Assembly: GCA_009926205.1 (NCBI GenBank)
Contig: RFPI01000008.1
Span: 1 to 40,885 of the forward strand
Direction of reading: 5' to 3'
DNA: 40,885 bases
Origin: Methylophilaceae bacterium
Lineage (GTDB): Bacteria; Pseudomonadota; Gammaproteobacteria; Burkholderiales; Methylophilaceae
Of this stretch, positions 1 through 40,885 are shown one piece after another. Numbering within the stretch: position 1 is the stretch's first letter; every line of letters starts with the position of its first letter. The notes beneath the pieces were generated by a model. The model had not been told where the DNA came from. It saw only the letters and a list, made by a program, of their open reading frames with translations, and did not search any database. A program made the translations under genes and the position numbers.

Positions 1-94
1 ACCAGCACATCTATGCAGCACAAGCACCCACACTTATCGGTTGTTTAGATTGTTAAAGAACAGTTCGATTCGCTAATCACTCAGCAATCGAGAG
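1..94 (-). other. rrn leader: 5' leader of an rRNA operon (16S gene lies off the left edge)
   Basis: On the minus strand this stretch reads from just below a strong promoter toward the window edge. It carries a boxA-type antitermination sequence followed by a segment (complement of about 22-45) that resembles the leader seen before 16S genes in Betaproteobacteria. The 16S gene itself is not in the window: its conserved 5' end is not visible. The transcription start near 94 is inferred from the -10 box position. tyrS next to an rRNA operon is a familiar betaproteobacterial arrangement, which supports the call. Confidence 0.8.
51..62 (-). promoter_or_regulatory. boxA: boxA antitermination site of the rRNA operon
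   Basis: The minus strand reads TGTTCTTTAACA, matching the bacterial rRNA boxA core (TGCTCTTTAACA in E. coli) at all but one position. In rRNA leaders, boxA RNA recruits NusB-NusE and the rest of the antitermination complex so that polymerase passes Rho-dependent terminators in the untranslated operon. It lies about 30 nt downstream of the inferred P1 start, as expected. Confidence 0.85.
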
Positions 95-100
95 GCGCGC

Positions 101-128
101 ATTATACAGGGCTACAGATTTTGGTCAA
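101..128 (-). promoter_or_regulatory. rrn P1: rRNA operon promoter P1 (proximal)
   Basis: On the minus strand there is a -35 box TTGACC (123-128), a 16-nt spacer and a perfect -10 box TATAAT (101-106), followed at once by GCGCGCC. The near-consensus core with a GC-rich discriminator is the signature of stringently controlled stable-RNA promoters, whose open complex is short-lived and sensitive to ppGpp and initiating-NTP levels. boxA follows about 40 nt downstream. Regulation is inferred from the sequence type. Confidence 0.88.
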
Positions 129-135
129 GTAGAAA

Positions 136-152
136 GGCCACAATTTGTGGCC
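136..152 (-). terminator. Short perfect hairpin between the two rRNA promoters
   Basis: Arms GGCCACAA and TTGTGGCC flank one central base. As RNA the usable stem is about 6 bp with a 5-nt loop, and on the minus strand it is followed by TTTCT. It lies immediately upstream of the P1 -35 box and downstream of P2 and tyrS. It could be a weak terminator for tyrS read-through or for P2 transcripts, or a binding site for a dimeric protein at P1. The poor U-tract keeps the terminator call weak. Confidence 0.35.
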
Positions 153-195
153 TTGTTCACTGTTTAATGCACATCGTCTTAAAAACGAAGCGCGC

Positions 196-223
196 ATTCT
201 ACAGTACAAAAGCGGCTGGTCAA
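196..223 (-). promoter_or_regulatory. rrn P2: rRNA operon promoter P2 (distal)
   Basis: On the minus strand: -35 TTGACC (218-223), a 16-nt spacer and -10 TAGAAT (196-201), then GCGCGC. The -35 box, spacer length and discriminator match those of P1 exactly, with the two -10 boxes 95 bp apart, so the pair looks like a tandem promoter set. It begins about 40 bp after the tyrS stop codon, so tyrS transcripts may also run into the rRNA operon. Confidence 0.8.
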
Positions 224-262
224 GAGCTACAAGGCAATTTTTACAAAGTAATTACATTTTTG

Positions 263-1459
263 TTATTGCAAGGTGACACGCGCAAATTTGCGTTTGCCTA
301 CTTGCACGACAAAACTGCTTCCTTGGCTCAGCTGCAGGTGCTTATCTGAGATTTTCTCACCGTCAATTTTTACACCACCTTGTTCTACCGCACGCATTGC
401 TTCGGAAGTACTTGTAACAAGGCCTACTTGCTTGAGTAACTGCGCCAATCCAATTTGAGCTTCTTCTAATTTTAATGCTACTTCTTCCACATCATCTGGG
501 ATGCCGCCTTTAGCTCTTAAATTAAAATCTTCTAAGGCCGCTTCGGCTGCAGCCTGGCTATGGAATCGCGCAACAATCTCTTGAGCAAACCGCACTTTAA
601 TATTTCTAGGATTCTCGCCTTGCGCTACCGCTTTTTTCCAATCAGCAATGACAGCCAAAGTTTCAAAAGAGAGTAGTTCGATATATCGCCACATTAACTC
701 ATCCGAAATCGACATGATCTTGCTGAAAATTGTATTGGCTGGTTCCGCTACGCCAATGTAGTTACCTAAAGATTTAGACATTTTTTGCACCCCGTCTAAA
801 CCCTCCAGCAAGGGCATCGTCAGAATACATTGCGGGGATTGTCCTGCTTGTTTCTGAAGCTCACGCCCCATCAGCAAGTTAAATTTCTGATCAGTACCGC
901 CTAACTCGACATCTGACTTAAGTGCTACTGAGTCATAACCTTGCAGCAGAGGATAGAGAAACTCATGAATGGCAATAGGCTGATTGTTTTTGAAGCGCTT
1001 ATCAAAGTCATCCCGTTCTAGCATTCGTGCCACTGTGTGGCTCGCTGCCAATCTAACCATGCCGGCCGCACCAAGCTCGTTCAACCATTTGGAATTAAAT
1101 ACCACTTCGGTTTGCTCAGGCTTGAGGATTTTGAATACTTGCTCGGCGTAAGATTTAGCATTTTCCTGAACTTGCTCCTGCGTGAGAGGAGGGCGCGTTG
1201 CACTTTTGCCTGTTGGGTCACCTATCATGCCGGTGAAATCTCCAATTAGGAATAACACATGATGTCCTAGCTCTTGAAATTGTCTGAGCTTATTCAGCAA
1301 AACTGTGTGGCCCAGATGTAGATCTGGCGCCGTTGGATCAAATCCAGCCTTTACCCTAAGAGGCTTACCCAGCTTAAGTTTTTCAACCAACTCTTGCTCA
1401 ATCAGTAGTTCATCACTACCGCGCTTTATGATGGCTAATGCATCTTGAATAGAAGTCAT
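263..1459 (-). CDS. tyrS: Tyrosyl-tRNA synthetase
   Basis: This cytoplasmic class I aminoacyl-tRNA synthetase charges tRNA-Tyr with tyrosine. The 398-residue product has the ATP-binding HLGH motif at residues 48-51 (variant of HIGH) and a KMSKS loop at 226-230. The KMSKS form is typical of the TyrZ-like subgroup, as opposed to the KFGKS form of E. coli TyrS. The C-terminal roughly 60 residues form an S4 RNA-binding domain. Length is normal for the subgroup. The ATG at 1459 fits the family N terminus, although its ribosome binding site is weak. The gene is divergent from anmK and runs toward an rRNA operon with no convincing terminator before the rRNA promoters. Confidence 0.96.
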
Positions 1460-1629
1460 CGCTAATCCATTCTAAAAAATCGTATTCACTCTCATCAGTT
1501 GCTGTAGCAGCAAACTTCTCGCTTGCATGCTTTTCTGTTAGCATCAAATCAGGTGATTCAAATAGTTATCTTACAAAACAAAGCGGGCATTTTAACGCAA
1601 AACCTAGACACTACATTCTTAAACATTTC

Positions 1630-2745
1630 ATGACACTATCTTTAACATCTCAACCACAATACTTTATTGGCTTAATGTCTGGCACTAGCTTGGACGGTGT
1701 GGACGCAGTGTTATGTGAATTTGATTCGAATGGCTCTAGGATGGTAGCAAGCCAGCACTTACCCTATCCAGATGATATCAAACAAGCCATATTGGCTTTG
1801 CAGGATTGTAGCGAAAACGAACTAGATAAGTCCGCACAACTAGCTAACCGTCTTTCACAAATTTACGCACAAACTATCCAACAACTATTATCTGCCGCTG
1901 GCTTTGACCCGCAACAAATTTCAGCTGTCGGTAGTCACGGGCAAACCATACGGCATAAGCCCGAACTCGCATATACACTGCAACTACAGAATCCTGCCTT
2001 GCTGGCTGAATTATCTGGTATTGATATTGTTGCCGACTTTCGCAGTCGCGATATTGCAGCCGGTGGTCAGGGGGCGCCCTTGGTGCCAGCTTTTCATCAA
2101 GCTGTGTTCTCGCATCCTGAAAAAAATCGAGTCATTGTTAATATTGGCGGCATTGCCAATTTAACCATACTGTTTCCACATCAGCGCCTGATTGGTTTTG
2201 ATTCTGGTCCAGGCAATATGTTGATGGATATGTGGGCACAACATCATATTCAACAAGCTTTTGACGCGGATGGCGCCTGGGCATCCAGCGGGCAGGTAGA
2301 TAAAGATTTACTAGACGACATGCTAGCAGAGCCCTTCCTCAAATTAACGCCTCCTAAGAGCACGGGTAGAGATTTATTTAACTATGGTTGGTTGCAAGGC
2401 ATTTTAAAGCAGCGCGATATAAGCGCCGTCGATGTTCAGAGAACACTGCTAGAATTTACTAGCATTACGATTAGCCATGCGATTCAACAGTACGCGCAAG
2501 CATGTGATGAAATCTATCTTTGTGGCGGCGGCGCTTATAATCGGGCTTTGGTAGAAAACTTGCGGCAAAAGCTACATCCTGTGAAAATTGCGGCTTCAGA
2601 CGATTTGGGTGTGCCAGTCAATTGGGTAGAGGCCTATGCTTTCGCTTGGTTAGCAAGACAAACCAAGCTAGGATTGGCCGGCAATGTTCCCTCTGTGACC
2701 GGCGCCTCTGGCGAGCGCGTTCTTGGCGCGGTTTATGCTAGATAA
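1630..2745 (+). CDS. anmK: Anhydro-N-acetylmuramic acid kinase
   Basis: AnmK opens and phosphorylates 1,6-anhydro-N-acetylmuramic acid with ATP to give MurNAc-6-phosphate, a step of cell-wall recycling. The 371-residue protein has the sugar-kinase/actin-fold signatures: the phosphate-binding GLMSGTSLDG near residues 14-23, a GSHGQTIRH motif, DFRSRDIAAGGQGAPL, a second phosphate loop VNIGGIANLT, FDSGPGN and a C-terminal CGGGAYN adenosine motif. No strong Shine-Dalgarno precedes the ATG. gltA follows after 29 bp, so the two may be co-transcribed. Association of anmK with tyrS and erpA is usual in Betaproteobacteria. Confidence 0.95.
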   Translation: MTLSLTSQPQYFIGLMSGTSLDGVDAVLCEFDSNGSRMVASQHLPYPDDIKQAILALQDCSENELDKSAQLANRLSQIYAQTIQQLLSAAGFDPQQISAVGSHGQTIRHKPELAYTLQLQNPALLAELSGIDIVADFRSRDIAAGGQGAPLVPAFHQAVFSHPEKNRVIVNIGGIANLTILFPHQRLIGFDSGPGNMLMDMWAQHHIQQAFDADGAWASSGQVDKDLLDDMLAEPFLKLTPPKSTGRDLFNYGWLQGILKQRDISAVDVQRTLLEFTSITISHAIQQYAQACDEIYLCGGGAYNRALVENLRQKLHPVKIAASDDLGVPVNWVEAYAFAWLARQTKLGLAGNVPSVTGASGERVLGAVYAR

Positions 2746-2774
2746 CCATAGTCAATATTAAATAAAGTTAAATT

Positions 2775-4076
2775 ATGAATAAACCGAGCAAAGCCATCAT
2801 TACCTTTGATAATGGTCAGGAACCCATCGAGCTACCAGTGCTGTCTGGCAATCTCGGTGTGGATGTTATTGATATTCGCACACTGGGCAAGCACGGTGTT
2901 TTTACCTATGACCCAGGGTTTCTCTCGACCGCATCATGCAGTTCGGATATTACTTTTATCGATGGTGAACAGGGATTACTTTACTACCGTGGTTATCCGA
3001 TTGAGCAGCTGGCGCAACACTGTGACTTCCTTGAAGTCTCGTATTTGTTGATTAATGGCGAGTTGCCTAACGCAGAGCAAAAACAAACCTTCACCAATAC
3101 AGTGCACAAACATACCATGCTGCACGATCAACTCACCAATGTATTCCGTGGGTTCCGTCGTGATGCCCATCCTATGGCAGTGATGATAGGTGTGGTTGGT
3201 TCTATGTCTGCCTTCTATGGGGAGTCTTCCAACATCCAAGACGAGAAAATGCGCGAGATAACGGCCTATCGTCTATTAGCAAAGGTGCCCACGATTGCGG
3301 CATGGAGCTATAAATACAATATTGGTGAGCCATTCATCTACCCGAAAAATAAACTGGATTATGCAGCTAATTTTATGCATATGATGTTTGCTACCCCGTG
3401 CGAAGAATACGAGCCCAATCCTGTATTGGCCAAGGCTTTTGAGCGTATTTTGATATTGCACGCAGACCATGAACAAAATGCTTCTACTTCGACTGTGAGA
3501 TTAGCCGGTTCGAGTGGTGCCAACCCATTCGCCTGTATTTCTGCAGGCATCTCTTCTTTGTGGGGTCCTGCCCATGGCGGTGCAAACGAAGCGACCCTCA
3601 ACATGCTCGAGGAGATTGGTGATGTAAGCCGAATCGGCGAATTCATCAAACGTGCGAAAGATAAAAACGATAGCTTCCGTCTAATGGGTTTTGGACATCG
3701 TATTTATCGCAATATGGATCCGCGTGCCTCTATCATGCGAGAAACCTGCCATCAGGTGTTAGACGAGTTAGGCTTGCATGATGACCCGATGTTTAAGCTG
3801 GCGTTGGAGTTAGAGCGTATCGCGCTTGAGGATGAATATTTTGTTAGCCGCAAACTGTATCCTAACGTAGATTTTTATTCCGGTATCGTCATGCGCGCTA
3901 TGGGTATCCCAAACTCGATGTTTACAGCGATTTTTGCCCTTGCGAGAACAGCAGGCTGGGTGGCGCAATGGAGTGAGATGATTTCTGATAGCGAAACCAA
4001 AATTGGTCGCCCTCGTCAACTTTATACTGGCAATACTAGACGGGATTTTGTGCCCATCAATGAGCGCAAAGCATAA
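2775..4076 (+). CDS. gltA: Citrate synthase (type II-like hexameric form)
   Basis: This enzyme condenses acetyl-CoA and oxaloacetate to citrate, the entry reaction of the TCA cycle. The 433-residue length and an N-terminal beta domain are those of the gram-negative GltA group. Catalytic residues are visible at H267 (AHGGAN), H308 (GFGHRIY, within the family signature ending in DPR) and D366 (VDFYSG), corresponding to H264, H305 and D362 of E. coli. It lies between anmK and the convergent erpA and ends in a strong bidirectional terminator. In many Betaproteobacteria gltA sits next to the succinate dehydrogenase genes, so this location is somewhat unusual. Confidence 0.96.
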
Positions 4077-4092
4077 ACCGGGTGATATCAAC

Positions 4093-4119
4093 AAAAAGGG
4101 GGCTGAAGCCCCCTTTTTT
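4093..4119. terminator. Bidirectional intrinsic terminator between gltA and erpA
   Basis: A 6-bp GC stem (GGGGGC 4098-4103 with GCCCCC 4108-4113, loop TGAA) is flanked by five A residues on the left and six T residues on the right. Each strand therefore has a GC hairpin followed by a U-tract. It sits between two convergent genes and probably ends transcription of both. Confidence 0.93.
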
Positions 4120-4139
4120 ATTGCAGATAATTGCTCATT

Positions 4140-4490
4140 TTATACAGAGAATGAGGAGCCGCAGCCACAAGTGGTCGAAGCATTTGGGTTGCGAATCACA
4201 AATTGTGAGCCTTGTAAGCTGTCCTGATAATCGATTTCTGCACCAAGCAGGTATTGCAAACTCATTGGATCAATCAATAAAGTCACGGAGTCACGCACAA
4301 CTTGAGTGTCATCTTCATTAACACTGTCTTCAAAGGTAAAGCCATATTGAAAACCAGAACAACCGCCGCCTGTCACAAACACGCGCAGTTTTAAATCCGG
4401 TGAGCCTTCCTCATCGATTAATTCTTTGACTTTTTTTACCGCATTCTCGGTAAAAACCAATGGATCTTTCATTTCTACGGCTGCTTCCAT
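4140..4490 (-). CDS. erpA: A-type iron-sulfur cluster insertion protein ErpA
   Basis: ErpA carries [Fe-S] clusters to apo-enzymes, including those of isoprenoid synthesis and respiration. The three conserved cluster-ligand cysteines are present: one in GGGCSGF (C44) and two in the C-terminal CGCG (C108, C110). The frame can be extended three codons to a GTG at 4499, but that GTG overlaps the Shine-Dalgarno AAGGAG. The ATG at 4490 lies 8 nt after GGAG, so I chose it (116 residues). It follows argC on the same strand, a standard betaproteobacterial pairing, and shares its terminator with gltA. ErpA is preferred over IscA because of context and overall length. Confidence 0.93.
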
Positions 4491-4550
4491 TTTGCACACT
4501 CCTTTAAAGTTAATGCTTCAATCGGCTAGACCAAAACCAACGGTTTCAGT

Positions 4551-5585
4551 TCAAGGTAACAGAGGTACCACTTGTAAACCTGTCGCTTCATCCCAGCCAA
4601 ACATAATATTCATATTCTGCACTGCTTGACCAGCAGCGCCTTTCACCAAATTATCAATCACCGATAGAATCACCACCCGATTCGTATCTTGATGATGATG
4701 TACCGCGATTCTGCAGGTATTTGAACCTCTTACAGAGCGAGTTTCAGGATGAGAGCCGGCGGGTAAGACATCTACAAATCTCTCATGCTGATATTTTTGC
4801 TCAAATAATTTTTGCACATCCATAGGCTTAGTGAGCTGTGCATACAAGGTCGCATGTATTCCCCGTATCATAGGCAACAAATGCGGAATAAAAGTTAAAC
4901 CCACCGCCTTGCCTGCCATGCCAGCCAAACCTTGGGAAATTTCTGGCAAATGACGATGACCACCAGCCGCATAGGCTTTGAAGCTATCAGCGGATTCGGC
5001 TAATAAGGTATGAACCTCAGCTTTTCTGCCTGCACCACTCACGCCTGATTTTGCATCTGCAATCAAAAAGTCGGGATTAATCACACCGGCCTCCAACAGC
5101 GGCAAGAAACCCAACTGTACTGCAGTTGGATAGCAGCCTGGATTTGCCACGATATTTGCCTTGGCAATCTGTGCCCGATTAATTTCTGGTAATCCATAAA
5201 CGGCTTGTTTGACCAATTGAGGACAGGCATGGGTCATACCATACCACTTTTCCCACTCAGCAATATCTTGGATACGAAAATCTGCAGCTAAATCGATGAC
5301 CTTAACACCAGCCGCTACTAATTTCTCAGCTTGCTGCATGGCAATGCCATTGGGCGTAGCAAAGAATACTAAATCACATACAGTTAAGTCAGCCTGTGCG
5401 GGATCTGTGAATTTCAAATCCACGTAGCCACGTAAGCTACTGAATAAGTCACTGACCGGCATACCAGCTTCTGCTCTTGAAGTAATGATATGCAAATCTA
5501 CCTGCGGATGCAGGGCAAGCAGGCGTAGCAGCTCAACGCCGGTATAACCCGTGCCGCCAACAATGCCTACTTTAATTTTCTTCAT
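4551..5585 (-). CDS. argC: N-acetyl-gamma-glutamyl-phosphate reductase
   Basis: ArgC reduces N-acetyl-glutamyl-phosphate to the semialdehyde with NADPH, the third step of arginine synthesis. The N terminus has the NADP-binding [10 protein letters not shown] loop. The catalytic cysteine is in NPGCYPTA (C151 when numbered from the chosen start), and a conserved GGHRHLPEI segment lies further on. Two adjacent ATG codons occur at 5588 and 5585. The Shine-Dalgarno GAGG is 4 nt from the first and 7 nt from the second, so the second is preferred. argH, the last arginine step, is elsewhere in this window at 17489-18913. An intrinsic terminator separates argC from the upstream ribosomal genes. Confidence 0.94.
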
Positions 5586-5646
5586 CATTTCACCTCAACA
5601 AAACAGCAATACTATCAAAACATAATCCTACAAAGCGAGTGTGGAT

Positions 5647-5674
5647 AAAAAAAGCCGCAAAATGCGGCTTTTTT
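5647..5674 (-). terminator. Intrinsic terminator after rpsI
   Basis: Stem GCCGCA (5654-5659) pairs with TGCGGC (5663-5668) around a 3-nt loop, extended by A:T pairs. On the minus strand it is followed by a run of seven T residues. It lies just downstream of rpsI and upstream of argC, so it probably ends the rplM-rpsI transcript. The reverse direction also has a T-run. Confidence 0.9.
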
Positions 5675-5687
5675 CGACACCCAAGAA

Positions 5688-6080
5688 TTAACGCTTGGAG
5701 AATTGCTTACGACGACGCGCCTTGCGTAGACCAACTTTTTTACGTTCAACTTCACGCGCATCACGAGTCACGAAACCAGCATTAGATAATGCAGACTTCA
5801 ATGCTTGATCGTAATCAATCAAAGCACGAGTGATGCCGTGACGAACAGCACCAGCTTGACCTGATTCACCACCACCACGTACGTTAACCATGATGTCGAA
5901 TGTTGTCTCGTTATTGGTCAACACCAATGGCTGACGCAAAATCATACGTGAAGTCACGCGTGAGAAGTATTCATCCGCAGGCTTATCATTCACAACGATA
6001 TTGCCTTTACCAGTCTTCAGGAACACGCGGGCTACTGAACCCTTGCGACGACCTGTACCGTAATTATATTTACCAATCAT
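5688..6080 (-). CDS. rpsI: 30S ribosomal protein S9
   Basis: S9 is a small-subunit protein whose extended C-terminal tail reaches the P-site tRNA. The 130-residue product has the family opening [18 protein letters not shown] and the very basic tail ending KQFSKR, both diagnostic. A Shine-Dalgarno AAGGA precedes the ATG by a normal distance. It follows rplM with a 9-nt gap in the universal L13-S9 operon and is closed by the hairpin at 5647-5674. Confidence 0.98.
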
Positions 6081-6089
6081 AGTTTATCC

Positions 6090-6530
6090 TTAAGCTTGGC
6101 TGTCAATAGCCAGAGGTTTAGGTTGCTGAGCTGCATGGTCATGCTTAGCACCAGCGTATACCTTCATCTTGCGGAACATGGCATAGCCAAGCGGACCTTT
6201 TGGCAACATACCTTTTACCGCTTTCTCCAAAGCACGACCTGGGAAACGGTCTTGCATCTTGGCAAAGGTTGTTGTGGAAATACCACCTGGATAACCAGAG
6301 TGACGGTGATACAACTTATCGCCGCCCTTATTGCCAGTTACCTTGATTTTGTCTGCATTGATGACCACGATGTAGTCACCAGTATCAACGTGAGGTGTGT
6401 AAATCGCTTTATGTTTGCCACGAAGACGGTGAGCGATGGCGCTAGCCAGACGACCTAATACCATGTCGGTGGCATCTACGATGTACCAATCGCGTTTTAC
6501 TTCATGTGCTTTTGCTGAAAAGGTTTTCAT
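6090..6530 (-). CDS. rplM: 50S ribosomal protein L13
   Basis: L13 is an early-assembling large-subunit protein. The product reads [11 protein letters not shown] at its start, with [13 protein letters not shown] and the [18 protein letters not shown] region typical of the family. The frame extends four codons upstream to a TTG at 6542, but the ATG at 6530 gives the usual family start and 146 residues. A strong promoter with a GC-rich discriminator lies about 40 bp upstream. It is co-transcribed with rpsI. No clear Shine-Dalgarno is visible. Confidence 0.97.
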
Positions 6531-6567
6531 TGCTCTAGCCAATATTACAAAAAATTTAAGAGGCGGG

Positions 6568-6597
6568 ATTTTATGATAGCGAGCGAGCGATTGTCAA
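6568..6597 (-). promoter_or_regulatory. Promoter of the rplM-rpsI operon
   Basis: On the minus strand a perfect -35 TTGACA (6592-6597), an 18-nt spacer and -10 TAAAAT (6568-6573) are followed by CCCGCC. The GC-rich discriminator resembles those of the rRNA promoters at 101-128 and 196-223, suggesting the same growth-rate or stringent control. The spacer contains the tetranucleotide GCGA three times in a row on the plus strand. Confidence 0.78.
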
Positions 6598-6642
6598 ACA
6601 GTATTGTGCTTTTAACGCTATTTTGTTTTTGTTCATGCCAAT

Positions 6643-7503
6643 TTATCGGAAATTCAACACGATCCCAACAAAGATTATTAGTCCTAACCAGTTATTATGT
6701 AAAAACGCTCTAAAGCACAGGTCGGGTTGGCGCGTTCTTATCAATGAGTAATGGTAAACGCTAAGGCCAGCGGCCAAAATCAAAGCAATAAAATAAATAG
6801 CATGCATCTGCAGCAAGCATCCCAGCCATAGCATTAGGCTGAGGAATAAGGCATAGCAAAGCATAATCATAGCGACTTCATGGCGCCCAAAACTTATCGC
6901 AGAAGAATGTATACCAATTTTTAGGTCATAAGGTTTGTCTACCATGGCGTATGCTGAGTCATAGGCCAAGGCCCAACATATATTCGCCAATAGCATTAGC
7001 CATGCAATATTTGGCACTTGTGCGTTCACTGCGGCGAATGCCATAGGAATACCAAACCCGAATGCAATGCCTAGATAAGCTTGCGGAAAAGGGAAAAAAC
7101 GCTTGAAGTATGGATAGCTCACTGCCAAGCCAAGGGCGGGGATAGATAATAGGATGGCCGTTGTGTTGAGCTGCAAAACCAATAGAAAAGCGATTAAGCT
7201 CAATACAATACTCAGTGCATAAGCTTGTTTTACCTTCAACTCCCCTGTAACCAACGGTCTATGTTTAGTTCGCAAGACACTGCCATCAAATTTTCTATCC
7301 GCAATATCGTTTAATACACAGCCAGCTGAACGCATTAACACGGTGCCAAGGATAAAGATGCAGAGTAATTTGCTGTTTGGGATGCCGTTACTAGCAATCC
7401 ACAATGCCCAAAGCGTCGGCCAAAGCAGAAGAAATATGCCGATAGGCTTGTCCAATCGCATCAGCCTGAGATAAGCATCAAGATTTTTTCTGATGTTGAT
7501 CAT
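6643..7503 (-). CDS. ubiA: 4-hydroxybenzoate polyprenyltransferase
   Basis: UbiA is an integral membrane prenyltransferase that attaches the polyprenyl tail to 4-hydroxybenzoate in ubiquinone synthesis. The protein shows many hydrophobic segments and the two aspartate-rich motifs of the family: NDIADRKFD in the first loop and a second one around DKPYD. The frame reaches a TTG at 7512, but that codon abuts the AAGGA ribosome binding site. The ATG at 7503 is 9 nt from it and overlaps the ubiC stop in an ATGA arrangement, so I chose it (286 residues). It is the last gene of the yicC-to-ubiA cluster. Confidence 0.95.
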   Translation of the reverse strand: MINIRKNLDAYLRLMRLDKPIGIFLLLWPTLWALWIASNGIPNSKLLCIFILGTVLMRSAGCVLNDIADRKFDGSVLRTKHRPLVTGELKVKQAYALSIVLSLIAFLLVLQLNTTAILLSIPALGLAVSYPYFKRFFPFPQAYLGIAFGFGIPMAFAAVNAQVPNIAWLMLLANICWALAYDSAYAMVDKPYDLKIGIHSSAISFGRHEVAMIMLCYALFLSLMLWLGCLLQMHAIYFIALILAAGLSVYHYSLIRTRQPDLCFRAFLHNNWLGLIIFVGIVLNFR

Positions 7504-8093
7504 TGACCGCAATCCTTATGATCCAATTTGCTTAGGCTTGGAAGAAATACTTCGGTCACCATAATCGCGCTAGACTGTTCTTGCATAAAGAATTGAGAAC
7601 GTCTTGCCCATACGGATTGCCGGGGCGAGTCTAGTGGTTGTCGCAACTCTTGGATTTGATTCATTCTGCGCATTAGAGGATGGTGCGGGTTTAACTTTTT
7701 AAACTGGAACGCCGTTCGACGCACTTTGGGGTTATTAAACAACATATTTCCTAAAGATTGGTTTCCCAAACCCTGCAAGCTTTTCCAACTATGCCGCAAT
7801 GAGGCCATAGCGGTAATGCTATGGGCAAAAACCACTGGTTGATGACCACAAAACAACAATACCTCGCGCAGGAATACCTCATCTCGAGGATTAATTCCGA
7901 GCACATTTGCCTCGTCGAAATTGGCTTTGCGTTTACCCTGAAAAATTTGTTGCACATGAAAACCCTGACCCAAAGCAATAAGCCGCTGAGTTAGCGAGGC
8001 TGGCTCTAGTAACCAGTCATTCACGCTGTGCGCAGCCAAGGGCCTTTGTATCCAACCTGCCCGAGCATAAAAATGATGTTTAAATACTTTCAA
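7500..8093 (-). CDS. ubiC: Chorismate pyruvate-lyase
   Basis: UbiC removes pyruvate from chorismate to make 4-hydroxybenzoate, the substrate of the overlapping ubiA. Recognisable family features are the LREVLL segment with R76 (same number as the E. coli catalytic arginine), the SLGNMLF stretch and VTEVFLP containing the conserved glutamate (E181). At 197 residues it is longer than E. coli UbiC (about 165) because of an insert of roughly 25 residues around 128-155. The start is a TTG at 8093; no ATG is available nearby and the Shine-Dalgarno is weak, so the exact N terminus is uncertain. Its stop overlaps the ubiA start by 4 nt. Confidence 0.9.
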   Translation of the reverse strand: MKVFKHHFYARAGWIQRPLAAHSVNDWLLEPASLTQRLIALGQGFHVQQIFQGKRKANFDEANVLGINPRDEVFLREVLLFCGHQPVVFAHSITAMASLRHSWKSLQGLGNQSLGNMLFNNPKVRRTAFQFKKLNPHHPLMRRMNQIQELRQPLDSPRQSVWARRSQFFMQEQSSAIMVTEVFLPSLSKLDHKDCGQ

Positions 8094-8115
8094 TATGATG
8101 CATTCTTTAAATCAA

Positions 8116-10161
8116 TCAAACGGTCGCTAAATCTTGCAAAGTACCCAACCATCGCAGAATTTGACGCTGTGCACCTTGTGGATGCTGCCGCAATATTTGG
8201 TCCGCCTGCTGTTGTGCCAAGCGAAGCACGGGTTTATCGCGCTCTAAATCAGCCACTTTTAACATAGGTAAGCCACTCTGGCGGGTGCCCAAAAACTCTC
8301 CCGGGCCGCGTAGGCGTAAATCCTCCTCGGCGATTTTAAACCCATCGGTATTCTCATAAACCACCCGCAATCGTGCTCTCGCCATCTGACTGAGCGGGGT
8401 TTGGAAAAGCAAAATACAGGTACTTTTATGTGAGCCTCGTCCCACTCGTCCACGTAATTGATGAAGCTGGCTAAGCCCCATGCGTTCAGCGTGCTCAATC
8501 ACCATAATACTTGCGTTGGGGACATCCACACCGACTTCGATCACTGTCGTAGATACCAATACTTGAATTTCATTGGCATAAAAAGCCTGCATGACTTGTT
8601 GTTTTTCCGCGGCTTTTAATTTGCCGTGAACCAGGCCAACTTTAAGATTGGGGAAATCGGCTGATAATCTCTCAAATGTCTCAAGCGCCGTTTTAAGTTG
8701 TAAAGCTTCTGACTCCTCAATCAGTGGACAAACCCAATATACCTGCGTCCCTGCTTGGCAAACTTTTTCAATTAACTGAACCACCTCATCTCGCCGCTCT
8801 TCATTCACTAGTTTAGTTTGTATCGGCGTTCTCCCTGGGGGTAAACCATCAATCACTGATACATCCAAATCGGCAAAATAACTCATGGATAAGGTACGCG
8901 GTATTGGTGTGGCGGTCATCATTAATTGATGGGGTATCCATTCGTCTGTATTGGCTTTCTGCTTGAGCATTAAGCGCTGTTCAACACCAAAGCGATGTTG
9001 TTCATCAACAATCACCAAGCCAAGTTTGGCGAAACTCACTTGCTGCTGAATCAATGCATGAGTGCCGATGGCAAGATGCGCTTGGCCACTGCTGATGAAT
9101 TCATAATGTTGTTGCTTTTGCTTTTTGGTTTGACTTCCAGACAACCATACACAGCTTAAGCCTAGACTCTCAAACCAAGCCGCAATTTTTTTAAAATGCT
9201 GCTCAGCCAAAATCTCTGTAGGTGCCATCAAGGCCACTTGATAGCCACTTGCAATCGCTTGAAGCGCGGCGATAGTAGCCACCACTGTTTTACCACTGCC
9301 AACATCACCTTGTAACAGACGGTTCATTGGAAATGCTTTATTTAAATCGCCATGTATTTCTTGTATGACTTTGTTCTGCCCATCGGTGAGTTGGAAAGGC
9401 AAACCATCAAGAAAGCGGCGAATCAAGGCGCCATCAGATTGAATATTGGGCGCACGCAAACGGTGACGACTTAGGTAATGACGGCGCATAGATAGTTGCT
9501 GCGCCAATAATTCATCGTAGGCCAATCTTTGCCAAGCTGGGTGTTGGCGCGATTCTAATTGATGCAAATCTATGCTCTGCGCTGGATGATGGATCAGGCG
9601 CATGCTTTCAGCAAACGACATCATGCCTGTGGGATAACAATTTGCGGGGAAAAATTCTGATAAATCAGCCTGCGCCAAGGCCCAATCTATCCATTTAGCT
9701 AGAGTGTATTGTGACAGCCCAGCTGTGGTCGGATAAATAGGCGTAAGCGTGGTTTTTACTGGCGCTGTTTCGCTCGCTTTACGGATTTGAGGGTGCACCA
9801 TCTCATAGCCAAAAAAACCAGCACGCACCTCTCCCAAGATACGGAATACTGTCCCCGCTTGGAGTTGTTGTAATTGGCTTGGATAAAAATTCAAAAGGCG
9901 AATATATAACTCACCACTTCCATCACTTAGTTTTACCAGCAAAGTTCGTCTTGGCTTATAAATGACCTCAGCTAATTTGACCTCTGCCTGCACCTGAGCC
10001 GTCTCTCCCAAACGCAAATCCGAGATGCGGATAATTTTGGTTTCATCCAAATAACGCAAAGGGAAATGAAAAATTAGTTGCGATAAGCTGTTGATTCCCA
10101 GCTTCTGCAAGCGGGATACAACAGCTTTAGGAATCTCGGAATAGTCGGAGAGTTTGCTCAA
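8116..10161 (-). CDS. recG: ATP-dependent DNA helicase RecG
   Basis: RecG is a monomeric superfamily 2 helicase that remodels stalled forks and Holliday junctions. The 681-residue protein has an N-terminal wedge/OB region (about 1-240), Walker A GDVGSGKT (285-292), the DEQH box (386-389), the MTATPIPRT motif and the C-terminal helicase motif ending in QLRGRVGRG. Translation appears to start at a TTG at 10161: the conserved N-terminal region begins right there and no ATG lies nearby. It follows ridA after 8 nt. The gmk-rpoZ-spoT-recG order matches E. coli, with ridA taking the position held by trmH. Confidence 0.96.
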   Translation of the reverse strand: MSKLSDYSEIPKAVVSRLQKLGINSLSQLIFHFPLRYLDETKIIRISDLRLGETAQVQAEVKLAEVIYKPRRTLLVKLSDGSGELYIRLLNFYPSQLQQLQAGTVFRILGEVRAGFFGYEMVHPQIRKASETAPVKTTLTPIYPTTAGLSQYTLAKWIDWALAQADLSEFFPANCYPTGMMSFAESMRLIHHPAQSIDLHQLESRQHPAWQRLAYDELLAQQLSMRRHYLSRHRLRAPNIQSDGALIRRFLDGLPFQLTDGQNKVIQEIHGDLNKAFPMNRLLQGDVGSGKTVVATIAALQAIASGYQVALMAPTEILAEQHFKKIAAWFESLGLSCVWLSGSQTKKQKQQHYEFISSGQAHLAIGTHALIQQQVSFAKLGLVIVDEQHRFGVEQRLMLKQKANTDEWIPHQLMMTATPIPRTLSMSYFADLDVSVIDGLPPGRTPIQTKLVNEERRDEVVQLIEKVCQAGTQVYWVCPLIEESEALQLKTALETFERLSADFPNLKVGLVHGKLKAAEKQQVMQAFYANEIQVLVSTTVIEVGVDVPNASIMVIEHAERMGLSQLHQLRGRVGRGSHKSTCILLFQTPLSQMARARLRVVYENTDGFKIAEEDLRLRGPGEFLGTRQSGLPMLKVADLERDKPVLRLAQQQADQILRQHPQGAQRQILRWLGTLQDLATV

Positions 10162-10169
10162 GCGTTTGT

Positions 10170-10553
10170 TTATTCCGCAAGTTCTATGACGCCATCTGCC
10201 TCAACCAACGCGCCTCTTGGCAAGGACGCCACACCCACCGCTGCGCGGGCTGGATATGGCTGACTAAAGTAGTTAGCCATGATGGTATTCACCAAGGCAA
10301 AATGAGATAAATCTGTCAGAAAAATATTAATTTTTGCTACATCCGCCAAAGAACCACCGCTTGCTTGGGCTACTGCACTTAAATTTTTAAACACCTGGTG
10401 AATTTGTGCCTCGATACCATCCTGCAATTCCATGCTTTGTGGATCGAGTCCAATTTGTCCTGATAAATATACAGTGCTGCCGACTTTGACAGCCTGAGAA
10501 TAGGTACCGATTGCCTGCGGTGCATTTGCAGTATGAATAATTTGCTTGCTCAT
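10170..10553 (-). CDS. ridA: RidA family 2-iminobutanoate/2-iminopropanoate deaminase
   Basis: RidA hydrolyses reactive enamine/imine intermediates released by PLP enzymes such as threonine dehydratase, forming a cytoplasmic trimer. The 127-residue length, the N-terminal [22 protein letters not shown] pattern and the C-terminal [13 protein letters not shown] with the conserved arginine (R103, equivalent to R105 of enteric RidA) and E118 region support catalytic competence. A Shine-Dalgarno AGGAAA precedes the ATG. It sits between spoT and recG with gaps of 12 and 8 nt, so it is surely co-transcribed. The specific substrate is inferred from the family. Confidence 0.92.
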
Positions 10554-10565
10554 AATTTCCTCAAT

Positions 10566-12797
10566 TTATTGGACACGCTGTTCTTGTGTGGTGCCCTTTA
10601 CACGATTAATTCTCACAACATCAGGTAGTTTTCTCAAACGCCTCATCAAATCTGCCAGATGCAGACGATTTTCAATCTGAACAGTAAATAAGATATTGGT
10701 ATAAGCGCTATTATCGGACTCTTCCATGCTGATATTATCAATATTTGAGCCCGCCTCAGCGATCGCTGCTGCAATTTTTGCCAACACGCCGCGCTGATCG
10801 GCGACAATCATTTTTAGATTAACTTTAAATAGTCGTTTGGTTTCTGGGTCCCACTCAACATCCAGCCATTTGTCAGGGTCTAATCTGAATTTGCGGATTG
10901 CTGGACAATCATGGGTATGAATCACCAGTCCCTTATCTTTATTAATAAATCCCAAAATTGGATCACCCGGAATAGGGCGACAGCAATGCGCCAATTGCAC
11001 CGCCATACCCTCGGTACCACGGATGGTGATCGTATCCAACTGCTTACTGGCTGGGTTCAATGGGCGCGCCATATAATCATCAGTCAATGCTAATAGTTGA
11101 TGGGCAACCATCACGTTCAGACGTTTACCCAAACCAATATCAGTCAGAATCTCTTGTTTATCTTTGGCACCATAATCCTTGAGTAATTTTTGCCACTGCA
11201 AATCACCAATCTGACTCTCATCCGCATGCAAAGCTCGCATCGCTTGATGTAATAAACGTTCGCCTAATTGTGCAGACTCTTTGGTTTGGATTGATTTTAA
11301 GAAGTGGCGGATATGCGCGCGCGCTTTGCCAGATACCACATAGTTAAGCCACATGGGATTGGGATGGGCATGCGCTGCAGTAATAATTTCAACATTATCG
11401 CCATTGCGCAATTCTGTGCGCAGTGGGGCAAGCTCTTGGTTAATTTTTACTGCCACACAACGATTGCCGATATCGGTATGCACCGCATAGGCAAAATCCA
11501 CCGCAGTGGCCCCTTTAGGTAGTGCCAATATCTTGCCTTTGGGAGTAAACACATAAACTTCATCAGGAAACAGATCGACTTTAAGATGCTCCAGAAACTC
11601 CATAGAATCGGCAGATTCTGATTGAATTTCCAATAAGCGTTGCAACCATTGATGCGTTTGCTGCTGCAAATTAGTGAGATGTGCGTCAGTTGTTTTATAT
11701 AACCAATGCGCGGCAACCCCTGCCTCAGCAACATTATGCATTTCTAGACTACGAATTTGTACTTCTATAGGCGTACCAAAAGGGCCAAATAGCGTGCTGT
11801 GTAAAGATTGATATCCATTGGCTTTGGGGATTGCAATATAGTCTTTGAATTTTCCAGGAATCGGTTTGTACAAGCCATGCAATACTCCCAGAGTCAGATA
11901 ACATGAGGGTAAATCTTTCACGATAATTCTGAATCCATAGATATCATAGATTTGGGCAAAATCTAGGCCCTTATCTATCATCTTGCGATATACGCTATAC
12001 AGATGCTTCTCGCGCCCCGAAACCTCTGCCTCGATTTTCATTTCTTGTAAACGCGCACGAATTTCACTGGAAACTTTACCTACCACTTCCTTCCGATTAC
12101 CTCGCGCGGCAAGGATGGCTTTACTCAAAATTCGGAAACGGAAAGGGTAGTAATTTTTGAAACTTAAGTCTTCCAGCTCTTGATATATAGCATTCAGTCC
12201 CAAGCGATTGGCGATAGGCGCATAAATCTCCAAAGTCTCTTTGGCAATGCGTCTACGCTTGTCAGGCTTCATGACATCTAAGGTTTGCATATTGTGCAGT
12301 CGGTCTGCCAATTTAACCAAAATCACCCGCACGTCCTGCGACATCGCCAATAACATTTTGCGGAAATTTTCCGCCTGAGCTTCCGTAGCACTTTGGAATT
12401 CGATTTTTTCTAATTTAGATAAACCATCGACCAATTCTGCTACTTGATTGCCGAACTGTTCTGCGACCTGTTGTTTGGTAATTTTGGTATCTTCGACGAC
12501 ATCATGTAATAGCGCCGCGATAATGGTAGGGACATCTAAATGTAAATCTGCCAGCTGACATGCCACAGCGACGGGGTGACTGATATAGGGTTCACCGCTC
12601 TTGCGCATTTGCCCCTCATGCGCCTGGTCACTAAAGCGATAGGCCGCCCAGATTTTTTCTATATCTTTATTTTTAAGGTACTGGCTGAGTTTAACGCTGA
12701 GCAAGGATTCCGGATTGTCTGCCGGAAGCAGGGGAGGTAGGGGCGGGGCAGTCTCAAGCCTACGGCCTGTAGCGCCTTCAGAACGGGCGGCTGTCAT
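10566..12797 (-). CDS. spoT: Bifunctional (p)ppGpp synthase/hydrolase SpoT
   Basis: This long RelA/SpoT-family enzyme controls the stringent alarmone. The 743-residue protein has an HD hydrolase domain with H74, HD at 98-99 and ED at 102-103, all intact, so hydrolysis is expected. The synthetase domain follows (about 250-365), with YDIYGFR and the GYQSLHST segment, then a TGS domain (about 413-475) and a C-terminal ACT domain (about 665-738). The charged synthetase motif reads KFKD (316-319) where bifunctional enzymes usually have RxKD and RelA has ExDD, so it is of the bifunctional type with one conservative change. Neighbours gmk and rpoZ match the classical spoT operon. Confidence 0.95.
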   Translation of the reverse strand: MTAARSEGATGRRLETAPPLPPLLPADNPESLLSVKLSQYLKNKDIEKIWAAYRFSDQAHEGQMRKSGEPYISHPVAVACQLADLHLDVPTIIAALLHDVVEDTKITKQQVAEQFGNQVAELVDGLSKLEKIEFQSATEAQAENFRKMLLAMSQDVRVILVKLADRLHNMQTLDVMKPDKRRRIAKETLEIYAPIANRLGLNAIYQELEDLSFKNYYPFRFRILSKAILAARGNRKEVVGKVSSEIRARLQEMKIEAEVSGREKHLYSVYRKMIDKGLDFAQIYDIYGFRIIVKDLPSCYLTLGVLHGLYKPIPGKFKDYIAIPKANGYQSLHSTLFGPFGTPIEVQIRSLEMHNVAEAGVAAHWLYKTTDAHLTNLQQQTHQWLQRLLEIQSESADSMEFLEHLKVDLFPDEVYVFTPKGKILALPKGATAVDFAYAVHTDIGNRCVAVKINQELAPLRTELRNGDNVEIITAAHAHPNPMWLNYVVSGKARAHIRHFLKSIQTKESAQLGERLLHQAMRALHADESQIGDLQWQKLLKDYGAKDKQEILTDIGLGKRLNVMVAHQLLALTDDYMARPLNPASKQLDTITIRGTEGMAVQLAHCCRPIPGDPILGFINKDKGLVIHTHDCPAIRKFRLDPDKWLDVEWDPETKRLFKVNLKMIVADQRGVLAKIAAAIAEAGSNIDNISMEESDNSAYTNILFTVQIENRLHLADLMRRLRKLPDVVRINRVKGTTQEQRVQ

Positions 12798-12823
12798 ACT
12801 ACTGCGTTGCCCCGAAAAATCGC

Positions 12824-13036
12824 TTAAGGGTAACCGCGATTGAGCATTTCCACGCCGACTTTACCGGCGGCAATTTCTCTTAATGCAATCACAGTCGCTT
12901 TATCTTTATTGCCATGAACAGGTACCAATGGCTCTGAGCCATTAGCCAGTTGGCGTGCTCGATAAGCTGCCACCAAAGTAAGTTCAAAGCGATTAGGTAC
13001 TTTTTCTAAACAATCGTCTACGGTAATTCTTGCCAT
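12824..13036 (-). CDS. rpoZ: RNA polymerase omega subunit
   Basis: Omega stabilises the beta' subunit and contributes to one ppGpp-binding site on RNA polymerase. The 70-residue protein begins [28 protein letters not shown], written in family style, and includes the usual helical region before an alanine-rich segment. The ATG follows TTGGAGA at a normal distance. It is placed between gmk and spoT, as in enteric bacteria, linking guanylate supply, alarmone metabolism and its polymerase target in one transcript. Confidence 0.96.
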
Positions 13037-13050
13037 GATAGTTCTCCAAT

Positions 13051-13671
13051 TTAAATCAGTTGTTGCAGCAAATCTGCATGTTTATTGAGCTGGGTTTGAG
13101 AGCGTAAACGCTGCGTACGAATGACCGCTAACAGGTCTTGTAGCGCCACTTCGAATATGTGGTTAATTGTAACATAATCGAACTCGCTCACATGGCGCAT
13201 CTCTTCATGCGCACCGGCTACTCTTCTAGCAATTACCTCTTCAGCATCTTGACCGCGACGTCTCAGTCTTTGCTCTAACTCATGAATAGAGGGGGGCAGG
13301 ATAAAAATAGAAATCGCTTGTGGGTAAATTTTCTTTATTTGCTGTGCCCCTTGCCAATCGATTTCCAAGATAACATCGAAGCCCTGCGACAAAGCTTGGT
13401 TCACTTGTGATTTAGAGGTTCCATATCTTGCTCCATGTACCAAAGCGCTTTCTAGAAAATCTTGTTCATCAAGTTTTTTAAGAAATGTAGCTTCGTCCAC
13501 AAAAAAATACTCTTTACCATTGGTTTCGCCTGGACGCGGTGCACGGGTAGTGTGAGATATAGACAGTCTAACTTGTCTATCCTGTTCGAGCAGGGCATGG
13601 ACTAAACTTGTTTTACCCGCTCCTGAAGGGGCAGTAATAATAAATAAGTTGCCTTGGTTAGAGTGGCTCAT
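13051..13671 (-). CDS. gmk: Guanylate kinase
   Basis: Gmk phosphorylates GMP to GDP with ATP and so feeds GTP and (p)ppGpp pools. The P-loop [10 protein letters not shown] is close to the N terminus, followed by the GMP-binding [11 protein letters not shown] and the NGKEYFFV segment. The frame extends one codon to a TTG at 13674; the ATG at 13671 is better spaced from the GGGA ribosome binding site and gives 206 residues, normal for the family. It follows yicC after 14 nt and precedes rpoZ by 14 nt. Confidence 0.96.
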
Positions 13672-13685
13672 CAATACTTTTCCCG

Positions 13686-14555
13686 TTATTCAATGTTTTG
13701 TACTTGTTCACGCATTTGCTCGATTAGCACTTTAAACGATAGGGCAATCTGCGTAATTTCAGGAGAGATGGATTTAGATGCAAGTGTATTGGCTTCGCGA
13801 TTAAACTCCTGCATCAAAAAGTCCAATCGCTTTCCGACAGCACCCCCTTGTTCGAGTATAGTTTTTAGCTCAGCGGTATGAACGCCGAGACGAGCAATCT
13901 CTTCCTCTACATCGACACGCTGAGCGAAGTAAACGATCTCTTGTTGCAATCTGTCAGTGTCCAGCGTATCTGCAGCATCCTTCAGTTTGGCTACTAATTT
14001 CGCCTGATATGAATCCATAGCACTATGCATTAAGGGGGGTAAGCGCCCCAAGGCTTGTGCAATTTGCTGATTTTTATCCAACATAAATTCGGCAAGTTTT
14101 GTACCTTCTCTCATCCGATGTTGCAGGAGATTTTCAAGCAGGGTTTGCATCGCTTGTTTAAAAACCTGTTCAATTTCGACAAGATCAGCGGGGGAGTCGG
14201 GAATTACGCCTGGCCAAGATAAGATATCTCTGACCGTTAATATCGTACTTTGTGGCGACTTTTGTAGGACGGTTTGCTGCATTTGCAACAGTTTATCCAA
14301 AGCAGCTGGGTCTATTTCGGCTTTTGCCGCTTCGGTATGCGTGCGATTTAAGGACAGCCTACACTCGACTTTTCCGCGGCTGATTTTACTTGCGAGTAAC
14401 TCTCGAACCCATGGCTCAAAACTTCGCAATTGCTCGTCCGCTTTGACTTGTAACTCAAAGTAGCGGTGGTTGACCGAGCGCAATTCAAAATTAAATTGGC
14501 CCAAAGCGGTTTGCGTTTGCAAACTTGCGTAACCTGTCATGCTGAAGATTTTCAT
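13686..14555 (-). CDS. yicC: YicC/YloC family endoribonuclease
   Basis: The 289-residue protein opens with MKIFSMTGYAS and the FELRSVNHRYFEL segment, both hallmarks of the YicC family, and ends in the conserved DUF1732 region (QEFNREANTLASKS). Family members are metal-dependent endoribonucleases; E. coli YicC has been linked to degradation of the small RNA RyhB. The middle is rich in predicted helix. It is the first gene of the yicC-gmk-rpoZ-spoT-ridA-recG-ubiCA cluster and is divergent from rph, another RNase gene, across 113 bp. Confidence 0.92.
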   Translation of the reverse strand: MKIFSMTGYASLQTQTALGQFNFELRSVNHRYFELQVKADEQLRSFEPWVRELLASKISRGKVECRLSLNRTHTEAAKAEIDPAALDKLLQMQQTVLQKSPQSTILTVRDILSWPGVIPDSPADLVEIEQVFKQAMQTLLENLLQHRMREGTKLAEFMLDKNQQIAQALGRLPPLMHSAMDSYQAKLVAKLKDAADTLDTDRLQQEIVYFAQRVDVEEEIARLGVHTAELKTILEQGGAVGKRLDFLMQEFNREANTLASKSISPEITQIALSFKVLIEQMREQVQNIE

Positions 14556-14608
14556 TGGGCTTTGCTATTCAAGTAAAACCGAAATCTTACCAAATCCTGC
14601 ATGGCTTT

Positions 14609-14637
14609 GGGACATCCTCGCGGCTGACCGTTATAAT
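14609..14637 (+). promoter_or_regulatory. Candidate promoter of the rph-rdgB-hemW operon
   Basis: A perfect -10 TATAAT (14632-14637) is preceded by a 17-nt spacer and GGGACA (14609-14614), which matches four of six -35 consensus bases. It ends about 30 bp before the rph start codon, inside the yicC/rph divergent intergenic region. The -10 is convincing; the -35 is only moderate. Confidence 0.6.
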
Positions 14638-14668
14638 AATCAGCATTCAAACGAACTAGGAAAAGCAA

Positions 14669-15403
14669 ATGAGCGATACATCTTTGCGGCCCAGCGCAAG
14701 ATCTGCTGATCAACTGAGACCAGTAGAGATTATTAGGCATTACACCAAGCATGGTGAAGGCAGTGTATTGGTTAAATTCGGCGACACCCATGTGCTCTGC
14801 ACTGCTAGCGTTGAGGAAAAAGTACCCTCTTTTCTAAAAGGACAGGGCAGCGGTTGGGTCACAGCAGAATATGGCATGTTGCCACGCTCTACCGGATCGC
14901 GTATGGACAGAGAGGCCGCAAAAGGCAAACAGTCTGGCCGCACACAAGAAATTCAGCGTTTGATTGGCAGAAGTCTGCGCGCGATTATTGATCTAGAAAA
15001 ATTAGGTGAACGTAGCATTCTGTTAGATTGTGATGTTATACAAGCCGATGGCGGCACTCGCACAGCGAGTATCACGGGAGCTTATGTTGCGCTTCACGAT
15101 GCCGTTTCTCACCTCATGGCAAAGGGATTGCTGTCCAGCTCTCCTATTTTGGATTCTGTGGCGGCAATTTCAGTAGGAGTTTATCGTGGTACGCCAGTAC
15201 TCGATCTAGACTATTTAGAAGACTCTGATTGCGATACAGATATGAATATTGTGATGACTGGCCAAGGAGGCTTTGTTGAAATACAAGGTACAGCAGAGGG
15301 TGAGCCATTTAGCCAAGAGCAAATGTCGGCTATGCTGGTTTTGGCACAAAAAGGGATTTCTCAATTATCAGATTTACAAAAAAAGGCCTTGGAGTCCGCA
15401 TGA
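14669..15403 (+). CDS. rph: Ribonuclease PH
   Basis: RNase PH is a phosphate-dependent 3'-5' exonuclease that trims tRNA 3' ends and forms a hexameric ring. The 244-residue protein has the canonical [15 protein letters not shown] start, the [13 protein letters not shown] strand, the [11 protein letters not shown] and [16 protein letters not shown] motifs and the phosphate-site region [23 protein letters not shown] precedes the ATG. The stop codon overlaps the rdgB ATG by 4 nt (ATGA), so the two are translationally coupled. Confidence 0.97.
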
Positions 15404-16020
15404 GTTTGCCACTACAAAAGTTAGTGCTTGCTTCTAATAACCATGGCAAGCTTAAAGAGCTCAGTCATATACTCAGCCCTTTAGGTCTGAGCGTTTTACC
15501 TCAGTCAGAATTTAATATACCCGAAGCGGAAGAACCCTTTGGTACCTTTGTAGAAAATGCTCTTTGCAAAGCAAGACATGCTTGTAAATTGACCGGACTG
15601 CCGGCCCTTGCCGATGATTCTGGTTTGTGTGTGGATGTTTTAAACGGCGCTCCTGGCGTTTTGTCTGCGCGATTTGCTTGTGAGACAGCGCAAGAGCAAA
15701 AGTCTGACGCTCGCAATAATGAGAAATTATTAAAATTGATGGAGGGCGTTAGTCATCGTCATGCCCATTTTTATTGTGTCATTGTGTTATTGAGACATGA
15801 GCACGATCCTGAACCTATCATTGCGGATGGTATTTGGAAGGGTGAAATATTGACAAGTGCAAGAGGCGATGGCGGCTTTGGTTATGACCCTTTGTTTTTA
15901 GATGCAATGACTGGAAAATCTGTTGCCGAAATTCCGCTTGAAATTAAAAGCCGCATTAGTCATCGCGGTCATGCCATGACACGTCTGCTGCAAAAGCTGG
16001 AGAGGCTGTCCCATGAGTAA
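15400..16020 (+). CDS. rdgB: XTP/dITP diphosphatase (Ham1 family)
   Basis: RdgB cleanses the nucleotide pool by hydrolysing dITP, ITP and XTP to monophosphates. The 206-residue protein has the nucleotide-binding [12 protein letters not shown] start, the [12 protein letters not shown] helix, the catalytic [19 protein letters not shown] motif and [10 protein letters not shown] followed by SHRGHAM. A GGAG Shine-Dalgarno lies within the end of rph. The gene overlaps rph by 4 nt and the following small gene by 8 nt. Confidence 0.96.
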
Positions 16021-16255
16021 ATTAAATAAAAAAGATTGGCCTAAATGGGTACGCGACGATGGCAGCGTCGTCGCATGTACAGAAAAGGTAAAGGTGATGA
16101 GCGAAAACTTTGACGAGATTCGCCAAATCGCTCAAGACGCTCTGGAGGACGGCCTGTTGATGGAAGTATCCGAGCTGCAAATGCGCAAAGCCTTGCATCA
16201 GATGGTGGACGAGTTAATCAATCCCTATCAAACCCCCAGTGATCAGGAAAATTAG
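16013..16255 (+). CDS. Unrecognised 80-residue protein in the rph-rdgB-hemW operon
   Basis: I do not recognise the family. The product is 80 residues, soluble-looking, with no signal peptide or membrane segment. It begins with a basic, tryptophan-containing stretch (KKDWPKWVRDDG), then an acidic, probably helical body (residues about 28-72) and a short polar tail. There is a single cysteine (C22), so no obvious metal motif. The ATG is preceded by a very good Shine-Dalgarno, GGAGAGG, 7 nt upstream inside rdgB. The reading frame fills the space between rdgB (8-nt overlap) and hemW (8-nt gap) exactly, which strongly suggests a real gene in the same operon. Confidence 0.8.
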   Translation: MSKLNKKDWPKWVRDDGSVVACTEKVKVMSENFDEIRQIAQDALEDGLLMEVSELQMRKALHQMVDELINPYQTPSDQEN

Positions 16256-16263
16256 CAAACGCG

Positions 16264-17487
16264 ATGATTCCAATTATTCCCGTGGATGATGCTGTCCCGC
16301 CAAATCCTGATGCGCCCAGAATTGGTGAAAAAACTCTCTCAGGTTTAAAAAATCCACCGCCTTTAGCGCTATATATCCATATTCCTTGGTGCGTTCGCAA
16401 ATGCCCTTATTGTGATTTCAACTCACATGAGTTGAAAGATAACTTGGCTGAAAGTCAGTATATTGATGCACTTATCGCTGATTTAGAACAAGCGATGCCC
16501 AGTATCTGGGGCAGAAAATTACGCTCCATTTTTATTGGTGGCGGCACGCCTAGTCTATTCTCTGCCGCAGCTATCGACCGATTGCTTGCTCATGTTCGTA
16601 TGCTAGTCCCTTTGGAGTATGACGCTGAAATTACCCTAGAAGCCAATCCTGGCACTGTCGATGCTGAACATTTTTCTGGTTATCGGGATGCTGGGGTTAA
16701 TCGTTTGTCATTGGGGATACAAAGTTTTAATCCGGAGCACTTGCAAGCCCTAGGGCGAGTGCATGACAGGGAACAGGCAATACAGGCAGCCGAGTTGGCT
16801 TTAAAAACTTTTGCGCGGGTGAATCTAGATGTGATGTATGCATTGCCTCAACAAACTCTGCAGCAAGCATTGCAAGACGCACAACTGGCATGTGATTTAA
16901 AACCAGAGCATTTGTCTTTTTATCATCTCACTTTAGAGCCAAATACTGCCTTTCATCGCAATCCACCCTCTCTCCCGGACGATGATTTAAGTGCAAGTAT
17001 GCAAGAGGAAATTGAAGCTTTGTTAAAACAACATGGCTATCAACATTATGAAACCTCCGCTTTTGCACAACCAGGAAAGCTTTGTCGTCACAACATCAAC
17101 TATTGGACATTTGGGGATTATCTCGGCATAGGTGCTGGCGCGCACAGTAAGTTAAGTTTTCACGACCGTATCATTCGTCAAACCCGACATAAGCATCCCA
17201 ACCGATATCTGAGTCACGCATTGGAAGGAAATGCGGTCGATGCAGAATGGGGGATTGAGGATTTGTCTTTCGAATTTATGATGAACGGCTTGCGCTTGGT
17301 GGATGGATTTGATTTGAATCTGTATGAGCAACGCACAGGATTACCTATCACTCGCGTATGGGACAAATTGAATATTGCCAAGCAAAAAGGTTTGATTGAT
17401 TTAACCGTGTCAGCCGAGCAAAGAATGGTAAAACCTACCTTGCTCGGACAACGGTTTTTGAATGAGCTTTTACAAATATTTTTGTAA
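16264..17487 (+). CDS. hemW: Radical SAM heme chaperone HemW
   Basis: The radical-SAM cluster motif is CxxxCxxC at C43, C47 and C50, followed by DF. HemN-type coproporphyrinogen dehydrogenases have a fourth cysteine at that place (CxC), while HemW proteins have CDF, so this is HemW, a heme-binding chaperone that delivers heme to respiratory enzymes. A GGGTPS SAM-binding motif and the C-terminal HemN_C-like region are present. The 407-residue protein has an N-terminal extension of about 30 residues before the conserved core. It closes the rph operon and its stop codon is one nucleotide from that of the convergent argH. Confidence 0.92.
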   Translation: MIPIIPVDDAVPPNPDAPRIGEKTLSGLKNPPPLALYIHIPWCVRKCPYCDFNSHELKDNLAESQYIDALIADLEQAMPSIWGRKLRSIFIGGGTPSLFSAAAIDRLLAHVRMLVPLEYDAEITLEANPGTVDAEHFSGYRDAGVNRLSLGIQSFNPEHLQALGRVHDREQAIQAAELALKTFARVNLDVMYALPQQTLQQALQDAQLACDLKPEHLSFYHLTLEPNTAFHRNPPSLPDDDLSASMQEEIEALLKQHGYQHYETSAFAQPGKLCRHNINYWTFGDYLGIGAGAHSKLSFHDRIIRQTRHKHPNRYLSHALEGNAVDAEWGIEDLSFEFMMNGLRLVDGFDLNLYEQRTGLPITRVWDKLNIAKQKGLIDLTVSAEQRMVKPTLLGQRFLNELLQIFL

Positions 17488-17488
17488 G

Positions 17489-18913
17489 TTAAGCAAGTAA
17501 TTTTCTGGCGCGCGTAACCGCTGCTTTTACCTGCGCTGGTGCAGTACCCCCAATGTGAGCACGACTGGCCACCGAGCCCTCAAGTTTAAGCACGTCATAC
17601 ACATCTTGCTCTATCATGGCACTGAATGTTTTTAGCTCTGATAGCGACAAATCAGCTAAATCTAAGCCTTTATCTTCTGCGTGACGAACCGCCAAGGCGA
17701 CGACTTCATGCGCATCCCTGAATGGCATCCCTTTTTTGACCAAATAATCAGCCAAATCTGTGGCAGTGGCAAAACCCTGTAATACTGCTCGACGCATATT
17801 GTCTTGCTTCACGGTAAAACCAGTTCTGACCACCTTGCCATTTTCTACTACTGGAGGACGCAGCATATCTGCATATATTTCTAGGGTTGCTAATAGCGTT
17901 TGCGCATTATCAAACAAAGGTTCTTTATCTTCCTGATTGTCTTTGTTATACGCCAATGGTTGCGCCTTCATGAGTGTGAGCAGGGCTATTAGATGGCCAA
18001 ATACACGACCCGTTTTTCCCCTTACCAATTCAGGGACATCAGGATTTTTTTTCTGCGGCATGATAGATGAGCCGGTACAAAAACGATCTGCAATATCGAC
18101 AAAAGCAAAACGTGGGCTGGACCAAAGAATTAGCTCTTCTGAGAAACGTGACAAATGCATCATCAAGACGGCAGCTGCAGCACTAAATTCGATTGCAAAA
18201 TCTCTATCTGAAACGGCATCTAAAGAGTTTTCACACACCCCATCAAAACCTAATTCTTTTGCAACCATCTCTCTGTCTATCGGGTAGCTGGTCCCAGCTA
18301 AAGCGGCCGCTCCCAAAGGCAAATAATTTAAACGCTTGCGCACATCAGCAAAACGACCCGCATCACGCTGAAGCATTTCAAAATAGGCCAACATATGATG
18401 GCCAAAAGTGACCGGCTGTGCCACTTGCAAGTGGGTAAATCCGGGCATGATGGTATCGCTGTGTTGCTCTGCTAAATCCAACAATACTGTTTGTAATTGA
18501 CGTATCTTTGCAATGACACCATCCGCTACGCTTCTTAACCACAAGCGTACATCTGTAGCCACTTGGTCGTTTCTGCTTCTTCCTGTATGCAAACGCTTGC
18601 CAGCGTCACCAATTTTTTCAGTCAGACGTTTTTCAATATTTAAATGTACATCTTCGAGGTCGATATCCCAGACAAATTGACCGGATTGAATATCTTGCAG
18701 GATTTCCTGCAAACCCTTTTGTATGTCGGCGTAATCTTGTTTACTGATAATCCCTTGATGTGCCAGCATCTTGGCATGAGCCAAAGAACCTTGGATATCA
18801 AATTCGGCAAGAAGATAATCAAAACTGACAGAGGCCGTATATTTTTTGACTAGCTCGGCTACCGGCTCAGAAAATCTTCCTGACCATTTATTGGCGTCAT
18901 TATTGAGAGACAT
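17489..18913 (-). CDS. argH: Argininosuccinate lyase
   Basis: ArgH cleaves argininosuccinate to arginine and fumarate, the last arginine step. The protein has the superfamily signature [12 protein letters not shown] (residues 281-292) with catalytic S283, a [12 protein letters not shown] substrate loop and [10 protein letters not shown] with H161. The frame extends 18 codons to a TTG at 18967, but the ATG at 18913 gives a normal [14 protein letters not shown] start and 474 residues, near the family length. It is divergent from hemC across 163 bp, a common betaproteobacterial arrangement, and ends tail-to-tail with hemW. Confidence 0.96.
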
Positions 18914-19076
18914 GATTAGTTTCGTTTCACTGAATAGTTCTATGGGATAGCCGAGAGTATAAAGCAAAACTAATGTTTCGCTAATTCCTGTATTTGCAAG
19001 CCACGGCCAAGGATTTATTAGGGCTTATGTTAAAATCCAGCTTAATCACATTCTTTTTAAGCATTCTAAAAGCGTC

Positions 19077-20009
19077 ATGAATAATCCACCCAGTAAACTC
19101 GTTATCGCCAGCCGCGAAAGTGCACTTGCCATGTGGCAAGCTAAACATATCCAGCAAAGCTTACAAGCGCTGTATCCCAATTGCGATATCGAAATATTGG
19201 GAATGACAACTACGGGTGACCAAATTCTTGATGCTCCTTTGGCGCAAATTGGTGGCAAAGGCCTATTTATAAAAGAACTAGAAACAGCCTTACTCGACGG
19301 GCGGGCTGATTTGGCAGTGCATTCCATGAAGGATGTTCCCATGAATTTGCCAGATGAATTTTTACTAGCCGCCGTATCAAAGCGCGAGGATGCTCGCGAT
19401 GCATTTGTCTCTAATCGCTATCAAAAAATAGAAGACTTGCCTGCTGGCAGTATCGTGGGCACCTCCAGTCTGCGTCGTCAGAGCCAATTAAAAGCGCGCT
19501 TTCCCCATCTTAAAGTTGAAACTTTGCGGGGCAATTTGCAGACGCGTTTAAGAAAGCTAGATGAAGGCCAATACGACGGAATTATCCTTGCTGCTGCGGG
19601 GCTGATTCGTCTGCAATTAGGAGATCGCATCCGTCAATTAATCTCCACGGATGACAGCATCCCAGCTGTAGGACAGGGCGCGTTAGGGATTGAAATCAAT
19701 GCGCAACGACAAGATTTGTTAGAAGTTTTAGCGCCTTTAAATGATGCTACTACGCATGCCTGTGTGGCTGCTGAACGAGCATTTAGTCGCGCACTTGCTG
19801 GGAGTTGCACGGTGCCGCTGGGCGCTTATGCCAATAGTGCAGATGCTCAGACCATCCATATACAAGGGTTTGTAGCTGCCCTTGACGGCTCTACCGTGCT
19901 CAAAAATCAGCTTGTTGGGCAACTATCACAAGCCGAACAATTAGGCGCAAGCCTAGCACAAGCTCTTATTGCTCAAGGCGCCCGAGAAGTCCTCAATGAC
20001 TATCAATAA
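19077..20009 (+). CDS. hemC: Porphobilinogen deaminase (hydroxymethylbilane synthase)
   Basis: HemC joins four porphobilinogen units into hydroxymethylbilane on a covalently bound dipyrromethane cofactor. The cofactor cysteine is C244 in [10 protein letters not shown], and the catalytic aspartate is D86 in HSMKDVP. The [10 protein letters not shown] and [10 protein letters not shown] segments carry the substrate-binding arginines. Its 310-residue length is normal. It overlaps hemD by 14 nt, giving the two consecutive tetrapyrrole steps in one unit. Confidence 0.97.
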
Positions 20010-20793
20010 AAAGCCCGGTAATAAGGCGCTTGAGGGTCGTACCATTGTCATCACTCGACCAGTAGAGCAAGCACAGCTGCTTTGCCAGATGGTTAAAGAT
20101 GCAGGCGGAGATTGTGTGCAATTTCCCTTGCTTAAAATCAGCCCGCTAACAGATTATTCTAGCCTAGACCCCACTTTTAAACAGTTAAGCCAATTTGATT
20201 TCGCCATTTTTGTCAGCTCAAATGCCGTCGATCAGGCCTTTCACAGACTGCATCAACTCAATGTCGATTTTCCCAAGTCCATCACTTGTATCGCTGTTGG
20301 CCCTTCTACCTCAGCTGCTTTATCTGCTCAGGGCTTAACGGCTATTACTCCCCCGAGTCGCTTTGACTCTGAGGGATTGTTAGCGTTGGAGGAATTACAG
20401 CATCTGTCCAATAAAAAAGTGTTGTTGGTAAGGGGGGTTGGTGGACGTGAGCTAATTGCAAGCACGCTACGCGCACGCGGCGCCATCGTAGTATTGGCAG
20501 AATGCTACCAACGAGAACAGCCTCAGCCCCATTGTGCCGAACTGGATACACTTTGGCAAAATCAGGGGATATCTGCTGTACTGATTACCAGTTCTGAAGC
20601 AATGCGGCATTTGTTAGATTTGGCGCAGGATAGACCATGGTTATCTCAGACGAAATTGATTGTGAATCATGCACGAGTGCAAGAGCAAATTCATCTTCAT
20701 TATCAAGGTCCTAATTTATCGGTAGTTGTGGCAGAAGCCACAGATGACCAAGCAATGTTTAACGCATTATTGCAACAATTTCATCAAGGTTAA
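19996..20793 (+). CDS. hemD: Uroporphyrinogen-III synthase
   Basis: HemD closes hydroxymethylbilane while inverting ring D. The family is weakly conserved in sequence, but the [12 protein letters not shown] start, the [14 protein letters not shown] segment, [10 protein letters not shown] and the ITSSEAM segment fit the two-domain HemD fold, and the position after hemC is decisive. The frame can be extended to a TTG at 19969, which would overlap hemC by 41 nt; the ATG at 19996 (265 residues) is more plausible. The hemX and hemY genes that usually follow in Betaproteobacteria are absent here; aroG comes next after 58 bp. Confidence 0.93.
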
Positions 20794-20851
20794 TCTATTT
20801 TTGCTTTAAAATAGCGCCCTATTTGACTTTGCGCAAAATTCAATTGTTGCT

Positions 20852-21928
20852 ATGACCAAACATATTTCTATTACTGATGATGTAAGAATTAAAGAGATTA
20901 AGGCGTTGACGCCCCCTTCTGCATTGTTGCATGAGTTGCCGGCGGACGATAAAACCTATCAAAATATTCTTCATTCACGCAAAGCGATACACAATATTTT
21001 GCACAGTATCGATGATCGTCTATTGGTGATTATCGGCCCTTGCTCAATCCATGATGTGCAAGCAGGTCTAGAGTATGCTCAACGCTTGCTTGATGTCAGC
21101 CATCAATACAGCAAAGAATTATTGCTAGTCATGCGTGTTTATTTCGAAAAACCGCGAACTACTGTTGGCTGGAAAGGTTTGATTAACGACCCTTATTTGG
21201 ATGGTAGTTTTTCCATTAATGATGGTCTGAAAATCGCACGGGGTTTTCTGCTTCGCGTCAACCAATTGGGCATGCCCGCTGGAACAGAATTTTTGGATAC
21301 GATTACCCCTCAATACACCGCTGATTTGGTCAGCTGGGGCGCCATAGGTGCTCGTACCACAGAATCACAAATTCATCGTGAGTTAGCCTCCGGTCTTTCT
21401 TGCCCTGTCGGATTTAAAAATGGCACCGATGGCAATATCCGAATTGCAGTTGATGCGATCAAAGCAGCCGCAAGTCCACATCACTTTTTATCGGTGACCA
21501 AAGACGGTCAATCAGCCATCGTTTCGACCACCGGTAATGAGGATTGCCATGTGATTCTTCGCGGTGGGAAAACGCCTAATTATGATAGTGAAAGTGTAAA
21601 TAATGCGGCGCACGAACTCGCTAATGCCGGATTAAATAGCAAGCTGATGATAGATTGCTCGCATGCCAATAGTTTGAAACAGTACAAACTACAAATGGAC
21701 GTGGCCAAAAATATCGCCTCTCAATTGGCGTCTGGTGAAGACAAAATCATGGGCGTCATGGTGGAGTCTCATCTTAAAGAGGGCCGACAAGAACTCAAGG
21801 TTGGCTGTGAACTTACCTATGGCCAATCAATTACTGACCCTTGTTTGAGTTGGGAAGATACTTTGTTGTTGTTAGATACCCTCGCTCAAGGTGTGAAGGA
21901 TAGACGCGCATTTCACGCTCAAGATTAA
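20852..21928 (+). CDS. aroG: 3-deoxy-7-phosphoheptulonate synthase (class I)
   Basis: DAHP synthase joins phosphoenolpyruvate and erythrose-4-phosphate as the first step of the shikimate pathway. The 358-residue protein has the metal-binding GPCSIHD motif (62-68), EKPRTTVGWKGLINDP, PAGTEFLD, the GARTTESQIHRE loop, GFKNGTDG and the DCSHANS motif, all of the AroF/G/H group. Which aromatic amino acid inhibits it cannot be read from the sequence by eye, so the symbol aroG is provisional. It ends 10 nt from the convergent oxidoreductase gene with a hairpin across the junction. Confidence 0.94.
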   Translation: MTKHISITDDVRIKEIKALTPPSALLHELPADDKTYQNILHSRKAIHNILHSIDDRLLVIIGPCSIHDVQAGLEYAQRLLDVSHQYSKELLLVMRVYFEKPRTTVGWKGLINDPYLDGSFSINDGLKIARGFLLRVNQLGMPAGTEFLDTITPQYTADLVSWGAIGARTTESQIHRELASGLSCPVGFKNGTDGNIRIAVDAIKAAASPHHFLSVTKDGQSAIVSTTGNEDCHVILRGGKTPNYDSESVNNAAHELANAGLNSKLMIDCSHANSLKQYKLQMDVAKNIASQLASGEDKIMGVMVESHLKEGRQELKVGCELTYGQSITDPCLSWEDTLLLLDTLAQGVKDRRAFHAQD

Positions 21929-21950
21929 CCGGCTGTTTTTAAGCAGCCGG
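21929..21950. terminator. GC hairpin between aroG and the convergent oxidoreductase gene
   Basis: A perfect 7-bp stem, CCGGCTG (21929-21935) and CAGCCGG (21944-21950), encloses an 8-nt loop. It begins one base after the aroG stop, and its loop contains the stop codon of the minus-strand gene. Neither side has a good U-tract (the minus strand continues TTAATCTT), so it may be a weak terminator or simply a 3'-end-stabilising hairpin for both messages. Confidence 0.45.
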
Positions 21951-22964
21951 AGGACTCGCTGCATAATTAAATGAATCCGCAAAAAAGTCTTGCTCGGATA
22001 AGCCCTGCTGGGTAAATCCTTGCAAACATGCTTTCACCATCTCTGGCGCCCCACAACAGTAGACCTGATAATCAGTAAAGTCTTGAATATCCTCGAGCAC
22101 CGCTTGATGCACAAAGCCTCTTCTTCCTGACCACGCCAGATCATTCTCTGCAGAGGATAGAACCGGAATAAAACTAAAGTTGGGAATATGGTTTGCCCAA
22201 GCTTTGGCGATATTCGCCATATACAAATCTTGCGCAGTTCTGGCTCCCCAATATAGATGCATTGGTCTGTTCAGATTTTGTTTAAAAATCAAATCTTCAA
22301 TGATGGATTTAATTGGCGCAAAACCAGTTCCGCCTGCGACAAAAATAATGGGTTTGTCGATTTCATTGCGTAGATAAAAACTGCCAAACGGTCCTTCGAT
22401 TCTGAGGATAGTTTTCTCTTGCAATTCATTAAACACATAGTCAGTGAATTTACCTCCAGGCACGTGACGCAAATGTAACTCCAACATCTCACCAGAGTGA
22501 GGCGGGTTAGCCATTGAAAACGCTCGACGACTACCATCCTTGAGAATAAATTCGATATATTGCCCTGCAAAAAAATGCATGGGCTGATTGACGGGGACTT
22601 TTAAAAACATCGCGATTACATCGCTGCTTAAACGTTCTAACTTCTCTACGCGGACTGGAAATATCTTGGGCATAATCGTATTTTCACTACTTAGCTCACG
22701 ACATTCGACTTGAATATCACTATCAGGCTTAGCGCAACAAAGTAGCGCATAGCCATCCGCAATTTCTTGTGAACTTAGACCAGCAATGTCAGTGTCGTAG
22801 TGCACTTGCCCAGACAGAATTTTGGCTTTACATGCGCCACAAGCTCCATTGCGACAACCATAAGGAATATTCACACCTTGATGGATTGCGGCGCTTAAAA
22901 CGCTTTCATCTTGATCACTAAAAATGATTTTATTCGATGGTTGAAAAGTAATCTGAAAGGCCAT
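21939..22964 (-). CDS. Ferredoxin-fused NAD(P)H:flavin oxidoreductase (CDP-6-deoxy-glucoseen reductase-like)
   Basis: The 341-residue protein has three modules. An N-terminal plant-type [2Fe-2S] ferredoxin domain (about 1-90) has ligands C37, C42 and C45 in CRNGACGAC and a fourth cysteine at C76 in LLCC. An FAD domain (about 100-200) contains RAFSMANPP, and a NAD(P)-binding domain (about 205-335) contains AGGTGFAP. This is the electron-transfer layout of oxygenase reductases and of the protein often annotated in Betaproteobacteria as CDP-6-deoxy-delta-3,4-glucoseen reductase. No sugar-nucleotide or oxygenase genes lie nearby, so the partner is unknown. It is divergent from cutA across 87 bp. 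Confidence 0.85.
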   Translation of the reverse strand: MAFQITFQPSNKIIFSDQDESVLSAAIHQGVNIPYGCRNGACGACKAKILSGQVHYDTDIAGLSSQEIADGYALLCCAKPDSDIQVECRELSSENTIMPKIFPVRVEKLERLSSDVIAMFLKVPVNQPMHFFAGQYIEFILKDGSRRAFSMANPPHSGEMLELHLRHVPGGKFTDYVFNELQEKTILRIEGPFGSFYLRNEIDKPIIFVAGGTGFAPIKSIIEDLIFKQNLNRPMHLYWGARTAQDLYMANIAKAWANHIPNFSFIPVLSSAENDLAWSGRRGFVHQAVLEDIQDFTDYQVYCCGAPEMVKACLQGFTQQGLSEQDFFADSFNYAASPPAA

Positions 22965-23051
22965 TCCTGTATTCTTTCTTTATTAAGCCAGCAAACGATA
23001 AAAAGTCTAAAATATGACAATTCTAGGCAGCATCATTAAAAGTAATATTTT

Positions 23052-23396
23052 ATGTCAGACACGCTTACAAATAAATTTTGCTTGGTCCTCAGCAATTTTC
23101 CCAATCAGACCATTGCTGAAACAATGGCTGAGGTTTTGGTCAACAAGCAATTGGCAGCATGCGTCAATATATTAGCGCCATGCACTTCAATTTATCATTG
23201 GCAAGGCAAACTTCATCAGGATCAGGAAGTGCCCGTCATTATCAAAACCCGGGAAGAGCTTGTTAAACAAGTCGAACAGGCGATATTAGAGCATCATCCC
23301 TATGAACTTCCTGAGATTATCTCAGTCCCTATTGAGCAAGGATATTCTCCTTACCTAGAATGGTTGCTCGCTCAAACCTCCACACCCTCCTCATAA
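23052..23396 (+). CDS. cutA: CutA1-type divalent-cation tolerance protein
   Basis: CutA forms a PII-like trimer and has been linked to tolerance of copper and other divalent cations, though its biochemical role is unsettled. The 114-residue protein contains the conserved LAACVNILAPCTSIYHWQGK region and the EVPVIIKT and HPYELPEI segments, all typical. No Shine-Dalgarno is obvious. dsbD begins 14 bp after its stop in the start chosen here; cutA-dsbD pairing also occurs in enteric bacteria. Confidence 0.94.
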   Translation: MSDTLTNKFCLVLSNFPNQTIAETMAEVLVNKQLAACVNILAPCTSIYHWQGKLHQDQEVPVIIKTREELVKQVEQAILEHHPYELPEIISVPIEQGYSPYLEWLLAQTSTPSS

Positions 23397-23410
23397 GGAA
23401 GCTTGGCCCT

Positions 23411-25210
23411 GTGATTATTTTGAAAAAATTATTTTTACTGTTTGTCTTCAGCTTAATTTCTATTGTCTCGTCAAACTTTGCTATTGCAGATAACAGCCAA
23501 AGCAGTAATAGCTTTTCACAGGGAGTGAGCGAACCAAAACTTCTAACCCCGGATCAAGCTTTTAAATATCAATTAAAAGCGCTTGATGCAAACACACTAG
23601 CGATCAATTTTAAAGTTGCCCCAGGTTATTACCTATACCGCGATCGTATTATATTTAAAATTCAACAACAGCCATTAGCCAATATTGAGTTTCCTGCGGG
23701 TGAATTTAAACAAGACCCAAATTTCGGGCGCATGGAGGTGTATCACCATGACTTTAGTGTGCGACTGAATTTGCCTATCCCCTTGGATCAAATTGCGCAA
23801 TTAGAGCTGGGCTATCAAGGTTGCAGCGAACAAGGCGTATGTTATGCGCCTATCAAAAAAATCGAGCGCTTTGGCAAATCAACAGAAAACATACCTGTCA
23901 GCTTGCTTGCATCTGGGCAATGGTGGTTGATCATTTCTGGATTTTTTGGGCTGGGCTTATTGCTATCTTTGACACCCTGCGTACTGCCCATGATTCCTAT
24001 ACTGTCCGGTATTATCATCGGTGATAAAAAAGTTCATCACCATGCCACTAGTCGCCTGCATGCTTTTAATCTGTCACTTGCCTACACCCTTGGTATGGCC
24101 CTCAGTTATACCTTGGCTGGGATAGCCGCTGCATATTCAGGACAATTGATAAGCAACTCTCTGCAAAGCCCTTTGGTTTTGTCTATCACTGCCATTTTGC
24201 TCGCCGTTTTGGCTCTCTCCACCTTTGGTGTTTTTGAAATCAAGTTGCCCAATTTTATACAAAACAAATTAGTGTCAACGGCCAATCGATTCAAAGGCGG
24301 GCAATTAATAAGCGTATTTATTATGGGTATATTATCGGCACTGATTGTCAGCCCCTGCGTGGCTGCGCCGCTCGCAGGAGCGTTAATTTATATCAGCCAA
24401 ACACATGATGTAATGACTGGCGCTATAGCCCTTTTTTCCATGTCTATAGGCATGGGTATTCCGTTACTTATGATAGGCGCCTCTGCAGGCCACGTGCTCC
24501 CGAAAGCGGGGGCTTGGATGGAGTTAATAAGACACTTATTTGGTCTGATGATGTTGGCGGTGGCCATTTTAATGCTTAGCTCCATACTTCCTAGCTATTT
24601 GCTTATGTTGTTGTGGTGCCTGTTTTTTGCAATTCCCGCTGTTTATCTATTTAGACTAAGTTTTGACAGTCAGCTTGGGCAAATTCTCAAGCACATTGGT
24701 ATTGCTTTAACAACGGGACTCTCCATCATTTATTTCATCGCCAGCCTAAGCGGAGCAAGTGCTGTCCTGAACCCTTTAGAAAAAGTAATTCCATTACAAC
24801 AGTCTAATCAGCAAGGATTGGCGTGGACAAAAATTAACAGCTTGACTGAGTTAAACCAAGTGATACAACAATCCAAAGGCAAACCAGTGCTATTAGACTT
24901 TTATGCCGATTGGTGTGTAGCCTGCAAGGAAATGGAGAAGTACACTTTCAGTGAACCCAAGGTGATCAAGTTGATGGGGCAGTTCACGCTGGTTAAAGCG
25001 GACGTTACTGCGAACAGTGATGAACAGGTAAAGCTTTTGCAACACTTTAAATTATTTGGCCCGCCTGCCATTGTATTTTTCAATGCCAATGGCAAAGAAA
25101 TTTTAAATAGTCGAGTCATTGGCTTCGAAAATGCCGACATCTTCGCCAAAAATATTGGCAAAATCCTAGAAATTGGAGATTCAGAATGCAATATCAGCGT
25201 TTCTTGTTAG
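23411..25210 (+). CDS. dsbD: Thiol:disulfide interchange protein DsbD
   Basis: DsbD moves electrons from cytoplasmic thioredoxin across the inner membrane to periplasmic partners such as DsbC and cytochrome c maturation proteins. All six redox cysteines are present (numbered from the chosen start): C138 and C144 in the N-terminal periplasmic domain, C190 (LTPCVLP) and C316 (SPCVAAP) in the eight-helix membrane domain, and C502/C505 (WCVAC) in the C-terminal thioredoxin domain. The frame is open back to 23360, but the GTG at 23411 follows AAGGAAG about 10 nt upstream and leads directly into a signal peptide ending near AIA-D. It overlaps the next gene by 25 nt. Confidence 0.94.
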   Translation: MIILKKLFLLFVFSLISIVSSNFAIADNSQSSNSFSQGVSEPKLLTPDQAFKYQLKALDANTLAINFKVAPGYYLYRDRIIFKIQQQPLANIEFPAGEFKQDPNFGRMEVYHHDFSVRLNLPIPLDQIAQLELGYQGCSEQGVCYAPIKKIERFGKSTENIPVSLLASGQWWLIISGFFGLGLLLSLTPCVLPMIPILSGIIIGDKKVHHHATSRLHAFNLSLAYTLGMALSYTLAGIAAAYSGQLISNSLQSPLVLSITAILLAVLALSTFGVFEIKLPNFIQNKLVSTANRFKGGQLISVFIMGILSALIVSPCVAAPLAGALIYISQTHDVMTGAIALFSMSIGMGIPLLMIGASAGHVLPKAGAWMELIRHLFGLMMLAVAILMLSSILPSYLLMLLWCLFFAIPAVYLFRLSFDSQLGQILKHIGIALTTGLSIIYFIASLSGASAVLNPLEKVIPLQQSNQQGLAWTKINSLTELNQVIQQSKGKPVLLDFYADWCVACKEMEKYTFSEPKVIKLMGQFTLVKADVTANSDEQVKLLQHFKLFGPPAIVFFNANGKEILNSRVIGFENADIFAKNIGKILEIGDSECNISVSC

Positions 25211-25692
25211 GTTTGATTGCGATTATCTTTTTAACCCCTTTTATACTCAGCTCTTGTGCAAAGAAGATTTCTGCGGATGCATTAAATGACTACAGCTTTA
25301 CTAGTCTTGCGGGTGAAAAGGTCAGCTTGCCCGTAAAAAACAAATATACCGTCCTCAACTTCTGGGCGACATGGTGTTTACCATGTGTAGAAGAGTTGCC
25401 GGAGTTATCAGACCTCAATAAAAAATTGAGCAACGATCAAATCGAGTTTTTTGGCGTATCTATTGATGATGCTGAGAAAACCGGAAAATTTTTCCAAGCA
25501 AACGAAGCCACATCATTTAAAATAATCTATAGCGAACAAGACACCATGGCGCTATCAGAGCAGCTCGGCAATGACAAAGGGGTAGTTCCTTACACCGTGG
25601 TCATTGATCAGAATGGGAAAGTGATAAAACAAATTTTCGGGCGAGTAAATATTCAAGAGCTAAGCTCTTATTTAAACTCATTAAAACCATAA
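25186..25692 (+). CDS. TlpA-like thioredoxin-fold lipoprotein
   Basis: The 168-residue protein has a hydrophobic signal segment ending in a lipobox-like LSSC (C24 would be lipidated) and a periplasmic thioredoxin domain with the active site WCLPC (C64, C67) in NFWATWCLPC, as in TlpA/ResA proteins. ResA/TlpA proteins reduce specific periplasmic disulfides, for example apocytochrome c or copper-site cysteines, and usually take electrons from DsbD or CcdA. Its start lies inside dsbD (25-nt overlap) with a good GGAG 8 nt upstream, which supports a DsbD-to-TlpA electron route. The target is not evident. A candidate is maturation of c-type cytochromes such as the one at 39984-40406. Confidence 0.88.
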   Translation: MQYQRFLLGLIAIIFLTPFILSSCAKKISADALNDYSFTSLAGEKVSLPVKNKYTVLNFWATWCLPCVEELPELSDLNKKLSNDQIEFFGVSIDDAEKTGKFFQANEATSFKIIYSEQDTMALSEQLGNDKGVVPYTVVIDQNGKVIKQIFGRVNIQELSSYLNSLKP

Positions 25693-25854
25693 AAAATGAC
25701 TTAAAAAGCCCAAAAAAACAGACTTATATTTACTGCATTTACTTTTAAATACCAAGATTTTTTCCGTAAATAGCTACTTTTTACTGTAAAATGTAGGCTA
25801 ATTAACAGCAAAAATACTTTCCGAATTTTTTCTTAGGTTGGGTATTTAAACGGG

Positions 25855-26313
25855 ATGAACAACGCACTACAAAAGTCTGTTTTAGTGGTACATGGCCCCA
25901 ATTTAAATCTGTTGGGCGGGCGTGAGCCAAATCATTATGGCACTTTGACTTTGGATGATATCAATCGTCAACTCAAAGAAAAGGCCTCATCTGCCAATAT
26001 ACATTTAGAGACTTTTCAAAGTAATTCTGAAGTCGAACTCATCGACAAAATTCAAAGCGCAAAAGATAAGATAGATTTTATTTTGATTAATCCAGCGGCC
26101 TACACGCATACTTCTATTGCTATGCGTGACGCGCTGAGTGCAGTCAAAATTCCATTTATCGAAATCCATCTTTCCAACATCTATGCCAGAGAGCACTTTC
26201 GCCAAAAATCCTTTTTTTCTGATATCGCGGTAGGCCTGATTAGTGGCTTAGGCGCGATGGGATATTTGCTCGCGCTGGATTATGCAATTTCACAATTAAA
26301 TCAAAAGGCTTAG
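25855..26313 (+). CDS. aroQ: 3-dehydroquinate dehydratase, type II
   Basis: AroQ dehydrates 3-dehydroquinate to 3-dehydroshikimate through an anti elimination and forms dodecamers. The 152-residue protein shows [12 protein letters not shown] with R23, the catalytic Y28 (HYG), the [11 protein letters not shown] segment, NPAAYTHTS and IEIHLSN with H105 followed by R112. The preceding 162-bp gap is AT-rich, has no promoter I can score well and carries a 10-bp inverted repeat. Placement before accB and accC is the usual proteobacterial arrangement, and with aroG at 20852 it is the second shikimate gene here. Confidence 0.96.
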
Positions 26314-26338
26314 GCCTTACTGTATTAGGGAGTAAACC

Positions 26339-26794
26339 ATGGACTTAAGAAAACTCAAAAAACTGATAGACCTTGTCGAAGAATCTGGGATTTCTGAATT
26401 AGAGCTTACCGAAGGTGAAGAAAAAGTTCGCATTAGCCGACAACTTCAGGCTTCGGCAGCGAATATACAATATATATCTGCCCCAAGCCCTGCTCCTGCA
26501 GCGCCCACAAGTGCGCCCGCTGCTGCTGAAGCAGCGCCGCAAGTGATTGCTAAGGTGGATGGTCACGAAGTGAAATCTCCGATGGTAGGTACCTTTTATC
26601 GTTCCCCTTCTCCTGATGCTAAGTCCTTTGTGGATGTGGGCAGTACAGTAGCAGTAGGCGATACGCTATGTATCATCGAAGCGATGAAATTATTAAATGA
26701 AATCGAAGCCGATAAAGCCGGTGTTATTAAGGCTATTTTGGTAGAAAACGGTCAACCTGTTGAATACGGTGAGCCTCTCTTTATTATTGGCTAA
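26339..26794 (+). CDS. accB: Biotin carboxyl carrier protein of acetyl-CoA carboxylase
   Basis: BCCP carries CO2 on biotin between biotin carboxylase and carboxyltransferase in the first step of fatty-acid synthesis. The biotin attachment site is [12 protein letters not shown] with K117. An N-terminal helical region (1-40) is joined to the C-terminal biotinyl domain (about 75-151) by an alanine/proline-rich linker (about 47-67) typical of BCCP. A strong AGGGAG lies 7 nt before the ATG. It is followed by accC after 9 nt. Confidence 0.97.
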
Positions 26795-26803
26795 GGAAGC
26801 ATC

Positions 26804-28153
26804 ATGTTCGACAAAATTCTGATTGCGAACCGAGGTGAAATTGCCTTGCGTATCCAACGCGCTTGTCGCGAGTTAGGTATTCGTACTGTAGCCGTTCACT
26901 CTGAAGCAGATAGGGAAGCAAAATACGTGAAGCTCGCTGATGAGTCTGTATGTATTGGTCCAGCCCCCTCTAATCAAAGTTACCTAAATATCCCTGCCGT
27001 CATTAGTGCAGCTGAAGTCACCGATGCAGAAGCAATCCACCCAGGATATGGTTTTCTCTCTGAAAATGCAGACTTCGCCGAGCGTGTTGAACAAAGTGGC
27101 TTTGTTTTTATTGGACCTCGCGCCGAAACCATTAGATTAATGGGCGACAAAGTTAGCGCTAAAGATGCTATGAGAAAAGCTGGCGTGCCATGTGTCCCAG
27201 GTTCTGAAGGAGCATTACCAGACGATCCACAGCAAATTATTAAGATTGCTAAACAGATTGGCTACCCTGTCATTATCAAAGCGGCGGGTGGTGGTGGTGG
27301 TCGCGGTATGCGGGTAGTGCATACCGAAGCAGCGCTTATAGCCTCCGTAAATATGACCAAAGCTGAGGCACAAGCTGCCTTTGGTAATCCTATGGTGTAC
27401 ATGGAAAAATTCCTTGAGCACCCACGCCATATTGAAATTCAAGTGCTGTCTGATCAACATGGCAACGCAGTTTATTTAGGTGAACGTGACTGCTCTATGC
27501 AACGACGTCATCAAAAGGTTCTGGAGGAGGCTCCTGCCCCTGGAATTAGCACTAAATTGCGCGATAAGATTGGTCAACGCTGTGCTGATGCTTGCAAGCG
27601 TATAGGTTATCGTGGCGCTGGTACTTTTGAGTTTCTTTACGAAAATAATGAGTTCTACTTTATCGAGATGAACACTCGCGTTCAGGTTGAACATCCAGTG
27701 ACAGAAATGATTACTGGTATCGATATTGTGCAAGAACAAATTCGTATTGCTTACGGTGAAAAATTACGCTTTAAGCAAAAAGACATTGAATTGAATGGCC
27801 ATGCCATCGAGTGTCGCATTAACGCTGAAGACCCTTATACTTTCGTTCCCTCACCAGGCAGAATTTCAACCTTCCATATGCCCGGAGGACCTGGCATTCG
27901 CGTTGATACACATGCCTACCAAAACTATCTTGTGCCTCCCCATTATGATTCTATGATAGGTAAATTGATTGCATATGGTGATACACGAGAGCAAGCCATT
28001 GCCAAAATGAATATTGCTTTATCTGAGATGATTATCGAAGGCATCAAAACCAATGTGGCTTTACATAAAGATTTGATGAATGACGCTGCTTTTCAGCATG
28101 GTGGAACTAGTATTCACTACTTAGAAAACAAACTCGGTATCAACAATAAATAA
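26804..28153 (+). CDS. accC: Biotin carboxylase subunit of acetyl-CoA carboxylase
   Basis: AccC carboxylates the biotin on AccB using ATP and bicarbonate. The 449-residue ATP-grasp protein has K116, K159 and the glycine-rich loop GGGGGRGM (162-169), [14 protein letters not shown], and the catalytic [14 protein letters not shown] segment. Length matches E. coli (449). AAGGAAG precedes the ATG. prmA starts two nucleotides after its stop, so aroQ-accB-accC-prmA probably form one transcript. Confidence 0.98.
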
Positions 28154-28155
28154 TC

Positions 28156-29055
28156 ATGGCTTGGTTGGCCCTGAATATCCATGCGGACAATCGTATCGCG
28201 GAAGCATTAAGTGAATTTTTGCTAAACCACGGTGCATTGTCCGTTTCAATCGAAGACGCTGAAGCTGAGCAGCCAGATGAAGTCCCTTTATTTGGTGAGC
28301 CCAATATGCCACCGCCAGGATTTTGGCAAAAAAATATTATCAACGCACTGCTAGATGAAAATTGCCAGGTTGAGCCATTAGTGGCTGCAGCTAAAGCAGA
28401 GTTTGGTCTGGACAGCTTGCCTTACCAAATTGAAACGGTGGCTGAGCAAGATTGGGTAAGGCTCACACAGTCGCAATTCGACCCAATAAAAATTCTTGAT
28501 GACTTATGGATAGTGCCGACTTGGCATGATGTTAGCAATACTGATGCTATCAATATTCGCTTAGATCCTGGTTTAGCCTTTGGTACTGGCAGCCACCCCA
28601 CTACTTTTCTTTGCTTAAAATGGTTAAAACAAGTCGTTAAACCGTCCTGTAGTGTTATTGACTATGGCTGTGGTTCAGGGATTTTATCTATTGCCGCCAA
28701 AAAAATTGGCGCACATGAAGTTCTCGGTATCGATATCGATCACCATGCGATTGAAGCCAGCGAGTTTAATGCTGTACAAAACGAGGAAAGCATCCGCTTT
28801 TTACATGCGCAAAACTTCACAGGCGATTTTAGCGCCGATATCGTCGTTGCCAATATCTTATCCAGCGCCCTCATTGTCCTTGCCCCTGCGCTCGCCCAAC
28901 TATGTAAGCCAGGAGGGCAGTTAGCCTTATCTGGCATCCTACAAGCACAGATTGGATTAATCACTGAAGCCTATCAGCCTTGGTTTGATATTCAAGTATT
29001 GGAAATTCATGAGGGTTGGGTGCTGATGGGCGGAAAAAGAAAAAATCTTGATTAA
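28156..29055 (+). CDS. prmA: Ribosomal protein L11 methyltransferase
   Basis: PrmA trimethylates ribosomal protein L11 using S-adenosylmethionine. The N-terminal substrate-recognition domain (about 1-60) is followed by the class I methyltransferase core, with LDPGLAFGTGSHPTT (136-150) and motif I YGCGSG (170-175), then VVANILSSALI, the PrmA version of the catalytic loop. The 299-residue length is normal. The accBC-prmA order is widespread in Proteobacteria. It overlaps the convergent oxyR gene by 4 bp with no terminator between them. Confidence 0.96.
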   Translation: MAWLALNIHADNRIAEALSEFLLNHGALSVSIEDAEAEQPDEVPLFGEPNMPPPGFWQKNIINALLDENCQVEPLVAAAKAEFGLDSLPYQIETVAEQDWVRLTQSQFDPIKILDDLWIVPTWHDVSNTDAINIRLDPGLAFGTGSHPTTFLCLKWLKQVVKPSCSVIDYGCGSGILSIAAKKIGAHEVLGIDIDHHAIEASEFNAVQNEESIRFLHAQNFTGDFSADIVVANILSSALIVLAPALAQLCKPGGQLALSGILQAQIGLITEAYQPWFDIQVLEIHEGWVLMGGKRKNLD

Positions 29056-29951
29056 ATCAGGTGATTTTTAAACATTTCAATTTTGCGAATACTATCAGCT
29101 ACTATCTTTACAGCCTGTTCTCTGAAAAAGCTCTTTCTCCAAGCTAATGCAATTTGCCTTTTTGGCCGCGGCTCATCAAATGGAATCACTTTGGTTAAAC
29201 CGTTTTGATATTTTGATCCTGTCGCACTCATTGGAAGAACGGTAATGCCAAGATTAGATGCCACCATATTGCGTATGGTTTCTAGAGAGTTTCCCTGAAG
29301 CACCTCTCCCTTTCTAGTCAGGCTAGGGCATGATTGTATTACTTGATTGCTGAAACAATGACCACTGCTTAACAGCAGCACTTTTTCCTGATTCAATTCA
29401 TCCGCTGCAATGCTTTTGCGTTTTGCCCATTCATGTCCGCTGGGAACCACAACAGCGAACTCCTCCTCGTATAAGGGAATGGTGTTGATTCCTGGAATAT
29501 TGAAGGGTAGGGCAATAATGGCTAAATCTATCACGCCGCCTTTTAGTTGATTTTCTAGGTTGGCGGTAAGATTTTCTTCAATCAGTAATGGCATTTCCGG
29601 CGCGGCTTGACGCAGCAATGGAATTAACTCAGGAATTAAATAGGGGCCAACAGAATAAATGGCACCAAGTTTTAGTTGGCCGGATAGTTGGTTCTGGCCG
29701 TGTTTGGCAATTTCTTTGACTCGTTCTGCTTCTTCTAAAACTTTGGTCGCCTGCTGAACCACAAGCTCACCTATGGTGGTAAGACTAATTTCTTTTCTAC
29801 TGCGCTCAAATAACATCACCCCAAGCTCGTCCTCTAGTTTTTTTACTGCCAAACTGAGTGCTGGCTGGGTGATAAAGCTAGCATCTGCTGCTTTTTTGAA
29901 ATTTTTAATTTTTGCTAAGGCGACAACGAATCTGAGCTCATTAAGCGTCAT
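29052..29951 (-). CDS. oxyR: Peroxide-sensing LysR-type regulator OxyR
   Basis: The protein has an N-terminal winged helix-turn-helix (about 1-60) and a LysR substrate-binding domain. In the latter the segment SSGHCFSNQVIQSC places cysteines at 199 and 208, exactly the spacing and numbering of the two redox cysteines in E. coli OxyR, followed by the conserved SLETIRNMVASNLGITVLP. Peroxide would join them in a disulfide and switch the tetramer to its activating form. It lies 2 nt downstream of the DUF2721 gene and probably shares the gyrB transcript, so no self-regulatory divergent promoter is seen. No catalase or peroxiredoxin gene is in the window. Confidence 0.92.
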   Translation of the reverse strand: MTLNELRFVVALAKIKNFKKAADASFITQPALSLAVKKLEDELGVMLFERSRKEISLTTIGELVVQQATKVLEEAERVKEIAKHGQNQLSGQLKLGAIYSVGPYLIPELIPLLRQAAPEMPLLIEENLTANLENQLKGGVIDLAIIALPFNIPGINTIPLYEEEFAVVVPSGHEWAKRKSIAADELNQEKVLLLSSGHCFSNQVIQSCPSLTRKGEVLQGNSLETIRNMVASNLGITVLPMSATGSKYQNGLTKVIPFDEPRPKRQIALAWRKSFFREQAVKIVADSIRKIEMFKNHLI

Positions 29952-29953
29952 AG

Positions 29954-30382
29954 CTAATCGTCAATTTCCATCGTATGGGTCGACAGATATATCTCGCGAA
30001 GAAAACAAACCAATCCTGCAATCAGACTTAACATCGCCAAGATAAAGAATGGTGAAACGGTGTGCGTGGGGTCAAAATGGACCTCTGATGCAAGGAATAG
30101 TACGGCAATGACAACAGCGACTAATAGCGCTGAAACTGTACAAAATACAATTGACCAATGTACCCAAAAAGCGCGAATCGTAAGAACTTTTCTCTCACTT
30201 TTATTGGCTTCATCAACCACCTTGCGTTGTTCTCTCAGCACACGGCCGCGATCAACAATACGGCCCAACCTTGAGATTAGTACGGAAAGTATGGCGCCAA
30301 TACCCGTTAATAAGAATACTGGCGCTACCGCTAGCTGGATAACGTGAGAAACGTTACTAATATTTTCAACAACCGTTTGCAT
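29954..30382 (-). CDS. DUF2721 family membrane protein
   Basis: The 142-residue product has three hydrophobic segments (about 15-37, 71-97 and 109-130) separated by a charged, arginine- and lysine-rich loop (about 39-68) beginning SRLGRIVDRGRVLREQ. This pattern matches the DUF2721 family of small inner-membrane proteins, for which I know no established function. It is 3 nt after the gyrB stop and 2 nt before oxyR, so it is tightly co-transcribed with both. Confidence 0.85.
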   Translation of the reverse strand: MQTVVENISNVSHVIQLAVAPVFLLTGIGAILSVLISRLGRIVDRGRVLREQRKVVDEANKSERKVLTIRAFWVHWSIVFCTVSALLVAVVIAVLFLASEVHFDPTHTVSPFFILAMLSLIAGLVCFLREIYLSTHTMEIDD

Positions 30383-30385
30383 TGT

Positions 30386-32797
<2,412 letters not shown>

Positions 32798-32814
32798 TCA
32801 GTTCTCTATTCTCT

Positions 32815-33915
32815 TTAAATTCGCATTGGCATGACGACGTACTTATAGTCGCTATTTCCTGGGATAGTGACCAGACAGCTGCTATTTGCATCTGCAAAGG
32901 AAAACTCTACCTTATCATTCTGTATATTATTCAGCACATCGATCAAGTATGTCACATTAAAGCCAATATCCAAGCTGTCGCCTGAATAATTTAATTCCAA
33001 CTCTTCTTCTGCATCTTCTTGCTCGCTATTGGTACTGATCATCTTGATGTTGTTAGTGCTCAATACCATACGTATGCCTCGATACTTTTCATTGGACAGG
33101 ATAGATGCTCGTTGCATTGCCAATAAAATACCTAATCGATCGGTTTCAAACTTATTTTGATGTCCCTGTGGTATCACACGACTGTAATCTGGGAATTTAC
33201 CGTCAATAATTTTGGAAATAATCTTGATACTTGAAAACTCAAAACTGACTTGATTATTGGCAAACTCAATCGCCAACTCCTCATCAGAGTCATTCAGCAA
33301 TTTTATTAACTCAATGACCGTTTTTCTCGGTAGGATGACTTCTTGGTTTGTTGCTGCAGCATTTAAAGTTGTGGAAGTAAAGCTCAAGCGATGACCATCA
33401 GTTCCTACTAAATTCAATTTTCCATCTTTAATTTCGAGTAATAAACCATTCAAGTAATAGCGGATATCCTGCTGTGCCATAGAAAATTCAACTTGTCTCA
33501 AAAGCGCTTTAAATTTATTTTGCTCAATGACAAATTTACTGGCTGTGGTCTCACTTCTATTGATTAATGGAAAGTCTGCAGAAGGTAATGCCTGCAGATT
33601 AAATTTACTTTTACCTGTTTTGACAGTGACGCGGGTTTCGGTACCTGATAAGTCTAGTTCAGATCCCTCAGGTAAAGCGCGACAAATATCTAGCAGTTTT
33701 CTAGCAGAAACAGTAATTGAAAAATTATTCGCATTACTAGATTCAATTTGACTAGATATTTGAATCTCTAAGTCTGTCGCTGTTAGAACCAATGTATTGT
33801 TTTTGGCTTCTAACATAATGTTGGAAAGAATCGGTAAGGTGTGCTTACGTTCTACAATACCATTCACTTCTGTTAATGGTTTTAACAAGGTTTCTCGAGA
33901 GATTTTTATGTTCAT
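32815..33915 (-). CDS. dnaN: DNA polymerase III beta sliding clamp
   Basis: The beta clamp is a ring dimer that tethers DNA polymerase III to DNA. The 366-residue protein (E. coli: 366) consists of three repeated clamp folds and has the family start ISRETLLKPLTEVNGIVERK, the TVSARKLLDICRALPE segment and the C-terminal YVVMPMR, part of the hydrophobic pocket for client peptides. It is separated from dnaA by an AT-rich 203-bp gap carrying DnaA boxes and is followed by gyrB after 20 nt. Confidence 0.97.
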   Translation of the reverse strand: MNIKISRETLLKPLTEVNGIVERKHTLPILSNIMLEAKNNTLVLTATDLEIQISSQIESSNANNFSITVSARKLLDICRALPEGSELDLSGTETRVTVKTGKSKFNLQALPSADFPLINRSETTASKFVIEQNKFKALLRQVEFSMAQQDIRYYLNGLLLEIKDGKLNLVGTDGHRLSFTSTTLNAAATNQEVILPRKTVIELIKLLNDSDEELAIEFANNQVSFEFSSIKIISKIIDGKFPDYSRVIPQGHQNKFETDRLGILLAMQRASILSNEKYRGIRMVLSTNNIKMISTNSEQEDAEEELELNYSGDSLDIGFNVTYLIDVLNNIQNDKVEFSFADANSSCLVTIPGNSDYKYVVMPMRI

Positions 33916-34118
33916 AATTTAAACCTAAATAAAAATATATTCTTGATAGTAATTATAATAAACCCAAATACTGTGTGTAACTAAAAAAACATTAATAAAA
34001 TCAAAAAACTAAACTATAAATTTTGCCGTGTATAACCATTAACTTTTGTGTGTATAGTTTGTGCATAACTTTCAAACCATCCTTTTTAAAACAGTTACAC
34101 ACTTTTCATCCACAAGTT
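33916..34118. other. oriC: Candidate replication origin segment between dnaA and dnaN (DnaA-box cluster)
   Basis: The interval is strongly AT-rich. One perfect DnaA box (TTATGCACA, complement of 34060-34068) and four single-mismatch boxes lie at 33972-33980, 34027-34035, 34049-34057 and 34106-34114. All but the last are in the same orientation. Left of the first box, 33947-33961 reads TAG-TAA-TTA-TAA-TAA, which resembles the DnaA-trio element used for strand opening. Such clusters between dnaA and dnaN occur at several bacterial origins. The alternative is that they only regulate dnaN or that the main origin is at 35472-35676; sequence reading alone cannot decide. Confidence 0.6.
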
Positions 34119-35471
34119 TTAATCACGAATCACTTGCGTCAATATTGCTATATCTCTTGCTAGTACAGGATCTGTATTTTTCATGCCACCAATCTCATCA
34201 CAAGCATGCATGACAGTCGTATGATGACGGTTACCAAAAGCTTCACCTATCTCAGGAAAGCTAAAGTTAGTTAATTCTCGTGCCAACGCCATTGCCACCT
34301 GTCTGGGGCGAGCAAAGTTTCTTGTGCGCTTTTTACTATACATTTCTGCTACTTTTATCTTGTAGTAATCAGCCACCGTTTTTTGGATATTCTCGATTGT
34401 AATCTGTCTACTTTTGACCGCGATTAAATCCTTTAAGGCTTCTTTTGCAAGATTGATATCAATTTCACGTCCTGTGAAATTAGACATCGCAATAATTCTA
34501 TTCAATGCGCCCTCTAATTCACGCACATTAGATCGAATTTGCTTTGCTACAAAAAAGGCCACATCCTCACCAATTTTAACTTTTGCTTCTTCCGCCTTCT
34601 TTAATAAAATGGCGACCCGCATTTCTAATTCTGGCGGCTCAACCGCAACAGTCAAACCCCAACTGAATCTGGTTCTTAAACGCTCATCCATATCTGCAAT
34701 CTCTTTAGGATAAGTATCGCAGGTAATAATAATTTGTTTTTTACTTTCAATTAGGGAGTTAAAAACATAAAAGAATTCTTCTTGAGTTCTAGGTTTTTTA
34801 GCAAAAAATTGAATATCGTCTACCAATATCAAATCTAAAGAATGATACTTTTTCTTAAACTCATCAAAAGATTTATTACCATATGCCTTCACAACATCAG
34901 AAACATACCTCTCAGCATGAAGATATTTGATTTTTGCCTCACTGTTGTGACTTTTAACAAAGTTACCGATGGCTTGAATCAGATGAGTCTTTCCTAGGCC
35001 TACGCCACCATAAATGAATAAAGGGTTGTAAGATTCACCAGGCTTTTCAGCAATTTGAAGTGCCGCAGCGCGCGCCAACTCATTTGCGCGACCCGTCACA
35101 AAATTTTCAAACAGAAACGCAGGGTTAAGTCCGTCACTATTTGCAGATTTCGTATCGGTCTTTTTCTTAACCTCTTTTGGCTTTTTGACCTCTTGGGCCG
35201 TATTGACCCTTGGCTCCACCGCATCTATCTTTTTAGTGTCGCTGATAATAAATTCAATTTCACAAGGCTGCTTGAGATAATCCTCTGCTAACTGACTAAT
35301 TTGCTGAGAAAACTTATCTTTTACCCATTGCATGACAAAACGGTTTGGACAATACAAACGCACGTTGGCCTCTTGGATGTCGCAATCAAGCGGTTTAATC
35401 CATGTATTAAACTGCTGCTGAGAAAGCTCCTCCTGGAACCTATTCAGGCAATTTGACCAAAATTCATTCAT
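34119..35471 (-). CDS. dnaA: Chromosomal replication initiator protein DnaA
   Basis: DnaA binds oriC boxes, opens the duplex and helps load DnaB. The 450-residue protein shows domain I (about 1-80), a short lysine-rich linker (about 85-112), the AAA+ domain with Walker A GGVGLGKT (155-162) and Walker B LILVDDIQF (D218, D219), and domain IV with the DNA-binding GNRHHTTVMHA signature near 418-428. The ATG at 35471 has no clear Shine-Dalgarno. It is divergent from rpmH across 205 bp; a perfect DnaA box about 100 bp upstream suggests autoregulation. Confidence 0.98.
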   Translation of the reverse strand: MNEFWSNCLNRFQEELSQQQFNTWIKPLDCDIQEANVRLYCPNRFVMQWVKDKFSQQISQLAEDYLKQPCEIEFIISDTKKIDAVEPRVNTAQEVKKPKEVKKKTDTKSANSDGLNPAFLFENFVTGRANELARAAALQIAEKPGESYNPLFIYGGVGLGKTHLIQAIGNFVKSHNSEAKIKYLHAERYVSDVVKAYGNKSFDEFKKKYHSLDLILVDDIQFFAKKPRTQEEFFYVFNSLIESKKQIIITCDTYPKEIADMDERLRTRFSWGLTVAVEPPELEMRVAILLKKAEEAKVKIGEDVAFFVAKQIRSNVRELEGALNRIIAMSNFTGREIDINLAKEALKDLIAVKSRQITIENIQKTVADYYKIKVAEMYSKKRTRNFARPRQVAMALARELTNFSFPEIGEAFGNRHHTTVMHACDEIGGMKNTDPVLARDIAILTQVIRD

Positions 35472-35568
35472 AATGTGGCAATTAGTTGATTTTAAAAGAA
35501 ATAATTATATTTATGGAAGCGACGCTTACCCTGAAATCGAATAGCAATTTTAGCGTTTCCAGAGCACT

Positions 35569-35577
35569 TTATCCACA
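35569..35577 (+). promoter_or_regulatory. Perfect DnaA box in the dnaA-rpmH intergenic region
   Basis: TTATCCACA, the highest-affinity DnaA box form, lies about 100 bp upstream of dnaA and about 110 bp upstream of rpmH. The divergent 205-bp region is the strand-switch point of the window. The box could serve in autorepression of dnaA or as part of the origin. I found only one clear box here, against one perfect and four near-matches on the other side of dnaA. Confidence 0.75.
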
Positions 35578-35608
35578 GACTTATTTCTCTATCAAAGTCA
35601 GATAGTTA

Positions 35609-35638
35609 TTGACAAGTGCTGTAAATTTCTAGTCTAAT
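35609..35638 (+). promoter_or_regulatory. Promoter of the rpmH-rnpA operon
   Basis: A perfect -35 TTGACA (35609-35614) is followed by an 18-nt spacer and TCTAAT (35633-35638; five of six consensus). It ends 38 bp before the rpmH start codon. The same TTGACA lies just 31 bp from the DnaA box at 35569-35577, so DnaA binding could affect this promoter as well. Confidence 0.7.
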
Positions 35639-35676
35639 AGAGGGTTTTCAAGAGAACGAATTCGGAGTAATTCAGA

Positions 35677-35811
35677 ATGAAACGTACATATCAACCATCT
35701 AAAGTCCGTCGTGCAAGAACCCACGGTTTCTTAGTGCGCATGAAAACTCGTGGCGGTAAAGCAGTGATTGCTGCTCGTCGCGCAAAAGGTCGCGCTAGAT
35801 TGGCTGTTTAA
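35677..35811 (+). CDS. rpmH: 50S ribosomal protein L34
   Basis: The 44-residue, very basic protein begins [18 protein letters not shown] and ends RARLAV, the near-invariant L34 sequence. It is a large-subunit ribosomal protein. A GGAG Shine-Dalgarno lies 9 nt before the ATG and a good promoter is just upstream. It opens the universal rpmH-rnpA-yidD-yidC-mnmE set, which runs away from dnaA on the plus strand. Confidence 0.98.
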
Positions 35812-35843
35812 TTACAAGCCATTGCTAAAGTCGGGCAATTGAT

Positions 35844-36182
35844 TTGAGTCTTGCCTTTAAAAAGCAGCAAAAATTACTAAAAACGGATGATTTTTCATCC
35901 GTTTTTGATTTTAGAAGAGCGCTAACAGGAAAATACCTCACTATTTCTTACAAGCCCAATAGCATGCACCACGCGCGAATTGGAGTTGTAGTCGCCAAAA
36001 AATCCTTCCCCACAGCGGTTGAGCGTAATTTTATAAAGCGACGTATGCGAGAAATCTTCCGTTTGAATTGTCATCACTTCCAAGAACTAGATTTAGTAGT
36101 GAGGCCACGCCAGCAAATCCGTGGGGTAGGGTACAATGCGCTCTGTGCAGATTTTTTAGAGTTGGTGGCTAAGATACGATAA
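35844..36182 (+). CDS. rnpA: Ribonuclease P protein component
   Basis: RnpA is the protein cofactor of the RNase P ribozyme that matures tRNA 5' ends. The 112-residue basic protein has the RNR motif region RIGVVVAKKSFPTAVERNFIKRRMRE split across residues 45-70, the family signature. No ATG is available before the conserved LLKTDDFSSVF segment; the TTG at 35844 is the best start although its Shine-Dalgarno is weak. It follows rpmH after 32 bp and overlaps the yidD start by one base. Confidence 0.93.
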   Translation: MSLAFKKQQKLLKTDDFSSVFDFRRALTGKYLTISYKPNSMHHARIGVVVAKKSFPTAVERNFIKRRMREIFRLNCHHFQELDLVVRPRQQIRGVGYNALCADFLELVAKIR

Positions 36183-36391
36183 TGCGCTTTTTAGTTAAAA
36201 AACTAATACGTTTGTATCAAATATGTATTAGCCCCATGCTCGGACGTAACTGCAGGTTCCACCCAACTTGTTCCTCCTATTGCTATCAAGCTTATGAAAA
36301 ATATAATTTTTTTCATGCAACAGCGAAGAGCATTTGGAGAATTTTAAAATGTAACCCCTTGCATAAAGGTGGTTTTGATCCAATCGATTGA
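36182..36391 (+). CDS. yidD: Membrane protein insertion efficiency factor YidD
   Basis: The 69-residue protein has the YidD pattern: an N-terminal amphipathic helix, then SPMLGRNCRFHPTCSSYC with the conserved cysteines and histidine, and a C-terminal CNPLHKGGFDP. It is thought to assist insertion of membrane proteins with YidC. Its ATG shares an A with the rnpA stop codon, and yidC follows after 9 nt. Confidence 0.96.
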   Translation: MRFLVKKLIRLYQICISPMLGRNCRFHPTCSSYCYQAYEKYNFFHATAKSIWRILKCNPLHKGGFDPID

Positions 36392-36400
36392 TATAGGCTT

Positions 36401-38008
36401 ATGGATACTAAAAGATTTATTGTTTTTGTCGTTCTCTCATTCACAATCTTAATGTTTTGGGGCCAGTGGCAATCTTCCCGAGCACCTCAAGTTACTCAGG
36501 CTAAGACTGAAAGTTCTTCGTCGAACAAGCCCGCACAAGCCATTCCAACCAGCTTTAATTTGGTTAAAGATAAGCGCATTCATGTAAGCACAGACTTGAT
36601 GAGTGCCGAGATTGATTTAGCTGGCGGTGATTTGCGTTCTGTAGAATTGTTAAAACACAAGAGTGCAGAAAACATTCAAGATAATCTAGTTCTGTTGAGC
36701 GACTCAGATTCATCACGGGTTTATATTTCTCAGTCAGGTTTGATTGGAGAAGCCTTACCTAATCACAAAACAATATATCAAGCAGACAGCACTGAATATC
36801 AGTTGAATCCAGATCAAAATGAATTAAAGGTGGTGCTGACATATCAGAATGAAGTAGTGAAGGTTGCTAAAACCTACACATTTAAGCGAGGCGACTATGC
36901 CGTCAACGTTGATTATCAAGTCAGCAATATTTCTGATAAACCCTTAAATCCATGGGTTTATTTCCAAATTCTGCACGACAATCAGTCTGATCAGGGCGCG
37001 AAGATGATGCCTACCTTTACCGGTGGTGCCTATTACAACGCCGATGCTAATTACAAAAAGGTTTCCTTCAAAGATATGGCGAAAGCCGACCTCAATCTAA
37101 GCAGCAATGACGGTTGGGTGGGTTTGGTGCAACACTATTTTGTAAGTGCGTGGATTCCGCAACAGGTAACCAAGCAAGAGTTTTACACATCAAAAATTAG
37201 TGATGCTATTTATGCTATCGGGACTAAATATGCATTGGGAGACATTGCGCCAGGGGCTAGTAAACAGGCTTCCGCCAAATTTTACTCCGGCCCTCAGTTA
37301 CATGATGAGTTGGCTAAAACCGCGCCAGGCCTAGAGTATACAGTTGACTATGGCTGGTTGACCTTTATCGCGTCACCTTTATTTAAGTTGCTTTCACTGA
37401 TAAATGACTTTGCTGCTAACTGGGGTGTATCCATTATTATCTTGACCCTGATTATCAAGACATTGTTTTATCCTTTGTCGGCAGCCGGTTATCGCAATAT
37501 GGCGCAAATGCGTGAGTTAGCGCCTCGTCTGCAAAGCATGAAAGAAAAATATGGCGATGATAAATTAAAGATGCAGCAAGCCATGATGGAGCTTTATAAG
37601 ACCGAGAAGATTAATCCTTTTGGGGGTTGCTTGCCCATATTGGTACAAATTCCTGTCTTTATTTCTCTGTATTGGATGCTATTGGGTAGTGTGGAAATGC
37701 GTCATGCGCCCTTTATGCTGTGGATTCAAGATCTATCTGCACCGGACCCGTATTATGTGTTGCCCATACTGATGGCAATCAGTATGTTTGTTCAAACAAA
37801 GCTGAATCCTAAGCCTACAGATCCTATGCAGGCAAAAATGATGTTATTTATGCCACTTATATTCAGCGTGTTTTTCTTCTTCTTCCCAGCGGGCTTGGTG
37901 TTGTATTGGCTAGTTAACAACATCCTATCGATAGTACAACAAGCCCAAATTAATCGCAGTATTCATGCGATGGCCTTGGCAAAGAAAAAAGGAAATGTTA
38001 ACTCTTAA
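36401..38008 (+). CDS. yidC: Membrane protein insertase YidC
   Basis: YidC inserts and folds inner-membrane proteins, alone or with SecYEG. The 535-residue protein has an N-terminal uncleaved membrane anchor (about 6-22), a large periplasmic domain (about 45-325) typical of gram-negative YidC, and a C-terminal five-helix core that includes [17 protein letters not shown] and a late [18 protein letters not shown] helix. Its end overlaps the mnmE start by 14 nt. Confidence 0.97.
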
Positions 38009-39344
38009 GCCGGATAACGATACCATTGCCGCGATTGCAACGGCATCCGGCATCGCGAGTATAGGTGTTATTCGTATATCAGGATCCCAGGCTAAGCAAA
38101 TTGCGCAAGCCATATTGGGACAAACAATCAGCCCCCGAGTAGCTTACTACTTACCATTTTTAGATAGCGATCAAACGGTTATTGACCGTGGCATCGCTAT
38201 TTTTTTTGCAGGTCCCCACTCTTACACTGGGGAGGATGTCCTTGAGCTTCAGGCGCATGGCGGCAGCATTGTTCTTCAACTTCTTCTTCAGGCATGTTTA
38301 AAACAAGGCGCTAGACAAGCTGAGCCGGGGGAGTTCACCAAAAGAGCGTTTCTAAATGGAAAAATGGACTTAGCCCAGGCTGAAGCTGTCGTCGATATTT
38401 TGAACGCCTCTACGGTACAAGCTGCAAAAAGTGCCATGCGTTCACTTTCCGGAGAGTTTTCTAAATTAATCCATATCCTCTTAAATGAATTAACCGAACT
38501 TAGAGTATACGTAGAGGCTTGCATTGATTTTCCTGAGGAGGACATAGACTTTATTAGTGCCGGCCGTATTCAAGAGCGTATTCATAATATTCAGACAGAG
38601 CTTGCAAAAATATTTAAACAATCGCAACAAGGGGTTTTACTCAAAGACGGTTTAGTGGTGGTTTTAATTGGCCAACCCAATGTTGGCAAATCCAGTCTCA
38701 TTAATCAGCTGTCAGGAGATGAGGTGGCAATCGTTACCCCAGTTGCTGGAACTACGCGAGATACGATTTCAACTGACATCCAAATTCAAGGCGTTCCTTT
38801 TACTCTTGTCGATACTGCTGGACTAAGAGAGACAAATGATGAGATTGAAAAAATCGGTATTGCAAAAACATGGAAAACGATAGAAAGAGCCAATATTGCA
38901 TTATTTTTAGTGGATGCGAATCATGACATTGGCGAAAAAGAAAAATCGATTTTAGATAGGTTGCCGCAAGAAGTTAAAAAGATTTGGGTGCACAATAAAA
39001 TCGACTTGACCGAGCGTTTGGCAGAAATTCAATATCAAAGTGACCCGCATGTTTATATTTCTGCAAAACATGGCGAAGGTGTGGATCTTCTGAAAAAAGT
39101 TTTATTAGAAAGCGTGGGCATGCAGGATTTGGGTGAAAATGCATTTACTGCCCGGACACGTCATTTAAAAACAATTTCGCTGGTGGCGGACTATCTCAAC
39201 TTGTCTCTTGCTAACCTAGCGCAGGCAGAGCTGCTGGCTGAGAATTTGAGACTGGCACAACAAGAACTTTCGAGCATTACTGGTGAATTTACTGCGGACG
39301 ACCTGTTAGGCGAGATATTTGGTTCGTTTTGTATTGGTAAGTGA
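37995..39344 (+). CDS. mnmE: tRNA uridine-5-carboxymethylaminomethyl modification GTPase MnmE
   Basis: MnmE acts with MnmG to modify the wobble uridine of several tRNAs. The 449-residue protein has the N-terminal folate-binding domain starting [19 protein letters not shown], a GTPase domain with G1 GQPNVGKS (226-233), GTTRDT (252-257), DTAG (273-276) and NKID, and the C-terminal CIGK with its catalytic cysteine. The frame is open back to 37965 inside yidC, but the ATG at 37995 after AAAGGA gives the family start. Its partner mnmG begins at 40590, separated by two cytochrome genes on the opposite strand. Confidence 0.96.
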
Positions 39345-39977
39345 TTATCTTCTAAACAATTTCATCAGCAATCTTTTCAAAAAACCTTCAATCGCAAAAA
39401 TTCTTTTTGTTTCACGTGAAACATCGTTTCGATTGGCAGGTTCAATGCTATTCTGGATGTCATGTTTTTTGCCAGTAATCATGGCTAAAATCAAATTTTC
39501 TCTATGCAAAAGAGATTCAATCAATACCCCAGAGATGTGCGATGCAATCAGAATCAGCCAAGACCAAGCGCTATAGAAATGAAGGTCTTGCAGGTATGCA
39601 GGATTATTCCATAACCAGCCATCGTTATAGACCAGAAAGCCACTGCTTACAGTCATAATGCCGGCTCCCAGCATAAGATAAATAACTAATGATCCCGCAG
39701 GATTGTGCCCCACAAAAGGCTTAGCCTTTCCCCTAAAAATTTTAAAGGTATATCGAAGCGCTCTTTCGGGGTCTGGAGGAAAGCTCTGGAATTTGGCATA
39801 ACCAGTATTTAGGAAGCCCCAAATAATACGAATAAAAATCACCGTGGCAGCGACATAACCCGCATTCACATGGGTTAGTCGTTGCCACTCGGATTCATGT
39901 GTCAGAAATGCGACAGCGAATGAGACAACTAAAGTCCAATGACAAATCCTGACTATAGGGTCCCATACATATCGCAT
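39345..39977 (-). CDS. Cytochrome b561-family membrane protein
   Basis: The 210-residue protein opens VWDPIVRICHW, the typical start of bacterial di-heme cytochrome b561/hydrogenase cytochrome b subunits, and has about four transmembrane helices (roughly 11-27, 38-56, 94-115 and 133-155). Histidines H13, H36, H133 and H147 are candidate heme ligands. A polar C-terminal tail (about 165-210) contains VSRET (186-190), which is encoded by a perfect parS site. It follows the cytochrome c gene after 6 nt and probably passes quinol-derived electrons to it. Its stop codon abuts the mnmE stop with no bases between them. Confidence 0.88.
   Translation of the reverse strand: MRYVWDPIVRICHWTLVVSFAVAFLTHESEWQRLTHVNAGYVAATVIFIRIIWGFLNTGYAKFQSFPPDPERALRYTFKIFRGKAKPFVGHNPAGSLVIYLMLGAGIMTVSSGFLVYNDGWLWNNPAYLQDLHFYSAWSWLILIASHISGVLIESLLHRENLILAMITGKKHDIQNSIEPANRNDVSRETKRIFAIEGFLKRLLMKLFRR
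39408..39423. other. parS: parS centromere site inside the cytochrome b561 gene
   Basis: TGTTTCACGTGAAACA is a perfect 16-bp match to the chromosomal parS consensus bound by ParB (Spo0J) and is fully palindromic. It lies within the coding region of the b561 gene, where it is read as VSRET. It sits about 4-5 kb from the dnaA region, as expected for an origin-proximal centromere. parA and parB are not in the window; they commonly follow mnmG and rsmG. Confidence 0.93.
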
Positions 39978-39983
39978 ATAAAA

Positions 39984-40406
39984 CTACTTAACGCTAATCA
40001 AATAAGTAACGAAGTTTGCTTTCTCTTTAGCAGAGCAATCGCGGCCTGTAATGTCATTACAGTGCTTAGTAAAGTTCTTTTCAACTTTATCAATATCAGC
40101 AAAACGCTTTTCGTTAATGGCTGGTGCTAGAGGACGAATAGGTTTGCCCGTCACGATATGCTTGCCTTGGTCGGCTGGGTTTGCAGTATGGCAAGATGCG
40201 CAAGCCGTTGGTTTGCCTTTAATCAATAGCTCACGATTGAAAAAAGCTTTGCCTTCTTCCGCGGATGGGCCTGCAAAGGCTGGATCGATGTTTTTAGCGA
40301 TCACTGCATATTTGTCAGCAAATTTCTGGGCAGAGGCAACGTCGGCAGTTGCATTCAAGCTTGCCAAAGCAAATAGACTCAATAAAGTTAAACTGATTTT
40401 TTTCAT
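39984..40406 (-). CDS. Periplasmic monoheme cytochrome c'' (SHP/DUF1924 family)
   Basis: A signal peptide (cleavage probably at NATA-D, residue 21/22) precedes a mature protein of about 119 residues. The heme site is CASCH (C69, C72, H73). A later KHC segment has H115, and C116 and C124 flank NDITGRD. This matches, as I recall it, cytochrome c'' of Methylophilus methylotrophus, where a second histidine is the sixth heme ligand lost on reduction and a neighbouring disulfide is present. The related SHP of Rhodobacter binds oxygen and NO through an asparagine-ligated heme. AGGAG lies 6 nt before the ATG. The b561 gene follows directly. Confidence 0.9.
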   Translation of the reverse strand: MKKISLTLLSLFALASLNATADVASAQKFADKYAVIAKNIDPAFAGPSAEEGKAFFNRELLIKGKPTACASCHTANPADQGKHIVTGKPIRPLAPAINEKRFADIDKVEKNFTKHCNDITGRDCSAKEKANFVTYLISVK

Positions 40407-40456
40407 ATTTCGCTCCTAGGTTATTTAATTAACTCACAAGCAGATTGTATGCCATC

Positions 40457-40468
40457 TTTGTTAACAAA
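40457..40468. promoter_or_regulatory. 12-bp palindrome upstream of the cytochrome c'' gene
   Basis: TTTGTTAACAAA is a perfect 12-bp palindrome. It lies 8 bp upstream of a possible -10 box (TACAAT, complement of 40444-40449) for the cytochrome c'' gene, where a regulator could block or assist polymerase. No convincing -35 box is visible, and the surrounding DNA is AT-rich, so a role as operator is only a suggestion. Confidence 0.3.
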
Positions 40469-40513
40469 ATATTTCTTATTTCACATTTTCATATGCTTTC
40501 CCCAATAAATATT

Positions 40514-40529
40514 GGTTTCACGTGAAACA
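40514..40529. other. parS: Second parS site, between the cytochrome c'' gene and mnmG
   Basis: GGTTTCACGTGAAACA matches the parS consensus at 15 of 16 positions; the 14-bp palindromic core GTTTCACGTGAAAC is intact. It is intergenic, 1.1 kb from the site at 39408-39423. Two sites this close together near an origin are typical of a ParB loading zone. Confidence 0.88.
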
Positions 40530-40589
40530 TTTGGTTTATAAAACATTGTCTTTTAAGTAAAATGTCAGAAATTTTGAGTTTGGGTAAAA

Positions 40590-40885
40590 ATGAATTTCGA
40601 AGAAAAATTTGATGTCATTGTTGTTGGTGGAGGTCACGCTGGGACAGAGGCTGCCTTGGCGGCCGCGCGTATGGGGCAAAAAACCCTATTATTGACGCAC
40701 AACATTGAAACATTGGGTCAAATGTCTTGTAACCCCTCTATCGGAGGTATAGGTAAAGGGCATTTGGTCAGAGAGGTGGATGCCCTAGGCGGAGCCATGG
40801 CGATTGCGACCGATGAGGGTGGAATTCAATTCCGTACGCTTAACGCAAGCAAAGGACCAGCGGTACGTGCAACGCGCGCACAAGC
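40590..40885 (+). CDS. mnmG: tRNA uridine-5-carboxymethylaminomethyl modification enzyme MnmG (5' part only)
   Basis: MnmG is the FAD-dependent partner of MnmE in wobble-uridine modification. The first 98 codons are present and the gene runs off the right edge. The start contains the FAD-binding [21 protein letters not shown] region (split by a conserved GxGxxG pattern), followed by [24 protein letters not shown], which is nearly invariant in the family. The ATG follows a weak GGGT. In most related genomes rsmG, parA and parB come next. Confidence 0.96.

Follow-up and report, generated by a model that had tools for sequence, protein, structure and literature searches.

The window analysed here is a 40,885-nucleotide stretch of a Methylophilaceae bacterium genome (assembly GCA_009926205.1, contig RFPI01000008.1) that carries genes on both sides of a presumed replication origin. 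On one side lie, in the order gyrB–dnaN–dnaA, gyrB (30386-32794), dnaN (32815-33915) and dnaA (34119-35471, reverse strand; identified by Pfam), and on the other side lie yidC (36401-38008, forward strand; Pfam), mnmE (37965-39344, forward strand), a cytochrome b561 family gene (39345-39977, reverse strand), a small gene with a DUF1924 domain (PF09086) upstream of b561 (39984-40406, reverse strand; Pfam) and the 5' end of mnmG (40590-40885, forward strand), inside which the contig ends. The product of the DUF1924 gene is probably a c-type cytochrome, a reading that goes beyond the Pfam match. The b561 and mnmE genes are convergent and their stop codons abut, with 0 bp between them. The presumed origin is placed in the dnaA–yidC interval (35472-36400): the cumulative GC skew reaches its minimum within the window around this interval, which contains one exact DnaA box (35569-35577); the window as a whole holds three exact DnaA boxes, no more than expected by chance.

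The b561 gene encodes a protein of 210 amino acids, of which residues 4-169, covering the membrane domain, match PF01292 (5.5e-23). Beyond this domain, at 39408-39423, a motif scan of the window finds an exact copy of TGTTTCACGTGAAACA, a perfect 16-bp palindrome which we take to be the parS consensus of ParABS systems. The original prediction had placed a parS here, in frame within b561 and encoding VSRET in a polar C-terminal tail. The frame and the peptide are as predicted: the 14-mer core begins on codon 186 in frame 0 and reads GTT TCA CGT GAA ACA, giving VSRET at codons 186-190, with 63 nt of b561, stop codon included, lying 3' of the 16-mer. VSRET does lie in the tail, but the tail is not simply polar, as the residues that follow it (KRIFAIEGFLKRLLMKLFRR) mix basic and hydrophobic side chains. 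An AlphaFold2 model of b561 (14 sequences; mean pLDDT 69.7) places a low-confidence helix at residues 188-209, within a region that scores 52-60 in 10-residue blocks from residue 171 on.

A second parS, GGTTTCACGTGAAACA, lies in the intergenic region 60 bp upstream of mnmG (40514-40529) and differs from the first by a single mismatch at an outer base. Allowing up to three mismatches, a parS scan returns these two matches in the window, against a mean of 0.21 in shuffled sequences; since 4 of 100 shuffles reached at least two matches, weight is to be placed on the exact match rather than on the number of matches. In the entire assembly (1.5 Mb in 104 contigs, 96% complete) the 14-mer core with at most one mismatch is found at these two positions and nowhere else, both of them no more than about 5 kb from the dnaA–yidC interval that we take as the origin, and a reversed-pattern control gives no match. 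The gene neighbourhood and the skew minimum together place the b561 site 3-4 kb from the presumed origin. Across the family, GTTYCACGTGRAAC is present in 175 of 187 genomes, compared with 5 of 187 for a control pattern. The window's genome thus has two parS copies; among ten genomes of the genus g17 (genera are denoted here by g numbers), seven have three copies, two have two and one has none. The third copy of one of these g17 genomes (G104) is located close to the beginning of the only contig.

The genome also encodes the expected partner protein. A single ParB_N match was found, in a protein with ParB_N, HTH_ParB and ParB_C domains, and its gene is located on a contig (C33) that also matches the rest of mnmG, so that parB would lie about 4.5 kb from the b561 site if the two contigs abut within mnmG. 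The genes between mnmG and parB, rsmG and parA, were named from their position and sequence, with ParA recognised by eye at one locus (L033). In an alignment to Caulobacter ParB (6t1f), R173 and G201 are matched by Arg and Gly in the protein. These two residues are described as conserved in all ParB and as telling ParB apart from Noc (PMC7383237), which points to specificity of the parS type and not of the Noc type. At two contact residues described as conserved between ParB and Noc, Q162 and K171 (PMC7383237), the protein has His and Arg, respectively, which makes us slightly less confident in the overall reading of the site. The exact match, the location beside the origin, the ParB encoded in the same genome and the conservation discussed below all agree, and by every sequence-level test the identification of the window site as parS is supported.

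To what extent is the site kept as DNA rather than as peptide? A codon alignment was made of nine b561 orthologues, that is the window gene and the eight full-length members found in g17, with which it shares 60-65% protein identity. All five codon columns of the site use a single codon across the nine sequences, compared with none of the 91 other degenerate columns in which the residue is invariant. Expressed as pairs of codons for the same residue, 180 of 180 agree within the site and 2363 of 5362 (44%) elsewhere in b561, and the only invariant run of at least 8 nt in the gene across the nine orthologues is GTTTCACGTGAAACA. When the comparison is confined to g17, the contrast narrows on one measure, as 5 of 111 other columns are then single-codon. 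Adding the g18 sequence (ten in total) leaves the 14-bp core invariant and changes the outermost base of the site (ACG for ACA; 216 of 225 site pairs agree), and the opposite outer base of the 16-mer is variable in two g17 members. Free synonymous drift within the 16 bp was therefore looked for and not found, variation being confined to the outermost bases, and the suggestion that the site is conserved at the nucleotide level beyond what VSRET requires is borne out. Within g17, pS is 0 in the site, compared with 0.75 in the core of the gene, 0.93 in the linker and 0.75 in the tail. The tail past the site behaves as protein, with pN/pS of 0.33-0.37 beyond the site versus 0.12-0.15 in the core. 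The codons of the site are mostly not the dominant ones in a set of 16 window genes (TCA is 14% of Ser codons, ACA 24% of Thr, GTT 26% of Val and CGT 29% of Arg, with GAA at 56% of Glu). Codon invariance in the site, set against synonymous change elsewhere, indicates that the constraint acts on the DNA, and the alignment thus argues that what selection keeps is the DNA site and not the peptide.

The same conclusion is reached by following the site through the family. Matches to b561 were found in 82 of the 187 genomes searched and the surroundings of the gene were inspected in 48 of the 82. Three loci with b561 and neither mnmG nor parS in the stretch (L089, L091 and L092) were left out of the resulting locus table, which contains 77 loci, 45 with b561 (the window included) and 32 without. 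In seven rows (L079, L080, L082, L088 and L180 to L182) the table misplaces the mnmE stop by 0.7 to 1.4 kb; the mnmE ends of g2 rows were taken from a separate reading, and L180 to L182 were kept out of the counts. The site lies in frame in b561 as VSRET in 10 of the 45 loci (the window, eight g17 loci and g18) and in another b561 frame, as FHVKH, in one (g3; L054, genome G032). In 15 loci belonging to three genera (g19, g20 and g24) b561 ends at a stop 1-50 nt short of the site, and in 16 (g15, L055 to L070) the site is within mnmE. Fourteen of these 16 also have a site in mnmG, with VSRET written in both proteins. One locus ends inside b561 at a contig end (L042), and in two (L090 and L093) neither mnmE nor the vicinity of b561 holds a site, L093 having one upstream of mnmG. 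Finally, ten g2 loci (L074 to L082 and L088) have neither b561 nor the cytochrome gene; between mnmE and mnmG they carry two parS whose starts are separated by 27-44 bp, the first of them directly at the end of mnmE.

Among the genera sampled, VSRET is found at the corresponding place in MnmE in g15 only and in MnmG in g7, g15 and g20 only, and it is in these genera that the genes concerned contain parS. In the other sampled genera the MnmE and MnmG columns hold diverse residues, with some near relatives sharing V or VS. One g15 row shows VTSRT in place of VSRET at the MnmE columns, presumably owing to an alignment gap, the site being in frame in 16 of 16. In a g20 genome (G169; L071, oriented position 1685), MnmE has VSREK over TGTTTCACGTGAAAAG, a two-mismatch parS remnant at a distance from the mnmE end equal to that of the g15 site; this looks like a decayed parS that has left its peptide behind. 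The occurrence of VSRET in three unrelated proteins, in each case where parS is, and of the same DNA in spacers, in another frame and in other genes indicates that it is the DNA that dictates the peptide. The original prediction had left undecided whether the site constrains the tail or the tail accommodates the site, and these relatives answer in favour of the former.

How do other explanations fare against these data? Selection for VSRET as a functional tail motif, with the palindrome as a by-product, would account for the invariance of the peptide in the 10 in-frame b561 proteins and could draw on the purifying selection, albeit limited, seen in the tail beyond it. However, the codons of the site are invariant despite 1152 possible spellings of VSRET, when no other invariant residue of b561 keeps a single codon across the nine orthologues; g3 writes FHVKH with the same DNA; and in 15 loci the DNA is kept just downstream of the b561 stop where there is no peptide to select. 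Codon invariance and the presence of the same DNA in other contexts lead us to reject peptide-level selection, which we regard as highly improbable. Gene conversion or transfer, with recent sharing of the tail in place of constraint, would likewise yield identical codons, but the coding stretches flanking the site are near synonymous saturation within g17, as the linker and tail values show, and this contradicts recent conversion unless the converted tract was no longer than the site itself; we consider it extremely improbable. As for a chance palindrome, 0.21 near-matches with up to three mismatches are expected by chance in 40 kb. Against this stand the restriction of core matches to two places in 1.5 Mb, each next to origin genes, with none for the control, the presence of the core in 175 of 187 family genomes and the nucleotide conservation in the b561 orthologues; the codon test on nine orthologues contradicts chance, whose probability we put as vanishingly small.

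A more serious alternative accepts the site as parS and reverses the direction of events, the in-frame state being ancestral and the other genera having gained an early b561 stop. In support of this, g18 is also in frame, the grouping of the window with g17 and g18 is not rejected on b561 plus the cytochrome (p-AU 0.80), and the tree has no firm root. In the b561 plus cytochrome tree (44 rows, b561 tail excluded), the window groups with g17 with support of 99 and lies next to G098 (86). The MnmE plus MnmG tree (61 rows; 16 of the 77 left out, mostly near-duplicates and one-gene rows) instead joins the window, on a long branch, to the streamlined genera g2 and g16 (support 87) and not to g17; holding the window and g17 together on these proteins is not rejected and gives a higher score (p-AU 0.905). 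This tree has unsettled deep nodes and long branches, and in it the outgroup does not form one side of any branch. Against an ancestral in-frame state, a site beside the 3' end of mnmE, distinct from that near mnmG, lies between genes or reaches just into the end of mnmE in g19, g20 and g24 loci with b561, and likewise in sampled loci of g2, g5, g6, g13 and g16 that lack b561 there. Intergenic ancestry is the simpler reading of such sites across these genera. The single mnmE–mnmG site of g4, g11, g12 and g21 is uninformative on direction. Given the uncertain deeper order and rooting, the direction from spacer to coding sequence rests on parsimony, and we consider the reverse unlikely.

The spacer between b561 and mnmE is compatible with such a direction. 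It measures 0 bp in the window, 1-4 bp in g17, 5 bp in g18, 10 bp in g3, 9-18 bp in 15 of 16 g15 loci, 36-69 bp in five of six g24 loci and 515-1396 bp in seven of the eight g19 and g20 loci in which both genes were read. The shortest spacers are too small for a 16-bp site, and there the site is found inside an open frame; the exceptions are L070, with a spacer of 485 bp yet with its site in mnmE, and L093 (17 bp) and L090 (37 bp), with no site there. All four g20 loci with b561 have a YegP-like gene immediately beyond the site, on the b561 side strand, and four g19 loci and one g24 locus carry such a gene as well. In the single g18 genome (G107; L043, and L020 at 1501-2505), one frame of 335 amino acids runs from b561 via VSRET into a YegP-like sequence, through parS, as if the frame had been read through the centromere to fuse two genes. 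The 335-residue protein matches the g20 YegP-like protein at 2e-13 (29% over 107 residues; two-sequence blastp), and Pfam finds no second domain in it. It is possible that the long frame reflects a sequencing frameshift, or that its second part is translated from an internal start.

Taken together, these observations give us high confidence that the window site is a ParABS centromere site of the ordinary kind, which probably resided in the b561–mnmE spacer before b561 came to overprint it, when that spacer contracted to 0-5 bp. In this sequence of events parS would first have lain in the spacer between the convergent genes. In the lineage comprising the window, g17 and possibly g18, the spacer would then have shrunk, with shrinkage the presumed cause, and the b561 frame, stop-free through the site, would have run on to add VSRET and, in the window and g17, about 20 further codons. 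Placement inside b561 is best explained as secondary to the role of the site as parS. Published work on Methylophilaceae streamlining describes shorter intergenic spacers with smaller genomes, including a 1.75-Mb intermediate (PMC6794327), and loss of the b561–mnmE spacer fits this trend.

By analogy with ParABS systems elsewhere, the palindrome would be the place where ParB binds, loads as a CTP-dependent clamp and from there spreads, allowing ParA and SMC to act on the origin region; that ParB would also cover mnmE and the cytochrome genes, as the original prediction foresaw, is plausible on the same grounds. In P. aeruginosa, native ParB is reported to change expression next to the intergenic parS3 and parS4 and not next to the intragenic parS1 and parS2 (PMC5521831), and a strong local effect at the b561 site is thus not the default expectation. 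Of the two sites, we infer that the second, which precedes mnmG, is more likely to have a regulatory role. Many relatives have a site 35-93 bp upstream of mnmG, with distances of 122-160 bp in g24 and two g19 loci, 136 bp in L193 and 343 bp in L080; in the locus table no site is present in this spacer in g15, g18, L050, L053 or L071. Its retention suggests a possible ParB-controlled promoter of the mnmG–rsmG–parAB cluster. A putative function for the overprint itself, in which transcription of b561 coupled to its translation and membrane insertion would bring the centromere to the inner membrane, so that the gene helps to position the origin, strikes us as a long shot.

The family provides a clear natural example of protein sequence being dictated by a DNA element, with one centromere site passing through a spacer, two b561 reading frames, what looks like a gene fusion and three host proteins. 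It also offers a simple caution for annotation, namely that VSRET, when invariant in the vicinity of an origin, can be parS in disguise and not a protein motif.

Sites of this type within genes have precedents. Bacillus subtilis has a parS inside spo0J, and thus, like the window site, in coding sequence near the origin; there, however, the host is the parB gene itself. The parS sites of P. aeruginosa belong to the same class of palindrome as that of the window. In strain PAO1, parS4 is described as intergenic and the nine others as most likely lying within coding sequences, and point mutations were introduced into the intragenic sites that left the coding sequence unaltered (PMC4368675). A literature search for codon-level conservation of parS found no paper on it among the matches listed, judged by title and the start of the abstract, and the available part of the streamlining study differs from the present work in making no mention of parS (PMC6794327). 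The P. aeruginosa sites resemble the one described here in their origin-region location inside genes (PMC4368675), and differ in that here the host is the tail of a cytochrome b561 and the site can be traced through a spacer, two coding frames and other genes. Intragenic parS were therefore already known (PMC4368675), and what is added here is a single site seen in all of these settings within one family.
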